Origin: Deltaproteobacteria bacterium | Lineage (GTDB): Bacteria > Desulfobacterota_D > UBA1144 > Nemesobacterales > UBA2774 | Length of the DNA: 64,000 bases | Direction: 5' to 3' | NCBI GenBank assembly: GCA_029262275.1 | Contig: JAJCZS010000011.1 | Location: 1 to 64,000 of the forward strand | Part shown: positions 1-64,000 of the stretch, piece after piece | Layout of the letters: the number at the start of each line of letters is the position of its first letter | Numbering within the stretch: position 1 is the first letter of the stretch | Made by a program: the position numbers and the translations under genes | Notes under the pieces: model-generated | The model's input: the letters and a program-made list of their open reading frames with translations, nothing else | Told to the model about the DNA's origin: nothing | The model's database searches: none

Positions 1-75
1 ATATACTGCTCCCCATTAAGAATCTAGTAGACTTAAGTTGGTAAATTTTCTTTAAAATATGATGGGAGGGCAGCA

Positions 76-351
76 ATGAAACGAAGGAGATGGGATTCTA
101 AAACTAAGACCAAGATAGTACTTGAAGGCTTATCTGGTAGACCTGTTTCAGAGATATGCAACGAGTATGGAATACATCAAAACCAATTCTACATATGGCG
201 TGATAAGTTCCTATCTGAAGCTCATAAAGCGTTTGATTCTAAGAAGGATGTTGGAGAAATAGACCGTCTTCGCAAGAAGAATCAGGAGCTAACACAAATA
301 ATAGGCTCACTTACCGTTGAATTAAAAAAAACAGAGGACGAGTTTATATGA
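76..351 (+). CDS. IS3-family transposase OrfA
   Basis: The 91-residue protein is the helix-turn-helix, DNA-end-binding subunit of an IS3-type transposase. The first 50 residues carry the HTH_Tnp_1-like pattern (basic start, then 'SEICNEYGI' and 'FYIWRDKF'), followed by a leucine-zipper-like heptad stretch at about residues 55-85. An AGGG-rich Shine-Dalgarno lies just upstream of the ATG. The stop overlaps the orfB start as ATGA at 348-351, and a run of eight A at 324-331 could allow a -1 frameshift into orfB. Family membership is clear from sequence; mobility is inference. Confidence 0.85.
   Translation: MKRRRWDSKTKTKIVLEGLSGRPVSEICNEYGIHQNQFYIWRDKFLSEAHKAFDSKKDVGEIDRLRKKNQELTQIIGSLTVELKKTEDEFI
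324..331 (+). other. A8 slippery run, candidate -1 frameshift site
   Basis: Eight adenines lie in the orfA frame as A AAA AAA near the end of orfA. The -1 frame from here to the orfB ATG at 348 has no stop codon, so slippage would give an OrfAB fusion. IS3-family elements commonly make their active transposase this way. The site is seen in the sequence; frameshifting is inferred. Confidence 0.6.
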
Positions 352-1118
352 GAAATCAGTCTTACTCTGTAACTCTCCGTAACGAATACTTACTTGAAAG
401 AATAAAATCCATAAAAAGAGACCATCCCTTCTGGGGTTATAGAAGAGTATGGGCTTATCTAAGATATATAGATGGATTAATAGTTAATAAGAAGCGTATA
501 TACAGGCTTATGAGAGAGAATAACCTTACTGTAAAACCAAACACAAGACTAATAGCAAAGAGAGTATCAGAAAGACCAAAACCCAGAGCAGATAAACCTA
601 AACAGTGGTGGGGAATAGATATGACAAAGGTCTTAACAAATACAGGCTGGGTATATGTAGTAATAGTACTGGACTGGTATACAAAGAAGATAGTTGGACA
701 CTACAGCGGAAAACAAGCAAGAACTAAAGAATGGCTAGAAGCCTTAGAGAAAGGACTTAACAGAGAGTTTCCTGCAGGAGTAAGGGGTAATGGATTAAAG
801 CTCATGAGTGATAACGGAAGTCAGCCTACTTCACTCTGTTTTATGAAAGCGTGTTCTAATCTAGGAATACAGCAAGTATTTACAAGCTATAACAACCCAA
901 AGGGTAATGCAGATACAGAGAGAATGATAAGAACAATGAAAGAAGAACTTTTTTGGCTACGGGAGTGGGAAAATGAAAGAGAGCTCAGTCTAGAACTGGA
1001 CAAATGGGTCGAATATTACAACAGGAACTATCTTCATTCAGCACATGGATATCGTACACCTATTCAGGCGGAAAAGGGATATTACAGGAATCATACCTCA
1101 CATAAGAATGCTGCTTGA
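348..1118 (+). CDS. IS3-family transposase OrfB (DDE integrase domain)
   Basis: The 256-residue catalytic subunit has an HTH_21-like N-terminus (FWGYRRVWAYL) and an rve/DDE core. The catalytic triad is visible as D91 (WGIDMTK), D155 (SDNGSQ) and E191 (ADTERM), giving DD(35)E spacing. Downstream are the family K/R residues (RTMKEEL) and the closing YNRNYLHSAHGYRTP motif. The reading frame is intact and full length, so the IS may still be active. Its stop codon lies inside the 24-base right-end sequence (1113-1136). Confidence 0.9.
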   Translation: MRNQSYSVTLRNEYLLERIKSIKRDHPFWGYRRVWAYLRYIDGLIVNKKRIYRLMRENNLTVKPNTRLIAKRVSERPKPRADKPKQWWGIDMTKVLTNTGWVYVVIVLDWYTKKIVGHYSGKQARTKEWLEALEKGLNREFPAGVRGNGLKLMSDNGSQPTSLCFMKACSNLGIQQVFTSYNNPKGNADTERMIRTMKEELFWLREWENERELSLELDKWVEYYNRNYLHSAHGYRTPIQAEKGYYRNHTSHKNAA

Positions 1119-1136
1119 CAAAAGGGGTGCAGTACA
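1113..1136 (+). repeat. IS right end, copy 1 of a 24-bp direct repeat
   Basis: These 24 bases (from GCTTGACAAAAGG to GTGCAGTACA) are identical to 2218-2241 in the same orientation. The last 13 bases are the IS terminal inverted repeat. The copy starts two codons before the end of orfB. The end is followed by CC and TGTAC, which makes a small palindrome with the terminal GTACA. Confidence 0.85.
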
Positions 1137-1149
1137 CCTGTACAACTCA

Positions 1150-1178
1150 TTGACACTTATCTAAACAACTGATATTCT
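1150..1178 (+). promoter_or_regulatory. Sigma-70-type promoter for the IPTL-CTERM gene
   Basis: TTGACA at 1150-1155 and TATTCT at 1173-1178 are separated by 17 bases. The start site would fall near 1185, leaving a short leader that contains the AGGGGG Shine-Dalgarno at about 1198-1203. The promoter begins only 14 bases beyond the IS right end. Confidence 0.55.
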
Positions 1179-1207
1179 GAGATTAAAGTTTTATTACAGG
1201 GGGGATC

Positions 1208-2125
1208 ATGATTTATCAAAACAAAATAGTAGCTTATAGCTTTACATTTCTCAGTGCGATTCTAATCTTACTCTCTTTTACATTATCAGGTAATGCACAG
1301 ACATTATATTCATGCGAGAAACCAGACAGTGTAAGTCCATTCCTTTATACAGTTAATCAGAGCACAGGAGCTACTCTGACAACAACAGAAATAACACTTG
1401 CGGGAGAAATTGTGAACGGATGTACCGGTATGGCTAAGGATCCTACGACAGGCGTCTGTTGGATGATCTTAAATATAACGGAACCTGAAACGACTAACCC
1501 TAGAGTATTGGTTACGGTTGATGAAGTTACGGGTGTTGCGACATTAATAGGTGATACGGGTGAAGCCTTTTCCACAATCGCGTTTGACGCGGATGGCACC
1601 CTTTACGGAGTAACTGGAGACGGAGCTAGCCCACCTGAGACACTATTCACACTAAGTAAAGCCAATGGATTACCCACATTTGTTCAGACACTCGGAAACG
1701 GTGAAGACGGTGAAGCTATAGCTTTCAACCCACGAGACGGTCTTCTTTATCATGCCTCTGGTACTGGTGATCTCAATACTGATCAAATCTTCGAGACTGT
1801 AAATCTGCAAAATGGCATAGTTACACCAATTTTTCTGAGTGGCGATCCTGATAGCAGTGAGACGACTGCCTTGGTATATAGTGGTAATAATAGGTTTTTT
1901 AGGGTAGAAGGTGAGGAATTAGGGCAAATAACTGCTAACGGATTTGAATCTAGCATAGCTGATTTCGATCATCAATCAAAGGGTTTGGCTCTTGACTGTG
2001 GTATTCCGGGTTTTCCAACTGAGACTACAATCCCAACCCTTTCAGAATGGGGTCTTATAGCTATGGCGGGAGTTTTGGGAATAGTAGGATTTATGGTTAT
2101 AAGAAGAAGGAAATTAATGGCTTAA
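1208..2125 (+). CDS. IPTL-CTERM sorting-domain surface protein
   Basis: The 305-residue protein has an N-terminal signal peptide (about residues 1-30, ending near GNAQT). Its middle region looks like a repetitive beta-propeller or lactonase-like fold, with recurring 'TGVATLIGDTG'-type and 'AFDADGTLYG'-type strands. The tail from residue 275 (IPTLSEWGLIAMAG) is a textbook IPTL-CTERM: motif, hydrophobic helix, then RRRK. In other genomes such tails are processed by an exosortase-family enzyme (exosortase H type), which implies export and surface anchoring. No exosortase gene is in this window. The gene sits between two copies of the IS right end, and its tail is nearly identical to that at 42575-42667. 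Confidence 0.85.
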   Translation: MIYQNKIVAYSFTFLSAILILLSFTLSGNAQTLYSCEKPDSVSPFLYTVNQSTGATLTTTEITLAGEIVNGCTGMAKDPTTGVCWMILNITEPETTNPRVLVTVDEVTGVATLIGDTGEAFSTIAFDADGTLYGVTGDGASPPETLFTLSKANGLPTFVQTLGNGEDGEAIAFNPRDGLLYHASGTGDLNTDQIFETVNLQNGIVTPIFLSGDPDSSETTALVYSGNNRFFRVEGEELGQITANGFESSIADFDHQSKGLALDCGIPGFPTETTIPTLSEWGLIAMAGVLGIVGFMVIRRRKLMA

Positions 2126-2155
2126 AGTCTAACAACATTAGAATTTAAAAACTTC

Positions 2156-2180
2156 AAAGGGAACTTCGGCTCCCTTTTTT
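2156..2180 (+). terminator. Rho-independent terminator after the first IPTL gene
   Basis: AAAGGGA pairs with TCCCTTT around an inner C(TTCG)G tetraloop with one A-C mismatch, followed by a T6 tract. It lies 31 bases after the stop of the IPTL-CTERM gene. Confidence 0.75.
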
Positions 2181-2217
2181 GTTAGGTTTCAGTATTCATA
2201 ATTCCAACTTAATCAGA

Positions 2218-2241
2218 GCTTGACAAAAGGGGTGCAGTACA
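2218..2241 (+). repeat. Orphan IS right end, copy 2 of the 24-bp direct repeat
   Basis: This is an exact copy of 1113-1136 in direct orientation with no transposase gene attached. With the IS left end at 2-14 it brackets the IS plus the IPTL-CTERM gene as a 2.24-kb unit with proper ends on both sides. Confidence 0.8.
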
Positions 2242-2378
2242 TGTAGTACTACTTATGCAATACAGTAAATGTATATTCAACCAATAAGAATAATGATGCT
2301 TAACACCATTAGACGCTATTACCTACCAGGATATTATGTGATAAATTAAATGAAATAAACTCATTCATACAATTGCCT

Positions 2379-3188
2379 ATGTCTAAGAAGAAATTTGATT
2401 TATCACCCTATCTAGATTGTTATATACACGTAGCTATTTCTTATAGTGAATTTCTTGAAAAGGTCAAAAAAACTCCATTTAAGATAGTAGATTTTGATAT
2501 CCAATATGCTATTGAGGTATTGCATTCAAGATCTATTCGAGGGACACAAGCTGAATCAAAGATTGCCAGAGAAATATTAACGCAATCCGGGCTATCTGCT
2601 TTTATTACAAAGCAGGCATCCGTCAGAAAAACCGAAAATCCAAGATGGGCTCGCTGGCAACAAAATCCTAGAGGCTTAATTGAATTAATAATGGATATAG
2701 TAAAGGATATTCAACCTATTTGGGATAAGAATGAAACTGATACCACTAAGGGAAAAAAGAAAACTGTCAGCAAAATATTAGAACACATTCTTGAAGACAA
2801 ACCTAGCGATAAACTCATAAAGGATATATCTCAATTCAAACAATCCAGCTTTCTAACAAATTTAGTAATATCAGTATTAGCTGAAACTGAGGGTCTTAGT
2901 TATTCGGTACTTTATAAGTTTTATTTTGACACACACAAAGACCTTAAGAAACTTATCGAACTAGAAAGGCAAAATAAATTGCCGAAAAGAAAAGGGGTTG
3001 AGATTAATAAATTAAGGATCAAAGATAAAAAAGTCACCTTTAGAATCAAAGAATTGTGGGACAACCCTGAAGAAGGAGTCGTCTTCTACAGAGAGGCATA
3101 CGAAATATATAAATGCTGTATATGGACTACTTTACCCTTCTTAGCTACCAAAACTGAAAGAGACAAATTATTAAAGTCACTCTCATAG
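2379..3188 (+). CDS. Hypothetical protein of the integrative element
   Basis: I do not recognise this roughly 269-residue protein. It is Lys/Glu-rich and mostly helical in character, with no signal peptide or membrane segment. A basic, tryptophan-containing stretch lies near residues 85-95 (ENPRWARWQQNP), and a Cys pair with aromatic residues lies near the C-terminus. The ATG at 2379 is chosen over an in-frame TTG at 2373. Neither has a convincing Shine-Dalgarno. It is followed by 143 non-coding bases before the AlpA-like gene. Base composition is AT-rich like its neighbours, in keeping with element cargo. Confidence 0.6.
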   Translation: MSKKKFDLSPYLDCYIHVAISYSEFLEKVKKTPFKIVDFDIQYAIEVLHSRSIRGTQAESKIAREILTQSGLSAFITKQASVRKTENPRWARWQQNPRGLIELIMDIVKDIQPIWDKNETDTTKGKKKTVSKILEHILEDKPSDKLIKDISQFKQSSFLTNLVISVLAETEGLSYSVLYKFYFDTHKDLKKLIELERQNKLPKRKGVEINKLRIKDKKVTFRIKELWDNPEEGVVFYREAYEIYKCCIWTTLPFLATKTERDKLLKSLS

Positions 3189-3331
3189 TAACCCAACAAA
3201 AAATATTCATCATGCTGAATGGTTACGATGTCACCCCTCCTATCGTAACTATTTTACTAATACTTTCTACCTCATACTAATCTCCTGAAGTTCAATTTAG
3301 TACGATAAATCATCTATTAGGAGGTTTCATT

Positions 3332-3538
3332 ATGAACAGTGAAGCAAAGTTACTAGACATTAATGAGCTTGGGAAACGACACCCGGCTTTGAAAAATAAG
3401 TATAGACTGCAGTGGCTTATACGAACCCGCCAAATTCCGATCGTTAAAATTGGGAGAAGGATTTTTTTCGACGAGAAAGAAATACAAGAATGGATTGAAA
3501 ATTCAAAAGTCCCTACTATCGAAGGAGGTAACTCATAA
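3332..3538 (+). CDS. AlpA/excisionase-type small DNA-binding protein
   Basis: The 68-residue protein has a MerR/excisionase-like winged helix: 'WLIRTRQIPIVKIGRRIFFDEKEIQEWIE' spans the recognition helix, the wing (KIGRRIFF) and the closing helix. Proteins of this size and pattern serve as AlpA-type activators or recombination directionality factors in integrative elements. A strong TAGGAGG Shine-Dalgarno lies 7-8 bases before the ATG. Its stop (3536-3538) directly abuts the ATG of the primase gene, whose own AGGAGG lies inside this gene, so the two are co-transcribed and probably translationally coupled. Regulator versus excisionase cannot be decided from sequence. Confidence 0.7.
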   Translation: MNSEAKLLDINELGKRHPALKNKYRLQWLIRTRQIPIVKIGRRIFFDEKEIQEWIENSKVPTIEGGNS

Positions 3539-5710
3539 ATGAGTACTGAACATAATCATTACAATAAGATGCCTGAATGGATAGTACAAGATCTTAATAA
3601 TTCAGGACTGAACCATCAAGACTTGAATGTTATTCCACTATCATCTCAACAACAATTGCAAGATTGGCTTGGATTCACCCAATTTGATAGTATTAAAATT
3701 CTTGATGTCGGTGGTTATTTTATACCCTATCCTGGTTTACAAAGTTATTATCGACTTAAACTACGAGAAAAAATAGGTGATGCTAAATACTTATCTCCCA
3801 AGGCTAGCGGAAATCATGTCTTTATGCCTCCTGAGGTTAAGGAGTTTGCTACGAAGCACAATCCGGACAAAGCTCTTTTCATTACTGAGGGAGAGAAGAA
3901 AGCTGCTAAAGCAACTAAAGAGGGATTTCCAACAATCGGACTGTCAGGAGTTTGGAACTTTAAAGACAGAAACTCCGATTTCCTCCCTGAACTAGATAAC
4001 CTCAACTTCAAGTATCGTAAAGTGTATATAGTATTTGATTCCGATATATCATTGAAGCATAGTGTTCGCAGAGCTGAATTGAGATTAGCCAATGAGCTAG
4101 TTAACAGAGGAGCTGATGTATATGCTATAAGGTTTCCTCATGATGATGTGGGGAAAAACGGATTCGATGACTATCTCGTAAAGTACGGAAAAAGAACTTT
4201 CCAAGAATTATTAGAAAAAGCAAAATCCGTATTTGAGTCACACATCGAAGAGGATACTCCAATCGAACTACTAATAGGTGAGATTGCTCGGGTAAAGTCC
4301 GCTGTTAGAAGTGAAGAATTGATAAAGCTCCTAGCTAAAGTGAAACAAATACCCAAAGACACTATACGAAAGGAAATGTCTAAGGTATTAGTAGCAGAAA
4401 AAGAAACAAAGGAAAGGACCGAAGATACATTTACAGAGCTGGAATTAAAAAAAGCTATAGACATACTAGAATCTAATGACATTCTAGACAAAATGATTGA
4501 TCTAACCGAAAGTTCGGGTTATGTAGGAGAACATATCAACAAGAAAATTCTCTTTCTATCCTTTACATCACGGTTAATGGACCATTCTATTTCTTGTATT
4601 GTAAAGGGAAGTTCTGCCAGCGGGAAATCCTCACTCGTTCATTCGATGCTTAAATTCTTTCCCGAATCAGACACTTTAAAATACTCGTATATAACATCAA
4701 AGGCTTTGGTACATTCTCAGAATGATCTATCCCATAAGATATTATTCGTACAGGAAAGGAATGGAAGCGAATCTGCAGACTACTCTATCCGTACTACTAT
4801 ATCCGAAGGTGAGATCTCTATATTTTATCCTGTAAAAAATCAGGTCACAGGAGTGTACGAGACGAGACAGAAGTGCGTAGATGCAACTGGTTTAGTTTTT
4901 GTAGAAACAACTACCAAGGACCGCGTGCATGCAGAGAATGAGACAAGGGTCTTCAATATATATATGGATGAATCAGAGAAACAAACCCAACGTATCATGT
5001 CCTCTGAAGCTAGAGAAATAGATAGAAAGGTTATTGATTCAGAATATAGGATATGGAGAGCAGCCCAAACGCTCCTTGAATCGAAACCTGTCCTTATTCC
5101 TTATGCCGATAAATTAATAGACCCGTTTCCTAAGGAAAAGCTAAGATCCCGCCGAGATTTTAAACGTTTTCTTTCTTTAATTAGGGCTCATGCCTTATTA
5201 CATCAATATAAAAGAGAAACAGACGGTTCAGGTAGAATAATCGCGAATTTTGAAGATCTGAAATCCACCGTATCAATCGCAAATACCGTTCTTTGCCAAT
5301 CACTCAAAGAATATACACCCAACCAGGAAGCGGTCTTAAGAATAATCAACGACCATTTCATTAACAAAGAATTCTCGATTAGTGAACTAAAGGAGAAAAT
5401 GCCTAATTTATCTAGCAAAACCTTAAATCGATATATGAAACAATTTGACGGAGAATTTATCATTTGGAATGAGGAAAAAGGTAAGAATAGCCGATACTCT
5501 TCTATACAATCTTCGAATCTCTTGTCACCAATGGAAGATTTCTCGAGTAAGGTATTGAAATTATTTAACAATTATGAAGACACTTCAAAATGTCCTAAAA
5601 TGTCATCGAAGACATCAAACAAACATTTAGCAGACATTGAAGACAATAAGAGACAAAGGAAAATGTCCTTAGCCCCGTACCATAATGGTAGTGAATATGA
5701 CGGAATTTGA
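3539..5710 (+). CDS. TOPRIM primase / P-loop helicase-like replication protein
   Basis: The 723-residue protein is likely the replication protein of the element. A DUF3854-like TOPRIM domain covers about residues 80-220: E117 (ITEGEKKA), D167/D169 (VFDSD) and a further acidic GFDDYL. After a linker comes a P-loop ATPase with Walker A GSSASGKSS at 357-365 and a hydrophobic strand FVQE as a Walker B candidate. A winged-helix-like region (LSSKTLNRYMKQF) lies near residue 625. This primase-plus-ATPase layout is typical of phage satellites and mobilisable islands. The start abuts the AlpA-like gene and carries GAAGGAGG. The C-terminus from about 650 is low-complexity and polar. Confidence 0.75.
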   Translation: MSTEHNHYNKMPEWIVQDLNNSGLNHQDLNVIPLSSQQQLQDWLGFTQFDSIKILDVGGYFIPYPGLQSYYRLKLREKIGDAKYLSPKASGNHVFMPPEVKEFATKHNPDKALFITEGEKKAAKATKEGFPTIGLSGVWNFKDRNSDFLPELDNLNFKYRKVYIVFDSDISLKHSVRRAELRLANELVNRGADVYAIRFPHDDVGKNGFDDYLVKYGKRTFQELLEKAKSVFESHIEEDTPIELLIGEIARVKSAVRSEELIKLLAKVKQIPKDTIRKEMSKVLVAEKETKERTEDTFTELELKKAIDILESNDILDKMIDLTESSGYVGEHINKKILFLSFTSRLMDHSISCIVKGSSASGKSSLVHSMLKFFPESDTLKYSYITSKALVHSQNDLSHKILFVQERNGSESADYSIRTTISEGEISIFYPVKNQVTGVYETRQKCVDATGLVFVETTTKDRVHAENETRVFNIYMDESEKQTQRIMSSEAREIDRKVIDSEYRIWRAAQTLLESKPVLIPYADKLIDPFPKEKLRSRRDFKRFLSLIRAHALLHQYKRETDGSGRIIANFEDLKSTVSIANTVLCQSLKEYTPNQEAVLRIINDHFINKEFSISELKEKMPNLSSKTLNRYMKQFDGEFIIWNEEKGKNSRYSSIQSSNLLSPMEDFSSKVLKLFNNYEDTSKCPKMSSKTSNKHLADIEDNKRQRKMSLAPYHNGSEYDGI

Positions 5711-5757
5711 ACTCCAATAAAAAACAATAACAAGGTTAATACCTTCAAGTTAAGCAT

Positions 5758-6096
5758 ATGTACATCAAGTGGAAAACCAAGCAGATTAGAAAGTTAGCCA
5801 AATCACATTTGTATCTCGAAATAAGTAAAATACTAGGAGAGAATCCTTATATATATGAAAGCGTGCACTACGCTTATCTGGTTGAAAGTTATAGAGATAA
5901 GAATAGTAAAGTTAGACAAAAAACAATTGCTTATTTAGGTTCAACATCAAAACCAAGTGCACTTAGTAAAAAGACCAATAACATATTTAATGAGCTAAAG
6001 GGCTTGGGTAAGCAAAACAAAATAAAACTCCTAAAAAGAATCACAGAGAAGTGCAATTCACTAAAAATTAATCGTGAGAAGTGCGAACTATACTAG
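5758..6096 (+). CDS. Small protein resembling a transposase N-terminus
   Basis: The 112-residue basic protein contains the pattern 'YLVESYRDKNSKVRQKTIAYLG' split over residues 40-62. This recalls the opening segment of IS1634/IS4-type transposases, where a 'LVESYR...KVRQ...LG' block precedes the catalytic domain. No DDE domain follows, so it is either a stand-alone small protein of the element or a truncated remnant. The C-terminal half is lysine-rich and helical. No clear Shine-Dalgarno precedes the ATG. About 260 bases with no convincing gene follow. Confidence 0.45.
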   Translation: MYIKWKTKQIRKLAKSHLYLEISKILGENPYIYESVHYAYLVESYRDKNSKVRQKTIAYLGSTSKPSALSKKTNNIFNELKGLGKQNKIKLLKRITEKCNSLKINREKCELY

Positions 6097-6354
6097 GAAT
6101 TTAGCAGTATATGAAAAGTATACTAAAAGTTATCTAAAACGTGCTAATAATTGATATTTGTAGTGGTCAACAATTGACATATTATTAATAAACTTTCATT
6201 TAGTTAAGTATTCCAGATAACATCCTGTGATTACTAGAATTATCACAACAAATTAAATAAAATAGGATGAGGAAAAAGTAGGGTAAAGGATGGTAATTAG
6301 TGGGGTAAGAATTATAGATTTTGCACTATTGTAGTGGGCACATATTAATACTAC

Positions 6355-6486
6355 TCAATAGATCCAGCCGAACGGGACATTAAAGTGTTCTTTTATCAAG
6401 TATTCGTTTGTGTTGATGAAACCAATCAAACTTACATCTTGTATAGTTTTTTCTCGGGAATAGATGTCGATGAATTCGGGTACCAA
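6355..6486 (-). CDS. Possible 43-residue protein downstream of the Xre gene
   Basis: On the minus strand a TTG-initiated frame of 43 codons opens 9 bases after the stop of the Xre-like gene and reads same-strand with it. The composition looks protein-like (EFIDIYSREKTIQDVSLIGF, then NTNEYLIKEHFNVPFGWIY). I do not recognise a family, and the start has no clear Shine-Dalgarno. It could be a small partner of the regulator or the remnant of a longer gene. Confidence 0.4.
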   Translation of the reverse strand: MVPEFIDIYSREKTIQDVSLIGFINTNEYLIKEHFNVPFGWIY

Positions 6487-6495
6487 TTATAGAAG

Positions 6496-6765
6496 TTAAT
6501 TCTTCTTGAAATAGTACAATTCAATACGCTTTATGAATTCGCTCGGTTTTATATCGAGACCCTTTGCTATTTTGAAGATAGTATCAACACTCGGCTGTCT
6601 TTTTCTACCTTCTAAAAACGCTATGTATGTCGGATGAAGCTTGGCTCCAAAAGCAACTTGCTCTTGAGTAAGCTCTTTTTCGTCTCGAATTGTTCTTAAT
6701 GCCCTAGCAAATGCAGAAACCAGTTTTTTGTTAATTCGACTACTAGAACTTGATTTAGCCATCAT
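6496..6765 (-). CDS. Xre-family HTH transcriptional regulator
   Basis: The 89-residue protein has a canonical Cro/CI-type helix-turn-helix: 'ALRTIRDEKELTQEQVAFGA', then 'HPTYIAFLEGRKRQPSVDTIFKIAKGLDI'. It likely represses element genes. Translation from the ATG at 6765 (or the adjacent ATG at 6762) is preferred over longer upstream starts, because the extra N-terminus would run into the promoter region of the divergent gene. It is divergent from the IPTL-CTERM gene at 6842, and their upstream regions share about 75 bases. That arrangement suggests it controls both itself and the IPTL-CTERM gene. Confidence 0.8.
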   Translation of the reverse strand: MMAKSSSSSRINKKLVSAFARALRTIRDEKELTQEQVAFGAKLHPTYIAFLEGRKRQPSVDTIFKIAKGLDIKPSEFIKRIELYYFKKN

Positions 6766-6787
6766 CTTGATATAGTCTGGTTTAAAC

Positions 6788-6815
6788 TTGACAAATACCA
6801 TAGACAACATATCAA
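6788..6815 (+). promoter_or_regulatory. Promoter of the second IPTL-CTERM gene
   Basis: TTGACA at 6788-6793 and TATCAA at 6810-6815 have 16-base spacing. They lie between the divergent Xre gene and the IPTL-CTERM gene, with AGGAGG at 6828-6833 as the Shine-Dalgarno. The location makes it a likely target of the Xre protein. Confidence 0.5.
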
Positions 6816-6841
6816 GTTGTAAAAATAGGAGGAGATTTATA

Positions 6842-7681
6842 ATGAAAGAATTAGTTGTTATAGCTATGTTAATAGCATCAGGAATTGTACTGCCCACTTC
6901 TTCGAAAGCGAAAATTGTATTACAGGGACAAACGAATATTCATTTCTCGGGGCTCATAACTGAAATGTCACTAGACTCACCTTCTGGAGAAGCTGGAGAC
7001 TTTGAAGTTTTCTCTTGTGGAATACAAGCTAATGGTATAAATAGCATTAATGATTCAACACCAAATTGGAACCCAATTAATATTGGTGGTTGTGCCGGTG
7101 CACCTGATTGTATGCTTGGAATATGGAGTAAGTTTTCAGAAGATTCTGAAGGAGTAACAAATACTTGTAGTTGGACTTTTAATTCTAATGAAAGCTTTCC
7201 TGAAATTTTTAGATATAGTGGTGTAGACCCTGATGCCCCAATTATCTCTTCGTCATGTAGTACAGGCATGAGTCTACTTCCTACAACACCTAGTATTAAT
7301 ACAGAGGAAAATGCTGTTGTTATACGATATATACTTACTAATGGAAATGTGCCAAATGAAATTGAAAATCTCCCAGATTTTTTTAACGATCTAGGCACTT
7401 TTATTGTTGGAACCATAGGTGAAGGGGAGAATGCTCTTTTTACACTTATTTATGGAGAAGCTTCAACAGCTACCGGTTTAGCAGCACCCGTCCAAGTTTT
7501 ATTGGATGAGAGTGCTTCTTGGAGAGCGTGCAGTATTTCACTAAGAGCCGCTGCCGGAGCACAGCCACAAATATCAGAAGTGCCCACACTTTCTGAGTGG
7601 GGTCTTATCTCTTTAGCTATTCTTTTAGGAATAGTCGGTTTTATATTTATAGAGAGAAGAAAAGCAAAATTCCTAATTTAG
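6842..7681 (+). CDS. IPTL-CTERM-like surface protein (VPTL variant)
   Basis: The 279-residue exported protein has a signal peptide (about residues 1-22, ...PTSSKAKI) and a variant sorting tail from about residue 247. That tail is VPTLSEWGLISLAILLGI followed by a hydrophobic helix and ERRK. The central region is rich in Gly, Ser, Asn and acidic residues and contains several Cys (SCGIQA, GGCAGAPDCM, SSSCSTG, RACSISL), so disulphides are plausible. I recognise no enzyme motif. The start follows TAGGAGGAG at 6827-6835; a longer frame from 6788 would begin inside the -35 box and is rejected. It lies within the integrative element, so this sorting substrate travels with a mobile element. Confidence 0.8.
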   Translation: MKELVVIAMLIASGIVLPTSSKAKIVLQGQTNIHFSGLITEMSLDSPSGEAGDFEVFSCGIQANGINSINDSTPNWNPINIGGCAGAPDCMLGIWSKFSEDSEGVTNTCSWTFNSNESFPEIFRYSGVDPDAPIISSSCSTGMSLLPTTPSINTEENAVVIRYILTNGNVPNEIENLPDFFNDLGTFIVGTIGEGENALFTLIYGEASTATGLAAPVQVLLDESASWRACSISLRAAAGAQPQISEVPTLSEWGLISLAILLGIVGFIFIERRKAKFLI

Positions 7682-7763
7682 GATAGTGTTGTATTAAGTC
7701 CCAAATAATTAGTATTTTAAATTTTGTTAAAACTAAAAAAGCCCCTTTACTTTAATCTGATAA

Positions 7764-7782
7764 GACTATATTATATATAGTC
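7764..7782 (+). promoter_or_regulatory. Inverted-repeat operator and -10 region before the RHH/integrase pair
   Basis: GACTATA (7764-7770) and TATAGTC (7776-7782) form a perfect 7-bp inverted repeat with a 5-base spacer. It ends three bases before the ATG at 7786 and overlaps TATATT-like -10 sequences. Autoregulation by the ribbon-helix-helix-like protein encoded just downstream is a natural inference. Confidence 0.5.
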
Positions 7783-7785
7783 ATA

Positions 7786-7995
7786 ATGGCAGAAAGATTT
7801 AGACCGAACTTAATACATATTTATCTTCACCCTGAGGAAGATGAATTCATTCGTGAGTATGCTGCTAGGAACTTTTTATCTGTAGCTGAGCTTATACGTG
7901 GCTGGATACATGAAACAATGAAAAAAGAAGGTTATGAGATAAAAGAGCCGTCATTACCTAAATCTAGAAAAAGGAGGTCAAAGAAAGATGGGTAG
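7786..7995 (+). CDS. Ribbon-helix-helix-like small DNA-binding protein
   Basis: The 69-residue protein begins with a short basic beta-strand (RPNLIHIYL) followed by two helices (PEEDEFIREYAA and SVAELIRGWIHETMKK). This is the layout of ribbon-helix-helix/CopG-type proteins. The C-terminus is basic (KSRKRRSKK). There is no Shine-Dalgarno, and the ATG lies right after the operator palindrome, so a leaderless transcript is possible. The gene overlaps the integrase start by 8 bases and carries the integrase AAGGAGGT, so the pair is one transcription and translation unit. It is probably an integrase regulator or directionality factor. Confidence 0.65.
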   Translation: MAERFRPNLIHIYLHPEEDEFIREYAARNFLSVAELIRGWIHETMKKEGYEIKEPSLPKSRKRRSKKDG

Positions 7996-9046
7996 CGTTT
8001 TCAAGAGAGGTGATAATTGGGTCATTGAATACAGGAAGCCGAATGGCAGACTTAGACGGGAATCCATAGGTAGAGTAGGAGTTGCAACTAAATTAATGGC
8101 TAAGGAGGTTTTACGCCAACGAGAGCAGCAAATAAAGCTAGGACAATATGAAATGCTTGAAGCAGATATTCCTACGATAGCACAGTTTAAAGAAGAATAT
8201 ATAAGACACATAAGGGATGTTAAACAAAATAGGTCCTGGGAATTAGCAATAACTCAATTAAAGCGTTTAGAGATGTTTTTTGATGGAAGAATACTATCCA
8301 ATATAAGTTCTAGTGATATTGATGATTATAAGCTCTTTCGGCTAAAAGAAGTTAAGCCAGCAACTGTGAACAGAGAACTCGCATGCCTAAGTCATTTGTT
8401 TAATCTTGCTAAAAGACAAAAAAGGTTCTTTGGAGAAAACCCGGTATCTATATCAAAATTACTACCGGAGCATAATCAAGTTGAACGGATACTTAGCAAA
8501 GATGAGGAAGACAGACTCTTAGAATCAAGCTCCCCTGCTCTAAAAGCAATTTTGTTATGTGCACTTCATACAGGAATGAGAAAAAACGAGATACTAAGCC
8601 TTAAATGGGATAATGTGGATCTAGATAAAAAGTTAATCACTCTTGAGCACACTAATACAAAAAGTAAAAAGACAAGACGTATCCCGATCAACTCTATACT
8701 TAGAACGATACTACTAGAACAGAAGCTCAAGGTAGGTAGTTCTGACTATGTTTTCTTAAGCACAAAAGGTTCTCCATACAAAAGGCATGATTCATTAAAG
8801 CAATCATTTACTGGAGCATGCAAGAGAGCAAATATCCAAGGGCTCAGGTTTCATGACCTTCGTCATACGGCTGCAACTAGGATGATTGAATCAGGGGCAT
8901 CAATTGTAGCAGTATCTAGAATATTAGGACACGCAGATCTAAAGACGACCATGCGATATGCACACCCAGACGATTCACTTAAAGATGCAGTAGAGTTGCT
9001 TACCAGTTTACCTAGCTCAACTGAATCATCTCAAAATACATATTAA
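7988..9046 (+). CDS. Tyrosine-family site-specific integrase
   Basis: The 352-residue recombinase catalyses integration and excision of the element. The N-terminal beta-rich arm-binding segment (residues 1-55) and SAM-like core-binding domain (65-145) are followed by the catalytic domain. Visible catalytic residues are R198 (ALHTGMRKNE), H289 and R292 (FHDLRHTAA), H315 (ILGHADLKTT) and Y324 (MRYAHPD). The length and order are complete. It reads toward the tRNA-Ala 3' end 1.35 kb away, with one oppositely oriented cargo gene between. Translation is coupled to the upstream RHH-like gene. Confidence 0.9.
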   Translation: MGSVFKRGDNWVIEYRKPNGRLRRESIGRVGVATKLMAKEVLRQREQQIKLGQYEMLEADIPTIAQFKEEYIRHIRDVKQNRSWELAITQLKRLEMFFDGRILSNISSSDIDDYKLFRLKEVKPATVNRELACLSHLFNLAKRQKRFFGENPVSISKLLPEHNQVERILSKDEEDRLLESSSPALKAILLCALHTGMRKNEILSLKWDNVDLDKKLITLEHTNTKSKKTRRIPINSILRTILLEQKLKVGSSDYVFLSTKGSPYKRHDSLKQSFTGACKRANIQGLRFHDLRHTAATRMIESGASIVAVSRILGHADLKTTMRYAHPDDSLKDAVELLTSLPSSTESSQNTY

Positions 9047-9090
9047 ATATCTGATTGCTAGTTATTAGAGTTATTTAGATTATGTGAATG

Positions 9091-10227
9091 TTACTTTTTT
9101 ATTGCAGGAGCCCAATTAAACATTAAGTCCGTATGAAAATCGTTAGGATTCAACCCTTCAAAATTACTAGCAACATCTTGTGAATTTGAACCGATTCTTA
9201 TAAACAAAGATGTTCCATCGGTGAAATGGAAGTTAAGACCTTCACTTTCATGGCTATTTGGATAGGATTTCTGTTTACCAAAGTCTATACTTTCTATAGT
9301 CTTCCCATTAGCTTGATTTAAGACATCAGACAATTCCTTCATATAACTTTTTTCTTCTAACTCTGAAACATAACTTTCCACTTCCAACCTCCTCAAACAT
9401 GCATCAGCGTTAACAGAAAACACATCTTCTAACCATGCTCTAAACTCCTTAAGTGCCTCTCCTACCTCTTTCAAGTCATTGTCAAAAGCACTAAAAGCTT
9501 CGAATGGTTCGGATTTCTTTTCAGAAACTCCATGTATTTTCGCTCTATCTTCTGAGCAATTCTTCAATGGTTTATGTATAAGATTTACTTTCTCTTCGTC
9601 ATTCAATATTTGTTTAATGCTATTTAATTTCTTTGATGAACAGTCTAATGGAATATTCACATGAGAAGCTATGCTTTCAATTGTTATTTTATCCATCATA
9701 TCATTGACTAGATTATTAAGTTCTGTGATTGAATCTATATAAGATTTATAATTTTCGGCTTTCGGATAATGTAATAAAGGATTCTTTTCCACCTTAAACA
9801 GTTTTCTTTCACAACATGATTCTGTTATAGCGTTTATTAAGGCGACTTCTCTATATAGAATTGTTTTTGGTCTAGTTGGGGTTACCGGAAAGAAACCACC
9901 TGGTGATAAATATGTTCCGAGCCAATCCTCAAATAGTTCATCTTCTTGTATAAAATGTGGTTCTTCTAGGTGAAAGCCAGACCATATTCTAGCTTCAGTT
10001 TGCGTTAATTTACCTAAGTCTGGAATCCAACCAGCAACAGCTATATTACCATCTTCCATTTTTCTAAAACCATATCTGATCTGATACCAATCATCATCAC
10101 CGTTATTATAGATAAAACCTCCATAATTCTCCTCATGAATCTCGTAGACATCAGGTTTATCTTTATAACGTGCTAAGACATCTCTATCGAAGTATGCTAG
10201 GAACGCTTCATATTTTTTATCAGCCAT
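9091..10227 (-). CDS. Unknown cargo protein between integrase and tRNA
   Basis: I do not recognise this 378-residue cytoplasmic protein. It appears to have three parts. Residues 1-120 hold an aromatic, acidic N-terminal domain (EAFLAYFDRDVLARYKDKPD, then FGYR-like RYGFRKMEDG and IWSGFHLEEPHFI). Residues about 130-290 form a helical middle. Residues about 305-378 form a compact beta-rich C-terminal domain (KTIESIDFGKQKSYPNSHES and FTDGTSLFIRIGSN). A TATAAT on the minus strand at 10260-10265 could drive it alone. Its place between the integrase and the attachment-site tRNA, on its own strand, is where mobile elements often carry accessory or defence genes. Any defence role is inference. Confidence 0.7.
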   Translation of the reverse strand: MADKKYEAFLAYFDRDVLARYKDKPDVYEIHEENYGGFIYNNGDDDWYQIRYGFRKMEDGNIAVAGWIPDLGKLTQTEARIWSGFHLEEPHFIQEDELFEDWLGTYLSPGGFFPVTPTRPKTILYREVALINAITESCCERKLFKVEKNPLLHYPKAENYKSYIDSITELNNLVNDMMDKITIESIASHVNIPLDCSSKKLNSIKQILNDEEKVNLIHKPLKNCSEDRAKIHGVSEKKSEPFEAFSAFDNDLKEVGEALKEFRAWLEDVFSVNADACLRRLEVESYVSELEEKSYMKELSDVLNQANGKTIESIDFGKQKSYPNSHESEGLNFHFTDGTSLFIRIGSNSQDVASNFEGLNPNDFHTDLMFNWAPAIKK

Positions 10228-10397
10228 GTTTATTCTTGAACATAAAATATTCTTTAAAGATTATACTATACAATTATGGTCTCAGTATTTGAAAGACCCT
10301 CTATAGATATTTGCTATATTCCGGATCATTTACTGACATATCCACTGACTTGGCTGGTTTGGAAAATTAAGAGGATGTTGTAAGTCCTTGAAATCAT

Positions 10398-10473
10398 TGG
10401 TGGAGCCGATCGGGATCGAACCGACGACCTCATGAATGCCATTCATGCGCTCTCCCAGCTGAGCTACGGCCCC
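10398..10473 (-). tRNA. tRNA-Ala (anticodon GGC)
   Basis: On the minus strand the gene folds as a normal cloverleaf. The 7-bp acceptor is GGGGCCG/CGGCUCC and the D arm is GCUC...GAGC. The anticodon stem CAUGA/UCAUG encloses loop AUGGCAU, so the anticodon is GGC. The T arm is GUCGG UUCGAUC CCGAU, and CCA is encoded. Its 3' end faces the integrase and is the probable attachment site of the element. No second copy of the 3' end was found in the window. Confidence 0.93.
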
Positions 10474-10582
10474 ACGGAATGCGTATAATTTAAGTCCGGT
10501 TTTATTCAAAGTCAAATAAAATAATGTATAATTCCTAATTCTAAACTTTTCGGATAATACCTTGTTAAATAAGGAGATTTAT

Positions 10583-11884
10583 ATGAGTGTAGTTAACATA
10601 GGACTGATCGGCGCAGGAACTGTAGGATGCGGTGTTATAAAAGTCCTTAATCAAAACAGCGAGATAATAGAAAACAGAACCGGCATAAAACTTAATCTAA
10701 AAACAATTGCTGACAATGATCCTCTGAGAAAAAGACCAATAAGGCTTCCAAAGAAGAAGCTGACCAAAAACGCCCAGGATTTAATAAATGATGAGTCTAT
10801 AGACATAGTAGTTGAGCTCGTTGGGGGCACAGGTATAGCAAAAGATTTTGTTATGGAATCTATTAAAAATGGAAAACACGTAGTTACAGCAAATAAGGCT
10901 CTTTTGGCTCATCATGGTAAAACCATTTTCAGCGAAGCTGCAAAAAAAGGGGTTGAAATTGGTTTTGAAGCCAGTGTTGGGGGCGGCATACCCATAATCA
11001 AATCCACCCAGGAAAGTTTTGCTGCAAACAATATACTATCAATCAGAGGCATAATGAATGGAACCTCAAACTACATTCTATCAACGATGACAGAGCATGG
11101 GTATGAGTTCGACGATGTATTGAAAGAGGCCCAGGAAAAAGGATATGCCGAGGCTGATCCGTCATTTGATATAGATGGGGTGGATGCAGCTCATAAGCTC
11201 TCAATTCTTATCATGCTATCTTTTGGAACTTTTTTGAACTTCGACAAAATTCATGTAGAAGGTATAAGAAATATAAGCTCACTCGACATAGCCTACGCCG
11301 ACGAGCTTGGGTATAAAATCAAGCTCCTGGCAATAGCTAAATCCAAAGAGGCGGGACTCGAGGCAGGTGTGTACCCCACTCTTGTTAAAAAAGGGACTCA
11401 GCTGGCTGATGTATCCGGAGCATTTAACGCAATCTATGTAGTTGGAGACGCCGTTGGACCTACTATGCTCTACGGTATGGGAGCTGGCATGATGCCAACT
11501 GCAAGCGCTGTTGTAAGCGATATAATCGGGGTAGCAAAACATCTGAGTTTGGGCAATACTCACCCTACAACACCTCGTCCATACGGTAGTAAAGGAAGTT
11601 CTTCCCTCATAAACATGAGAGAAACAAGCACTAAATACTATCTAAGATTTCAGGCTGCTGATATACCAGGGATATTGGGCAATATTACGAGCTGCCTAGG
11701 CAAAAACAACATAAGTATAGAATCCGTAATCCAAAAAAGCAGACACTTGGGCGGCGGTGACGTACCTATTGTTATCATGACGCACGAAGCTCGGGAAGAA
11801 GATCTTCTATTAGCTCTTAAACAAATCGGAAGATTCAAAGCAATAACTGGAAAGACAAGCTTTATTAGAATAGAAGAGCTCTAG
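10583..11884 (+). CDS. hom: Homoserine dehydrogenase
   Basis: The 433-residue enzyme catalyses NAD(P)H-dependent reduction of aspartate semialdehyde to homoserine, the branch point to threonine and methionine. An N-terminal Rossmann motif (IGLIGAGTVGCG), the catalytic domain (MNGTSNYILSTM, then EAQEKGYAEADPSFDIDGVDAAHK) and a C-terminal ACT domain (about residues 355-433, YLRFQAADIPGILG) are present. The length matches the monofunctional family. The ATG at 10583 follows AAGGAG at 10571-10576; an upstream TTG at 10562 is rejected. A TATAAT at 10527-10532 is a candidate -10. The stop directly abuts the ntrB-like gene, suggesting one operon hom-ntrB-ntrC. Confidence 0.93.
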   Translation: MSVVNIGLIGAGTVGCGVIKVLNQNSEIIENRTGIKLNLKTIADNDPLRKRPIRLPKKKLTKNAQDLINDESIDIVVELVGGTGIAKDFVMESIKNGKHVVTANKALLAHHGKTIFSEAAKKGVEIGFEASVGGGIPIIKSTQESFAANNILSIRGIMNGTSNYILSTMTEHGYEFDDVLKEAQEKGYAEADPSFDIDGVDAAHKLSILIMLSFGTFLNFDKIHVEGIRNISSLDIAYADELGYKIKLLAIAKSKEAGLEAGVYPTLVKKGTQLADVSGAFNAIYVVGDAVGPTMLYGMGAGMMPTASAVVSDIIGVAKHLSLGNTHPTTPRPYGSKGSSSLINMRETSTKYYLRFQAADIPGILGNITSCLGKNNISIESVIQKSRHLGGGDVPIVIMTHEAREEDLLLALKQIGRFKAITGKTSFIRIEEL

Positions 11885-11893
11885 GTGGCTTTA

Positions 11894-12970
11894 ATGACAC
11901 AGAAGTCTAGTGGGAAAAAGAAGGTTGATTACAAAGAAATATTTGATGCGTTCCCTGAGAGTATTATCATTCTAGATAATGATTTTTCAGTATTAGATAT
12001 GAACGATAATGCTGAAACCACTTTTAGAATTTCCAGAAAAAAAACCCAAGGAAAAAGCTCCCGTAAATTCATGCCATTAGAGCTTGAAGAACTTGCTAAA
12101 AGAGCTCTCCTAGAGGAAAGAACAATATTTGGAGATGAAATTAATCCTACTCTAAGAGGCGGGGACAAAATTTCAGTTCAAGCCATAGCATCACCTCTAT
12201 TTAGCGATAAAGGAAATATCAATGGAGTCATAATGCAGATTAAGGATATTGCTGCGGCGAAATTCCTTAGTCGAAAGAGCATTCAAGAAATATCGACCTC
12301 TAGATTTGAAACCCTAATGCTAGGACTTGCCCACGAACTAAAGAACCCGCTTAGCGGGATAAGAGGGGCTGCTCAATTACTAGCGGATGAAAACGAGAAT
12401 AAAGAAACCATAAAGTGCGCTGAAATCATCATAAAGGAAGCTGATAGACTTAAATCATTACTGGATTCTTTAAAGCAATTAGAGCCTTTTGCTAAAGAGG
12501 TTATGGAACCAGTAGATATCCACGATATTTTAATGGAAATTGTGTATCTTGAGGCTCTATCAGACAAACATGAAAATATTCGATATAAGCAAAATTATGA
12601 CATTACACTCCCCCCCCTTCAGTGTGATAGAAATTCCATTAAACAAGTCTTTTTAAATTTGATTAAAAATGCTTCACAGGCAACTCAGGGTGAGGGGCAG
12701 ATTGAAGTTTCTACAAGATGGATTACGGAGCACAAGCTTAAGGACCAAAAAGCAATTTCCGTGGATATTAAGGACAATGGGGACGGAATTCCTGCAGATT
12801 CCCTAGAAAAAATCTTTAGCCCCTTTTATACTACTAGAAAAGAGGGCTCCGGCTTGGGCCTATTTCTCGCATATCAAATAATAGCAAAACATGGAGGAGC
12901 AATACTCGTCGAGAGTGAATTAGGAAAAGGAACTGTTTTTCAAGTATATTTGCCAGTTACTACGAAATAG
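11894..12970 (+). CDS. ntrB: NtrB-type sensor histidine kinase
   Basis: This soluble two-component kinase has about 358 residues. An N-terminal PAS domain covers about residues 15-120. The HisKA dimerisation domain has the phosphorylated His in LAHELKNPLSGIRG (about residue 147). The HATPase_c domain has the N box (NLIKNASQAT), G1 (DNGDGIP) and G2 (EGSGLGLFLA). The absence of membrane segments and the PAS-HisKA-HATPase order match NtrB/GlnL, and the next gene is its NtrC-type partner. The ATG at 11894 is preferred, with AGGTGG 6 bases upstream; a GTG at 11885 abutting the hom stop is possible. It probably adjusts nitrogen-related transcription through sigma-54, though the signal cannot be read from sequence. 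Confidence 0.85.
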   Translation: MTQKSSGKKKVDYKEIFDAFPESIIILDNDFSVLDMNDNAETTFRISRKKTQGKSSRKFMPLELEELAKRALLEERTIFGDEINPTLRGGDKISVQAIASPLFSDKGNINGVIMQIKDIAAAKFLSRKSIQEISTSRFETLMLGLAHELKNPLSGIRGAAQLLADENENKETIKCAEIIIKEADRLKSLLDSLKQLEPFAKEVMEPVDIHDILMEIVYLEALSDKHENIRYKQNYDITLPPLQCDRNSIKQVFLNLIKNASQATQGEGQIEVSTRWITEHKLKDQKAISVDIKDNGDGIPADSLEKIFSPFYTTRKEGSGLGLFLAYQIIAKHGGAILVESELGKGTVFQVYLPVTTK

Positions 12971-13000
12971 CAGACCTAAATAAGTTTCTAAAAGGACATC

Positions 13001-14440
13001 ATGAAAAAAAGAATATTAGTTATAGACGATGAAGAAAGCATTAGATGGGTTCTAGGAAAATGCCTTGAGAAAGAGGGTTATACCGTTGAGTATGGTGAAG
13101 ACGGTACTCAAGGAATTGACAAGGCTAAATCCGGCAACTTCTCATCAATCATACTCGATATCACAATGCCTGACATGACCGGGTTTGATGTGCTTGCTGA
13201 AATCAGATCAGAGGGCATAGATTCACCCGTAATAATTATCACAGCTCAAAACACAGTTAAAAATGCAATAGAAGCTATGAAACAAGGTGCCTACGACTAC
13301 ATAGCAAAACCCTTTGACCTTGATGAAGTAAAGATTACTGTAGCAAGAGCAATAGAGAGCTATGAGAACTCTAAAAAACTGGACATCCTGCTGGATGAAA
13401 ACAATGAAGTTGAAACACTCCAAGATATAGTAGGGCAGTCACAAGCAATGCTGAACATCTACAAGATGATAGGACGAGTGGCTGAAAGGGACATAACAGT
13501 TTTGGTAAATGGAGAAAGTGGAACAGGAAAAGAATTGGTAGCTAGAGCAATTCATTCAAATAGTACGAGAAGAGACAAGAAGCTAGTTGCTGTAAATATC
13601 GCAGCTATCCCTAAAGATCTACTTGAAAGTGAGTTGTTTGGTTATCAAAAAGGGGCTTTTACTGGAGCCTCAATATCAAGACAGGGCCGTTTTGAAGAAG
13701 CTGACGGAGGAACACTTCATTTAGATGAAATTGGAGATATGCCTCATGAGCTTCAGACCAAACTGCTCCGTATTTTAGAAGAGAAGAAACTCTACCGCCT
13801 GGGAAGTGAAAAACCCTCACCTATAGATGTGAGAATAGTGGCTTCTACAAATAAAAACCTGGAGAAAGAAGTTGAAGAAGGTAATTTCAGAGAAGATTTA
13901 TACTATAGACTAAATGCCATTACTATAAAAATACCACCCCTAAGAAATAGGACAGAAGATGTCATTCCACTAACCGAGCATTTCTTAAGCAAATATGGGC
14001 AAGAACTAGGAGTAGGGACAAGAACGCTTTCAGATGAGGCCAAAGAAACCATTGCAAGCTACAGCTGGCCTGGCAATGTAAGGGAGTTAGAAAATATCAT
14101 CAAACGTCTTTTAGTGCTTTCTTCTGACACTATGATTACAAAGGAAACTCTAATAGACGCAGCTCCTCATCTAGAGGGCAAATTAAGAAGAGACCGGGAA
14201 TCTTTGGAGAATCTAATTCGAGACGAACTTAACTTTTTGCTCGATTCTAAAGACGGGCAATCTTCAGAGAAAGTTTATGAAACTATAATTAAAAAGGTTG
14301 AAAAACCGCTAATCGAACTAGTTCTTGATATAACCAAAGGAAACAAAAAGAAAGCAGCTTCAATTTTAGGAATAAACAGAAACACTCTTTCTAAAAAGAT
14401 GGAAGAATTAGAATTTCAAGAAAAAGATAACGAAGAGTAG
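13001..14440 (+). CDS. ntrC: NtrC-type sigma-54-dependent response regulator
   Basis: The 479-residue protein has three domains. The receiver domain holds phospho-acceptor D53 (IILDITMPD). The AAA+ sigma-54 activation domain has Walker A GESGTGKE, the GAFTGA loop that contacts sigma-54, and the DEIGDMP Walker B. The C-terminal Fis-type HTH reads NKKKAASILGINRNTLSKK. It activates sigma-54 promoters when phosphorylated by the upstream kinase. AAAGGA precedes the ATG, 30 bases after the kinase stop. The extended acidic segment between ATPase and HTH is usual for NtrC. Convergent with rnc, 12 bases apart. Confidence 0.9.
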   Translation: MKKRILVIDDEESIRWVLGKCLEKEGYTVEYGEDGTQGIDKAKSGNFSSIILDITMPDMTGFDVLAEIRSEGIDSPVIIITAQNTVKNAIEAMKQGAYDYIAKPFDLDEVKITVARAIESYENSKKLDILLDENNEVETLQDIVGQSQAMLNIYKMIGRVAERDITVLVNGESGTGKELVARAIHSNSTRRDKKLVAVNIAAIPKDLLESELFGYQKGAFTGASISRQGRFEEADGGTLHLDEIGDMPHELQTKLLRILEEKKLYRLGSEKPSPIDVRIVASTNKNLEKEVEEGNFREDLYYRLNAITIKIPPLRNRTEDVIPLTEHFLSKYGQELGVGTRTLSDEAKETIASYSWPGNVRELENIIKRLLVLSSDTMITKETLIDAAPHLEGKLRRDRESLENLIRDELNFLLDSKDGQSSEKVYETIIKKVEKPLIELVLDITKGNKKKAASILGINRNTLSKKMEELEFQEKDNEE

Positions 14441-14452
14441 AGCACAAACTAT

Positions 14453-15124
14453 CTAGAGTTTATTTAGTTTTTCCATACTCTCAAGACCGTGTTTAGCAGC
14501 TTCTTGTTCAGCTTGTTTTTTGTTCCTTCCCATTCCCTTACCAAAAGACTTTCTTCCAAGCTTAACTTCAATATGGAAACTCTTATCATGAGGAGGTCCT
14601 TCTTCGAGAACTACTTTATATTTAGGAACCTTCTTATACTTCCTCTGCGCAACTTCCTGAAGTTTAGTTTTGTAGTCCTTAAATATTTCTTCATCGCCGT
14701 TTAGGCAGTTCTTAAGAAGTTTGGTAATAATCCTATAGACTTTCCTATATCCTCCGTCTATAAAAATAGCACCTATCACAGCTTCAAATGTGCCTGACAG
14801 ATTAGATTCCCGCTCCCTACCCCCTGTATTTTCCTCACCCTTTCCAAGCAACACTTGTTTATCTATTCTGAGCTCGAGGGCAAAGTGGGCGAAGTTCATC
14901 CTGCTTACAATAGAACTCCTCATCTTTGATAGTCTGCCTTCAGAAGCATCTGGGTAACGTTTATATAAAACGTCGGCAACAACGAAGCCTAATACGGCGT
15001 CTCCAAGGAACTCAAGCCTCTCGTTACTCTCTACAGAAGTTTCGTTTGCATAGGAACTATGAGTAAGTGCAGTTTTAAGGAGCTCTAGATCCTTAAATTT
15101 ATAATCGAGCTTTTTTTCAATCAT
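14453..15124 (-). CDS. rnc: Ribonuclease III
   Basis: The 223-residue endonuclease processes double-stranded RNA, including rRNA precursors. The catalytic signature ERLEFLGDAVLG lies near residues 38-49, and the second acidic site near GTFEAVIGAIFIDGG. The double-strand RNA-binding domain covers about residues 150-220 (DYKTKLQEVAQRKYKKVPKY, then KKQAEQEAAKHGLESM). Length and domain order are standard. The gene stands alone on the minus strand, convergent with ntrC. Confidence 0.93.
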   Translation of the reverse strand: MIEKKLDYKFKDLELLKTALTHSSYANETSVESNERLEFLGDAVLGFVVADVLYKRYPDASEGRLSKMRSSIVSRMNFAHFALELRIDKQVLLGKGEENTGGRERESNLSGTFEAVIGAIFIDGGYRKVYRIITKLLKNCLNGDEEIFKDYKTKLQEVAQRKYKKVPKYKVVLEEGPPHDKSFHIEVKLGRKSFGKGMGRNKKQAEQEAAKHGLESMEKLNKL

Positions 15125-15271
15125 TGACTTAAAAAACTATCATTAAGCGAAATGAAAATCAATAATTGGCATGAACTTTAAATCTTATGTGTCCATATAA
15201 TCGTAATAGATATGTAGTGCTTATAGTCAAGGTAGATATTAAGGATTTATGAAAGAAAGCACTAGATTGTT

Positions 15272-15280
15272 TGGTATAAT
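15272..15280 (+). promoter_or_regulatory. Extended -10 promoter of the SIMPL gene
   Basis: TGGTATAAT (TGN plus a perfect TATAAT at 15275-15280) lies 43 bases before the ATG, with no clear -35 box. A TGAGGTG Shine-Dalgarno follows in the leader. Confidence 0.5.
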
Positions 15281-15323
15281 ATGAATTAACCGCCAAACAA
15301 AAAAATACTATATGAGGTGAAAA

Positions 15324-16046
15324 ATGCTCAGCAGAAAATTAATTGCAATAACAGCAGGCTTTGTTTTCGTATTTCTATTAGCAAATTGTTCTAGCGCTCA
15401 GGATAATAACCAAGATAGACAGACGATGACCATAAACGGAAATGGAGAAGTCTTTATTAATCCCGATGTAGCAAGCATAAGTTTCTCTGTGCAGACTATG
15501 GCCAAAACAGCATCTGCAGCAGTAAGAGAAAATGCGGAGAAAACAAGCAAAGTATTAGCAGCCCTCAAATCTAAAATAGGTAAGGATGACAAATTATCTA
15601 CATCATCTTACAACCTCTCACCTGTCCACGAGTACAATAATCAAACTAAAAAATCTGAATTTATGGGCTATAGAGCAACAAATACGGTGACGGTAAGAAC
15701 TTACAACCTAGAGAATATTGGATCTCTTATTGATTCCGCATCAGAAGCAGGCTCAAACAATATTCAGGGTTTGTCTTTCGACACCACAAAAAGAGATGAG
15801 TATAGAAGAGAGGCAATGATTAAAGCCGTGAGTGATGCGAAGGCTACAGCTGATACAGTTGCAAATGCCGCCGGTGTTAAGGTCACAACAATTTACCAAA
15901 TATCTCCTTCGTACAACTACCCAGCTCCAGTATATAGGGATTTCTCAAGAGGTAAGGCTTCATTTGCTGAGGCAGCCGCAACTCCTATAGAAGCAGGGGA
16001 GATTTCAGTAAAAGCTACTGTTAACATGGTATTTGGAATAGAATAG
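15324..16046 (+). CDS. SIMPL-domain (DUF541) exported protein, probable lipoprotein
   Basis: The 240-residue protein has an N-terminal signal peptide ending LLANC, a plausible though imperfect lipobox, so it is likely a periplasmic lipoprotein. From about residue 33 it shows the SIMPL/DUF541 pattern: MTINGNGEVFINPDVASISFSV near the start, YRATNTVTVRTYNLENIG in the middle, and AEAAATPIEAGEISVKATV at the end. Family members are linked to envelope or oxidative stress, but the biochemical activity is unknown. It follows TGAGGTGAAAA and an extended -10 box. Confidence 0.85.
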   Translation: MLSRKLIAITAGFVFVFLLANCSSAQDNNQDRQTMTINGNGEVFINPDVASISFSVQTMAKTASAAVRENAEKTSKVLAALKSKIGKDDKLSTSSYNLSPVHEYNNQTKKSEFMGYRATNTVTVRTYNLENIGSLIDSASEAGSNNIQGLSFDTTKRDEYRREAMIKAVSDAKATADTVANAAGVKVTTIYQISPSYNYPAPVYRDFSRGKASFAEAAATPIEAGEISVKATVNMVFGIE

Positions 16047-16050
16047 GGAT

Positions 16051-16392
16051 TTACTCTGAAGATGAACATTCTTCACACGCACATAGGCCTCGCAGAAACT
16101 CAAATGTGTATATCCCCGTGTCGTGCTTATCGTTCCAATGGAATTTGTAGGCATAGTGCCCAATAGGCTCTATCTCGATTGGTTTTAATTTTGCTGATTT
16201 GACCTGGAGAGGAATCGTTTTCTTTAACGGCAGCTTGCCATCCTTACTGGTGCTTCTGAGCTGCCTGCAAGTTGCACACGGGCACTCTTGTCTTAAATCG
16301 TCATATAAGTAAAGACTTTCGTGGCCATCTTCCCAGACGATCATGATTGTAGTATCGCTGAATTCTATTATCTCTTTGGGCTTGCTGTTCAA
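16051..16392 (-). CDS. DUF971-domain protein
   Basis: The 113-residue cytoplasmic protein has the DUF971 layout: VWEDGHESLYLYDDLRQECPCATCR near residues 20-42 and a closing GIYTFEFLRGLCACEEC. Four cysteines lie in CPCATC and two in CACEEC; they could bind metal. The domain occurs alone or fused to Mrp/ApbC-type iron-sulphur scaffold proteins and resembles the N-terminal part of gamma-butyrobetaine hydroxylases. A link to iron-sulphur assembly is family knowledge, not shown here. It ends four bases from the convergent SIMPL gene. Confidence 0.8.
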   Translation of the reverse strand: MNSKPKEIIEFSDTTIMIVWEDGHESLYLYDDLRQECPCATCRQLRSTSKDGKLPLKKTIPLQVKSAKLKPIEIEPIGHYAYKFHWNDKHDTGIYTFEFLRGLCACEECSSSE

Positions 16393-16488
16393 GATTCTTA
16401 TCCTTTGGAATTTTTTTATAGTTTACCCAAATCTAATAGGACTGGAATTATATATACTAAATTGAGCCGGATTGAGAGTTTTTTATCG

Positions 16489-16517
16489 TTGCGGGATTGC
16501 AGGGAAAACTGTATAAT
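16489..16517 (+). promoter_or_regulatory. Promoter of the sirtuin-like gene
   Basis: TTGCGG at 16489-16494 and a perfect TATAAT at 16512-16517 are 17 bases apart. The ATG at 16527 starts only 9 bases after the -10 box, so the transcript would be leaderless or nearly so; no Shine-Dalgarno is present. Confidence 0.6.
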
Positions 16518-16526
16518 CCATATCTA

Positions 16527-17279
16527 ATGGAAATGGACGTTGCGGGCATAGTAGCTCAATGGATTGAGCAATCCAATAAGATTGTTATTCTAACAGGAGA
16601 GGAGCTGTCCTCCGAGTCAGGATTACCTGATTTCTTGGATTCGGGGGTAAACCCGCACATTCGAGATTTCAGAGAAAACAAAGAGATAAAAGCTAATTAT
16701 TGGAAAAAGATTAAAGAGATCTACCCATCCATCATCAATGCTGAACCTAGCCCCTCTCACCAAGCTTTGACAGAGTTAGAGATGATCTCGGGACTAGACT
16801 GTATTTTCACACAAGCAATGTATGGTCTCCATCACAAAGCGGGGAGCTCAAATGTAATTGAGTTAAACAGCTCCATACTCTGGGTTAACTGTATGAGCTG
16901 TGGTAAGGATTATTCCACTGATGAAATCCTAAGCATGATAGAGAGAGGGGATGAAATTCCTAAGTGCGCTGGGTGCGGTAGCGATCAGCTAAAACCTCCG
17001 CTCTCTTTTCCTGGACAGCCTCCACCACACTGGGAAGCTAGAGAAGCATGGATTAGGTTGCATAATGCGGATCTTTTCATTATAGCGGGCGCATCCCTGG
17101 AGCATGAACCAGTGGCATCTTATCCCTTTTTGGCTAAGGAAAGAGACATCAAGGTTGTAATAATAAGCGAGAACCAAAGTCCGGCTGATGACCATGTTGA
17201 TGCTGTAATTTACGGTAAACCTTCACAAGTACTTCCATACATAGTAGGTAAAATCAAAGAAGGTATTACCATTACATAG
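16527..17279 (+). CDS. Degenerate Sir2-family protein (pseudo-sirtuin)
   Basis: The 250-residue protein follows the sirtuin fold end to end, but the catalytic motifs are altered. The NAD loop normally reading GAGIS..SGIPDFR is GEELSSESGLPDFL. TQNID is TQAMY. The catalytic-His motif ELHG is ELNSS, so the general base is Asn. The zinc ribbon cysteines remain (CMSC and CAGC), as do GASLEHEPVA and the closing EVLP-like helix (SQVLPYIV). NAD-dependent deacylation is therefore unlikely, and a binding or scaffold role is inferred. ATG 16527 fits the promoter; a TTG at 16497 lies upstream of the -10 box and is rejected. Confidence 0.8.
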   Translation: MEMDVAGIVAQWIEQSNKIVILTGEELSSESGLPDFLDSGVNPHIRDFRENKEIKANYWKKIKEIYPSIINAEPSPSHQALTELEMISGLDCIFTQAMYGLHHKAGSSNVIELNSSILWVNCMSCGKDYSTDEILSMIERGDEIPKCAGCGSDQLKPPLSFPGQPPPHWEAREAWIRLHNADLFIIAGASLEHEPVASYPFLAKERDIKVVIISENQSPADDHVDAVIYGKPSQVLPYIVGKIKEGITIT

Positions 17280-17346
17280 CAAGTACCTTTTAAAATTAAA
17301 CTGAGTCAGCAATAATTATCTGGAAGCATTTATCAAAGGAGAAATA

Positions 17347-18831
17347 ATGGCGCAGGAAAAGTCAATTTCAGATGAAGTAAAAAAGTATGCATCAAATATC
17401 GATCGTGATATTTATACAGTAAGTAACATTCCTGAGGAAGTTATTGCTGTAATATTTGCTTACGTTAGCCGAAGCCCCAAAGGATTTAGAGAGAACATAG
17501 GAAATGTAATACAAGAGGAGCAGTTGGGGCAGGAAAGAGCAGCTAAATTCCATGAAAAATGGGTCCTAAACTATGGCCACGCCTCAGTTGCAGAACATGC
17601 AGCTGTTCACATGGGCGTTGAAAGGGTCTCACGACTTTTCTCATCCATACTTGAGCTTTCAAATGAGTACATGTCATTTACGGAATATTCTCAAAGATAC
17701 CAGAGCCCCGTTAAGGGAGATTTCTTTACGCCACAGGAATTAGATCAACACAGCGCTTTAAAAAACAAATACATAGAACTCAACAACTATCAGTACGATA
17801 TATATTCTGAGTTAAACGATAAGCTCTTCGAATTTCTTAAAGATACCGTTCCAACGCCTGAGGGCATGGAGGAGCGCGTGCACCATAGGGCGCTTGAAAA
17901 GATCGCATTTGAAGATGCCAGGTACGCACTTAATCTCGCCACTTATACCAATTTGGGTATGACTGCAAACGCAAGAGCGATTGAGGACTGTCTTACTAAG
18001 CTTTTATCCAGCCCATACTCAGAGGTGAGAACAAGGGCACAGGAGATGAAAGAAGAAGTCAAATTCTCTGTTCCAACTCTGGTTAAATACGCTAATGAGA
18101 ATGAGTATATAGTTGAGACAAGAAAAGCAGTTCAAGGTTTGACCAAACAAATGGTCTATAAACACTCTACTCAGACTTCGGACAAATCATATGAAGTAAA
18201 TCTACTTAACTGGACTGGTAAAGATTCATCAAACGCTGAAGAGCAAGCAATAGATACAATGGTGAAAGCTATACTGTTTGAACATTCTGTATCAAGTTAT
18301 GAAGAGATTAATAAAGTTATAGATGGTAGAGCTCTTGATGAAAAATTAGAGGTACTAAAGAGATCTTTAGAAAAATTAGGAAAATTCGACAACCCCGTAA
18401 ATGCTCTCAAACTTGTTAGTTACGATGTAGAATTTGTAATAAGTGAGGCTTGCTGGCATCAGCTCCTTCGCCACAGAAAAGTTAGTTGGATAGTACAAGA
18501 GCCGGGAATCACAAGCGGTATCACTGTTCCTCCCCATATAGAGAAATCAGGCACTGAGGATTTGCTTAGAAAAGCAGTTTCTGAGAGTGAGAATCTATAT
18601 AAGGAGCTCATCCAAGAAAACCTCCCTGAAGTAGCAAGCTACGTAGTTACTAATGCGCATAACAGAAGAATGTTAGGAAGTTTCGATTTATGGGAGCTGT
18701 ATCATCTAATAAATTTAAGGATGTCTGAAGGTGCGCAGTGGGACATCAAAAACATAACCGGCATTTTGGCCGAACAAATAGGAAAACATCACCCTAATCT
18801 TGTAAAATCAGCTCTTAAAAGATTGGATTAG
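17347..18831 (+). CDS. Double-length ThyX-family (FAD-dependent thymidylate synthase-like) protein
   Basis: The 494-residue protein contains two ThyX-like halves. The N-terminal half has GHASVAEHAAVHMGVERVSR and FTEYSQRYQ. The C-terminal half has CWHQLLRHRKVSW, RMLGSFDLWELYHLINLR and AQWDIKN. The signature RHRxxS is present only in the second half, and FTEYSQRY only in the first. An active site may therefore be assembled between halves, or activity may be changed. Standard ThyX is about 220-250 residues; long forms exist in some bacteria. If active it makes dTMP with reduced flavin and methylene-tetrahydrofolate. A GGAG Shine-Dalgarno lies before the ATG. Confidence 0.8.
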   Translation: MAQEKSISDEVKKYASNIDRDIYTVSNIPEEVIAVIFAYVSRSPKGFRENIGNVIQEEQLGQERAAKFHEKWVLNYGHASVAEHAAVHMGVERVSRLFSSILELSNEYMSFTEYSQRYQSPVKGDFFTPQELDQHSALKNKYIELNNYQYDIYSELNDKLFEFLKDTVPTPEGMEERVHHRALEKIAFEDARYALNLATYTNLGMTANARAIEDCLTKLLSSPYSEVRTRAQEMKEEVKFSVPTLVKYANENEYIVETRKAVQGLTKQMVYKHSTQTSDKSYEVNLLNWTGKDSSNAEEQAIDTMVKAILFEHSVSSYEEINKVIDGRALDEKLEVLKRSLEKLGKFDNPVNALKLVSYDVEFVISEACWHQLLRHRKVSWIVQEPGITSGITVPPHIEKSGTEDLLRKAVSESENLYKELIQENLPEVASYVVTNAHNRRMLGSFDLWELYHLINLRMSEGAQWDIKNITGILAEQIGKHHPNLVKSALKRLD

Positions 18832-18840
18832 GAAAAATGA

Positions 18841-19026
18841 ATGAAGATAACGAAGTGCGATAACTGCGGATATGAAATTACGATGAAGACCAGTACGTGC
18901 CCAAGCTGCGGAGAGAAGATTGGGATAAAAATCGGGGGCATCAAGGGATTAACCAGGAGAATCATTTTATTTCTTATGGCTATGTATATTATTTACTCTG
19001 CAGTAAAATTTTTCATTGAAACATAA
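18841..19026 (+). CDS. Small zinc-ribbon membrane protein
   Basis: The 61-residue protein has an N-terminal zinc ribbon (CDNC at residues 6-9 and CPSC at 20-23) followed by one transmembrane segment at about residues 38-55 (RRIILFLMAMYIIYSAVKF). The gene starts nine bases after the thyX-like stop, with AGGAAAA as a weak Shine-Dalgarno. The function is unknown. The layout is like other small zinc-ribbon, single-helix proteins of bacterial membranes. Confidence 0.7.
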   Translation: MKITKCDNCGYEITMKTSTCPSCGEKIGIKIGGIKGLTRRIILFLMAMYIIYSAVKFFIET

Positions 19027-19047
19027 TTTTTATTATCAAGATAAAAA

Positions 19048-19557
19048 ATGGCTAACTCAGAACACGTAAAGAACATAAAACAAGGTATTGAGCACTGGAA
19101 CAAGTGGAGAGACCAAAACCCCGACACAGTGCCGGACTTGGCTTGGGCCAATCTTGTGGGGGTCGATCTAAACGGGGCGAATCTGGAAGGCGCAATCATG
19201 AAGCTCGCTTTTTGTAGAGGAGGAAACCTAGAAGGTGTGAATTTCAAAAATGCCAATCTGTACGGCATTAACCTTGAGGAATCAAACTCAACAAATGCAG
19301 AGATGGAAGGGGCAAACCTCGAAGGAGCCCATCTGAGAATGGCAGATCTCTCAGGCGCCAATTTGAGAAACGCAAACATGAAACTAACGAATTTACAGCA
19401 CGCCGTCTTAAACAATACCGATTTAACCGGAGCCTTAAAACTTACGCTAGAGCATTTTGAAGAAGTGAAATCAATATCCGGCGCCAAACTGGACTCTCAA
19501 ATATTAGAGCAGATTCAAGACAAGATTCCTGAGCTCCTAGATTCTAAGTCTGATTGA
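19048..19557 (+). CDS. Pentapeptide-repeat protein
   Basis: The 169-residue protein carries a run of A(D/N)LXX pentapeptides from about residues 35 to 130 (VDLNGANLEGA, CRGGNLEGVNF, ANLYGINLEE, ANLEGAHLRMADLSGANLRN). These fold into a right-handed quadrilateral beta-helix. Helical caps flank the repeats. No signal peptide is seen. Some relatives mimic DNA and bind gyrase, but nothing here identifies a target. TATTAT at 19031-19036 lies 11 bases before the ATG, so a leaderless start is possible. Confidence 0.85.
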   Translation: MANSEHVKNIKQGIEHWNKWRDQNPDTVPDLAWANLVGVDLNGANLEGAIMKLAFCRGGNLEGVNFKNANLYGINLEESNSTNAEMEGANLEGAHLRMADLSGANLRNANMKLTNLQHAVLNNTDLTGALKLTLEHFEEVKSISGAKLDSQILEQIQDKIPELLDSKSD

Positions 19558-19600
19558 TCCTTCTTGACTATACGATCTCTATCTAAAATACTTCTAAGCA

Positions 19601-20767
19601 ATGGAAGATCAACCTTCATTTAAAAAACTTCTTAAAGACCGTATATACACAGTCTCTGAAATTACGTCCAGAATCAAGGAAACCATAGAGGAAGAGATTG
19701 GCTTTGAGTATGTTTGGATCGTGGGAGAGATCTCTAATTTTAGAGGAAATTACTCAAGCGGCCACTGGTACTTCTCTCTTAAGGATAGTGAAACACAGAT
19801 ATCCGCCGTGTGTTTTAAGTGGGCAAATCAGTATATTAAATTTGTCCCTGAAGACAGCATGGAAGTTATATGTTGCGGCCAGATAAGCGTCTATGAAAAA
19901 CAGGGCTCCTATCAGATAAATATTAGATACATTGAGCCAAAAGGAGTTGGCGCTCAAGCGCTTGCGTTAGAGCAGCTAAAAGAGAAGCTTCTAAAAGAGG
20001 GACTCTTTGATGAAGAGAGAAAGCGCCCTCTACCATATCTTGCCAGAAATATTGGCATAGTCACCTCTCCAACCGGTGCTGCGCTACAAGACATTTTAAA
20101 GGTACTGGACAGACGGTTTTCTAATCTAGATATATTAATTTCCCCAACCAGAGTACAAGGGGATGAGGCTCCAGGAGAGATTGTTAAAGCGCTTGGCAAA
20201 TTATACAAACAAGATACAGATATAATCATACTTGCACGCGGGGGGGGCTCTAAAGAAGACCTCTGGGCTTTTAATGACGAGAAAGTTGCAAGAGAGATTG
20301 CTAAATCACCTGTTCCCTTAATTTCAGCTGTAGGACATGAGATAGATATCACCATAGCAGACCTAGTAGCCGACGTAAGAGCAGCTACGCCATCTATGGC
20401 AGCAGAGATAGCAGTTAGGGAGAAATCAGAGCTTAAAGAAGACATAAACTATCTAAAAGAGCAGATTGCTTTTGCACTTAATAATAGAGTTGAGATATTT
20501 GCAAGGGAAATTGATCAGCTTCAGACTGAATTTCTCTATTCAGTACAAGTAAAAGTTGATTCTGCCTCATCCGAGCTCAGCAGCCTTGCAGGAAACTTAG
20601 ATGCCCTAAGCCCCTTGAAAGTACTTGATCGTGGCTACAGCATAACTCAAAAGCTTCCGAAGAAACAAATAGTCAAAGATTCTAAGAAACTGAAGAAGGG
20701 TGATGAAGTACTAATAAGTTTTAATAAGGGAGAAGCTAAGTGCACAGTAAAGGAAACCAAAAGCTAG
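19601..20767 (+). CDS. xseA: Exodeoxyribonuclease VII large subunit
   Basis: The 388-residue protein is the nuclease subunit of ExoVII, which degrades single-stranded DNA with the small subunit XseB. The OB-fold tRNA_anti-like domain (about residues 30-115: YVWIVGEISNFRGNYSSGHWYFSLKD) is followed by the catalytic domain (NIGIVTSPTGAALQDILKVL, then ILARGGGSKEDLWAFNDE and SAVGHEIDITIADLVADVRAATPSMAAE) and a coiled C-terminus. It is shorter than the E. coli protein because the C-terminal coiled coil is reduced. TAAAAT at 19584-19589 is 11 bases from the ATG with no Shine-Dalgarno. The end overlaps the convergent gene by four bases. xseB is not next to it. Confidence 0.9.
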   Translation: MEDQPSFKKLLKDRIYTVSEITSRIKETIEEEIGFEYVWIVGEISNFRGNYSSGHWYFSLKDSETQISAVCFKWANQYIKFVPEDSMEVICCGQISVYEKQGSYQINIRYIEPKGVGAQALALEQLKEKLLKEGLFDEERKRPLPYLARNIGIVTSPTGAALQDILKVLDRRFSNLDILISPTRVQGDEAPGEIVKALGKLYKQDTDIIILARGGGSKEDLWAFNDEKVAREIAKSPVPLISAVGHEIDITIADLVADVRAATPSMAAEIAVREKSELKEDINYLKEQIAFALNNRVEIFAREIDQLQTEFLYSVQVKVDSASSELSSLAGNLDALSPLKVLDRGYSITQKLPKKQIVKDSKKLKKGDEVLISFNKGEAKCTVKETKS

Positions 20768-21771
20768 TCTGATAAATTATTCAATTCCGGCACTTCTAAA
20801 AGATTAACCCCTGATACAAGAAACAAATTCTGCACCTCTTTACTGGGCATATTGTCAGTGAACACATATTTAATTCTGTCCCCAAGGTCCTTTCTGATTT
20901 TCTTCTCACGAGATGTACCATTCAAACTAGACATAGACTTCTCAAATATATCATTAAGTCCGTCACTGGTTTCAAAGAGTATGGTAGGCATAACTTCTAA
21001 GATATCTTCATAGAAGTCTTTCCTGGATTCTGCAACCGCTGCTCTTGTACCCATATAAAAAGTTAAGTAATTGATAAAAGTTGAGAAAGGGCTGGCACTA
21101 GTCATATAGGAAAAAGATTGATCCTCAATACCAATTTGGGAATATTTCTCCGAAGCTGCGGCAAGTATATCCATAAAAGCACCCTGGCTTACTTCCCTTA
21201 TAGTATCACTTTCTAAGTCAGTGAATATGGCGGCTAAATCATCCGGGCTCACATTTTGAGAAGCCTGAGTTAAATCATCATGAAGCTTCTTTCTTTTCAT
21301 TAAGCCTGCTTTGAGGACAAGTTTGAAATTAATAATCTTCTCATGTTTAATCCTTATATCTGAGTAGAAAATTATTTTCTCTACGTTCTTAAAATCGTCC
21401 TGCCGCTCTACAATCTCACTTAAGATATTATCAGGTTCTATAAAAATTATTTTAGCGTCTAGTTTATTTACAGTATTTTTTATTCCATCAAAATCTACTT
21501 CTTGCGGAAGCGGCACTACAACTCCCCCAAGATGGTAAATGGCAATCTCCGTTGCGATAGAGTCAAGATTATTTGAGGATGCTATAATAGCTTTGTCTCC
21601 AGAGGAGAATCCTAGATCCATAAGAAAGCTAGCTATATTCTTAACCTCACGGTCAAAATCAAGCCACGTAATCTGCTTCCAGCTCCAGCCATCTCTACGT
21701 TGAAATAAAAGCCTGGTTCCGTGCTCTTTTACTCTATTTGCTATTAATTCTGGAATAGTTCTTTCACTCAT
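20764..21771 (-). CDS. Truncated, degenerate acyl-CoA synthetase-like protein
   Basis: The 335-residue protein matches the N-terminal half of long-chain AMP-binding ligases. It has TIPELIANRVKEHG...LLFQRRDG, then SWKQITWLDFDREV, the GDKAIIASSNN strand, and 'DDLAAIF' where the nucleotide-binding loop follows. That loop, normally YTSGTTGxPKG, is replaced by TDLESDTIREVSQG, with no Gly-rich signature. The following regions are alignable (GTRAAVAES, EVMPTILFE), but the C-terminal third of the family is absent. Adenylation is therefore unlikely. The frame is intact over its whole length, so it may be kept for another role. It overlaps the xseA end by four bases. Confidence 0.75.
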   Translation of the reverse strand: MSERTIPELIANRVKEHGTRLLFQRRDGWSWKQITWLDFDREVKNIASFLMDLGFSSGDKAIIASSNNLDSIATEIAIYHLGGVVVPLPQEVDFDGIKNTVNKLDAKIIFIEPDNILSEIVERQDDFKNVEKIIFYSDIRIKHEKIINFKLVLKAGLMKRKKLHDDLTQASQNVSPDDLAAIFTDLESDTIREVSQGAFMDILAAASEKYSQIGIEDQSFSYMTSASPFSTFINYLTFYMGTRAAVAESRKDFYEDILEVMPTILFETSDGLNDIFEKSMSSLNGTSREKKIRKDLGDRIKYVFTDNMPSKEVQNLFLVSGVNLLEVPELNNLSD

Positions 21772-21851
21772 ATAAAATCCCTTTAATGTTAATTAGAATA
21801 TTTTTTGAAGATACCGTGTAAAATATACAGTAAAACTGACAATTTGAAACC

Positions 21852-23210
21852 ATGAGACAATTAGAAAAATTAAAGCCATTCCCAAGCGAGCTTCTGGACT
21901 TCGCTAAAGAGGTAGTTATCCAACTTAGAGAAGCTGGACATAAAGCCTATTGCGTAGGCGGGTGCACAAGAGATACTCTAATTGGCATTGAGCCAAAAGA
22001 ATATGATATAACCACAAGCGCTACCCCTGAGGAAGTATCTGAAATATTTCCCCATACAGTACCTATCGGTGTTAGCTTCGGCGTAATTCTAGTAATCACC
22101 GGCAAATATCAATTTGAGGTAGCAACTTTCAGAAAAGACCAGAACTACTCAGATGGGAGACATCCAGACAACGTTACATATAGCCATGACGAGCAAGAGG
22201 ACGTCCTTAGACGGGACTTTACGATAAACGGCATGCTCTATGACCCGGTCTCCCAAGAAGTGATAGATTACGTTGGCGGAATGGAAGACCTAAACAAAAA
22301 AATAGTCAGAACTATTGGAGATCCCTCTGAGCGCTTTAATGAAGACAAGCTTAGAATGATGAGGGCTATAAGGTTTAGCTCCAGATATAACTTTGAGCTC
22401 GATCTAGATACTTTTTATGCAATAGAAAAACTAGCTTCCGACATCACACAGGTAAGCAGTGAGAGGATAAGAGATGAAATCCTTAAAATTATCACTCAGA
22501 GCAACCCTGGACATGGAATCAAGATGTTATCTGAAAGCGGTTTGCTTAAATATGTGCTTCCTGATGTTGAGATTATGAAAGGGGTAGAACAGCCTCCGGA
22601 GTTTCATCCTGAGGGAGATGTTTTCGTTCACACATGCTTAGTGCTTGATAAGTTGTTTAAAAACCAAGGTGGAATTGTTTCGCCAGAGCTAGGCATGGGA
22701 GCTCTGCTTCACGATGTAGGCAAACCGCCAACATTTTCAGTTTCAGACAGAATCAGATTTAATGGACACGACCGTCTGGGTGCAGATATGTCTAAGAAGA
22801 TCTGCCAAGAACTTAAATTTTCTAACAAACAGATAGAAATAATATATGCACTTATAAAAGAGCACTTAAAATTCAAAGACGTTTTTAATATGAAAAAAAG
22901 TACTCTTAAGCGCTTTATAGTAATGCCGCACTTTGAAGAGCACATGGCATTACATCTTGCAGATTGCGAAGCCAGCCATGGTATAACTGCTGCCTACAAT
23001 TTTATCATGGAGAAGTTTGATGAATTCGAAGATGAAGAAATCAGACCCACTCCTCTTCTAACTGGAAAAGAGCTTATAGAGATGGGATACAAGCCAGGCC
23101 CCCTTTTCTCTGAAATACTTAATTTCATAGAAGAGGCACAACTAGAGGGAGATATTAAAAACTCCGAAGAAGCAAAACAGGCTGTTTCTAAAAAGTATCC
23201 TGCCAAATAA
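21852..23210 (+). CDS. CCA-adding enzyme / poly(A) polymerase family with HD domain
   Basis: The 452-residue nucleotidyltransferase acts on tRNA 3' ends or adds A tails. The class II polymerase-beta head has GG (CVGGCTRDTLIG) and the carboxylates in EYDITTSATPEE. Next come VATFRKDQNYSDGRHP, a binding helix (RRDFTINGMLYDP) and the neck (ERFNEDKLRMMRAIRFSSRYNFELD). An HD phosphohydrolase domain (LLHDVGKPPT, GHDRLGADMSKK) fills the C-terminal half, as in CCA-adding enzymes with repair or phosphatase activity. CCA addition versus polyadenylation cannot be decided from sequence. The tRNA-Ala here already encodes CCA. Confidence 0.87.
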   Translation: MRQLEKLKPFPSELLDFAKEVVIQLREAGHKAYCVGGCTRDTLIGIEPKEYDITTSATPEEVSEIFPHTVPIGVSFGVILVITGKYQFEVATFRKDQNYSDGRHPDNVTYSHDEQEDVLRRDFTINGMLYDPVSQEVIDYVGGMEDLNKKIVRTIGDPSERFNEDKLRMMRAIRFSSRYNFELDLDTFYAIEKLASDITQVSSERIRDEILKIITQSNPGHGIKMLSESGLLKYVLPDVEIMKGVEQPPEFHPEGDVFVHTCLVLDKLFKNQGGIVSPELGMGALLHDVGKPPTFSVSDRIRFNGHDRLGADMSKKICQELKFSNKQIEIIYALIKEHLKFKDVFNMKKSTLKRFIVMPHFEEHMALHLADCEASHGITAAYNFIMEKFDEFEDEEIRPTPLLTGKELIEMGYKPGPLFSEILNFIEEAQLEGDIKNSEEAKQAVSKKYPAK

Positions 23211-23319
23211 TACAAGATTAAACCTATTCAATTCCTCTCAAACCCTATCAACATCAAGATTTGAGATACTCAGAATGAAAATAGTTTAATCTCTGGGAAA
23301 AAATGATAAGAACTAAATT

Positions 23320-23346
23320 GGGGGAAGCTTGTATTAAACTTCCCCC
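23320..23346 (-). terminator. Hairpin ending the F0 gene cluster
   Basis: GGGGGAAG and CTTCCCCC form a perfect 8-bp stem with an 11-base loop, 9 bases past the atpE stop. The following minus-strand sequence is T-rich but lacks a solid T tract, so termination strength is uncertain. It may also end the convergent nucleotidyltransferase transcript. Confidence 0.55.
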
Positions 23347-23354
23347 AGCTGTAG

Positions 23355-23678
23355 TTATATTTTTCCTTGAAGCAAGAATGCTATGAGAAGAGCATAAATA
23401 ACGAGTGACTCTATAAGAGCAAGACCAATAATCATTGGTGTAAGAATCTTCGAGCTCGCACCAGGATTTCTAGCAATTCCGCTTAACGCTGCAGCAGTTG
23501 CTCGTCCCTGACCCAAGCCAGCCACACCAGCTGCTATTCCGATACCAAGCCCAGCACCTAGAGCAAGTCCTAACTTCGTTAATTCACCATTGCCTTCAGC
23601 AGCATGTGCTGATTCCGGAATAAAAGCTGCAATCATAGCAACTCCAAATATCGAAAGTAATGATAACGCCTTTTTCAT
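23355..23678 (-). CDS. atpE: ATP synthase subunit c with signal-peptide-like N-terminus
   Basis: The 107-residue protein is the rotor-ring subunit. Residues 1-27 look like a cleavable signal peptide (KKALSLLSIFGVAMIAAF...AHAAEG), a feature known in some bacterial c subunits. The hairpin follows: helix 1 with GLGQGRATAAA, the polar loop ARNPGA, and helix 2 with GLALIESLVIYAL. The ion-carrying carboxylate is E90. Q57, S91 and Y95 occupy the positions that make up the sodium-binding signature of Na+-type rings. AAAGGAGG precedes the ATG at 23678; a longer frame is rejected. F1 genes are not in the window. Confidence 0.92.
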   Translation of the reverse strand: MKKALSLLSIFGVAMIAAFIPESAHAAEGNGELTKLGLALGAGLGIGIAAGVAGLGQGRATAAALSGIARNPGASSKILTPMIIGLALIESLVIYALLIAFLLQGKI

Positions 23679-23736
23679 TTGTCTACCTCCTTTTCGTTGA
23701 GTAGGTCGTTTTTTTTGATAACTTTGTATTCTAAAT

Positions 23737-24435
23737 TTATTCAATATCTGTATCATGAGCTGTTGCAAGCGATATATATATTGCTGAAAGAACTGTAAAG
23801 ATAAATGCCTGCAGTATCGACACAAAAATTCCAAGTCCTACGAATATTGCTGGAAGAACAAAGTGGAGAAGGTTGGTAAAAACTCCAAGGACCATATGGT
23901 CTCCTGTAATATTCATAAAAAGCCTGAGTGAAAGCGATATAGGCCTAACAAAGTGACTTATAAGCTCTATGATAAACATAAGCGGCGCCAAGAATATCAC
24001 AGGGCCCGCAAAGTGTTTTAAATATTCAATGCCATTTTCTTTAAAACCATAGTAGTTATACATAATAAAAATCACAATACCGCATGCAACTGGCACATTG
24101 AAATTACCTGTAGGTGGTAAAAAACCAGGCACAATACCAAGCAGATTTGCAAACAGGATAAAGAAGAATGATCCGGCTAAAAGCGGGAAATATGTTTTTG
24201 CCTTTTCCCTTGAGCCAAGCATATTAGTAAAAAGATCAAAAAGGAAATCAATAGTTAAAATCTCGAAGATTGTCCTTATAGAAAACTTATCATCAGGCAG
24301 CACCGAGTCATCGTTTGAAAGAGATTTAGAAATCTTTAACCCTGCCAAAGCTAAGAGTATAAGAACTAATATTGAGCCTAAAATATAATCGTATTTATCT
24401 AAACCCAGTAGAGTAAACCAGCTAAAGTGATCCAT
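23737..24435 (-). CDS. atpB: ATP synthase subunit a
   Basis: The 232-residue membrane stator subunit forms the ion half-channels against the c-ring. Five to six hydrophobic helices are visible. The essential Arg lies in SLSLRLFMNITGDH (about residue 173), with conserved polar residues in the last helix (LQAFIFTVLSAIYISLATAHD). Its start overlaps the atpI-like stop by 14 bases, and atpE follows 58 bases downstream, so the F0 genes are one operon. Confidence 0.93.
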   Translation of the reverse strand: MDHFSWFTLLGLDKYDYILGSILVLILLALAGLKISKSLSNDDSVLPDDKFSIRTIFEILTIDFLFDLFTNMLGSREKAKTYFPLLAGSFFFILFANLLGIVPGFLPPTGNFNVPVACGIVIFIMYNYYGFKENGIEYLKHFAGPVIFLAPLMFIIELISHFVRPISLSLRLFMNITGDHMVLGVFTNLLHFVLPAIFVGLGIFVSILQAFIFTVLSAIYISLATAHDTDIE

Positions 24436-24811
24436 TGGTGCTCCTTCTTAAATTTTCTCCTATTATTACGATTACCACACCTGTAATTCCTATGAAGAAT
24501 CCGTAGATGTTTACTTCTGTGAAAATAAAAATGCAGGCTACGATACCTATTAAAATCGCCATCTTTATAATAAAGGCGAATATTCCAAATCCAATCGATG
24601 AAGAATTAGAAACAAGGGCATTGACTACAAACTTAATAGCCACATAATTAGCTGTAAATAATACCCCACCTGCAGCAACACCTAAAGCCATCGGCTGAGA
24701 ACCTAGCAAATAGTTAACCACAACCAATATTGCAGTAACTATTAAGCTATATTTCTCTACATTACCTAGTGAATATATGTTAATCAGATTTGTTGCCTTT
24801 TCTGTCATCAA
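24422..24811 (-). CDS. atpI: ATP synthase assembly protein AtpI-like
   Basis: The 129-residue membrane protein has four hydrophobic segments (about residues 18-36, 42-65, 74-98 and 100-118). This fits the UncI/AtpI family that precedes atpB and helps c-ring assembly or Mg2+ supply. It can start at a TTG (24811) or the adjacent ATG (24808). It lies between the AtpZ-like frame and atpB with overlaps on both sides. The assignment rests on topology and position more than on signature residues. Confidence 0.75.
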   Translation of the reverse strand: MMTEKATNLINIYSLGNVEKYSLIVTAILVVVNYLLGSQPMALGVAAGGVLFTANYVAIKFVVNALVSNSSSIGFGIFAFIIKMAILIGIVACIFIFTEVNIYGFFIGITGVVIVIIGENLRRSTNGSL

Positions 24812-25040
24812 TTCGTTTTATCATCCTAATGAGCAAACTAAAACCCGCCACAACACCTGCCACAAGACCTATCATGGTGAACCAGGGTGTTTTTGTTTCA
24901 AGCCAGCTGTCAATATACTCACCCAGCACTATCCCAGCAATAACTGAGAACCCAAGTTCAAACCCTATAACAATAAATACTAACCATCTGTATTTTTTTT
25001 GTTGTCTAAACTTTATACCTCTTACTTTTACTAAAGATCT
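24780..25040 (-). CDS. AtpZ-like small membrane protein without a standard start codon
   Basis: A minus-strand frame of about 86 codons runs from the end of hemL into atpI. It encodes a basic N-terminus (FRQQKKYRW), two transmembrane helices (LVFIVIGFELGFSVIAGIVL and TMIGLVAGVVAGFSLLI) joined by GEYIDSWLETKTPW, and a basic tail (RMIKRIDDRKG). This is the AtpZ pattern (two-helix partner of AtpI, found before atpI/atpB). No ATG, GTG or TTG lies between the upstream TAA at 25041-25043 and the first helix. An ATA after AAGAGGT, or another rare start, may be used. The stated end is the limit of the open frame, not a known start. Confidence 0.6.
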   Translation of the reverse strand, partial: RSLVKVRGIKFRQQKKYRWLVFIVIGFELGFSVIAGIVLGEYIDSWLETKTPWFTMIGLVAGVVAGFSLLIRMIKRIDDRKGNKSD

Positions 25041-26320
25041 TTAAGACTTTTATATAAAGCGTTTAAAGTTTTATCTATATCCTTTTCCGTATGAGACAGT
25101 GAAAGAAAAACAGCCTCAAATTGAGAAGGCGGGAACATAATACCAGTACCTAGCAAATTTTCAAAAAATTTTGAATATTTTTTTGTATCGCACAAAAGAG
25201 CAGTCTTATAATCATGTGGCGCTGGGCTAGTAAAAAACAGTGTAAACATAGATTCTAGGGAGTTTATACTAGCATTAATTTCGAGCTTTTTAATAATATC
25301 CTCAAGTCCTTCAACAAGATTATCAGTAAGGGTTTTTAGTTTTTTATAGTTTGCACTTTTATTTAGCTTAGTAAGGGTTTGTAGTCCCGCAGCCATAGCA
25401 AGAGGGTTACCAGAGAGAGTTCCTGCTTGATACATAGGACCAACAGGAGCGACCATATTCATTATTTTTTTGCTGCCTCCAAATGCTCCTACAGGAAGCC
25501 CACCACCAACTATTTTTCCCAAACAGGTGATATCCGGTGTTACACCAAAATATTTTTGTGCCCCACCCATGCCCAGTCTAAAACCAGTAATCACTTCATC
25601 GAAAATAAGGAGTGCACCATTTTGTTTTGTAATTTTTCTTAAGTTTTTTAAAAAATCTTTTTGTGGTAATACAACACCCATATTAGCAGCTACAGGTTCT
25701 AGAATTACCGCTGCTATCTTGTCGCCATATTTTTTAAACAATTTCTCAACTGAAGAAATGTCGTTATATTTTGCCAGTAAAGTTTTATCTGTAAACGACT
25801 TTGGAACCCCAGGGCTGCTAGGTGTTCCAAAAGTGGTGGCACCAGAGCCTGCCTGAACTAGGAGATAATCTGCATGTCCATGATAACAGCCTTCAAATTT
25901 TACTATGTAATCTCGACCAGTATATGCCCTTGCCAACCTCACTCCGCTCATAGTAGCTTCTGTGCCTGAGCTGGTCATCCTTATCATATCTATTCCAGGG
26001 AAATATTTGACAATCAGTTTAGCAATTGTCACTTCATTTTCACAAGGAGCTCCATAGCTGGTTCCTCTCTCCGCAGCTTTTTTGATTGCGCTGACCACAT
26101 CAGGATCTGAATGTCCTAAAATTAGAGGACCCCAAGAAGACATATAGTCTATATATTTATTGCCGTCTACATCATATGTATAAGCCCCTTTAGCTTTCTG
26201 TATAAAAGCAGGAGTGCCCCCTACTGCATTAAAGGACCTTACAGGGCTATTTACTCCTCCTGGCATTAAATCTTGGGCAGCTTTATATAGTCTTTTTGAC
26301 TTTGTAAATTGACGTTTCAT
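25031..26320 (-). CDS. hemL: Glutamate-1-semialdehyde 2,1-aminomutase
   Basis: The 429-residue PLP enzyme converts glutamate-1-semialdehyde to 5-aminolevulinate in the C5 route to haem. It has the N-terminal PGGVNSPVRSFNAVGGTP motif, the substrate loop SSWGPLILGHSDPDV and the SSGTEATMSGVRLARAYTGRD cofactor segment. The cofactor Asp/Val pair is in IFDEVITGFR, and the Schiff-base Lys is in CLGKIVGGGLPVGAFGG. Length is standard. TTGACA-17-TTTACT on the minus strand (26358-26386) is its likely promoter, and a strong terminator separates it from the upstream lipoprotein operon. F0 genes follow directly. Confidence 0.95.
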   Translation of the reverse strand: MKRQFTKSKRLYKAAQDLMPGGVNSPVRSFNAVGGTPAFIQKAKGAYTYDVDGNKYIDYMSSWGPLILGHSDPDVVSAIKKAAERGTSYGAPCENEVTIAKLIVKYFPGIDMIRMTSSGTEATMSGVRLARAYTGRDYIVKFEGCYHGHADYLLVQAGSGATTFGTPSSPGVPKSFTDKTLLAKYNDISSVEKLFKKYGDKIAAVILEPVAANMGVVLPQKDFLKNLRKITKQNGALLIFDEVITGFRLGMGGAQKYFGVTPDITCLGKIVGGGLPVGAFGGSKKIMNMVAPVGPMYQAGTLSGNPLAMAAGLQTLTKLNKSANYKKLKTLTDNLVEGLEDIIKKLEINASINSLESMFTLFFTSPAPHDYKTALLCDTKKYSKFFENLLGTGIMFPPSQFEAVFLSLSHTEKDIDKTLNALYKSLKDL

Positions 26321-26357
26321 TTTAGTTAATTGATCGGGCAGTTATTAAATCGTGAGT

Positions 26358-26386
26358 AGTAAACATGGATCAAATAGAGGTGTCAA
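26358..26386 (-). promoter_or_regulatory. Promoter of hemL and the F0 genes
   Basis: On the minus strand TTGACA (26381-26386) and TTTACT (26358-26363) are 17 bases apart, about 38 bases before the hemL ATG. It lies just beyond the terminator of the upstream operon, so hemL and the F0 genes probably start here. Confidence 0.5.
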
Positions 26387-26432
26387 GTATAGCTAACAAC
26401 AAAGAATACTGGAAGATATTAAAACATAAAAA

Positions 26433-26465
26433 AAAGGGAGAAGACCGTTATGGAATTCTCCCTTT
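26433..26465 (-). terminator. Rho-independent terminator of the lipoprotein operon
   Basis: AAAGGGAGAA and TTCTCCCTTT form a perfect 10-bp stem around a 13-base loop. On the minus strand it is followed by an unbroken run of T. It lies about 75 bases after the stop of the last lipoprotein gene (26541). Confidence 0.85.
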
Positions 26466-26540
26466 AATTTTCTATACTCATCTAATTTATTAAAATAGAT
26501 TAGATGAGATAATTCTCATATTTAATAGACTAAGCCTATC

Positions 26541-27305
26541 TTATTTAGCGTAGCTAAAGATAAGTCTTGCGCCTACTTTTGCAGATGGTGATGTAGCTAT
26601 GAAGTGAGCCCTTCTGTTAAGCTGATAGGCTTCTTCAGTTGATCCAGCACCAAACTGAGTTGTTTCTCCACCGCTAGCAGTTGTAATCCTTGAAGGATCA
26701 ACTCCTAGTCCAGCAAGATACGCCTTAGTAGCATCTGCTCTTCTCTGAGCAAGCTGTAAGTTGTATGCAGGTGTACCCCTAATATCTGCATATCCTTCGA
26801 TAAGAACTGTTAAAGCAGGATCTCCCTGCATAACAGCTGCGTTCTCATCTAGAACTGCAGCAGCATCTGGTCTGACATTTGATCTATCAAAATCAAAGAA
26901 AATATCTTTTAGATCAGCTGCTGGTGCGGGTGGTGGGGGTGGGGGTGGTGGTGCTGAGCATTTTAGCTTAGCTTCGTCAGCCTTTGCTTTTGCATCGATA
27001 AGCATTCTGCGTGCTTCTAACTCGCTGCAAAATTCTCCAGCTAGGGCTTTTCCTTTGGATAATGCGGAATTAGCTGCTGCTAGTTCTGCCTCACCACAAG
27101 GAGCACCACAATAATCTCCAGTTGTTGGGTCGTCACCGCAAACTCTCTGCTTACACTGTTCACATGTTGCTGTAGCATCAGCAACTGCTGAATCAGCAGC
27201 AGCAAGCTCTTTTGTCGGTGGGGGTGTCGCGCAGCTTGCTAGATATAGCAATGCAACGACTAAAAATGGGATGCTTAAAAAAAGCATTTGTTTATCCCTT
27301 TTCAT
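26541..27305 (-). CDS. OmpA/Pal-family lipoprotein with Cys-rich and poly-Pro linker
   Basis: The 254-residue outer-membrane lipoprotein has a signal peptide with a perfect lipobox LASC (Cys at about residue 25). An Ala-rich helical region with a Cys cluster follows (CEQCKQRVCGDD, DYCGAPCGEAE, residues about 48-75). After an eight-proline linker (about residues 118-125) comes an OmpA C-terminal peptidoglycan-binding domain (IFFDFDRSNVRPDA, VLIEGYADIRGTPAYNLQLAQRRADA, LNRRAHF). It anchors the outer membrane to peptidoglycan. It is the third gene of a same-strand set with a CpoB-like and another Pal-like gene; tolA, tolB, tolQ and tolR are not present. Confidence 0.85.
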   Translation of the reverse strand: MKRDKQMLFLSIPFLVVALLYLASCATPPPTKELAAADSAVADATATCEQCKQRVCGDDPTTGDYCGAPCGEAELAAANSALSKGKALAGEFCSELEARRMLIDAKAKADEAKLKCSAPPPPPPPPAPAADLKDIFFDFDRSNVRPDAAAVLDENAAVMQGDPALTVLIEGYADIRGTPAYNLQLAQRRADATKAYLAGLGVDPSRITTASGGETTQFGAGSTEEAYQLNRRAHFIATSPSAKVGARLIFSYAK

Positions 27306-27365
27306 TCTACTGCACCTCCTTTAAGAGTTTTTTGAGTACCTAATGAGTACTTAATAATAAACCTT

Positions 27366-28118
27366 TTAGCGCTTAACTGCAAGCTCTCTTATTTTTTCTT
27401 TTGCTGTTCTAGCTTCCTCAGACTGTGGATACTTGTCAATTAAAGTCTGAAAAAACAGTTTTGCTTCCTCGTCTCTATCTATTTCAATTAACGATAAACC
27501 CTGTTTTAGATAGGAAAGAGGCACTCTCTCATCCTTAGGATAAGTATCTATAAACTTTTGATATTCTAGTATAGCCTCTTCAAATTCTCCCTGCCTATAA
27601 TATGACTCTGCAATCCAGTACGTAGCGTCACTAGCCTTTGAAGAACTCGGATATTTTGATAAAAACAACTTAAACTGCTCTCTTGAACCATTATAATTTC
27701 CTTCACTAAGATCAGAGTAACCCTGGTTGAATATATAATCTTCTGTTTGCAAATCTACAGATGTAAGTTGTTCGGAACCGCCCTCAGAACCTATTTGAGG
27801 TGTAGAAGGAGAAGGTAAGCCACCTAAGCTCCCACCCTGGCCCTGATTTACTTTCGCTTCCAGACTTGCATAAGATCTATTCAAATCCTTGACTTGCTCC
27901 TCGAGCTGAGAAACTTGCTCTTTAAGCTGAATATCATTTCCCCCACTAACACCACCGCCCTGTAGTGAGTTAACTTGCTGAGATAGACGTTCCATTTTGG
28001 CCTCAAGCCTAGTCTGTCTAGCATAAACACTGCTGACATCGCCTTGAGTTGCCACACATCCTATAGACATAGAACATATCCCCAACAATATAAAACCTGT
28101 AATAACTTTAATTGTCAT
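27366..28118 (-). CDS. CpoB/YbgF-like tetratricopeptide lipoprotein
   Basis: The 250-residue periplasmic protein has a lipobox-type signal (SIGC, Cys at about residue 21). A trimerising coiled coil (about residues 30-100: LEAKMERLSQQVNSLQ and LKEQVSQLEEQVKDLNRSYASLEAKV) and a Gly/Ser-rich linker follow. Tandem TPR repeats from about residue 127 match the CpoB tail (FNQGYSDLSEGNYNGSREQF, then AIAESYYRQG-type repeats). CpoB coordinates cell-wall synthesis with Tol-Pal constriction. Family assignment rests on layout and its place between two Pal-like genes. Confidence 0.85.
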   Translation of the reverse strand: MTIKVITGFILLGICSMSIGCVATQGDVSSVYARQTRLEAKMERLSQQVNSLQGGGVSGGNDIQLKEQVSQLEEQVKDLNRSYASLEAKVNQGQGGSLGGLPSPSTPQIGSEGGSEQLTSVDLQTEDYIFNQGYSDLSEGNYNGSREQFKLFLSKYPSSSKASDATYWIAESYYRQGEFEEAILEYQKFIDTYPKDERVPLSYLKQGLSLIEIDRDEEAKLFFQTLIDKYPQSEEARTAKEKIRELAVKR

Positions 28119-28128
28119 TAATTATTTC

Positions 28129-28824
28129 CTAAAAAGCAGGAACAAAATGTGCTCTTCTATTCTGCTGAAAGTCATATTCTGAAGTGCCAAATGCAAATTG
28201 CTCGGTCTCACCCTTACTCACTGCCTGAACCTTAGAAGGTGATACTCCAAGTCCTACAAGATAATTTTTTGTGGACTCTGCTCTTCTTTGACCCAAGGCT
28301 AGGTTGTACTCTTCAGTACCACGAACATCACAATAGCCTTCTATAACGACTACTTGAAATTTACCACCGCTTCTGTTTATTATACCCGCATTTTGATTTA
28401 ATACAGGCCTTGACTCTGCAGTAATTGACTGACTGTCAAAATTAAAGAATATATCAACTAGCCCAAAACTAGAACCCGCTGGAGAAAGGGACCCTAAAGT
28501 CTCTTCAACCGAGTCTATGTCCACAGAATCAACATATGCCTGATTCTTAGCTTTACCCTCAGCCTCTATAGCCTTAAATCTGGCTTCTTCTAAAAGCCCA
28601 CGGGCAGCATCTTTATTGCCTGCTGCTAACATCTCTCTAGCCTGTTGTATTAATTCCTCTGCTGCCTGATACTCAGGAGTTCCTTCTGCCCCAGCATCCC
28701 TTGCCGCTTGTAAGGCAGCTTCTGCATCAGCCATTTCTTTGTCCACACCAGGACCACAGGCAAATGCAAAAAATACCAAAAATACCATAAAAAACCCAAC
28801 AGAAACGAACTTTGCCTTACTCAT
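28129..28824 (-). CDS. Pal-like lipoprotein with DUF4398 region
   Basis: The 231-residue lipoprotein has a signal peptide ending FAFAC (Cys at about residue 23). A helical DUF4398-like region (ADAEAALQAARDAGAE, then EYQAAEELIQQAREMLAAGN) covers about residues 30-95. A C-terminal OmpA/Pal domain follows (VDIFFNFDSQSITAES, VIEGYCDVRGTEEYNLALGQRRAES, NRRAHFVP). The OmpA domain should bind peptidoglycan. It is the first gene of the pal-cpoB-pal set; the CpoB start lies 10 bases after its stop. GGAGGAGC precedes the ATG. The two OmpA domains in the operon are clearly related but not identical. Confidence 0.85.
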   Translation of the reverse strand: MSKAKFVSVGFFMVFLVFFAFACGPGVDKEMADAEAALQAARDAGAEGTPEYQAAEELIQQAREMLAAGNKDAARGLLEEARFKAIEAEGKAKNQAYVDSVDIDSVEETLGSLSPAGSSFGLVDIFFNFDSQSITAESRPVLNQNAGIINRSGGKFQVVVIEGYCDVRGTEEYNLALGQRRAESTKNYLVGLGVSPSKVQAVSKGETEQFAFGTSEYDFQQNRRAHFVPAF

Positions 28825-29099
28825 TTGCTCCTCCTACGTATGTAAATCTTCTACCTGAGATAATTACATTATTTTGTTTGTTAAGTCAAGACATTTTAAT
28901 CCCATATAAAGTAAAAAACATATAAATAATTATAAGGATTGATATTAGTTATAACATATTCTGCTGTCAAAACCTAGCTAATAATGTTATTATTTGTACT
29001 TAATTAGTATAACGGGTCTAAATATATGAAAAGTTTGCGATTTTTTCCTGTTTATATAGTTCTTTGCCTCCTATTTATAGCACAAAAAGGATAACAGAT

Positions 29100-29681
29100 A
29101 TGAGCATAGAAGAGGGATCAGCAGTAGCAGGAGCTTTTTGGGCTAATTCGCCCGTAATGGCAATAACCAGCTCCTGGGATGGGAAAGTCAACGGGCAAAT
29201 TGCCGTCACAGCAGTGACGTCGTCAATAGTTCACGAAATCCCGCGTCTTTTAGTTGGCATATGGAAAGCGAATTACACTCACGAATTCATAACTAAAAGT
29301 AAGGCATTTACAATTCATCTACTTAGAAGAGAACAAATAAAGCTCGTTAAGAACTTTGGTTTTTATACAGGCAGGGAAAGAGAGAAGTTTGAAAATCTAG
29401 ATTATGAATTAGGAGTGACGGGAAGCCCTGTGCTACTGGACGCGCATTCTTATGCTGAGTGCAAGGTCCTAAATGCAATGGATGGTGGCGACATGACCGC
29501 TTTTTTAGTAAGTGTGGTTGATGGAAAAGTTTTAAACGCAGGCCCCTGGATGACTCTTAATGATTTCTACACCGATGCGCCGCCTGATTGGATTGCTGAA
29601 TACGGAGAGAAGCTCGTGCACTCTGTATCATCCTCAATGGAAATAATTCATAAGATTGACTACTCCCCTTGGAAGCCTTAA
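29100..29681 (+). CDS. Flavin reductase-like domain protein
   Basis: The 193-residue protein belongs to the FMN-binding flavin reductase/DIM6-NTAB group. It has 'FWANSPVMAITSSWDGKVNGQIAVTAVTSSIVHEIPRLLVGIWK' spread over residues 11-60, followed by HEFITKSKAFTIHLLRREQ. These give the split-barrel flavin site. The C-terminal half carries a typical barrel strand (ECKVLNAMDGGDMTAFLVSVVDGK). The substrate is unknown. ATG 29100 with AAAGGA upstream is chosen over a TTG at 29064. It stands alone, convergent with the M28 peptidase gene. Confidence 0.8.
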   Translation: MSIEEGSAVAGAFWANSPVMAITSSWDGKVNGQIAVTAVTSSIVHEIPRLLVGIWKANYTHEFITKSKAFTIHLLRREQIKLVKNFGFYTGREREKFENLDYELGVTGSPVLLDAHSYAECKVLNAMDGGDMTAFLVSVVDGKVLNAGPWMTLNDFYTDAPPDWIAEYGEKLVHSVSSSMEIIHKIDYSPWKP

Positions 29682-29684
29682 TAC

Positions 29685-31502
29685 CTAATTTTCAGACTCC
29701 CTAGGCTCGGGAACAATTATCAAGCTAATGGGTCTATAGTCTCGTAACACAACCAAATTTGTTGGAACGCCTGGTTTTGAATCTGAAAGAGCATATACAT
29801 AGTCGTAAATATTTTTTATCTCAACTTCACCAAACCTAATTATTGTATCTTCACTCTGTAATCCTGCCTTATCTGCTGGGCTACCATCCCTTACCCCCAT
29901 TAGCTTTACACCCTCCATCTGACTTGAATAATCAGGAACGGTCCCAAGATAAACCTTAAATTTGGTGGATCCTTTTTTGGGCTCATCAACATCAGAAAAG
30001 CGCAACTCATTTTGCTCAGAGTTTAATTCAGTTACTAAGCCGGATATAAGCATAAGAACCTTTTGCTCACCTTTGGAGTTTATCTTTTCCCAGTCATCAC
30101 TGGGAGTATGATAATCATCATGAAGACCTGTAAAGAAATGTAGAACTGGAATTTTTTTAGCAAAAAAGGCGGACTGGTCACTTGGAGCAAACCCTGAGTT
30201 ATTCAAACTTAATTCAAACTCAAAATCAGAATTGGCATTGTTAATAAGCTCATTCCAGCTAGGTGATGAACCAACGCCGAAAACTGTAAGTTTGTTCTGA
30301 TCGAGTCTGCCAATCATATCCATATTCAACATTGCAACAGTTTTATCTAAAGGAAGCCTCGGGTTATCAACATAAAAGGATGCACCTATTAATCCTAACT
30401 CTTCTGCTGAGAAAGCTATAAAGACGAGGCTTCGTTTGAGCGAATCCCTTTTACACGAGAAGAACTCGGCAAGCTCTATCAGCCCAGCTATGCCAGAGGC
30501 GTTATCATCGGCGCCGTTATGAATATTGTCCCCGGTCTTATTGTCGGATCTGGAATTCCTCTCTCCAAATCCTATGTGATCGTAGTGAGCACCGACTACA
30601 ATGTACTCTTGCTTCAACACTGGATCAGACCCTTCTATTATTCCAATCACATTAGCACTCTCACCCCGGTCTTCTATAAGATCTGTCCTAACCTTAGCTC
30701 TGGTATTTGTAAAAATAAAAGAAGAAGTTTTTTTCTTTGACAGATTTTCTTCTAAACTTTTAAGATCTTTTCCTGAAGCAGACATAATCTCCTGGGCTTT
30801 CTCTCGCCTTAAAACTAAAGACTTAATACCCGAGTCGGAATACGAGTGGTCAAGACCGATAGTAGTTAAATTGACCTCTTCTTGTGCGTAGTGGGGTGTT
30901 ACGAAAATAATTGCTTTGGCACCCTTCTCTCTGGCATTCATAGCCTTATATCTAAGCGCTGCGTAATTGTAAAAAGGACTCTTAGGATCGTACTCCTCGG
31001 GTGTATAGCGCAGAACCAAGACTATCTTATCCTTAACGTCCAGTTCTTTATAATCGTCATAATCAAGCTCAGGGGCACTAATCCCATAGCCTGCAAATAC
31101 CAAATCTCCTTCTACCTCGCCTTTGCTTGAGAAACTAAGAGTATTAAAATCCTCACCCAATTGGAGCCGGGTGCTTTTGTTATCAACTTCTAACTCAAGG
31201 CTATTATTAGATCCGAGCAAGATTCCCTTAGTAAATGAGAATCTCTGAAAGTATGAGTTTTTATCTCCGAGCGGCTTAAGCCCCGCTTTCTTAAATTCCG
31301 AAGAGATATAGTCAGCCGCCCTCTTGGCCCCAGGAGTACCCGACATCCGACCCTCTAGCTCGTCGGAGGCTAGAAAGCGAATATGGCCAATTATTTCCTC
31401 GGGCGTAATTTGCGCATTTTCACAATCGGAGCCTGAGATGGCAAATTGTACGGGTGAAACTATCAAGACTAATAAAAGATATAAAAACAATTCTCTAATC
31501 AT
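29685..31502 (-). CDS. M28-family metallopeptidase with PA and PDZ domains
   Basis: The exported aminopeptidase-type enzyme has about 605 residues. A signal peptide covers residues 1-24 and a protease-associated insert follows at about 125-245. The M28 catalytic core has zinc ligands in GAHYDHIGFG, HNGADDNASG, FSAEELGLIG, MLNMDMIGRL and LHDDYHTPSDD. A C-terminal PDZ domain (about residues 515-600: GVRDGSPADKAGLQSEDTIIRFG) may bind substrate or partners. The ATG at 31502 leads straight into the signal peptide; an upstream GTG at 31520 is possible. It acts in the periplasm or envelope. Confidence 0.88.
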   Translation of the reverse strand: MIRELFLYLLLVLIVSPVQFAISGSDCENAQITPEEIIGHIRFLASDELEGRMSGTPGAKRAADYISSEFKKAGLKPLGDKNSYFQRFSFTKGILLGSNNSLELEVDNKSTRLQLGEDFNTLSFSSKGEVEGDLVFAGYGISAPELDYDDYKELDVKDKIVLVLRYTPEEYDPKSPFYNYAALRYKAMNAREKGAKAIIFVTPHYAQEEVNLTTIGLDHSYSDSGIKSLVLRREKAQEIMSASGKDLKSLEENLSKKKTSSFIFTNTRAKVRTDLIEDRGESANVIGIIEGSDPVLKQEYIVVGAHYDHIGFGERNSRSDNKTGDNIHNGADDNASGIAGLIELAEFFSCKRDSLKRSLVFIAFSAEELGLIGASFYVDNPRLPLDKTVAMLNMDMIGRLDQNKLTVFGVGSSPSWNELINNANSDFEFELSLNNSGFAPSDQSAFFAKKIPVLHFFTGLHDDYHTPSDDWEKINSKGEQKVLMLISGLVTELNSEQNELRFSDVDEPKKGSTKFKVYLGTVPDYSSQMEGVKLMGVRDGSPADKAGLQSEDTIIRFGEVEIKNIYDYVYALSDSKPGVPTNLVVLRDYRPISLIIVPEPRESEN

Positions 31503-31611
31503 AAAGAAATAAGTTACCACAAGATATCAGATACAGATTAGACATTATTGTTTGCACAGAGGTTTAAACCATGTAAGACTTATTTTTTAAATTATTGCAG
31601 ATGGAGAGAGA

Positions 31612-32382
31612 ATGTATCCTACACTTTTCACAATTGGAGATATTGCTATCTCCTCTTTTTCTTTTATGGTCCTTATAGCTTTTCTAGTCGGGTATTTCGT
31701 AGCCGAGTCGGAGCTAAAAAGAAAAGGTCTAAACGGCAACCTCGCCGATATACTCCTAATTGCTGCTGTAATAGGTGGCTTGGGAGGATCAAAGGTCCTC
31801 TTCTTATATCAAAACGTAAGTTTTTCGGATTTCATATCCGACCCAGTTAGATATCTGGCCTCAGGCTTTACTTTCTTGGGTGGTTTCCTTGGAGCCCTAC
31901 TATTAATATGGCTTGTGACCCAGATGAAAAGGGTCAGATTTTTATTAATTACAGATGCTGCAGCACCAGCTTTAATATTAGCTTATGGCGTAGGAAGAAT
32001 CGGATGTTTATTGGTCGGAGATGATTACGGAGTTCCGTCAAATCTTCCCTGGGCAATTGCTTTTCCTAATGGGGCTCCCCCAACTTTCTTAGCCGTTCAC
32101 CCTACTCAAATCTACGATACTATCTCGATGGTAATATTTTTTGCCATTCTATGGTCAATTCGCAAAAAGAACTACCCTATAGGATGGATGACAGCTGTGA
32201 CGTTTATGGTTTTAGGCGTACAAAGGTTTATGGTTGAGTTTCTTAGAAATACCACACCAAGTTTTGTGCCGGGGTTATCACAGGCACAGGTAATATCTAT
32301 AATACTTGTATTAATCGGCGCTGTGCTGTTATACAAGGTGAGTCAACATGAAGGCCGCGGAAAGGAATCTACCGCCTACTGA
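31612..32382 (+). CDS. lgt: Prolipoprotein diacylglyceryl transferase
   Basis: The 256-residue inner-membrane enzyme moves diacylglycerol from phosphatidylglycerol to lipobox cysteines, the first step for the many lipoproteins seen in this window. Seven hydrophobic helices are visible. The catalytic region reads YGVGRIGCLLVGDDYG, followed by HPTQIYDTISM, and the C-terminal FLVEFLR-like VEFLRNTTPSF is present. The start follows GGAGAGA. trkA begins 11 bases after the stop, so it is co-transcribed with the potassium genes. Confidence 0.92.
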   Translation: MYPTLFTIGDIAISSFSFMVLIAFLVGYFVAESELKRKGLNGNLADILLIAAVIGGLGGSKVLFLYQNVSFSDFISDPVRYLASGFTFLGGFLGALLLIWLVTQMKRVRFLLITDAAAPALILAYGVGRIGCLLVGDDYGVPSNLPWAIAFPNGAPPTFLAVHPTQIYDTISMVIFFAILWSIRKKNYPIGWMTAVTFMVLGVQRFMVEFLRNTTPSFVPGLSQAQVISIILVLIGAVLLYKVSQHEGRGKESTAY

Positions 32383-32393
32383 GGTGAGGATTA

Positions 32394-33719
32394 ATGCATA
32401 TAGTAATAATCGGAGCTGGTCAGGTTGGATCATTTATCGCAAGAAACCTTTGCATTGAACATGACATTATAGTCATAGAAAGTGACAAGGAAACAGCTGA
32501 GAAACTTAGGGAATCCTATGACATAATTGTTATAGAAGGCAAGGCTGAGGATATCTCTGTGCTAAAAGAGGCACAGATAGAAAAGGCCGACATTCTACTC
32601 GCTGTCTCAGGTGATGATAAAACTAATATAATGGCTTCCTTTTATTGTGCGTCCCTAGGCACACAAAAAATAATAGTACGCGTCAGAAACCCAAACTATT
32701 TGGAATACCCCAAACTCATTAAAAATGTAGATGTCTCGGTAGTACATCCCTGGGAAATAATATCAGAGAAGATTACAAGTCTAATTGGCTCTCCTTTTGC
32801 GTGGAAAACTGAAACTCTTGCCATGGGTAAGATCAAGATGTTCAAACTAAAAGTAGAGGAAAACACACCCATAGTTGGAAATACTCTTGCTAATTTAGGA
32901 CCTCCAAAAGCCTGGATTTTTGTTGCAGTTTCAAGAAATGGAAAGATAACCATACCAACAGGGGAGACAAAGCTTGAACCGGGCGATTACGTATTTGCTT
33001 TAGGGGTGCCAGATATCCTTGGAAAACTTAAGGAACTATTCGGAGTTCATGAGAAAGAGATAAAATCCGCAGTGGTAGTGGGTGGAGGAAGGCTTGGAAG
33101 AGGGGCTGCTAGGATCCTCTCAAAAAACAACATATCCACTAAACTAATAGAGAGCAATGCTGAGAGGGCCAGAAAGGCGGCTGAAGATTTAGACCATGTA
33201 CTCGTTTTTAAAGGTGATGCAACTGACGCGGAAACTCTAAAAGAAGCAGGGATAGAATCTGCAGACTATTTTATAGCACTTACAGGTGACGATGAGAACA
33301 ATGTGCTAAGCGCACTGCTTGCCAGAAACTTGGGAGCGCAAAGAACCACTGTGCTCTACACAAAACCCGACTACATTGACGTAATTGAAGCAATTGGAGT
33401 AGATCGTGCGATCAGTGTGAGACTATCTGTAGCAAATGAGATACTAAGCCTGCTGCATATACATGGAGTAGCACATGTTGCCCTTGTAGAGGAGGGGAAA
33501 GCGGAGGTTCTTGAATTCGATATTACATCTGAAACTAAGATTTTAGGCACACCTCTTAAAGACGTTGATTTCCCACACGGATCAATCGTGGGAATAGTGC
33601 TTAGGAATGAGGAAGTAATAATTCCAAAAGGAGACTATGTGGCAGAGTTGGGGGATAGAGTCATTATATTTACCCTCCCTGAGGCTGTACATAAAGTTGA
33701 GTCGATACTAGGACAGTGA
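32394..33719 (+). CDS. trkA: Trk potassium uptake regulatory protein TrkA
   Basis: The 441-residue peripheral subunit of the Trk system gates TrkH by nucleotide binding. Two RCK modules are in tandem: Rossmann motif IIGAGQVGSFIARNL at about residue 5 with its TrkA-C domain to about 220, then VVGGGRLGRGAARIL at about 228 with a second TrkA-C. The E/D ribose ligands (IVIESDKETAEKL, LIESNAERARK) are intact. It is preceded by GAGGTGAGG in the lgt-trkA gap. The stop overlaps the trkH GTG start (GTGA at 33716-33719), indicating translational coupling. Confidence 0.93.
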   Translation: MHIVIIGAGQVGSFIARNLCIEHDIIVIESDKETAEKLRESYDIIVIEGKAEDISVLKEAQIEKADILLAVSGDDKTNIMASFYCASLGTQKIIVRVRNPNYLEYPKLIKNVDVSVVHPWEIISEKITSLIGSPFAWKTETLAMGKIKMFKLKVEENTPIVGNTLANLGPPKAWIFVAVSRNGKITIPTGETKLEPGDYVFALGVPDILGKLKELFGVHEKEIKSAVVVGGGRLGRGAARILSKNNISTKLIESNAERARKAAEDLDHVLVFKGDATDAETLKEAGIESADYFIALTGDDENNVLSALLARNLGAQRTTVLYTKPDYIDVIEAIGVDRAISVRLSVANEILSLLHIHGVAHVALVEEGKAEVLEFDITSETKILGTPLKDVDFPHGSIVGIVLRNEEVIIPKGDYVAELGDRVIIFTLPEAVHKVESILGQ

Positions 33720-35170
33720 ATATAAGGTTCTCTCTTCACATAATCGGCAACTTCATGAAGTTCCTAGGACTTCTGATGTTTGTCCCAGCAATTATCTCCC
33801 TATTTTATAAGGAAAATGATATATGGGCATTTATTATCTCAGCCCTATTTACGTCATCCTTCGGTTTTATTCTAGAAATCGTTACTAAACCCAAAGAACA
33901 TTCAAAAGAAATAGAGAGAAAAGAAGGATTTCTTATAGCTGCCATGGCGTGGTTTGCTGCAAGTCTATTCGGAGCCATTCCTTATTTGATTTATGGTGTT
34001 TTTAATAATCCCATCGACGCGTGGTTTGAATCTGTTGCAGGATTCACCACCACAGGGGCTACAGCCTTAGTTAATATTGAAGCCCTTCCAAACGGAATAC
34101 TTTTTTGGAGAAGCTTTAGTCAATGGCTGGGAGGTATGGGTATTATCGTATTAGGCATAGCAATACTACCCAGACTGGCAGTGGGAGGGATGCAGTTAAT
34201 GGGTCTTGAGGCCCCTGGACCTACAACTGAGAAGATCACACCTAGAATCGCCGAGACAGCAAAAAAACTATGGGGACTGTACGTGCTCTTATCTATAGTA
34301 CTTGTAGTATTGCTGCTATTTGCAGGCATGCCGGCATTTGATTCTGTTCTTCAGGCATTAAGCACCTTGTCGACAGGCGGATTTTCACCAAAGAACCTAA
34401 GCGTAGGCTCATACAACAGTCCACTAATTGATGCGATAATTACTATTTTTATGTTTATAGCAGGTACGAACTTTGTACTTTTATACTGGTCTCTTAGGGG
34501 TGACTTAAAAAAAATAACTAAAAATTCAGAGTTTAAATTTTACTTACTTATTAATCTAGCTGTAATTTTAGTGGTTTCAGCCGAACTTTGGACAACTATT
34601 TATCCAAGCATCTTTGAAGCACTTAGATACGGCAGCTTTCAAGTCATCTCGATAAGCACAGGCTCGGGCTTTACGACAGCTAACTATGACATCTGGCCTT
34701 CATTTTCCAAATGGTTTCTACTCCTGCTTATGTTTTTTGGAGGCTGTGCAGGATCTACAACTGGTTCTATAAAAATTATCCGCATAATGGTGTTGTTTAA
34801 GAAGGGATATCAAGAACTACATAAAATTATTTATCCACGCGCAGTAATGCCCATAAGGGTTAATTCAAAACCAATTAGTGACGATGTTGTATCGAGTATT
34901 GCAAGCTTCTTCATAATCTATCTTTTCATTTTTCTTGTATCCACTCTTGTGGTTATGGCCGCAGAAGATTTGCCTATTATTACCGCAATCTCTGCGTGCG
35001 CTGCTTCATTAGGGAACGTAGGCCCCGGATTGGGACAAGTAGGTCCTATTGGAAACTACTCAGAGCTTACGAGCTTTACTAAGATCGCACTCTCATTGCT
35101 CATGATAATCGGAAGGCTAGAACTATTTACTATTCTTGTTATTTTCACACCGACATTCTGGAGAAAATAG
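33716..35170 (+). CDS. trkH: Trk potassium transporter subunit TrkH
   Basis: The 484-residue membrane pore subunit imports K+. Four M1-P-M2 repeats are recognisable, with selectivity-filter segments such as SVAGFTTTGATAL, ALSTLSTGGFSPKN, ISTGSGFTTANYD and SLGNVGPGLGQVGP. About ten transmembrane helices are present. The start is a GTG overlapping the trkA stop by four bases. The conserved Gly of the filter is present in each repeat. Confidence 0.93.
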   Translation: MNIRFSLHIIGNFMKFLGLLMFVPAIISLFYKENDIWAFIISALFTSSFGFILEIVTKPKEHSKEIERKEGFLIAAMAWFAASLFGAIPYLIYGVFNNPIDAWFESVAGFTTTGATALVNIEALPNGILFWRSFSQWLGGMGIIVLGIAILPRLAVGGMQLMGLEAPGPTTEKITPRIAETAKKLWGLYVLLSIVLVVLLLFAGMPAFDSVLQALSTLSTGGFSPKNLSVGSYNSPLIDAIITIFMFIAGTNFVLLYWSLRGDLKKITKNSEFKFYLLINLAVILVVSAELWTTIYPSIFEALRYGSFQVISISTGSGFTTANYDIWPSFSKWFLLLLMFFGGCAGSTTGSIKIIRIMVLFKKGYQELHKIIYPRAVMPIRVNSKPISDDVVSSIASFFIIYLFIFLVSTLVVMAAEDLPIITAISACAASLGNVGPGLGQVGPIGNYSELTSFTKIALSLLMIIGRLELFTILVIFTPTFWRK

Positions 35171-35285
35171 ATACAAGAGCGTGTAGATTCTTTAATAATA
35201 GATATGTTATGGTAATATTTTGGCTTTAAAAACGGCAAGAAATAATCCAAATAACAAAACCGGATTTATTCTCAATCATAAAAAA

Positions 35286-36206
35286 ATGAAAGTAATATTT
35301 GATCCAGAAGAACCAATACAAAATTCTACCTCTGCAACAATCGGCAACTTTGACGGAGTACACCTAGGACATAAAAAAATCCTAAGCGCTGTTAAAGAAG
35401 AAGCAAAACAACAGGGTCTAAGCTCGTGTGTAATTACTTTTCATCCACATCCTCAAAAAGTGCTTCAAAATATTGACATTCCACTTCTAACTCCAATACG
35501 AGAAAGATTAAGACTCCTAGAGAACGAAGGAATAGATGTTGTTGCTTGCTATACATTTACAAAGGATATAGCAAAAATATCCGCCGAAGATTTCGTAACC
35601 GATATTCTCGTGGGCAAGTTAAACCTTAAGCATTTGATTGTAGGTCCCGACTTTTCATTCGGCAGTAAGAGACAGGGCAACTTAGATCTACTAAACAAAA
35701 TGGGGGCTCAGTACGGGTTTGATACCGAGGTCGTTGAAACAGCCACACTTGATGGCGAAATAGTTAGCAGCACTTCTATAAGAAACCTGGTTAGGGAAGG
35801 CAACATGCTTAAGGCTGGGAGGTTTCTTGGATACAACTTCTACATTGAAGGTCAGGTAAAAGAAGGGGAGCGAAGGGGCAGACAAATTGGTTTCCCAACT
35901 GCAAATCTGGATACGGATTGGGATATACTTCCAAAGGTTGGAGTTTACGCAACACTCGCCCATGTGGAAGGCAAAGAATTGAGCAGCATAACAAACGTGG
36001 GTTATAGACCAACATTTGGACACAATGAGCTTTTAATTGAAACGCATATATTTGATTTTAGTGCAGATATATATAAGAAAAGAATAAAGGTAGAGTTTGT
36101 AGATAGGGTACGTGATGAGCAAAAATTCAATGGTCCAGAAGCTCTTATTGAGCAAATAAAAAAGGATGTTGAGAGAGTAAAAGAGATACTTTCAACAAAA
36201 CTGTGA
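35286..36206 (+). CDS. ribF: Bifunctional riboflavin kinase / FAD synthetase
   Basis: The 306-residue enzyme phosphorylates riboflavin to FMN and adenylates FMN to FAD. The N-terminal nucleotidyltransferase has TIGNFDGVHLGHKKIL, CVITFHPHPQKVL and LIVGPDFSFGSKRQGN. The C-terminal kinase begins with RGRQIGFPTANLD and contains GVYATLAHVEG and the closing ETHIFDFSADIYKK. The ATG at 35286 matches the family start; a TTG at 35220 would add 22 unrelated residues. FAD and FMN made here could feed the flavoproteins nearby, although that is only proximity. aroE follows 10 bases later. Confidence 0.93.
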   Translation: MKVIFDPEEPIQNSTSATIGNFDGVHLGHKKILSAVKEEAKQQGLSSCVITFHPHPQKVLQNIDIPLLTPIRERLRLLENEGIDVVACYTFTKDIAKISAEDFVTDILVGKLNLKHLIVGPDFSFGSKRQGNLDLLNKMGAQYGFDTEVVETATLDGEIVSSTSIRNLVREGNMLKAGRFLGYNFYIEGQVKEGERRGRQIGFPTANLDTDWDILPKVGVYATLAHVEGKELSSITNVGYRPTFGHNELLIETHIFDFSADIYKKRIKVEFVDRVRDEQKFNGPEALIEQIKKDVERVKEILSTKL

Positions 36207-36216
36207 GGAAAACAAA

Positions 36217-37068
36217 TTGGGAGTAAAAGCCACTACAGGAATATATGGAATATTTGGTCATCCGGTCAAACACAGCCTCTCGCCTAACATGCACAACAGT
36301 GCGTTTAATGAACTGGGCCTAGATTCAGTCTATGTGGCATTTGATATAGATCCGGAGAACATTGAGCAAGCGACTAACTCTATAAGAGTTATGGGCATAA
36401 AGGGGATCAATATAACAATTCCTCACAAACAAACTATTATGCCTTTTTTAGATGAAATCGCTCCCGATGCAAAACTTACTGGAGCGGTAAACACAGTTAA
36501 AAACGAGGACGGCAAACTAAGCGGTTTCAACACTGATGTTGGCGGTTTTTTGAGAGCAATAAGAGAAGATCTCGATTTTAACCCAGAGGGCAAAACGCTA
36601 TTTCTTACAGGCGCAGGCGGTGCGGCGCGTGCAGTTCTTTCAGCGTTTTGTATGAATAGAGGCTCAGTAGTTTACATAGCCGATATAATATCTGAAAAAG
36701 CTGTTGAGCTGGCAAATCAATTTAAATCAAACTTCGAGAATATAACTTTTGAAACCATAAATATAGAAAATAAGGAACTAGTGTCAGAGAAGTTCAAAGA
36801 GGCCGATATCTTAGTTAATGCTTCCCCTGCCGGAATGGACGGGGTTGGCTCATTAGACATTCCACTTTCAAGCCTTAATAAAAATGCTGTGGTTTATGAC
36901 TTAGTATATAAGCCCCAAAATACCAAACTATTGACCGATGCTAAAGAGTTAGGCCACAAAGCATCCGGTGGTCTCAGCATGCTGCTCTACCAAGGAGCTG
37001 AGAGCTTTGAGATATGGACTGGCGAGAATGCGCCGGTTGATGTTATGAAAAAAGCCCTTGGCCAATAA
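36217..37068 (+). CDS. aroE: Shikimate dehydrogenase
   Basis: The 283-residue enzyme reduces 3-dehydroshikimate to shikimate with NADPH. The substrate-binding HPVKHSLSPNMHNSAF, catalytic Lys in ITIPHKQTIMPF, TGAVNTVKNEDGKLSGFNTD and the Rossmann motif TGAGGAARAVLSAF are all present. The C-terminal LSMLLYQGAESFEIWTG completes the family pattern. The start is a TTG at 36217 with GAGGAAA upstream; no in-frame ATG fits. It shares an operon with ribF. Confidence 0.94.
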   Translation: MGVKATTGIYGIFGHPVKHSLSPNMHNSAFNELGLDSVYVAFDIDPENIEQATNSIRVMGIKGINITIPHKQTIMPFLDEIAPDAKLTGAVNTVKNEDGKLSGFNTDVGGFLRAIREDLDFNPEGKTLFLTGAGGAARAVLSAFCMNRGSVVYIADIISEKAVELANQFKSNFENITFETINIENKELVSEKFKEADILVNASPAGMDGVGSLDIPLSSLNKNAVVYDLVYKPQNTKLLTDAKELGHKASGGLSMLLYQGAESFEIWTGENAPVDVMKKALGQ

Positions 37069-37141
37069 CCCATAAGAATTGGAAAACATATCCATTTGTG
37101 AGATAATCACTCTACAAATCCATATATAAGTTGGAGGAATT

Positions 37142-37378
37142 ATGAGAGTTAGCAGCGATGCGGGTGATTTTGATATTACTGTAAAAGATGCCTCTGTTGA
37201 AGGAGACTTTGTAGTTATAACAGGGCAAATGGGTGTCTGGGATTCTCACATCTATATGACTCCCGGGGACATATGGAAATTCACATCCATTTTTCTCAAA
37301 CCAGCAGTAATACTCTATATGCTTAAAATACCTTTTAAGTCTCTTTTTGGTTCTTCTTCGAAAAGTGAAGATGAGTAA
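37142..37378 (+). CDS. Small hypothetical protein
   Basis: I do not recognise this 78-residue protein. Residues 1-45 look like a small beta-rich domain (FDITVKDASVEGDFVVITGQMG and WDSHIYMTPGDIWKF). A hydrophobic segment follows at about residues 50-68 (IFLKPAVILYMLKIPFKSLF), then an acidic Ser-rich tail. It could be a peripheral or single-pass membrane protein. A good TTGGAGGAA Shine-Dalgarno precedes the ATG. It ends five bases before the convergent dehydrogenase stop. Confidence 0.65.
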   Translation: MRVSSDAGDFDITVKDASVEGDFVVITGQMGVWDSHIYMTPGDIWKFTSIFLKPAVILYMLKIPFKSLFGSSSKSEDE

Positions 37379-37383
37379 AAATT

Positions 37384-38358
37384 TTAGTTGGAATCAAGAA
37401 CTTCAGGGTTTACTAAGTGTTTGGGAACCTCTCCCCCAAGCGCAAGCTCTACGCTTGTAACAGCCATATCTATCATCTTCTCTCGTGTCTCAATTGAGGC
37501 GCTCCCAATATGAGGCGTAAGAAGTGCATTAGGTGCCAATAACAACTCACTATCAACTTTTGGCTCATCTTCAAAAACATCGAGCCCCGCACCCCAGATT
37601 TCCCCTTCTTTTAATGCTTCGGCAAGCTCTCTTTCTTTTATTATAGGACCTCTTCCAACATTGACTATAATTGAGGTTGGCTTCATCTTGCGGAATTCTT
37701 CATATCCGAACTTTCCCCTAGTATCATCAGTAAGAGGAGCAGTAATTACAATAAAGTCCGACTCTTTAAGGAGAGTTTCGAAGTCTACGTATTGACCCCC
37801 GGTTTCACTCTCAGCTTTTTCATTTCTCGATCGGTTCTGATAAATAACCCGCATATTAAAACCTTGCGCTCGATTGGCTACAGCAGTACCAATGCGCCCC
37901 AGGCCATAAACACCAAGAGTGCTGCCATGAATATTCATCCCTAAAAGCAAAGATGGGTGCCAGCAGGTAAAATTGCCTTCTCTAACGTAGCCATCCGCTT
38001 GAACTATTCTTCTCGCCACAGAAAACATGAGCGCCCACGCCAGATCTGCAGTTGTCTCAGTAAGAACATTGGGGGTATTGGTTACCAAAATACCCTTTTT
38101 GGTTGCATAGGGAATATCGACGTTCTCATAGCCTACGGCGGAGTTGGATACGATTTGCAGCTCAGGACAGAGGTCAATGACCTTCTTATCAACAACATCA
38201 GCCACTGTTGTAATTAGCCCACTGCATCCCTTTGCATTTTCTAAGAATTCTTCTCTGGTAGGAAGAGTTGCTTTTGGATATACCGAGACATCGTATTTTT
38301 GTGATAGATGTTTTACAGATTCACCCGGATATTGAGAGGTTACGAAAATCTTTTTCAT
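37384..38358 (-). CDS. D-2-hydroxyacid dehydrogenase (glyoxylate/hydroxypyruvate reductase type)
   Basis: The 324-residue NAD(P)-dependent dehydrogenase has substrate-binding SNSAVGYENVDIPYA and the Rossmann motif LGVYGLGRIGTAVANRA followed by NRSR, where Arg suggests NADP preference. The catalytic Arg (VNVGRGPIIKE), Glu (DVFEDEPKVDSEL) and His (LTPHIGSAS) are all present. The GyaR/GhrB group reduces glyoxylate and hydroxypyruvate; the true substrate is not shown. The ATG overlaps the stop of the upstream 436-residue gene by four bases (38355-38358), so the two act together. Confidence 0.88.
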   Translation of the reverse strand: MKKIFVTSQYPGESVKHLSQKYDVSVYPKATLPTREEFLENAKGCSGLITTVADVVDKKVIDLCPELQIVSNSAVGYENVDIPYATKKGILVTNTPNVLTETTADLAWALMFSVARRIVQADGYVREGNFTCWHPSLLLGMNIHGSTLGVYGLGRIGTAVANRAQGFNMRVIYQNRSRNEKAESETGGQYVDFETLLKESDFIVITAPLTDDTRGKFGYEEFRKMKPTSIIVNVGRGPIIKERELAEALKEGEIWGAGLDVFEDEPKVDSELLLAPNALLTPHIGSASIETREKMIDMAVTSVELALGGEVPKHLVNPEVLDSN

Positions 38359-39665
38359 TTACCTTCAAAGGGATCTGGGATATCCGGATGCCAAAGTTTG
38401 AAATGATTTTTATGGTTTTCAGTATAAGCACCTGGTGGATAGTACTCATCATAAAAATCTAGATCCAAGTGATGCGCCTGAACCATAAACCTTAAGAACA
38501 TCGGGTCAGAAAACGCTGGGAACCTACCATATGTTTCATATATATAATTGCATATATCTTTTACAACCTGTATTTCGTCTTTGCTTGGTCTTTCAACTTG
38601 CTCTAGCACACCCTCTGGGTTCAGATAAGGCATAGTGTGTGATTCCCAGTTGCTCCACTTTGCATCGTTAAATGCCTCTACTGCCTCACCCATATCTTTA
38701 TAATAAGGAGGGCAGTAAGCGTGAAAGAGATCATCCCTACCAACAGCTACAGGGTTAGGGTTTCCGGTGTCCCCTTTTATCTCTGGGGTGACAAACCTAA
38801 AACCGAGCCCCTTATTAAACGGCGTGCCGCCCAGCATGAACATGCTAGCAAATCCGCTAAAGAGCCATCCGCCCAATCCAAGAGTCTGGAGTGTGAGCAC
38901 CATGTTCTGACCCATAAAGGCCTGCTCTGCTATGTATCCATTTGCAAACCTTAGCTCAGCCTCAACAAGCGGCATACGTTTGCCTTTATCTAGGAAACCG
39001 CTTTCAAGCCATTTGTCAGTATTTGGGAGTTTTAAGTTATGAAGCTCATCAACGAAGTTAAACCTGTGATCAGGCCTCATATAAAAGAATAAGAGATTTA
39101 TGATACAAGCTGATAGATCAGTAACAGGCATAAAAAGAGTAGTACCAGGTTTGTTTACGTTCCAGAGATTATGTCCAGCAAGCCCTGGTGGTTTAGAAGG
39201 CAAGTCTGCACGCTTATCCTCAAGTTTTATTCTAGACTCTCTGAACATCTCTAAAATCTTATCGACCCTAGCATGACGGCTAAGCCCCTCAAGACCTCTA
39301 AAATCGTGGGCTTCCTTATCGTGCATCTTCACCATGTAAGTTCCTTCGTCGTTTGTGTAGAAAAGCTCGGTCCTGTGAACATCGCCGAGCGCTGGAATGG
39401 TTTTACTAGTAAACTGCATTTCGAGATCGAGACCTACATGTGGTGGAAAATCAGAGAGGTTTATATTTTTAATACCAAGCCCGTTCCAAACTATAAGTGC
39501 TTCCTCGAGTTCAGTTAGGGGTACAGGATCATGTTTGGATTTATATTGAAGCGGGCCCTTTTCTATCTCCATCCCAAGACCAAATCTTCTTGATCTTCTC
39601 TCGAAAAGAGCGTCCATAAATTTGTAATCAACTGTGACGTCTAGCCCTGGTGGATAGTCTCCCAT
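38355..39665 (-). CDS. Large nitroreductase-like protein
   Basis: I place this 436-residue protein only tentatively. 'DALFERRSRRFGLG' near residue 17 recalls the N-terminal RRSxRRF of nitroreductases. 'IAEQAFMGQNMVLTLQTLGLGG' at about residue 250 matches the central QNxLLxxxxLGLG helix that lines the FMN site. The rest is unusual: a long proline- and aromatic-rich N-terminal half, and a C-terminal HHLDLDFYDEYYPPGAY segment. No signal peptide or membrane helix is evident. Its stop overlaps the start of the hydroxyacid dehydrogenase gene, suggesting a two-step redox conversion. The substrate is unknown. Confidence 0.55.
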   Translation of the reverse strand: MGDYPPGLDVTVDYKFMDALFERRSRRFGLGMEIEKGPLQYKSKHDPVPLTELEEALIVWNGLGIKNINLSDFPPHVGLDLEMQFTSKTIPALGDVHRTELFYTNDEGTYMVKMHDKEAHDFRGLEGLSRHARVDKILEMFRESRIKLEDKRADLPSKPPGLAGHNLWNVNKPGTTLFMPVTDLSACIINLLFFYMRPDHRFNFVDELHNLKLPNTDKWLESGFLDKGKRMPLVEAELRFANGYIAEQAFMGQNMVLTLQTLGLGGWLFSGFASMFMLGGTPFNKGLGFRFVTPEIKGDTGNPNPVAVGRDDLFHAYCPPYYKDMGEAVEAFNDAKWSNWESHTMPYLNPEGVLEQVERPSKDEIQVVKDICNYIYETYGRFPAFSDPMFLRFMVQAHHLDLDFYDEYYPPGAYTENHKNHFKLWHPDIPDPFEGK

Positions 39666-39791
39666 TTTACCGTTCTCCTTTGATGTTTAAAAAGGTAGTT
39701 TAGCAAATAACACCCTCTTAGCCAAATCGCTTTATGTACCAATTAAATATTTGTAGAAACTGGGACGTTCATCTCTTATACTTAGAAGCGT

Positions 39792-40523
39792 ATGAGAATT
39801 AAATCTCTTCATTTGAGTACCGTAATTATTATTGTGACACTGTTTGCGACAGGCTGCACCTCTGGTATGTACGGCGGTGGACAGCAGGCTCAACCCATAC
39901 CAACTACGATGTCCGGTGAGGACGGCGTTTTAATCGCTGTTACTCCATCCTATTGGCCATGGTCCCCAAAGAACCTTGGAGATTATGTGACACCGTACTA
40001 TATAAGAATTACAAATAACTCAGCCAAAACAATTATTTTAGACTATGAGGACATTGTCCTCTTTGATCAATTTAAAAACCAATACACTCCACTTTCCCCA
40101 GACACTGTGGCTAGCATTTTCAATACTTCAACTCCTACTGCATATCAGAGAGATTATTCGTATCCCCGGGTATCTGTTGGGGTCGGGTTTGGTTTTGGTG
40201 GAGGATATGGACGCCGTTACGGCTACGGTGGATACAGAAGAGGATATTATGGACCAAGGGTGGGCGTTTACGGATACTCTCCAGTTTACTATTCTCCGCC
40301 TCCAGCTGCTTATTACTCTCAACCTGTTAACACTTCAGACATATTGACTCAGGCACTGCCCCTAGGCCCTGTACACCCAGGCGCAACTATAACAGGGTTT
40401 CTTTATTTCAGAAATGTTACTGAGCAGGCAAGTCAGGTTACTTTAGATATAGGCTATAATGCTGAGGGTAGTACAAAAGAAAACGTATTAAGCTTTCCAT
40501 TCGATTTAACTTTGAGACCATAG
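39792..40523 (+). CDS. Lipoprotein with Gly/Tyr-rich segment
   Basis: The 243-residue protein has a signal peptide and strong lipobox FATGC (Cys at residue 22). Residues about 45-125 form a beta-sandwich-like domain (DGVLIAVTPSYWPW, YYIRITNNSAKTIILDYEDIVL). A striking Gly/Tyr/Arg-rich stretch at about 125-170 (FGGGYGRRYGYGGYRRGYYG) interrupts it, and a final beta domain follows (GFLYFRNVTEQ, VTLDIGYNAEG). The function is unknown; an outer-membrane structural role is plausible. TATACT at 39777-39782 lies nine bases from the ATG without Shine-Dalgarno, so the start is probably leaderless. Confidence 0.75.
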   Translation: MRIKSLHLSTVIIIVTLFATGCTSGMYGGGQQAQPIPTTMSGEDGVLIAVTPSYWPWSPKNLGDYVTPYYIRITNNSAKTIILDYEDIVLFDQFKNQYTPLSPDTVASIFNTSTPTAYQRDYSYPRVSVGVGFGFGGGYGRRYGYGGYRRGYYGPRVGVYGYSPVYYSPPPAAYYSQPVNTSDILTQALPLGPVHPGATITGFLYFRNVTEQASQVTLDIGYNAEGSTKENVLSFPFDLTLRP

Positions 40524-40537
40524 TTATATAGAAGCCC

Positions 40538-40927
40538 TCAATTTTTCTCATCTTGAAAATAAAGAATGAAGAAGAGACATAGGACGTATACCATCTGAGA
40601 GCCTACTATGCCCCACTCCTGAAGAAGTGACATTCCGAAAACTAGGGCAGCCATAAGCAAGAACCCCAGAACTATTCCTAACCTTAGTTGAAAACCAGTG
40701 ATCAAGATAAGACCAACAATTAATTCAACAATAGGAATTGCATAACCCAGCAGTCTTACAGAGAAAGCTGGTAGGAATGTTTCGTTGAAATTTTCTGCCA
40801 TGCCACCAGCAAATCCGCTGTAATCACCAAATACTCTTACTGCTCCGTGCATAAAAAAGTTAATTCCAGTTACAAAACGAAGCAGGAGAACAGCAAGCTT
40901 TTTATTACTCATTTGCAGAAATTTCAT
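40538..40927 (-). CDS. DoxX-family membrane protein
   Basis: The 129-residue integral membrane protein has four hydrophobic helices in the DoxX pattern. The first helix carries LLLRFVTGINFFMHGAVRVFG, then a helix with GYAIPIVELIVGLILITGF, LGIVLGFLLMAALVFGM, and a last helix YVLCLFFILYF. Relatives serve in thiosulphate:quinone oxidoreductase or SodA-associated complexes, but many are uncharacterised. It may start at the sixth residue (MSNKK) instead. It is convergent with the lipoprotein gene and upstream of dnaJ on the same strand order. Confidence 0.8.
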   Translation of the reverse strand: MKFLQMSNKKLAVLLLRFVTGINFFMHGAVRVFGDYSGFAGGMAENFNETFLPAFSVRLLGYAIPIVELIVGLILITGFQLRLGIVLGFLLMAALVFGMSLLQEWGIVGSQMVYVLCLFFILYFQDEKN

Positions 40928-40963
40928 AGTAAGATTTTAGTATAGAATAAAAGAGAGGAAACA

Positions 40964-42076
40964 CTAGTTTTTCTTTTCATTGAGTTCTTGAAGCTCTTTG
41001 AATATCTTTTTCTCTTCTTTTGAAGGCTTCTTAGGTATTTCTACTTGGATATTGAGATAAATGTCCCCTCTTCTTCCAGACCTAAAACCTGGAAGCCCCT
41101 CATTAGGTATACGCATTGTGGTTCCAGGCTGCGTACCTGCAGGGATTTTCACTTCAAGTTCTCCAACTAGAGTTGGAACATCAACTTTTGTTCCAAATAC
41201 CACATCTGGAATCTGAAGTTTGATATCGCGGTACAGGTTCTCACCTTTCCTTCTAAACCTTGGGTCTTTTTCAGTATTGATAACAACTATAAGGTCTCCA
41301 GGAGGAGCTCCTGGATCAGGACTCATGTTTCCCTGCCCCGGCACTCTTAACGCAACTCCTTCTTCTATGCCGGGAGGAATGTTAATTTCCATTTTTGTTT
41401 CCTTCTCAGCACTGCCTCTTCCCTCACAATCAGGGCACAGCTCATCAATAAAGATTCCCTGTCCCTGGCATTCAGGACATATGCCAACTTGCTGAAATGT
41501 CATACCTTGCTGACGAGTTGTGTAAACCTTCTGGCCTGCACCTTCGCACTCTTCACATTTCCTTGGCTCTGTCCCGGCCTTTGCTCTTGAACCCTCACAA
41601 GACAGACATGCCTCAAAGTGTTTATAAACAACTGTTTCTTCTCCGCCAGTAAGTATTCTTTTTAAGGGCACAGTGATTTCGACCTCTACACTACTTCCCT
41701 GTTCAGCGCGTCTTCCTCTACCACCACCCCGTCCAAATCCAAAGATCTCATCAAAGATGGACCCGCCTCTAAATCCGCTGCCTCCGCCTCCGCCTCCAAA
41801 GATATCTCCAAAGTTAATATTCCCAAAAATATCTTCTGCGGACATTCCGTCTATGCCAGAGAATCCTCCCCTATCGTAACGCGAGCGCTTCTCCGGGTCA
41901 GAGAGAATTCCGTAGGCCTCAGATAGTTCTTTAAACTTTTCCTCAGCTTCAGGTCCGTCGTTATGATCAGGATGGTACTTAAGCGCAAGTTTACGGTAAG
42001 TTTTTTTTATCTCTTGAGCGTCTGCATCTCTCGACACTCCCAGCACTTCATAATAATCCCTTTTTCCAGCTGCCAT
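40964..42076 (-). CDS. dnaJ: Chaperone protein DnaJ
   Basis: The 370-residue type I Hsp40 co-chaperone has the J domain (about 1-75) with the HPD tripeptide (KYHPDHNDG). A Gly/Phe-rich linker follows ([17 protein letters not shown]). Four zinc-binding CxxCxGxG repeats are present ([32 protein letters not shown]), the first slightly altered. The C-terminal substrate-binding domain follows. It stimulates DnaK ATPase. grpE and dnaK are not next to it. Confidence 0.93.
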
Positions 42077-42325
42077 ATGGACATTTACCTCTTTAAATTT
42101 ATATATACCCTATTTATCGATTTACAAGTCTACCAGTTGAAATTAATTAGAGTATTACAAGGATTTAAGGCGTTATTTTATACGAGACGAGAGATATTGC
42201 CAATACAGGAATATTACTTAAGACAGTTAAAATACTTGTTGCAGAAAATCGTCGACATTTGCTTGGGCATATGATAAGGTCTTTAAAATTAGTTACTTCT
42301 AATCAAACCTAGGGGGAGAAAAAGT

Positions 42326-42670
42326 ATGTTGTTAAACCGAATTTCAATGTTTCTTATAGCTTTTCTCGTAGTTGGCTTTGTGTTTTTTGCTATTCCAGAC
42401 AAAGGTTTCGCAGGAAGCGGACCTCCTCCTATAGGATTTGGGTGTTGTCAGTTTGCTGATGCCTGTGATGTCTCTGGTATGGATCAATGTTTATCGGATC
42501 CAGGGAATGAGGGGTTTTTCCCAGATGGGCGTTGTAATACACGAACAGGGTTATGTTCTGCAGCAACTAGAGACATCCCAACCCTTTCAGAATGGGGATT
42601 AATAGCAATGGCTGGAGTTTTAGGAATAGTTGGATTTATGATTATCAGAAGAAAAAAAGCTGCTGCTTAA
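42326..42670 (+). CDS. Short IPTL-CTERM sorting-domain protein
   Basis: The 114-residue exported protein has a signal peptide (about residues 1-29, ending DKGFAGS). A 50-residue Cys-rich region with six cysteines follows (GFGCCQFADACDVS, QCLSDPG, GRCNTRTGLCSAA). The sorting tail starts at about residue 84 (IPTLSEWGLIAMAGVLG, hydrophobic helix, RRKK). The tail differs at only a few residues from that of the protein at 1208-2125, although the bodies are unrelated. GGGGGAG is the Shine-Dalgarno and a strong terminator follows the stop. Disulphide bonding is likely. Confidence 0.85.
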   Translation: MLLNRISMFLIAFLVVGFVFFAIPDKGFAGSGPPPIGFGCCQFADACDVSGMDQCLSDPGNEGFFPDGRCNTRTGLCSAATRDIPTLSEWGLIAMAGVLGIVGFMIIRRKKAAA

Positions 42671-42698
42671 TATCAAAAACACTTTAATATAAACTATA

Positions 42699-42727
42699 GG
42701 GAGCGGACAATGTCCACTCCCTTTTTT
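42699..42727 (+). terminator. Rho-independent terminator of the third IPTL gene
   Basis: GGGAGCGGAC and GTCCACTCCC pair with one C-A mismatch around an AAT loop, followed by T6 at 42722-42727. It is 28 bases after the stop, and its T tract reaches the end of the convergent uvrA. Confidence 0.8.
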
Positions 42728-45458
42728 ATTTCCCTAATACCTTTTTTAAAAATTTACCTGTATAAGATTTTTTACATTCAGCAATTTCCTCAGGCGTACC
42801 CTGAACAACAATATGTCCACCCTTATCTCCACCCTCAGGGCCAAGGTCAATCACATGGTCGGCCGATTTAATCACATCCATATTGTGCTCAACCACTAAA
42901 ACCGTATGTCCCGAGAGAACAAGTTTGTTGATAACATCTAGAAGTTTTTTCACATCTTCAGCATGAAGTCCTACTGTGGGCTCATCCAAGATGTAGAGTG
43001 TGTCATTGCCACCTCTTTTGCCTAGTTCTCTTGCAATCTTAATCCTCTGCGCCTCCCCACCAGATAATGTGGGAGCCGGTTGGCCAAGTCTTACATATCC
43101 AAGGCCCACGTCCTGCAAAATCTTGAGCTTCCTGCCTAAAGAAGGAGTCTCAAAGAAGAAAATTATCGCCTGGTCTACAGTAAGATCCAAGATTTCAATG
43201 ACATTCTTATTCTTATATTTAATATCCAACACTTCTTTCTTGAATCTATTGCCGCCACATTCCTCACACACTACATATACATCCGCTAAGAAGTGCATCT
43301 CGACCTTTTGCCTACCCTCACCCTCACAAACCTCGCACCTTCCCCCAGCAACATTAAAAGAGAAATGGGATGCAGTAAGCCCCTTTGATTTTGCCTGCCA
43401 GGTGTCGGCCAAAACTTTTCTTATCTGGTCATAGACCTTTATATAAGTCACTGGGTTTGATCTGAGAGTCTTACCAATTGGATTTTGATCGAGCATTATC
43501 ACATCTGAGATATTGTCTGTACCTTTAATATCATCATAGAGCCCAACCCTTTCGATATCGCTGTGGAATTTCCTTGCCAAAGCAGCGTAGAGAACATCGT
43601 GAACGAGCGAGCTTTTACCAGAACCTGAGACCCCAGTTACACAGATAAAAGTTTTCAATGGAATGCTTAGAGATATATTTTTTAAATTGTTCTCTTTAGC
43701 ACCCAGTATCTTTAAGTTTTTAGAGCCACCTTTTCTTCTTTTTTCTGGAACCGGGATTCCCTCTTTTTCTAGCAAATATTTCTTTGTGAGGGAATTAGTT
43801 CCATTCTTAAGAAAGTTCTTGACTGCTCCTTGATATACGATATCTCCGCCTTTTTCTCCAGCCATCGGGCCGAGCTCAATTATATGATCAGCTGAGCCTA
43901 TCATATCAAAATCATGCTCTACTATTACAATCGTATTGTCTCTGTCCCTAAGCTCTTTAATTAGTTCGATCAGCCGCGCCAAATCACGCTGATGAAGGCC
44001 AATCGAGGGTTCATCCATGATATACAAAGTTTCAGTCAGTGTAGAGCCAAGCTGGCACGCAAGGTTTACCCTCTGAGCCTCTCCTCCCGAGAGTGTTTTG
44101 GAAAGCCGGGATAATGTTAGATATTCGAGCCCCACTTTAACCAAAAAAGAAATCCTGGAATTTATCTGTTTCAATATCTCATCTGCAATCTGGTTCTCGT
44201 AATCCGTAAACTCCAAACTATCAAAAAAAGTCTTCAAATTATTAATTGGAAGATCTGATAGCTCAGCTATGTTCCTGCCGCCAACTTTGACACATAGAGC
44301 TTCTTTTTTGATCCTGCTGCCACCGCATACATCACAATCAAATGCTGAGCGGTATTTGCTTAAGAACACACGTACGTGCATCTTGTAGCTCTTTCTCTCT
44401 AGGTATTTGAAAAATCCATTGATCCCTTTAAATGATCCCATGCCCTCATATACACGGTCTATAGATTTCTTGGGTAATTTGGAGAAAGGTTTATTAATAT
44501 CAACCCCGTACTCCGCTGCAGATTCTAATAGTTTCCTCATACGAGGTTGATGAGAGGGTTTTGTCAAAGGCTCTATTGCACCCTCAGCTAAGGTTTTATC
44601 TGAGTTCGGGATAATTAGGCTTGGATCCAGCTTCAGTATATTTCCAAAACCATTGCACTCAGGACATGCACCCCGTGGGCTGTTAAAGGAAAATAGAAGT
44701 GGTTCAGGGTCACTAAACTTGGTATGGCATGAAGTGCACTCAAGATCTTTAGAATAGCGAAGCATTTTGCCGTCTAGAATGTGAACATGGACATACTTGC
44801 TATCCGAAAACCCTGTCTCAAGAGATTCAACTATTCTTGAAAAAGAGCTTTGCTTTACAGAAACCCTATCTATAACTACTTCAGATCCTTCAGGCAATTT
44901 CTCAAGATCTTCGAGATCGGAGATTCCTCCATTTAACCAAATTCTTGTAAAACCTTTGGAAAGAAGCCCCTTTGGCGTAGGGTTCAGATCCTCAAGCGGG
45001 AATGTTAACACTGCTCTTTTATCACTGTGATTTTCAACTAGTTCATGTGCTATATCCTCTGGGGATTTAAGTTTGACCTCAATATCACAATTTGGGCAAA
45101 AGGTTTTCCCGACTTTTGAATAGAGTAATCTCAAAAAATCATAAATTTCAGTTGTGGTCCCAACTGTGGAGCGGGAGGTTTTAACAGAGTTTCTGCTCTC
45201 TATCGCAACAGCTGGTGGTAGACCCGAAATATCATCCATATCGGGGCGGTCAACACGCTCAAGAAACTGCCTGGCATATGTTGATAGACACTCTATATAT
45301 CTTCTAAGCCCTTCAGCATATAATGTGTCCAGTGCGAGCGAAGATTTCCCTGAGCCGCTTAATCCAGTAATAACCGTGAACTTATGCCAAGGGATTGAGA
45401 CGTTGATATTCTTTAGATTATTTTCTCTTGCGCCCTCTATTTTTATCTCGCCTTTCAT
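42726..45458 (-). CDS. uvrA: Excinuclease ABC subunit A
   Basis: The 910-residue DNA damage sensor of nucleotide excision repair carries two ABC ATPase modules. The Walker A motifs are GLSGSGKSSLALDT (about residue 32) and GVSGSGKSSLVHD (about 610). The ABC signatures are LSGGEAQRVNLACQLGS and LSGGEAQRIKIARELGK. Zinc fingers include CTSCHTKFSDPEPLLFSFNSPRGACPEC and CEVCEGEGRQ...CEECGG. It is slightly shorter than E. coli UvrA (940). It loads UvrB onto lesions. Single gene on the minus strand, convergent with the IPTL gene. Confidence 0.95.
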   Translation of the reverse strand: MKGEIKIEGARENNLKNINVSIPWHKFTVITGLSGSGKSSLALDTLYAEGLRRYIECLSTYARQFLERVDRPDMDDISGLPPAVAIESRNSVKTSRSTVGTTTEIYDFLRLLYSKVGKTFCPNCDIEVKLKSPEDIAHELVENHSDKRAVLTFPLEDLNPTPKGLLSKGFTRIWLNGGISDLEDLEKLPEGSEVVIDRVSVKQSSFSRIVESLETGFSDSKYVHVHILDGKMLRYSKDLECTSCHTKFSDPEPLLFSFNSPRGACPECNGFGNILKLDPSLIIPNSDKTLAEGAIEPLTKPSHQPRMRKLLESAAEYGVDINKPFSKLPKKSIDRVYEGMGSFKGINGFFKYLERKSYKMHVRVFLSKYRSAFDCDVCGGSRIKKEALCVKVGGRNIAELSDLPINNLKTFFDSLEFTDYENQIADEILKQINSRISFLVKVGLEYLTLSRLSKTLSGGEAQRVNLACQLGSTLTETLYIMDEPSIGLHQRDLARLIELIKELRDRDNTIVIVEHDFDMIGSADHIIELGPMAGEKGGDIVYQGAVKNFLKNGTNSLTKKYLLEKEGIPVPEKRRKGGSKNLKILGAKENNLKNISLSIPLKTFICVTGVSGSGKSSLVHDVLYAALARKFHSDIERVGLYDDIKGTDNISDVIMLDQNPIGKTLRSNPVTYIKVYDQIRKVLADTWQAKSKGLTASHFSFNVAGGRCEVCEGEGRQKVEMHFLADVYVVCEECGGNRFKKEVLDIKYKNKNVIEILDLTVDQAIIFFFETPSLGRKLKILQDVGLGYVRLGQPAPTLSGGEAQRIKIARELGKRGGNDTLYILDEPTVGLHAEDVKKLLDVINKLVLSGHTVLVVEHNMDVIKSADHVIDLGPEGGDKGGHIVVQGTPEEIAECKKSYTGKFLKKVLGK

Positions 45459-45614
45459 ATATCTAAGTACCTTTTTAATTAAAAAAAACTATTTTTGCAT
45501 GAGTAGAGTTATTTTAATAGTAGTTTGAAACGTTTTTAAAGAGTTTTTGAATCCATAAGAAAGAATAGCATATGCATAGGTTTAAACCATTTTCTTGAAC
45601 TACAAAAAACCTCT

Positions 45615-45643
45615 TTGCAATGGACTAGGTGAGGTGTTAATAT
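45615..45643 (+). promoter_or_regulatory. Promoter of dacB
   Basis: TTGCAA at 45615-45620 and TAATAT at 45638-45643 have 17-base spacing. The ATG at 45656 is 12 bases past the -10 box, so the leader would be only a few bases long. Confidence 0.5.
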
Positions 45644-45655
45644 ATTATTCTTAAT

Positions 45656-47089
45656 ATGACAAGGTTTTTGCTCCCGCTTTTATTATTGTTTTCCTTATTA
45701 ATTCCTAACCAGGTTGCCCAGTCAGCAAATGAGCAATATGCTGCGAGCGTCGCCCCACTTCTTAATGAAAACCCTAGCAAGAATGGCAGACTAGGAGTAG
45801 TAGTTAAATCACTTAGTTCTGGTGAAACAATTTTTGAACATAACCCGGACAAAATGTATATACCTGCGTCCAATGAAAAGATAATTACCTCTGTCTCTGC
45901 CCTTTCGCTATTAGGTAAGGACTATCGCTTTAAAACAGAATTCTTTTCTGGTGGGGGAATTTCCGACGGTGTCCTACATGGTGGTCTATATATAAAGGGC
46001 TACGGAGATCCAACACTATCAGAGGGTCATCTGGGATATATAGTTTTTCAACTCAAACAACGAGGAGTAAAAGAAATAAAAGGCAAGTTTGTGGTTGATG
46101 ACTCGTTCTTTGGAAGAAATAAATATGCACAAGGCTGGAAAGAAGAATGGAGGGATGATTTCTATAGCCCTGCCATCAGTGCGCTTTCCTTTAATTACAA
46201 CATCATAGAATTAAAAGTATATGCGTCAAAGTCAGGCAACAGACCGTCTGTCAAAATTGAACCTGACGGCTCAAATATTAAAATAATAAATCAAGCTGTT
46301 ACAAGTGGGAAAAAGGGTGCACTTAGAACAACCTGGCAAAATGATGAAACCATTGTGCTTAGCGGAAGAATAAAACCAAAAGCAACTGTTACTCTTAAAA
46401 TCCCTGTATTGAACCCAACTCTCTTTACTGGAAATGTCATTAAAAATGCTATAGAGCAAGCGGGTATTAAAGTCTCAGGAGCCGTTGTAGCAGATAGAGT
46501 TCCAAGATGGGCCAATATTATCTACACACACTACTCAGATCCACTATCCTCTGTCATTGCTGAATATAACAAAAACAGCGTAAACATAATTGGTGAGAAC
46601 CTTATGAAAACCCTAGGGGCAAAGTATAAGGGAGTGCCCGGAACTTGGGAGAAAGGATCTATTGTCATATCAGAATTTCTCAAAGAAGTTGGTATAAAAA
46701 ATGGATTTAAAGTAGTTGACGGCTCGGGGCTTTCTTTATTAAACAGAGTCTCCCCAGAAACGCTGACCGATGTTTTGAGCTACGCATATGAAGACAAATT
46801 GATATCAACTGACTTTATAGAATCTCTCCCCGTAGCTGGTGTTGACGGCACTTTGAGGAAGAGGTTTAGGAACTCTGAGATTCAGGGCAGAGTAAGAGCT
46901 AAAACCGGATATTTAAAAAATGTAAGAGCACTCTCTGGCTATATATTTACGAAAAAAGGCGACGTGCTCGTATTCTCTATTCTCTCAAACGGGTTTGGAT
47001 GGAAAACAAAAGAGCTGCAAAATGACTTGCTCGGTCAGTTAGTTGAATGCTGCAGCAATAACAACCCAAGTCGCTCTGAAGTTAATTAA
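45656..47089 (+). CDS. dacB: D-alanyl-D-alanine carboxypeptidase/endopeptidase (PBP4 type)
   Basis: The 477-residue periplasmic enzyme trims peptidoglycan peptides. The signal peptide covers residues 1-23 (LLLLFSLLIPNQVAQSA). Active-site motifs are SxxK in PASNEKIIT (about residue 72), SxN in KNSVNIIGE (about 307) and KTG in RAKTGYLKN (about 420). A large insert between the first two motifs is characteristic of class C PBP4 enzymes. The start lacks a Shine-Dalgarno and sits 12 bases after a -10 box. Confidence 0.92.
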   Translation: MTRFLLPLLLLFSLLIPNQVAQSANEQYAASVAPLLNENPSKNGRLGVVVKSLSSGETIFEHNPDKMYIPASNEKIITSVSALSLLGKDYRFKTEFFSGGGISDGVLHGGLYIKGYGDPTLSEGHLGYIVFQLKQRGVKEIKGKFVVDDSFFGRNKYAQGWKEEWRDDFYSPAISALSFNYNIIELKVYASKSGNRPSVKIEPDGSNIKIINQAVTSGKKGALRTTWQNDETIVLSGRIKPKATVTLKIPVLNPTLFTGNVIKNAIEQAGIKVSGAVVADRVPRWANIIYTHYSDPLSSVIAEYNKNSVNIIGENLMKTLGAKYKGVPGTWEKGSIVISEFLKEVGIKNGFKVVDGSGLSLLNRVSPETLTDVLSYAYEDKLISTDFIESLPVAGVDGTLRKRFRNSEIQGRVRAKTGYLKNVRALSGYIFTKKGDVLVFSILSNGFGWKTKELQNDLLGQLVECCSNNNPSRSEVN

Positions 47090-47335
47090 TCAATAAAACC
47101 AGATGTTAAGGATTGCTTTTTAGTTAAAAAACAGTACATTGTAATATAAGATCTTGACTAGAAGAACATTGATAAATATTAGGATCGATTATAAATACAA
47201 AACGTCTCTAGATAGTTCAGTTTAGTATGACTATTCTTAAATAATTTTTATCTGCTTGGGCTTAAAATTTATGGATAAGGAATGCAAATTAGGCTTAAAC
47301 ATTTATCTCGATTTTTAAGCGATGACTTTTTTTTG

Positions 47336-47364
47336 TTGACATATAAAGCATAACGCTTTATTTT
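47336..47364 (+). promoter_or_regulatory. Promoter of the type II secretion operon
   Basis: TTGACA at 47336-47341 and TATTTT at 47359-47364 are 17 bases apart, 29 bases before the gspC ATG. The region from 47090 to 47335 holds no gene that I can see. Confidence 0.6.
47343..47361 (+). promoter_or_regulatory. Operator-like inverted repeat within the gsp promoter
   Basis: ATAAAGC (47343-47349) and GCTTTAT (47355-47361) form a perfect 7-bp inverted repeat with a 5-base centre. It fills the spacer between the -35 and -10 boxes and overlaps the -10. A dimeric repressor bound here would block the promoter; the regulator is unknown. Confidence 0.45.
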
Positions 47365-47392
47365 TTAAGATAAATTTAACTATTCTACTTAA

Positions 47393-48331
47393 ATGCTTGT
47401 CACTATTTTAAAAAGGTATGTGTGGGTTATAAATCTAATCTTGCTAGCAGCGCTTGCGTATCTACTAGCACTGAGCGTTAATGCCAAAATTCAAGGAGAG
47501 GTAACTTCACACAATGCAGAAGCTTCTCAGAATTTCTTCCCAGATGAAACAAAAAGCAGACAAAAAACTAATAAGAACATACCTCTTTCAAGCTACAGTG
47601 TAATAGCTACAAGAAACATATTTGGTGTTTCAGATCAGGCAGAATCAACCGAAGTTGTTTCAGCTAACCCAGATGCACTGCCGGAATCTAATCTTAACCT
47701 TGTTCTTCTCGGCACCGTAATGAACTCAGATCAACAATCTGTAGCAATTATCAAAAACAGCGACAACAGCAAGGTCAATGGTTATAAAAGTGGGGAGAAC
47801 ATAGATATTATTACTTCTGAAGACGTCAAGCTAATGGATATAAAAAATTGCAAAGCTGTAATTCAACGCAAAACTAAGGGACAAGAAACAATTAAATGTA
47901 AAAATCTCGGTGACATAGCAACAAGTGGAAGCAAGGGAACCGCTTCAAAAAAATCTACAAAAGCTATTGCAAAAGGCAATCAAAAATCTGCAAACGATAA
48001 CCCTAAACTAATAAACAAGATAAGTGAAAATGAATATGAAGTAGAAAGAGAATTACTTGAGGATCTCTTAAGTGACCCAACTAAAATTGTCCAGCAAGCC
48101 AGAGTTATACCGCAGGACGATGGACTCAGATTTTTCGGTATTAGATCTAATAGCATATTTTGGAAGATAGGTATTAAGAACGGTGACACCTTGCATAATA
48201 TAAACAATGTAGCATTAAATGATATTGAAAAGGCTCTTGGTGTTTTCGAAGAACTGCGAGATCTTAATTCCTTTACCATCAATCTCACGAGAGCTGGGCA
48301 AAAACACACATATGAATATACGGTTAAATGA
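47393..48331 (+). CDS. gspC: Type II secretion protein GspC
   Basis: The 312-residue inner-membrane protein links the secretin to the inner-membrane platform. One transmembrane helix lies at about residues 11-31 (VWVINLILLAALAYLLALSV). The HR domain follows at about 85-165 (LNLVLLGTVMNSDQQSVAIIK). A Lys/Ser-rich linker leads to a C-terminal PDZ-like domain at about 240-310 (RFFGIRSNSIFWKIGIKNGDTLHNINN). It is the first gene of the operon. The gspD start lies 89 bases downstream. Confidence 0.88.
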   Translation: MLVTILKRYVWVINLILLAALAYLLALSVNAKIQGEVTSHNAEASQNFFPDETKSRQKTNKNIPLSSYSVIATRNIFGVSDQAESTEVVSANPDALPESNLNLVLLGTVMNSDQQSVAIIKNSDNSKVNGYKSGENIDIITSEDVKLMDIKNCKAVIQRKTKGQETIKCKNLGDIATSGSKGTASKKSTKAIAKGNQKSANDNPKLINKISENEYEVERELLEDLLSDPTKIVQQARVIPQDDGLRFFGIRSNSIFWKIGIKNGDTLHNINNVALNDIEKALGVFEELRDLNSFTINLTRAGQKHTYEYTVK

Positions 48332-48420
48332 TAAGAGCTGTTAACTAAAGATAGGAAAGTTTGTAAATATTGAAATCGAACGAATCTAGATAAGGCATTA
48401 ATAATAGAGAGGATTACATA

Positions 48421-51162
48421 ATGAAAGGATTTCTTATTAACATTTTGATACTTGGGTTTTTGTTAACACTATACATATATATCAATACCAATAATGAAGG
48501 CCCTATTATTCAGGAAAATGCAGCCCGAACCCAAGAGCTGCAAGATCAATCGCCAAATTATAATGCTGCTGACAATGATCTGACCTACCAGATAGAACAT
48601 GGTGACACCCTTTCTACAATAGGTGAGAAATTTGGTGTGTCTGTAGCAGACATAAAAGAGATAAATGGTCTTAGAGAAGATCAAATTGGTGCTGGCGATT
48701 ACATAGATATCCCAGCTCAAGCTGTAAGCAATAATAATGTCAATTCATATGACCACCTAAACGACTCTAAGATTCTTGCTCAAGCATTTACAGATAATGG
48801 TACCGATGTTTCCTCTGACTCTCCTAGCCTAGAGGGCTCCTCAATTATTGCGCAGGCAGACTTTGACATGGAAAAAAAGAGGGAAGAAAGAAAACTAAAG
48901 CTTGAGCAAAGACGACAGAAGAGGATTGAGCAAAGAGAAGAAATAAGAAGACAAAATACAGAAGGCACCAGCAGTCCTTCTGCCCAACAAGAACAAAAAT
49001 CCCAAGAAACAGATACAGGAACAGGAACAGAAACAAATACAGGAACAGAAACGGAATCCCGAATTCTTATTACCGAAGGAGAGATAGTAAATCTCCAATC
49101 AGAGATGGATGTTCAGGACCTGATTCAAGCAATTAGCGAGATTACAGGTGAGAACTTTATTCTAGATGAATCAGTTAAAGGCAAAAAAATCACTGTTGTA
49201 GCCCCTGGGGGGTTTAAAAGTGAAAATGCAATGAGGTTGTTTGAAACAATACTTAGTCTAAACGGCTTCTCTGTGGTCAAAAAGAATGGAACAAATCTTA
49301 TTGTTCCAAAAAGGGACATTAAATTTCAAGATATTCCTACAGAAATTGGGACAGATTATTCAGATTCCTCTGATAGATTTATTACAAGACTCGTAGAGCT
49401 TCAAAACATACAAGCTAATGAGGTTGCCACAATACTCAGGCCCCTAGTTTCACGTGAAGGTGATATTGTTGTTTATCCGGCTACCAACACATTGGTAATT
49501 ATAGAAAGAGTGGACAATCTAAACAGAATACTAAAAATAATAGAGAACTTTGACGTCGAGACAGAAATTGAATTTATTAAGATACACAATGCCGATGCCG
49601 GAGAGGTAGCCACAAAATTACTAGAGATTTTTGGTGGGTCAAGCAGCTCCTCCGGATCAAGAAGAGCCTCCACAGCTCAAAGAGCCTCTCAGCAGCAAAC
49701 GAGAACAGGTCGTGCTGCAAGTAGAAGTAGAACCTCACAAGCACAACAATCCGCAGCGCCGGCAATAACAGCGCAGTCCACACAGGAATCCTCCCCTGTT
49801 AGCTTTAAGGTAATTACCGACGAGAGAACCAACTCTCTAATAATAATTGCCTACCCAAGTGACATGGCAAAAATTAAAGCCGTAATCGGCATACTTGATG
49901 TAAAGACTGATGAGCCTCAGGAAGGAATATTTGTAATCCGCGTACTAAATGCGGACGCTGAGCAGATAGTAGGTGTATTATCGGCTCTCTTCGGAGGCGG
50001 AGGCGGAGGCGGATTTAGCGGAGGGACACAAAGAACCTCTGGGATCGGATCAGGATCTCCCTTTGGATCAAGCTCCACAGGTGGTTCTAGTTTTGGACAG
50101 GGACAAACAAGACAAACAATACAGAGACAAAATCTAGGTGGCCGTACAGCATCTGTCGTAGCAGAAGCAGATGGGCTCAGAATAACAGCTGATCCAGCTA
50201 CAAATTCAGTAATCATTATTGGTTCCAGAAGAGATTATGAAGAAATAAAAGATGTTATCGACGAGCTCGATATAAGAAGAAAACAAGTATTTGTAGAAGC
50301 TGCAATACTAGAAGTTAGCCTTGATAAGATAAGGTCCTTCGGTACTAATCTTAGTATTGGTTTTACAATCAACGACAACACGCTAGGATTTGGTGGTACT
50401 AATCTCCCAGGAGTTCCAAGTCTGCTTGGAGTAGCTGCAAACCCTGAAACCTCTGCCAATTTGATAGGTAGCCTGTCGGGACTATTCTTAGGTGTCGTTG
50501 GAGAAGAGGTAGATGTTGATGGTTCAGGTCCTATACCTCCTATCCCATCTTTCACAGCACTATTTCAGGCACTTACTTCATTAACTGACGTCAATGTTCT
50601 CTCTACACCTAGTATTATAACGACAGACAATGAACCTGCGGAGATCATCGTAGCAGACGTAATTCCGTTTCCAACAGGAAGCACTGTAGGAGATGGAGGA
50701 GTTACAGTACAAACTATAGAAAGAGAGCCAGTAGGTATTAGGCTTTCGATAACTCCTCAAATTAGCGAAGGTGATTTTTTAAATCTAAATATCCTCACCG
50801 AAGTATCGGCAATAAGAAATGCACCTGTTCCGGGACTTAACACAGAAGAATTTGGTATTGCTACTACCACCAGAACGGCCGACTCCTCGGTAGTTGTAAA
50901 AAATGGTCAGACCATTGTAATAGGTGGCCTTGTTCAGGACAGAGAAAGCGTCCTACAAAATAGAGTTCCCGTACTTGGAAGTATTCCTGTTCTTGGAAAT
51001 CTATTTAAATTTAAACAAATACAAAGCACAAAAATAAACCTCATGATACTTCTTACACCAAGAATTGTAGAAAATGAGGTTGACATGCAGCGCATATTAG
51101 AAGAAAGACAAAAAAGAAATATGCTGCTGCAGGAAAGGGGATTCAACCGAGAAGAACAATAA
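48421..51162 (+). CDS. gspD: Type II secretion secretin GspD with N-terminal LysM domain
   Basis: The 913-residue secretin forms the outer-membrane channel. After an N-terminal hydrophobic helix (residues 4-21) comes a LysM domain at about 54-98 (YQIEHGDTLSTIGEKFGVS). A charged coiled region (KKREERKLKLEQRRQKRIEQ) and a Thr/Glu-rich linker follow. The N0 domain starts near 220, then come N1-N3 with Gly/Ser/Gln-rich insertions (about 405-460 and 520-570). The secretin barrel ends in VPVLGSIPVLGNLF and LMILLTPRIV. LysM in front of N0 is unusual for GspD and could fix the channel to peptidoglycan. No lipobox is present. Confidence 0.92.
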   Translation: MKGFLINILILGFLLTLYIYINTNNEGPIIQENAARTQELQDQSPNYNAADNDLTYQIEHGDTLSTIGEKFGVSVADIKEINGLREDQIGAGDYIDIPAQAVSNNNVNSYDHLNDSKILAQAFTDNGTDVSSDSPSLEGSSIIAQADFDMEKKREERKLKLEQRRQKRIEQREEIRRQNTEGTSSPSAQQEQKSQETDTGTGTETNTGTETESRILITEGEIVNLQSEMDVQDLIQAISEITGENFILDESVKGKKITVVAPGGFKSENAMRLFETILSLNGFSVVKKNGTNLIVPKRDIKFQDIPTEIGTDYSDSSDRFITRLVELQNIQANEVATILRPLVSREGDIVVYPATNTLVIIERVDNLNRILKIIENFDVETEIEFIKIHNADAGEVATKLLEIFGGSSSSSGSRRASTAQRASQQQTRTGRAASRSRTSQAQQSAAPAITAQSTQESSPVSFKVITDERTNSLIIIAYPSDMAKIKAVIGILDVKTDEPQEGIFVIRVLNADAEQIVGVLSALFGGGGGGGFSGGTQRTSGIGSGSPFGSSSTGGSSFGQGQTRQTIQRQNLGGRTASVVAEADGLRITADPATNSVIIIGSRRDYEEIKDVIDELDIRRKQVFVEAAILEVSLDKIRSFGTNLSIGFTINDNTLGFGGTNLPGVPSLLGVAANPETSANLIGSLSGLFLGVVGEEVDVDGSGPIPPIPSFTALFQALTSLTDVNVLSTPSIITTDNEPAEIIVADVIPFPTGSTVGDGGVTVQTIEREPVGIRLSITPQISEGDFLNLNILTEVSAIRNAPVPGLNTEEFGIATTTRTADSSVVVKNGQTIVIGGLVQDRESVLQNRVPVLGSIPVLGNLFKFKQIQSTKINLMILLTPRIVENEVDMQRILEERQKRNMLLQERGFNREEQ

Positions 51163-51177
51163 TACTGGTTGATCAAT

Positions 51178-52872
51178 ATGAAAAGCATACAAGAAATTAT
51201 AAGCGAAAGAAATCCTGAAGCTCTTGTAAAAATAGACGAGATACTGTCTAAAAATGAAGAGAGCGTAGAAGAAGCAATTTTAAATCACCACGTACTCGAA
51301 GACGAAGAAGTACTTGAGGTACTCTCTCAATTCTACGAATTCCCTTATATATTGAATATTGCTGATAAAGATATTGACCCTGAACTCGTAAAAACCTTGC
51401 CTATTAGCTTTGCAAGAAAATACCGTCTGATCCCATTTCAGAGAAAACAAGACAGCGTTGTAATTGTTTTTGCACCCCCATTCGACTTATATGCTCTGGA
51501 CGAAATAAAATCACTTTTTGGCTGTGAAATAGAGCCGGTATTAGCTCTCAATCATGTTGTCGTCAATAGCATTAACCGAGTCTATGAGCGCGATAAAGAA
51601 ATGGCGGAAGGTATCGAAGATGATACTGAAGGAATAACCGAATACGATATCCATGAACCTAAAGATTTGCTCGATGCTGATGATGAAGCTCCTATCATTA
51701 GATTTGTTAACTCCCTTCTCTTCCAAGCGGTAAAAGAAAAGGCTAGTGATATACATCTGGAATGCTTTGAGAAAGAAGTATCGGTTAGGTTCAGAAAAGA
51801 CGGAATACTACACGAAATCACCTCAGTGCCTAAAAAGCTTCAAGCATCTGTAATATCCAGAGTAAAAATTATGGCAGAGCTTGATATTGCAGAGAAGAGA
51901 AAACCCCAAGATGGAAGGATAAGAGTAAAAGTAGCTGGAAGAGACGTGGACGTTCGTATTTCAACTGTACCCACAACTTGGGGTGAGAGTGTTGTAATGA
52001 GGCTCTTGGACCGATCCTCTGTTCTACTCAGTTTGGAGGACCTTGGATTAAAAGGCGACAAACTTGACGTAGTCGAGACGTTAATACGACGACCTCACGG
52101 CATTATTCTTGTAACAGGACCAACAGGTAGCGGAAAAACAACAAGCCTGTATGCAGCTTTAGAGCGAATAAACTCACCAGACAAGAAAATCATTACAGTA
52201 GAAGATCCGGTGGAATATCAGATTCAGGGAATTAATCAGATACAAGTTAATTCAAAGGTAAACCTTTCTTTTGCAAATGGACTTAGATCAATACTACGTC
52301 AGGACCCGGATGTAATTCTTGTGGGTGAGATCAGAGACAGAGAAACTGCGGACATTGCGATTCATGCATCTCTGACCGGACACTTGGTATTTTCAACCCT
52401 TCACACAAATGATTCTGCTAGCGCAATAACTAGGCTTATAGATATGGAAATAGAACCATTTTTGGTTGCATCTTCGCTTATGGCAGTAATAGCGCAAAGA
52501 CTTCTTCGTCTTCTATGTCCATCCTGCAGAGAGCCTTATGAACCTTCAGATGACGAACTTAAAAAAATAGGAATAAAAAGAGAACAACTTAAAGACGGAA
52601 GACTTTACCGTGCCAAGGGATGCGATAAATGTTTTGATATGGGATACAGCGGAAGATCCGCAATATTTGAAATGTTAATAATAGATGATGAGATTAGAAA
52701 CTTAACACTTGGTAACGTAGATTCGGGTCAGATCAAAAGAAAAGCAATAGAACACGGAATGACCACACTGAGAATGGACGGAGCCAAGCATATATTAAGA
52801 GGTTTAACTTCTATAGATGAGGTAATGCGTGTCACTGAAGAGGAGAGCATTAGCTCACAAGAACAGGGCTAG
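51178..52872 (+). CDS. gspE: Type II secretion ATPase GspE
   Basis: The 564-residue cytoplasmic hexameric ATPase powers pseudopilus assembly. The N-terminal N1E/MshEN-type domain (about 1-150) is followed by the catalytic domain with Walker A GPTGSGKTTSLYA and the Asp box ITVEDPVEYQI. The Walker B region is ILRQDPDVILVGEIRD and the His box is LTGHLVFSTLHTNDS. A zinc tetracysteine motif (CPSC at the start, CDKC at the end) is intact. ATG 51178 is preferred over a TTG at 51169. It starts 15 bases after gspD. Confidence 0.94.
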   Translation: MKSIQEIISERNPEALVKIDEILSKNEESVEEAILNHHVLEDEEVLEVLSQFYEFPYILNIADKDIDPELVKTLPISFARKYRLIPFQRKQDSVVIVFAPPFDLYALDEIKSLFGCEIEPVLALNHVVVNSINRVYERDKEMAEGIEDDTEGITEYDIHEPKDLLDADDEAPIIRFVNSLLFQAVKEKASDIHLECFEKEVSVRFRKDGILHEITSVPKKLQASVISRVKIMAELDIAEKRKPQDGRIRVKVAGRDVDVRISTVPTTWGESVVMRLLDRSSVLLSLEDLGLKGDKLDVVETLIRRPHGIILVTGPTGSGKTTSLYAALERINSPDKKIITVEDPVEYQIQGINQIQVNSKVNLSFANGLRSILRQDPDVILVGEIRDRETADIAIHASLTGHLVFSTLHTNDSASAITRLIDMEIEPFLVASSLMAVIAQRLLRLLCPSCREPYEPSDDELKKIGIKREQLKDGRLYRAKGCDKCFDMGYSGRSAIFEMLIIDDEIRNLTLGNVDSGQIKRKAIEHGMTTLRMDGAKHILRGLTSIDEVMRVTEEESISSQEQG

Positions 52873-52875
52873 TCC

Positions 52876-52903
52876 TTACAATTCTAACTATCCAACGTAT
52901 AAT
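52876..52903 (+). promoter_or_regulatory. Internal promoter before gspF
   Basis: TTACAA at 52876-52881 and a perfect TATAAT at 52898-52903 have 16-base spacing in the 42-base gspE-gspF gap. The gspF ATG at 52915 lies 11 bases past the -10 box and has no Shine-Dalgarno, so this would give a leaderless transcript for the pseudopilus half of the operon. Confidence 0.55.
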
Positions 52904-52914
52904 TATTACTAAAT

Positions 52915-54120
52915 ATGCCGGTATATAAGTACAAAGCCATAGATGAGAGCGGAAAAGCGGTTCAGGGTGTTATTGACGCTGATTCCCCTAAAGGTGCAAC
53001 AGAAAAATTAAAACGCCAAGGAGTTTTTCTATCCTCGCTAAATGAGGCAAAGGAAAGCAAAGCAAGAAGTTTTAATCCTTTTAAGGGAATAAAGATTGCA
53101 GAGCTTGCAGTAACAACTAGACAGTTCTCAACTCTTATTTCTGCCGGTCTTCCGCTTGAGGCCTCCTTAAGTGCACTTTCAGAGCAAACCGAAGATGTCA
53201 GACTGGGTCAGGTGCTTGCTGAAGTCAGAGAAAGGGTAAGTGAGGGTAGCTCACTAGCAAGTGCTCTTGGCGAGCATAAAGACGTATTTTCCGATCTTTA
53301 TATTAATATTGTAAGGGCTGGAGAAGCAAGTGGTACTTTAGACATTGTGCTTCTTAGACTGGCAGACTTTTTAGAGACTCAAGCCGCTCTTACCTCCAGA
53401 GTCAGGGGCGCTCTAATTTACCCTATGTTTATGTTTGTTATTGGAGGCGGAGTTCTATTTTTCACTATGACTTTTGTCATTCCTAGAATTGCTAAGATAT
53501 TTGAAGAAAGCCAAAGTTCACTTCCATTAATGACACTTATACTGATTAAGATGAGTGACTTCTTAAACAATTACATACTATTTATTCTATTATTCATTGT
53601 AGCTCTTGTTTTTGCGGCTTACCGTTTTCACACCACAGAGCGGGGTCAAATGTTTTTTGACCGCTTAATGTTAAAAGTACCGGTATTCGGCAAACTTACT
53701 TCCATGGTAGTGATATCCAGATTTACCCGTACATTGGGAACTCTCTTATCAAGCGGTATCCCTCTATTAGATGCCCTTGAAATAGGAGAGGCTGTTATGG
53801 GGAACAAAGTATATGGAAAGACTTTGCAGGAAGTAAGAGTCAATGTAAGAGAAGGTGCTAGTTTGGCACAGCCGCTTAGAGAAAGCGGCGTATTCCCTCC
53901 ACTTGTCACACGTATGATAGCAGTAGGTGAGCAGACTGGTGAAATGGAGGCTATGCTATCTAAAGTTGCCGACATCTATGATCAGCAGGTTGAGACTATG
54001 GTTTCAACTCTGACATCTCTTCTTGAGCCTGTTATGATTGTTCTAATAGGTGCGATTATGGCCTTTATAGTTTTTGCTGTATTACTACCGATATTCAATT
54101 TGACATCAACAGTTGGTTAA
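52915..54120 (+). CDS. gspF: Type II secretion inner-membrane platform protein GspF
   Basis: The 401-residue polytopic protein has an N-terminal YKYKAIDESGKAVQGVIDAD segment and two T2SSF domains (about 65-190 and 268-390). The matching signatures are LAVTTRQFSTLISAGLPLEASL and ISRFTRTLGTLLSSGIPLLDAL. Three transmembrane helices lie at about 168-192, 215-240 and 370-395. It anchors the GspE ATPase. The start seems leaderless. gspG follows after 15 bases with AAGGAGG. Confidence 0.94.
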   Translation: MPVYKYKAIDESGKAVQGVIDADSPKGATEKLKRQGVFLSSLNEAKESKARSFNPFKGIKIAELAVTTRQFSTLISAGLPLEASLSALSEQTEDVRLGQVLAEVRERVSEGSSLASALGEHKDVFSDLYINIVRAGEASGTLDIVLLRLADFLETQAALTSRVRGALIYPMFMFVIGGGVLFFTMTFVIPRIAKIFEESQSSLPLMTLILIKMSDFLNNYILFILLFIVALVFAAYRFHTTERGQMFFDRLMLKVPVFGKLTSMVVISRFTRTLGTLLSSGIPLLDALEIGEAVMGNKVYGKTLQEVRVNVREGASLAQPLRESGVFPPLVTRMIAVGEQTGEMEAMLSKVADIYDQQVETMVSTLTSLLEPVMIVLIGAIMAFIVFAVLLPIFNLTSTVG

Positions 54121-54135
54121 AAGGAGGTATTAAAT

Positions 54136-54564
54136 ATGAGAGCCCAAGGTGGTTTCACATTAATTGAAATTATGGTTGTACTGCTAATCATTGCAGGATT
54201 GGCATATATCGTCGGTACCAATGTAATTGGTCAACTAGATAAATCTAAAGTAGAAAATACAAAGATTCAGATTACCCAGCTAGAATCAGGACTTAAGTTG
54301 TTTAAGGTTGACAACGGCTTCTATCCTGACACCCAGCAAGGATTAGATGCTTTAATAACAAGACCTTCTAGTGGAAGAGAGCCCAGACGTTATGATCCTA
54401 ACGGATATTTAGATGGGGATCAGGTACCGTTTGATCAGTGGGGCAGCGAATTTCTATATATTGGCCCTGATCAGACAGGAAATACGACTTATGAAATAAT
54501 TTCTCCTGGCCCAGATGGGGTACCTCAAAGTGAGGATGATATTTCTAGTCGTAATATAAGGTAA
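54136..54564 (+). CDS. gspG: Type II secretion major pseudopilin GspG
   Basis: The 142-residue major pseudopilin has a short leader with cleavage and N-methylation site QGG|FTLIEIMVVLLII and the essential Glu at +5. The C-terminal domain has the GspG fingerprint: DNGFYPDTQQGLDALITRP, then DPNGYLDGDQVPFDQWGSEFLY and SPGPDGVPQSEDDI, which carries the calcium-binding acidic residues. AAGGAGG is the strongest Shine-Dalgarno of the operon, fitting high expression of the major subunit. The stop shares one base with the gspH ATG. Confidence 0.96.
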   Translation: MRAQGGFTLIEIMVVLLIIAGLAYIVGTNVIGQLDKSKVENTKIQITQLESGLKLFKVDNGFYPDTQQGLDALITRPSSGREPRRYDPNGYLDGDQVPFDQWGSEFLYIGPDQTGNTTYEIISPGPDGVPQSEDDISSRNIR

Positions 54565-55079
54565 TGACAAGAGAAGGAAGAGAAAAAGGATTTACACTTA
54601 TAGAGATGTTAGTTGTAATCCTGATTATAGGGGCATTCTTTTTTGTGGCAGTGCCAAAGTTTCAGGATTTAACTGAGGTGAATCTAAAAAGTGCGTCACG
54701 CAATTTGACCGCAACTATAAAATATTTATACAATGAAGCGGCCTTTAAGAAAAACATATATAGGCTAGTGTTTGATGTGGAAGCAGGGGAGTATTGGGTG
54801 GAGAGTCTTCAGGGAAACGAATATGGGGCCTTTGAAGATTCCAAAAGACACAGGCTTCCAAATGGAATCTATTTTAAGGATGTTGTAACTGAGCGCAGTC
54901 TGGAGAGAAACCCTCTTGAAAATGAAAGAGAATTTATTCTCTTTTTACCAACTGGGTTTGTTGAGCCCGCTGTTATTCATATCCACACTGATGATGAAAG
55001 ATACTACACGCTCGCTACAAAGCCCTACACAGGCGGCACAAAAGTATATGATGAATATGTAGAGCTTCTCAGAAGGTAG
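54564..55079 (+). CDS. gspH: Minor pseudopilin GspH
   Basis: The 171-residue protein has a charged leader and the prepilin motif EKG|FTLIEMLVVILIIG followed by a beta-rich domain (SASRNLTATIKYLYNEAAFKKNIYRLVFDVEAGEY). Size, position after gspG and the mixed alpha-beta body fit GspH. Assignment to H rather than another minor pseudopilin is from gene order. The start overlaps the gspG stop by one base. Confidence 0.85.
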   Translation: MTREGREKGFTLIEMLVVILIIGAFFFVAVPKFQDLTEVNLKSASRNLTATIKYLYNEAAFKKNIYRLVFDVEAGEYWVESLQGNEYGAFEDSKRHRLPNGIYFKDVVTERSLERNPLENEREFILFLPTGFVEPAVIHIHTDDERYYTLATKPYTGGTKVYDEYVELLRR

Positions 55080-55095
55080 GAGGGAGGGGTAATTT

Positions 55096-55482
55096 ATGCA
55101 AGAACAGTTTAATTGTTCAAGACAAAAGGGATTTACTCTTCTTGAGGTAGTAATTGCAGTTGCCATAATGGGAGCTTCACTGGCAATACTTTTAGGGGCA
55201 GTAAACAGAAATTTAGTGCTGGCTTCACAATCAAAAAACCAGTCAATTGCACAATCCCTAGCTCAGCAAAAAATAACAGAGATTGAGCTTGAGGGTTATC
55301 CAGAAGTGGGTCAAGAACAAGGGATATTTGAAGAATTCCCCGGATTTTCTTGGTATGTAAATATACTTCCTTATGATATTGAACAGCTTGGTACAGAGAT
55401 AAGAATAGTAATGGTGGATATTGCATGGGATGAAGGGAACAGGGTGTTTAAAGTTGCAACAGCAATCTCAAACCACAAATGA
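55096..55482 (+). CDS. gspI: Minor pseudopilin GspI
   Basis: The 128-residue protein has prepilin motif [23 protein letters not shown] and a short body with [25 protein letters not shown], the typical GspI helix. [13 protein letters not shown] corresponds to the family FxWxxxV segment. GspI, J and K form the tip complex of the pseudopilus. GGAGGGAGGGG lies before the ATG. The gene overlaps gspJ by more than 50 bases. Confidence 0.9.
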
Positions 55483-56119
55483 TGGCTTCACTCTTATTGA
55501 GGTACTTTTAGCCGTTTTCATCGCATCAATAGTGATGGCGGTCCTATACGCCTCCTTTTTCCAGGTACTAAAAGCAAAAGAAAAGGTAGAACAAGAGCTT
55601 GAACTGTACCATGAGGCAAGAGTGATTTTTTCTAAGATGACAAAGGATCTGGCAACAGCTTTTCCAAGAGGGAGGGTGAATTCTGATTCAAACACTGCTG
55701 CATCTGACTTCTTCGTAGGCGCTCAAGAAGGTAAACATAGTGCACTTAAATTCACATCACTATCAAGAACCCCTGCTGTAGATGCAAAAGAATCAGATCA
55801 GACGGAAATAACTTACTTCGTCCAACCTGCCAATGAGGAAGATCCAGAACTATTCGCATTAATTAGAAGAGATGACCCTACTATTGGAACAGATGGGGGA
55901 GGCTCAGAGTATCCAATATCAGAGCGTATTGTAGGATTTACCGTCTCCTATTTAGGAGAAGCATCTCTTGCGACTGAAAATCAGGAACTAACCTTTGAGT
56001 GGGACTCAAATGAATTGTCTACACTTCCAAATGCGGTGAATGTAAATATAGTATTAAGGGGTCCCAGAGGGGAAAACGTAGAGTTCAACACATTTATTTT
56101 GATTCCGGTTGTACAGTAA
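55430..56119 (+). CDS. gspJ: Minor pseudopilin GspJ
   Basis: The protein has about 229 residues and prepilin motif [24 protein letters not shown]. The GspJ-like body has [26 protein letters not shown] and, later, [19 protein letters not shown]. The start is uncertain: ATG 55430, TTG 55421 or a TTG near 55454 would give leaders of about 20, 23 or 12 residues. All lie inside gspI, so translation is coupled. It belongs to the I-J-K tip complex. Confidence 0.87.
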
Positions 56120-56143
56120 TGTAATTACCAAAAGAGTGATTTT

Positions 56144-57253
56144 ATGCAAAGGATAGAACAAACAAAAAGATTAAGAAAACAAGACTCCGAGAAGGGAATT
56201 GTACTGGTAATAGTAATAATCATTGTCGCCATACTTACTATTTTAGTCGCAGATCTGATCTACTTCACACAAATTGATAGAGAAATATCTGGTAATACAA
56301 CTGACGAAGTTAAAGCACGTTATATTGCTAAATCCGGTGTTCACGTAGCAGCCGGGACTCTCAAAGCACAGCCACTTGAAGATTTAGATGAGATAGCATC
56401 AACACTTGCAACAAGCAGTGATTATTCAAGTGGATTTTGGGCCATTAATGTTCCATTCTTTCCAGTTGGCGACGGAACTGTTTCTGTAACAGTTATTGAT
56501 GAGAGAGCTAAAGTTAATCTAAATGCACTAGTCGATGATTCTTCTAACAGGGTAGATCAACAAGTTCTTGTAGAGTTACAAGAACTTTTTAAGTTTTTGG
56601 AAGTAGATGAATCTAAGTCTGAGAGATTCATTGCAAGTTTGACTAACTGGATAGATAAACCTATAGAAGGTGCGCAAAATGATCAAGATTCAAGTGGGGC
56701 TAACGCTGATTTTTATTCTAGCCAAAAAAATGCTTACATTATAAAGAACGGCTCACTAGACACTGTTCAGGAAATACGGTTAATTGATGGAATGGATGAA
56801 GAGTTTTTCAACAAGATTAAGGACTTTGTCACAGTCTATCCTAGAGATAAGAAAATAAATTTTAGTACAGCACCAAAAGTAGTAATTATGGCTGCTGTTA
56901 AAGCATCAACAGTGCCAGCAATAGAAGGACAAGGAAATCCAGATACTGAAGATGTCACTGATGACTCAGCTGAGCAAATAGCTGATGAAATTATTGCTGC
57001 AAGAGAGGAAGAGCCTGTTATTGATCAAAAAAAGGCCAGAGAGATTGCAACTGGCGTGGATTCGACCTCTGCAATAAGCGCGGGGTTAATAGGAGTCCTA
57101 GTAAATTCAGGCTACAGCGATACTTTCTCAGTCAAATCTGTGGGAAGTCTTGGAGAAGCAAATCCAACAAAAAGAATAATAGAAGCTATACTAATGAAAA
57201 CTAATGAAAATAATCAAAACAAGGTAGAAATAATCTCATGGAAAGAGCTCTAG
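56144..57253 (+). CDS. gspK: Minor pseudopilin GspK
   Basis: The 369-residue pseudopilus cap protein has an N-terminal prepilin-like helix (SEKGIVLVIVIIIVAILTILVADLIYF) that lacks Phe and Glu+5, as is common in GspK. Then come DREISGNTTDEVKARYIAKSGVHVAA, VTVIDERAKVNLNALVDD and the inserted SAM-like helical domain (LTNWIDKPIEGAQNDQDSSGAN, DTVQEIRLIDGMDEEFFNKIKDFVTVYP). Its last 16 bases overlap the ATG of the MoxR-family gene. No gspL or gspM follows. Confidence 0.92.
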   Translation: MQRIEQTKRLRKQDSEKGIVLVIVIIIVAILTILVADLIYFTQIDREISGNTTDEVKARYIAKSGVHVAAGTLKAQPLEDLDEIASTLATSSDYSSGFWAINVPFFPVGDGTVSVTVIDERAKVNLNALVDDSSNRVDQQVLVELQELFKFLEVDESKSERFIASLTNWIDKPIEGAQNDQDSSGANADFYSSQKNAYIIKNGSLDTVQEIRLIDGMDEEFFNKIKDFVTVYPRDKKINFSTAPKVVIMAAVKASTVPAIEGQGNPDTEDVTDDSAEQIADEIIAAREEEPVIDQKKAREIATGVDSTSAISAGLIGVLVNSGYSDTFSVKSVGSLGEANPTKRIIEAILMKTNENNQNKVEIISWKEL

Positions 57254-58389
57254 AAAAACTAAACGAAATTCGAGGCGAATTAAAAGCCAGATATTTAGAG
57301 AGAGATGAAGTTATTGACGGAACGTTGATAGCACTTCTAACCAATAATCATATGCTTCTTATTGGTCCTCCTGGAACAGCAAAATCGCAGCTTGTAAGTG
57401 AGGTATGTAATAAAATCCAAGGAGCCAGGTATTTTCAGTGGTTACTTACTAAATTCACAGCCCCAGAAGAGCTTTTTGGAGCTGTAAGCTTAAAAGGTCT
57501 TGAAAACGATGAATATCGCAGAGTAACAATTGGAAAGCTCCCTGAGGCTCATATTGTATTTTTAGATGAGGTTTTTAAAGCAAGTTCTTCTATCTTAAAT
57601 ACGCTTCTTACTGTAATGAATGAGAGAATTTACTATAATGGAACTGAAGTTTCTGACATACCTCTGATCTCTATGTTTGGAGCAAGCAACGAGCTTCCTT
57701 CAGAAGAAGACGAGCTTGAAGCCCTGTATGACAGGTTTTTGTTGAGATATGTAGTAGATTACATCAAAGAGGATTTCAGATTTCTAAAACTACTGCAAGG
57801 AGAAGATAGCAACTCTTCAGAAACAATTATTACTCCTAAGGAGCTTGAGGCCTGCAAATCTCAGGCAATGGGAACAGTGCTTCCTGCTAATATCATGAAA
57901 CTTATTGGACGGATTCGAACGGAACTCAACAAAAAGGGCATTCGTCCTTCTGATAGAAGGTATAAACAGAGTATGTCTGTAATTAAAGCTAAGGCCTATC
58001 TAGACGGAAGAAAGGAAGTTTCGGAGGAAGACCTGCGTTATTTGGAAAATGTGCTGTGGAGAGACCCGGGAGAGAAAGCAGAGATACAATCAGTGATTCA
58101 CCAGGCACTTCACGGATACAAAGATAGACTAAGGGAACTGATCATCCAAGCTAAGGAGCTTGACGGCTATAGCAAGAGAGAGTGGGAAAATGAGGATTTG
58201 AGTATTAAGGCCAACATTGAAGCACAGACTAAACTCAAACAGATTGTATCAAATGTAGATGAACTAATAGAAGAATGTGAGCAAAGGGGTAAACCAACAG
58301 ATGATATAAGCAAAGCAAAAATTGAAATTGAAGAAATCCAGAAGGAAATCTTAGATAGGCTAGTTTCAGGCAGTGAGGAAATGGCTTAA
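57238..58389 (+). CDS. MoxR/RavA-family AAA+ ATPase
   Basis: The 383-residue ATPase has Walker A LLIGPPGTAKSQL (about residue 42), Walker B HIVFLDEVFKASSSILN (about 107) and sensor 1 SMFGASNELPSEEDELEALYDRFLLRYVV. The RavA-like lid RPSDRRYKQSMSVIKAKAYLDGR is also present. The C-terminal 100 residues are helical (coiled-coil-like). MoxR ATPases act as chaperones that mature protein complexes, usually with a VWA-domain partner; no VWA gene follows here. Its ATG is inside gspK, so it is made together with the pseudopilus tip proteins. A role in secretion machine assembly is inference. Confidence 0.88.
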   Translation: MERALEKLNEIRGELKARYLERDEVIDGTLIALLTNNHMLLIGPPGTAKSQLVSEVCNKIQGARYFQWLLTKFTAPEELFGAVSLKGLENDEYRRVTIGKLPEAHIVFLDEVFKASSSILNTLLTVMNERIYYNGTEVSDIPLISMFGASNELPSEEDELEALYDRFLLRYVVDYIKEDFRFLKLLQGEDSNSSETIITPKELEACKSQAMGTVLPANIMKLIGRIRTELNKKGIRPSDRRYKQSMSVIKAKAYLDGRKEVSEEDLRYLENVLWRDPGEKAEIQSVIHQALHGYKDRLRELIIQAKELDGYSKREWENEDLSIKANIEAQTKLKQIVSNVDELIEECEQRGKPTDDISKAKIEIEEIQKEILDRLVSGSEEMA

Positions 58390-58431
58390 ATAGTTTGAAC
58401 GCAACTTAACAAAACCTTATTTAGAAATATA

Positions 58432-59451
58432 TTAACTCCCAATTTTCAAGAGCACTTTTCCATAACTTTTTCGACTTTCTATATAATTATGAGCTTGAGA
58501 AGCCTCCTCAAACGGAAAGACCTTTCCAATTAGGGGTTTAATATCATGTTTTTTAACAAAATCTTTTAAATCACTCAAAATATACTCCATTTGCTTAGGT
58601 TCCTCTTCAAGTAAATAACCCAGATGAGACGACATAACAGCCACCGACTTTTGAGCAAGTCTCCCAACATTAACTCTAGGTATATCTCTCCAGGTTTGAA
58701 TCCAGGAAAGAGGGTTCCACTTATTCAAATCAAGGCTTGCAAACCCAGCCACCACCAATCTCCCAAAAGGGTTTAGGACATCCAGGCTCTTTTTAAATAC
58801 TGATCCCCCTACCATTTCTAATACGACATCTACCCCACCCGTATCACCCACTAGGTCCATAAAACAATTAGGGTCACGGTAGTTATATCCACTCAAAGCG
58901 CCGTAAGATTTGATTAATTCAATTTTTTCTTCACTCCCAGCCATTCCATATACCTTGCAGCCCATACGAGAAGCAATTTGAACCGCCGCGGTTCCTACTC
59001 CTCCTGCGGCAGCGGTAATAAGAACACTATCCTCAGGACTAATTTTTGCCATTTTAACAAGACAAACCCACGCAGTCATATAATTTACTAGAAATGATGC
59101 ACTCTCCTCCATGCTGTAATTATCTAGCACTGGGACGGCGCGGTCCCCAGGAACTACAATTTTCTCAGCATAAGTCCCGCATTTAGTTCCAACCATAACC
59201 TTTTGCCCAACTTTGAGATTACTCACTCCTGATCCAACCTCGTCTATTGTACCGCTAGCTTCCATGCCTAATATATAGGGGCGTTTTAGTGCCCATCCAT
59301 AAAGCCCCTTTCGAGAAAGTATTTCGGCATAGTTTATTCCTGCGTAATCTATCTTAATACGAACCTCTGCTTTCCCTGGTTTAGGTTCTTTAACTTCTAT
59401 TGGTACCAATATCTCAGGACCGCCGGTCTTACTCAGCACAATTGCTTTCAT
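58432..59451 (-). CDS. MDR-family quinone oxidoreductase / zinc-free alcohol dehydrogenase-like protein
   Basis: The 339-residue medium-chain reductase has a GroES-like N-terminal domain (AIVLSKTGGPEILVP, YAGINYAEILSRKG, ILGMEASGTIDEVGSG) and a Rossmann domain (VLITAAAGGVGTAAVQIASRMGCKVYG). The zinc-ligand Cys and His of classical alcohol dehydrogenases are missing, which fits the quinone-reductase/VAT-1 branch. It reduces quinones or enones with NADPH; the substrate is unknown. The gene stands alone. Confidence 0.85.
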   Translation of the reverse strand: MKAIVLSKTGGPEILVPIEVKEPKPGKAEVRIKIDYAGINYAEILSRKGLYGWALKRPYILGMEASGTIDEVGSGVSNLKVGQKVMVGTKCGTYAEKIVVPGDRAVPVLDNYSMEESASFLVNYMTAWVCLVKMAKISPEDSVLITAAAGGVGTAAVQIASRMGCKVYGMAGSEEKIELIKSYGALSGYNYRDPNCFMDLVGDTGGVDVVLEMVGGSVFKKSLDVLNPFGRLVVAGFASLDLNKWNPLSWIQTWRDIPRVNVGRLAQKSVAVMSSHLGYLLEEEPKQMEYILSDLKDFVKKHDIKPLIGKVFPFEEASQAHNYIESRKSYGKVLLKIGS

Positions 59452-59566
59452 ATTAAAATATCACTCTCCTGGATTGAAAATATTACTATTCTAGCTTATT
59501 ATGATTATTCTAGTTAGCAAATAAATTCTTCTAGAAAGAACAAAATTAGTATATAGGTGGTGAATC

Positions 59567-59830
59567 ATGAAACGACTTGTTATAGCAATAGCAGCATTTG
59601 GATTATTCGCATGCGGAAACCCATTTGTCATACAGGAACTTCAGCAACAATCCACTTCTCAGATCACTGATTGCAATGCTGATCATATAGAAGTAATTCA
59701 ACATGTAATTAGAGAAGATGGAAGCGCCACCTGGACGGCTCTTTGCCAAGGCAGAACCTACAGCTGTGAGCGTGCTGGAGAGAATGCTGAAGCTAACTGC
59801 TCGCAGATGGAATCACAAATGCCTGAGTAG
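59567..59830 (+). CDS. Small Cys-containing lipoprotein
   Basis: The 87-residue protein has a lipoprotein signal with lipobox LFAC (Cys at residue 16). The remaining 70 residues hold four further cysteines (DCNADHIEVIQ, ALCQGRTYSC, EANCSQME) that could form two disulphides. I do not recognise a family. An AGGTGG Shine-Dalgarno precedes the ATG. It ends eight bases from the convergent thioesterase. Confidence 0.7.
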   Translation: MKRLVIAIAAFGLFACGNPFVIQELQQQSTSQITDCNADHIEVIQHVIREDGSATWTALCQGRTYSCERAGENAEANCSQMESQMPE

Positions 59831-59837
59831 TATTTAA

Positions 59838-60320
59838 TTAATCATCGGCATCACGAATCCGTCTTTCTTTTGCTCTCTGTTTAATTCTTTCACCGATAGC
59901 CCAAAACTTATTGTCATCATCTGTCACTAGTTTAAGCGTTGGGACTTCTTTGGGGTTACCATCACAGGTAATAGCTACAAAAACTAAATACCCGCGACAG
60001 CTAAAATCCTTTTGACTATCTGCGTGGGCTAATCTGAATAGATCTACTTTAACCACCATAGATGTTCTTGCAGTATGAATCACTTTAGCTTTAAGCTCAA
60101 TCATATCACCAAGCTGAATAGGTTTTTTAAAATCGACAGCGTCCATCGAAGCTGTTACAACATCCTCACCTGCAAACCTCATAGCAGCCATGGCACCAGT
60201 CATATCCATAAGTTCAAGAACTCTACCGCCAAAAATGGTACCAATGTGGTTAGTATGCGGAGGAATAACAAGCTCTGAATTTGTAACCTCTATCGCTTCT
60301 TTTAATTGATCGTTCGGCAA
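59838..60320 (-). CDS. Hotdog-fold acyl-CoA thioesterase (YciA type)
   Basis: The 160-residue enzyme hydrolyses acyl-CoA. The hotdog signature reads HTNHIGTIFGGRVLELMDMTGAMAAMRFAGEDVVTASMDAVDFKKPIQLGD across residues 22-72, with the Asn, Gly-Gly and Asp active-site features of the YciA/BACH group. VHTARTSMVVKVDLFR and RGYLVFVAI follow as the remaining strands. The acyl preference is unknown. Confidence 0.88.
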   Translation of the reverse strand: MPNDQLKEAIEVTNSELVIPPHTNHIGTIFGGRVLELMDMTGAMAAMRFAGEDVVTASMDAVDFKKPIQLGDMIELKAKVIHTARTSMVVKVDLFRLAHADSQKDFSCRGYLVFVAITCDGNPKEVPTLKLVTDDDNKFWAIGERIKQRAKERRIRDADD

Positions 60321-60448
60321 CTAAAAACCTCCCAGGAAATTAATAACAGTTTTATAGATATACTAGACCAATAGGCAACATTTTAAAAGTAAATCAAATC
60401 GATTCATGATGTCTATCGACATTGTTATGTCCTAATCTAGATCATCCA

Positions 60449-61528
60449 TTAGTTAAGTGGAGGAACTCCGTCCTTCCAATCCTCCCAATTCTCTATTATG
60501 TGATTTGCAACTGCTGAGCCTGCGAGATAGACGTTCTCGAATGCTAGGATAGAACCATCAGGCATACCCCCACCGCTTGCGTCCTCTAAGGATTCAAGAG
60601 CAGTTTGTCCAGGATACTGTTGATCAAAATTACTAGGTGATCTAAGAAGCATATAACGATTAAAATCAATTAGTCCCGAATCTTGTAGTCGCTGCAAGGC
60701 GGTTGAAATTGCTGTATCTTCAAATGAAGATGTGTAGTATTGACCTTGACCGTTAGTAAAATTATCTACCCACCAGGTTAGATAACCTGATAGTATTTCT
60801 CCATGGAAGAAGGTGTCCGCCTCAGCAGAGTCTCCAAGCTGAACAGAGGCATTTTCCCTGGCAGCTTCCTCTGGATACATATCCCTAATCTTTTGTACTG
60901 CGTCGGAATTAGCAAGCTCAACTTCACTACTAATCTCGGCTGCCCATAGTCTTAAATCATTGTTTAGTTCAAATATTTCCGATCCAGTATTAAAGGCATC
61001 CATACAAAACTGAGGAATTGTGCATCCCAGTCTAAAGAAAGGAAATTCTATAGAGTCAGGAAGCTCTCTAGGGTCAATCTCAGAAGCCAAACCCGAATCT
61101 ACAACCCATCTAACCCAAATTGCAGATCCTATGGTGGTTACCTCTGGTCTGCCGCCTGAAATAGCGGCAATCATAATGTAAGCTCTGCTCAAATCAAAAT
61201 TTTTATTTAATCCAAGAGCCATAATCGAAGATGCGGCATTGGACTTGCCTGATCCAGTAATGATAAACAGGTGGTCCTGATTATCATTAGTAAAAACTGG
61301 AGCATAACCTCCTGGCAGAGGAATCTCATTATCTAGCCCACCCGCAGTGTACCACCAAAAAGCTTCTCCAGTGTTTGGTTGATCAATAGCCTCTATATCC
61401 TGAAAAGTTACTATTGTTACTACTTTAATTTTAAGTGGGCTGTTATCTGCTATCGAGTTATTCCTCTCACACGACAGATTCATAAGTGCCATAAAGATTA
61501 CCACTGCAATTAAAGATAATAATCTCAT
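60449..61528 (-). CDS. NUP-family (purine nucleoside permease/phosphorylase-like) lipoprotein
   Basis: The 359-residue exported protein has a signal peptide with lipobox LSC (NLSCERNN). It follows the NUP family: LKIKVVTIVTFQDIEA, LFIITGSGKSNAASSIMALGL, AAISGGRPEVTTIGSAIWVRWVVDS, FNTGSEIFELNNDLRLWA and DTAISTALQRLQDSGLIDFNRYMLLRSPSNFD. The fold resembles nucleoside phosphorylases. Fungal members act in nucleoside uptake; bacterial exported members are uncharacterised. A lipid-anchored form suggests nucleoside capture or cleavage in the envelope. Confidence 0.82.
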   Translation of the reverse strand: MRLLSLIAVVIFMALMNLSCERNNSIADNSPLKIKVVTIVTFQDIEAIDQPNTGEAFWWYTAGGLDNEIPLPGGYAPVFTNDNQDHLFIITGSGKSNAASSIMALGLNKNFDLSRAYIMIAAISGGRPEVTTIGSAIWVRWVVDSGLASEIDPRELPDSIEFPFFRLGCTIPQFCMDAFNTGSEIFELNNDLRLWAAEISSEVELANSDAVQKIRDMYPEEAARENASVQLGDSAEADTFFHGEILSGYLTWWVDNFTNGQGQYYTSSFEDTAISTALQRLQDSGLIDFNRYMLLRSPSNFDQQYPGQTALESLEDASGGGMPDGSILAFENVYLAGSAVANHIIENWEDWKDGVPPLN

Positions 61529-61636
61529 TTATACCCTCCACTATTGTGTAGCATAAAAATCCAAGGAAATTTGTAACTGTTAATTTTCTCTGAATATTTA
61601 TTAATAAATATCTCGTGAAATCGGAGTAAAAACAAC

Positions 61637-61855
61637 ATGTCTGATGATTTAGCAAAAGTATTAGAGCTTATACAAATAGGTTTCAGCGTATCTATCGACG
61701 CCACCGAGCATGAAGATAATATTGAAGAGATATTAGAAACAGCTAGGATGTTCAATACAACTTTGGTACTTAGAAATATGCCAGACTCGTTGTTAGAGCA
61801 AAAATCTCTCAAGAAGCTTAAAACCCACTCTAATAAAATTATTATTGAAACGTAA
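61637..61855 (+). CDS. Small hypothetical protein
   Basis: I do not recognise this 72-residue soluble protein. It has an alternating helix-strand pattern (AKVLELIQIGFSVSIDATE, DNIEEILETARMFNTTLVLRNM, SLKKLKTHSNKIIIET) that looks like a small alpha/beta domain. The residue spacing recalls half of a double-glycine or STAS-like fold, but no motif decides it. A GGAG lies upstream of the ATG. It is a lone gene, divergent from the NUP-family gene. Confidence 0.6.
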   Translation: MSDDLAKVLELIQIGFSVSIDATEHEDNIEEILETARMFNTTLVLRNMPDSLLEQKSLKKLKTHSNKIIIET

Positions 61856-61931
61856 TTAGACAGAAAGTATATCGCAGTAATAAAACTGCCCATCCCTTAT
61901 AACTATCTCCCCTAGTTTGCTTTCCGACGAT

Positions 61932-61973
61932 TTGACAAATTACCTGCAATCGAATAATATTCGAATAATATTC
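61932..61973 (+). promoter_or_regulatory. Promoter with tandem palindromic TetR operator
   Basis: TTGACA at 61932-61937 and TAATAT at 61955-61960 are 17 bases apart. GAATAATATTC, an inverted repeat with 5-bp arms around one base, occurs twice directly end to end at 61952-61962 and 61963-61973, covering the -10 box and the expected start site. It lies 24 bases before the TetR-family gene, so autorepression is strongly suggested. Confidence 0.7.
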
Positions 61974-61997
61974 ATTTACTCTGGTTAAGGAAGGGCA

Positions 61998-62726
61998 ATG
62001 CGCGAAGATACTTCAAAACGTCACATTCGTATTCTTAAAAAAACATTGGAGCTGTCGGTTTCAAAGGGCTTCCTGTCATTGAAAATCTCTGATCTGGCGA
62101 AAGCCTCAGATATTTCGATAGGAACTTTTTATTCGCACTTCAAAAACAAGGAAGATTTGATTCTATCCTTAGCAAAAATTTCTTGGGAAGGTCGTCTTGA
62201 AGTATTCACTACCATATTCAGCGACAATGAATTAGAAGAGGACTCCCGGTACATTGGCGGAATCTTCTGTGATTATCTATTTAGCCTTGATCATCCGGGA
62301 TTATTTGAGGCCGAGCAATTGGCGGCAACCTCTGCTGTTTGGAATGCCGGTTCATCAGGCATTAAGTCAGAAATTCTAAACGTTCATCGAAAAATTAAGG
62401 ATCAAGTCTCTGCTGGGGCCCTTGAGGCCATACAGTCTGGTGAATTCAAATCAAAAAATGACTCAAAAAATCAGGCTCATTTAATGGATACCGGTGTTTG
62501 GTCCCTAATGATGGGCAGCTCCTATGTAACTTATGCAGAAAATATTATGGGCGAATCAAACAAGCGCCAAATCACTATTCCTGAATTTCTCAAGAAAAAC
62601 TTAAAGGCTCTTTGTCTTGGGTATGGATGGCTTTCCAAAAACCCTACTAGTGATATTGAAAAGATCGCTAATTATTGTTTAAAAAACGGACGCTACAATC
62701 AACTGACAGGTAAAAACCTGATTTGA
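61998..62726 (+). CDS. TetR/AcrR-family transcriptional regulator
   Basis: The 242-residue repressor has an N-terminal DNA-binding domain typical of TetR proteins (LKKTLELSVSKGFLSLKISDLAKASDISIGTFYSHFKNKEDLILSLAK over residues 13-60). A helical ligand-binding and dimerisation domain follows. The gene sits 24 bases after the tandem palindromic operator and is followed by pirin and isochorismatase-like genes in the same direction, so it probably controls itself and them. GGAAGGG precedes the ATG. The ligand is unknown. Confidence 0.9.
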   Translation: MREDTSKRHIRILKKTLELSVSKGFLSLKISDLAKASDISIGTFYSHFKNKEDLILSLAKISWEGRLEVFTTIFSDNELEEDSRYIGGIFCDYLFSLDHPGLFEAEQLAATSAVWNAGSSGIKSEILNVHRKIKDQVSAGALEAIQSGEFKSKNDSKNQAHLMDTGVWSLMMGSSYVTYAENIMGESNKRQITIPEFLKKNLKALCLGYGWLSKNPTSDIEKIANYCLKNGRYNQLTGKNLI

Positions 62727-62755
62727 TTAAGCGAAGATTGTAGGAGGAAATATTT

Positions 62756-63433
62756 ATGAGTATTGAAATTTTACATCGTGACGACCTTCCGCTTGGGGGG
62801 TTTGCTGGACTTAAAGAACATCGCCTTGTTATGGATCCAAAGGCTTTTGGGACCCATGTGAACCCAGGCACCTGGCCGGGGATAGGCAACTTTGTTTATC
62901 TAGCTGATGCACGATTCAACCCGAAGGGAGAAACACATATGCACGATCATCGGGAAATTGATGTTATTTCTGTGATGGTGGAAGGACGTATTACCCATGA
63001 GGGATCTCTTGAGCACGGACAGGAGCTGGATACATTTGACGTCCAAGTTCAAAGGGCTGGTGGTGAGGGGTTCTCACATAATGAGATGAATCCGGATGAG
63101 GTTACAAGCCGAATGATTCAACTATGGGTGCTTCCCGACAAACAGGGACAACCAGCTGGATATAAAGTTTATCACCCAAAATTGGGTGAGCTTCTCGATA
63201 TTTACGGTGGTACTTCCAAGCAGGAAGAAACCTTTGACAGTCAAACTTTTTTTAAAATTGGAATGTTGAACCCAAGACAAAGGTTTGATTTTGGAAAGAA
63301 TTTTGTAGCTTACCTGGCTACTGGAGAAGGAATGGCTAACGGAAAAGAAATACGTGAAGGTGACTTGTTTCGCGGGAAGGATCTTGATTTTGAAGCGAAG
63401 GAAAAGTCTCTGATAATTATCGCTTACACTTAA
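62756..63433 (+). CDS. Pirin-family bicupin protein
   Basis: The 225-residue protein has the pirin N-terminal cupin with metal ligands in GETHMHDHREIDVISVMVEGRITHEGS (two His in the HMHDH cluster, a Glu and the later His), RAGGEGFSHNEMNP and a C-terminal cupin-like half (KIGMLNPRQRFDFGKN). Bacterial pirins can have quercetinase activity or act as redox-linked partners. TAGGAGGAAA precedes the ATG, 29 bases after the TetR stop, so it shares the TetR-controlled operon. Confidence 0.87.
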   Translation: MSIEILHRDDLPLGGFAGLKEHRLVMDPKAFGTHVNPGTWPGIGNFVYLADARFNPKGETHMHDHREIDVISVMVEGRITHEGSLEHGQELDTFDVQVQRAGGEGFSHNEMNPDEVTSRMIQLWVLPDKQGQPAGYKVYHPKLGELLDIYGGTSKQEETFDSQTFFKIGMLNPRQRFDFGKNFVAYLATGEGMANGKEIREGDLFRGKDLDFEAKEKSLIIIAYT

Positions 63434-63455
63434 TAAAACTATAAGGAGATAAATA

Positions 63456-64000
63456 ATGTCATATGAAAGGTTTAATGCAACAAATACTGTAATGCTATTA
63501 ATTGATCATCAGGTTGGGACTATTGAATGGATGCACTCCACACCCCATGACGAGGTAAAACGAAATACTTTGGCTCTTGCCAAAGCAGCTAAAGCTGCAG
63601 GAATGAAAGTTATATTGACGAGCAGTATGGAAGATCACCCTCAAGGTCCTCTGTTTTCGGAACTTGAAGAAATACTTCCAGAAGAGTTTTCCGCAAGAAT
63701 TAAGCGGGCCGGTATTGTTGATGCTTTTGATGATCCAAATTTCAAAAAGGCTGTAGAGAATACGGGGAAAAAGAAATTAATCATGGCTGGTCTATTGACC
63801 GAAGTATGCGTGGTATATCCCGCACTCAATGCCGCCAATGAGGGGTATGAGGTTCAAGTGGTTGCAGATGCTTCGGGGTCGGCTACACCAGCATCCGATA
63901 GTTATGCTCTAGATCGATTGCGACAGGCAAATATTAACGTGGTTTCTACCATACAAATATTATCCGAAATGGTGGACAACTGGGCTGAGGGTGCTGGACC
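63456..64000 (+). CDS. Isochorismatase-like (YcaC-type) hydrolase, cut by window end
   Basis: The first 181 residues of a cysteine hydrolase are present. The catalytic triad of the isochorismatase fold is visible as Asp in VMLLIDHQVG (about residue 17), Lys in RIKRAGIVDAFDD and Cys in GLLTEVCVVYPAL. The sequence is close to YcaC-type proteins (DHQVGTIEWMHSTP, ADASGSATPASDSYALDRL). The stop lies beyond 64000. AAGGAGAT precedes the ATG, 22 bases after the pirin stop, placing it in the TetR-pirin operon. The substrate is unknown. Confidence 0.88.
   Translation, partial: MSYERFNATNTVMLLIDHQVGTIEWMHSTPHDEVKRNTLALAKAAKAAGMKVILTSSMEDHPQGPLFSELEEILPEEFSARIKRAGIVDAFDDPNFKKAVENTGKKKLIMAGLLTEVCVVYPALNAANEGYEVQVVADASGSATPASDSYALDRLRQANINVVSTIQILSEMVDNWAEGAG

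What the first reader, a model, noticed from the sequence alone, without database searches (positions are those of the whole stretch)
48421..49080. LysM domain fused to the N-terminus of the GspD secretin
GspD normally begins with a signal peptide and N0. Here a hydrophobic helix, a LysM peptidoglycan-binding domain and a charged coil come first. This may replace GspA/GspB-type or pilotin functions by fixing the channel to the wall. There is no obvious lipobox or pilotin gene nearby.
Basis: partly seen in the sequence, partly recalled or inferred. Interest (0 to 1): 0.6.

Follow-up and report, generated by a model that had tools for sequence, protein, structure and literature searches.

The report
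Secretion channel with wall-binding membrane anchor
In one family of the uncultured bacterial phylum Dadabacteria, the outer-membrane channel protein of the type II secretion system carries its own cell-wall-binding domain and what looks like a permanent inner-membrane anchor, jobs that better-studied bacteria give to separate helper proteins.

Summary
ORF 48421-51162 is a GspD secretin (TIGR02517, 501.6 bits) whose N0 domain is preceded by a hydrophobic helix (aa 4-22), a bona fide LysM domain (aa 56-98, Pfam 36.9 bits against a cut-off of 20.9) and a long charged helix. The host is a Candidatus Dadabacteria MAG; the gene sits in a gspC-K operon. LysM-N0 occurs in all 12 readable GspDs of this family, in two other families of the order, and is absent in two more. 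It was not found in 112 secretin-N0 loci sampled from other lineages, where AMIN and SPOR domains occur instead.

The less obvious part is the helix. It is as conserved as N0 (mean identity 0.90 against 0.92, and 0.44 for the cleaved PBP4 signal peptide of the same genomes), is under purifying selection (pN/pS 0.10) and lacks a signal-peptidase or lipobox site, so it is probably a retained inner-membrane anchor.

Best reading: GspD carries in cis the anchoring functions shown for GspB/OutB. Peptidoglycan binding and non-cleavage are inferred, not shown. Absence of GspA is supported; absence of GspB could not be tested. New variant of a known kind; SPOR-LspD is the nearest T2SS precedent.

The parts
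48421..51162 (+). gspD, T2SS secretin with TM-LysM-charged helix N-terminal extension (913 aa)
48430..48486 (+). hydrophobic helix aa 4-22, predicted uncleaved inner-membrane anchor
   Evidence: AF2 helix 3-24; identity 0.90 among 8 genomes; pN/pS 0.10 and no SPase I site
48487..48543 (+). conserved juxtamembrane segment NTNNExxxIQENxAxTxEL (aa 23-41)
48586..48714 (+). LysM domain, aa 56-98
   Evidence: Pfam PF01476 36.9 bits; whole-genome hit 40.8 bits; fold match 4uz2/4uz3
48715..48837 (+). disordered spacer, aa 99-139
   Evidence: poorly conserved
48838..48963 (+). charged K/R/E/Q-rich helix, aa 140-181
   Evidence: charge pattern kept in relatives
49102..49290 (+). N0 domain, aa 228-290
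   Evidence: PF21305
50569..51072 (+). secretin barrel domain, aa 717-884
   Evidence: PF00263; the only secretin found in the genome
47393..48331 (+). gspC (GspC_delta NF041515)
51169..57253 (+). gspE, F, G, H, I, J, K
   Evidence: GspE, J and K; F-I by position, size, prepilin motifs and conserved order
45656..47089 (+). PBP4-type D-Ala-D-Ala carboxypeptidase/endopeptidase, conserved neighbour of gspC in this family
   Evidence: TIGR00666; synteny

Best explanation
This is the GspD secretin of a largely complete type II secretion system whose periplasmic entrance is anchored in cis. The N-terminal helix is an uncleaved signal-anchor (N-terminus in the cytoplasm) that keeps each subunit tethered to the inner membrane. 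The LysM domain, about 30 flexible residues further, binds the glycan strands of peptidoglycan. A flexible spacer, a charged helix of about 6 nm and a second flexible linker then connect to N0-N1-N2-N3 and the outer-membrane barrel. One polypeptide would thus do the anchoring functions shown for GspB/OutB (inner-membrane anchor and wall attachment, there joined to the secretin by an HR-N0 contact), holding the channel over the GspC/L/M/F platform and in its hole in the wall. Shown: domains, conservation, distribution, purifying selection on the helix, lack of a conventional cleavage site, a single secretin in the genome. Inferred: peptidoglycan binding, retention of the helix, the anchoring function.
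For: LysM profile and fold are unambiguous. The TM-LysM-N0 layout is conserved in 12 of 12 readable GspDs of the family. In 8 genomes the helix has mean pairwise identity 0.90, against N0 0.92, GspC TM 0.80, LysM 0.66, linker 0.32 and the cleavable PBP4 signal peptide 0.44. Synonymous change is high (pS 0.75) while pN is 0.075, so this is selection and not recent descent. A permissive -3/-1 or lipobox pattern follows the hydrophobic stretch in 87 of 87 surveyed non-Dadabacterial N-termini but in 1 of 12 here. Linkers (about 31, 41 and 36 residues plus a 42-residue helix) are long enough to let the N-terminus sit in the inner membrane while N0 and the barrel keep their usual places (length estimate). 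Precedents for the functions: OutB TM + HR + peptidoglycan-binding tail (PMC9239104), LspD SPOR-N0 (PMC6617341), PilQ AMIN and TsaP LysM (PMC9239104, PMC7545093).
Against: No binding or localisation data exist. The -3/-1 rule is crude and SignalP was not available; some signal peptides are cleaved at atypical sites. The 12 sequences are one lineage, so the missing cleavage site is one evolutionary observation. Related families (f2, f4) carry LysM behind N-termini that have permissive cleavage sites, so LysM does not require a retained helix. Families f3 and f7 do without LysM altogether, so it is not essential to a Dadabacterial T2SS. The paper searches turned up no secretin with an uncleaved inner-membrane helix to support the topology, though I read only some of the hits.
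Confidence: 0.6

Rival explanations
1. LysM is a wall anchor or localiser as above, but the helix is simply a signal peptide cleaved at an unconventional site; the mature protein begins near LysM and works like SPOR-LspD or AMIN-PilQ.
For: LysM-bearing GspDs of families f2 and f4 have permissive cleavage sites; LspD and PilQ are established precedents (PMC6617341, PMC7545093); signal-peptide cleavage is the rule for secretins (general knowledge).
Against: No acceptable site in residues 19-41 in 11 of 12 orthologues; helix conservation equals that of N0 and far exceeds a true signal peptide in the same genomes.
Confidence: 0.3
2. The LysM domain does not hold the channel to the wall statically but positions the machine at sites where the wall is being remodelled, together with the neighbouring PBP4 DD-endopeptidase, so that a hole is opened for the 15-mer.
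For: PBP4 lies upstream of gspC in every f1 locus with enough flank; the LysM of FimV affects secretin assembly and localisation in Pseudomonas (PMC5285504).
Against: PBP4 is separated from gspC by about 300 bp and was not found near gspC in f2, f3 or f7 loci, including LysM-bearing f2; the association could be plain synteny.
Confidence: 0.15
3. The LysM domain has lost glycan binding and serves as a protein-protein or self-association module in the secretin ring.
For: LysM is less conserved than the other folded domains (identity 0.66; pN/pS 0.28).
Against: Core motif residues (GDxLSxI, NGL, GxYIDIP) are invariant in the 8-sequence alignment; the fold is canonical; two further families, one with two LysM copies, carry it at the same place.
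Confidence: 0.08

Closest known systems
Legionella LspD (T2SS secretin with SPOR domain before N0)
   Same: A peptidoglycan-binding domain fused before N0 of a T2SS GspD; GspA, GspB and pilotin equivalents reported absent there (PMC6617341)
   Different: The domain is SPOR, not LysM; Legionella is unrelated to Dadabacteria; no retained N-terminal helix is reported in the passages read
GspB/OutB scaffold protein
   Same: Single N-terminal inner-membrane helix, peptidoglycan attachment and connection to N0 (PMC9239104)
   Different: A separate protein that binds N0 through an HR domain; here the link to N0 is covalent, the wall module is LysM and there is no HR domain
PilQ with AMIN domains, plus TsaP (LysM)
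   Same: Secretin anchored to peptidoglycan through N-terminal domains; TsaP uses a LysM-type domain (PMC9239104, PMC7545093)
   Different: Type IV pilus; AMIN rather than LysM in the secretin, and LysM on a separate protein
FliO with LysM or AMIN domains
   Same: LysM acquired lineage-specifically by a membrane-anchored secretion component (PMC12403147)
   Different: Flagellar export apparatus, not a secretin

Membership tests
T2SS secretin GspD | N0, three Secretin_N and Secretin domains with GspD equivalog score | tested here: met
   TIGR02517 501.6 bits against cut-off 351; PF21305, PF03958 x3, PF00263
T2SS secretin GspD | Encoded with other T2SS core genes | tested here: met
   gspC-D-E-F-G-H-I-J-K here; gspL-like and gspM genes on contig C9
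T2SS secretin GspD | N-terminal cleavable signal peptide or lipoprotein signal (usual rather than strictly defining) | tested here: inconclusive
   No N-terminal cysteine and no permissive SPase I site in aa 19-45 of the window protein, but cleavage itself cannot be measured here
LysM domain PF01476 | Profile score over the gathering cut-off and beta-alpha-alpha-beta fold | tested here: met
   36.9 bits against 20.9; Foldseek 4uz2/4uz3
LysM domain PF01476 | Binds peptidoglycan or N-acetylglucosamine oligomers | not testable with these tools
   Needs a binding assay; motif residues conserved
LspD-type SPOR secretin | SPOR domain PF05036 before N0 | tested here: not met
   No SPOR match; LysM instead
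PilQ-type secretin | AMIN domains before N0 and the PilQ score | tested here: not met
   No AMIN; TIGR02515 178 bits under its cut-off of 284
GspB/OutB | HR domain (T2SSB PF16537) that binds N0 | tested here: not met
   No PF16537 match in this GspD; works-like comparison only
GspA/ExeA as separate partner in this genome | AAA ATPase with PF01471 peptidoglycan-binding domain | tested here: not met
   Only two PF01471 proteins in G000: YkuD L,D-transpeptidase (616 aa) and a 270-aa protein without AAA
GspB as separate partner in this genome | T2SSB PF16537 | tested here: inconclusive
   No match in 58 genomes, but no control genome rang either
T2SS pilotin in this genome | AspS-type PF16549 lipoprotein | tested here: not met
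   No match, E. coli control rang; OutS/PulS and TPR types were not tested

The most novel reading that the evidence does not exclude
A secretin whose subunits span both membranes: each GspD keeps an uncleaved helix in the inner membrane, passes through and binds the wall by LysM, and ends in the outer-membrane barrel, making a covalently continuous trans-envelope channel with a ring of about 15 inner-membrane helices around the pseudopilus platform.
Probability: 0.5. Interest if true: 0.72.

Novelty: new variant of a known kind. Interest (0 to 1): 0.48.

Why it matters
How T2SS channels are fixed in the wall and aligned with the inner-membrane platform is solved differently in different bacteria (GspA/GspB, SPOR-LspD, AMIN-PilQ/TsaP). 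A LysM secretin adds a further independent solution and supports a general rule that secretins need a wall anchor next to N0. If the helix is retained, it would be, as far as the papers searched here show, the first secretin subunit anchored in the inner membrane. It would also offer a way to test whether inner-membrane and wall tethering is what GspB-type scaffolds are for, by supplying the function in cis.

Tried and rejected
(1) GspA candidates: PF01471 proteins of 534-657 aa across the phylum looked at first like GspA, but the G000 member is an L,D-transpeptidase with Scaffold and YkuD domains; the members in other genomes were not each checked. (2) Internal start: a shorter GspD starting after LysM was rejected because the helix region is under purifying selection and the annotated start has a Shine-Dalgarno-like site. 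(3) Fusion by assembly error: rejected, 12 genomes share it. (4) A missing GspL (PF05134 below cut-off) turned out to be a divergent gspL-like gene next to gspM on contig C9. (5) The MoxR-type AAA protein after gspK is not GspA: bpMoxR family, no PF01471 match. (6) A second domain-wide sample mostly overlapped the first; together with untested places of the first it added 25 loci. (7) The T2SSB search is uninformative because no control rang.

Full report
Observation. The window holds a T2SS operon gspC-D-E-F-G-H-I-J-K. The gspD ORF 48421-51162 encodes 913 aa and meets the GspD equivalog (501.6 bits). Before N0 (aa 228-290) lie a hydrophobic helix (aa 4-22), a LysM domain (aa 56-98; 36.9 bits, E 3e-9), a disordered spacer, a 42-residue charged helix (140-181) and a second spacer (AlphaFold2). 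The LysM model matches crystal structures of LysM domains at 0.5-0.8 A over about 45 residues.

Host and distribution. Named relatives are Candidatus Dadabacteria MAGs, some filed as Thermodesulfobacteriota or Deltaproteobacteria. In the 58 genomes of the phylum, the own family (f1) has TM-LysM-N0 in all 12 readable GspDs. Family f2 has LysM-N0 in 5 of 5 readable genes; in a sixth genome (G006) the LysM lies in a separate upstream frame, probably a frameshift. Family f4 has two LysM copies. Families f3 (1 read) and f7 (8 read) have GspD without LysM. The small-genome family f8 showed no N0 at E 1e-6. In a tree of GspD from N0 onward, Dadabacterial sequences are monophyletic (100/100); f7 groups with f4, f1 is a clade, and f3 falls outside the rest, with weak support at that fork (83/51). 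The simplest reading is one early gain of LysM and loss in f7, with f3 either primitively without it or a second loss.

Outside the phylum, N0-bearing loci were sampled from two overlapping domain-wide sets of about 390 genomes each. 112 loci were scanned with a LysM profile built from LysM domains of this genome and gave no hit even at E 10. 66 of the N-termini were scanned with Pfam: no LysM, but AMIN in 3, SPOR in 1, TPR in 4. So a wall-binding domain before N0 recurs in other lineages, but LysM was seen only here. No paper found in the held library describes LysM in a GspD; PMC9239104 states that only LspD was known to have a wall-binding domain in a T2SS secretin.

The helix. A cleaved signal peptide drifts; this one does not. 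In the same eight genomes, mean pairwise identity is 0.90 for aa 1-23 of GspD, 0.92 for N0, 0.92 for the secretin domain, 0.80 for the GspC membrane helix, 0.66 for LysM, 0.32 for the linker and 0.44 for the PBP4 signal peptide. Over 12 genomes the helix has pS 0.75 and pN 0.075 (ratio 0.10; N0 0.05, LysM 0.28). A permissive signal-peptidase I or lipobox pattern after the hydrophobic stretch is found in 87 of 87 surveyed N-termini and in 1 of 12 here. LysM-bearing GspDs of f2 and f4 do have permissive sites, so the retained helix appears to be a second step, specific to f1. The charge pattern (K/R at residue 2, acidic or neutral segment after the helix) fits an N-in, C-out anchor. This is inference: no SignalP and no experiment.

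System context. This GspD is the only secretin found in the genome. A GspL-like protein (510 aa) and GspM (198 aa) are encoded on contig C9, followed by a 301-aa gene that may be GspN- or AsmA-like. GspA, defined by AAA + PF01471, was not found: the two PF01471 proteins are an L,D-transpeptidase and a 270-aa protein without AAA. An AspS pilotin was not found, with the E. coli control positive. The GspB search is uninformative.

Mechanism. OutB/GspB has three shown functions: a transmembrane helix anchors it to the inner membrane, an HR domain binds secretin N0, and a C-terminal tail attaches it to peptidoglycan (PMC9239104). Here helix and wall module are covalently attached to N0. The simplest explanation is that Dadabacterial GspD carries this scaffold function in cis, as SPOR-LspD may do for the wall part in Legionella, which lacks GspA and GspB (PMC6617341). 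The linkers are long enough (roughly 11 nm from helix to LysM if extended, and more beyond) for one chain to reach from inner membrane to wall to the N0 ring without displacing the barrel. Steps shown: domain content, conservation, selection, distribution, no GspA found. Steps inferred: glycan binding, non-cleavage, anchoring.

Verdict. Real, conserved and, in this sample, lineage-specific. In kind it is a known theme (wall-anchored secretin) with a new module and probably a new membrane anchor: a new variant of a known kind.

Noticed in passing
L137 1541-1969 (-), G041:C18; similar in most f1 genomes and in G007 of f2: A stand-alone protein of about 140-180 aa made of a hydrophobic N-terminus and a single GspD-type N0 domain (PF21305 52.7 bits), with no secretin barrel, is common in the family; possibly a soluble competitor or adaptor for GspC-type HR domains. 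It was not detected in the window's own genome at E 1e-6.
   Followed up: partly
window 45656-47089: A PBP4-type DD-carboxypeptidase/endopeptidase lies upstream of gspC in every f1 locus with enough flank, but was not found near gspC in the f2, f3 and f7 loci read.
   Followed up: partly
window 57238-58389: A MoxR-type AAA ATPase gene overlaps the gspK stop codon by 16 nt; the arrangement is conserved in f1 and in one f2 genome, suggesting translational coupling to the T2SS operon.
   Followed up: partly
G015-G028 (genus g17 of family f7): Besides lacking LysM in GspD, these 1.3-1.9 Mb genomes have hardly any matches to the LysM part of the profile at E 1e-5, reminiscent of the streamlining described for marine Dadabacteria (PMC8115339); f7 was not identified with the marine clades here.
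   Followed up: no
L052 (G150) and one unnamed member of alignment A3: AMIN-N0 and SPOR-N0 secretins occur in the domain-wide survey; AMIN was seen in L052 directly, SPOR in one member of the scanned set that the output does not name.
   Followed up: no
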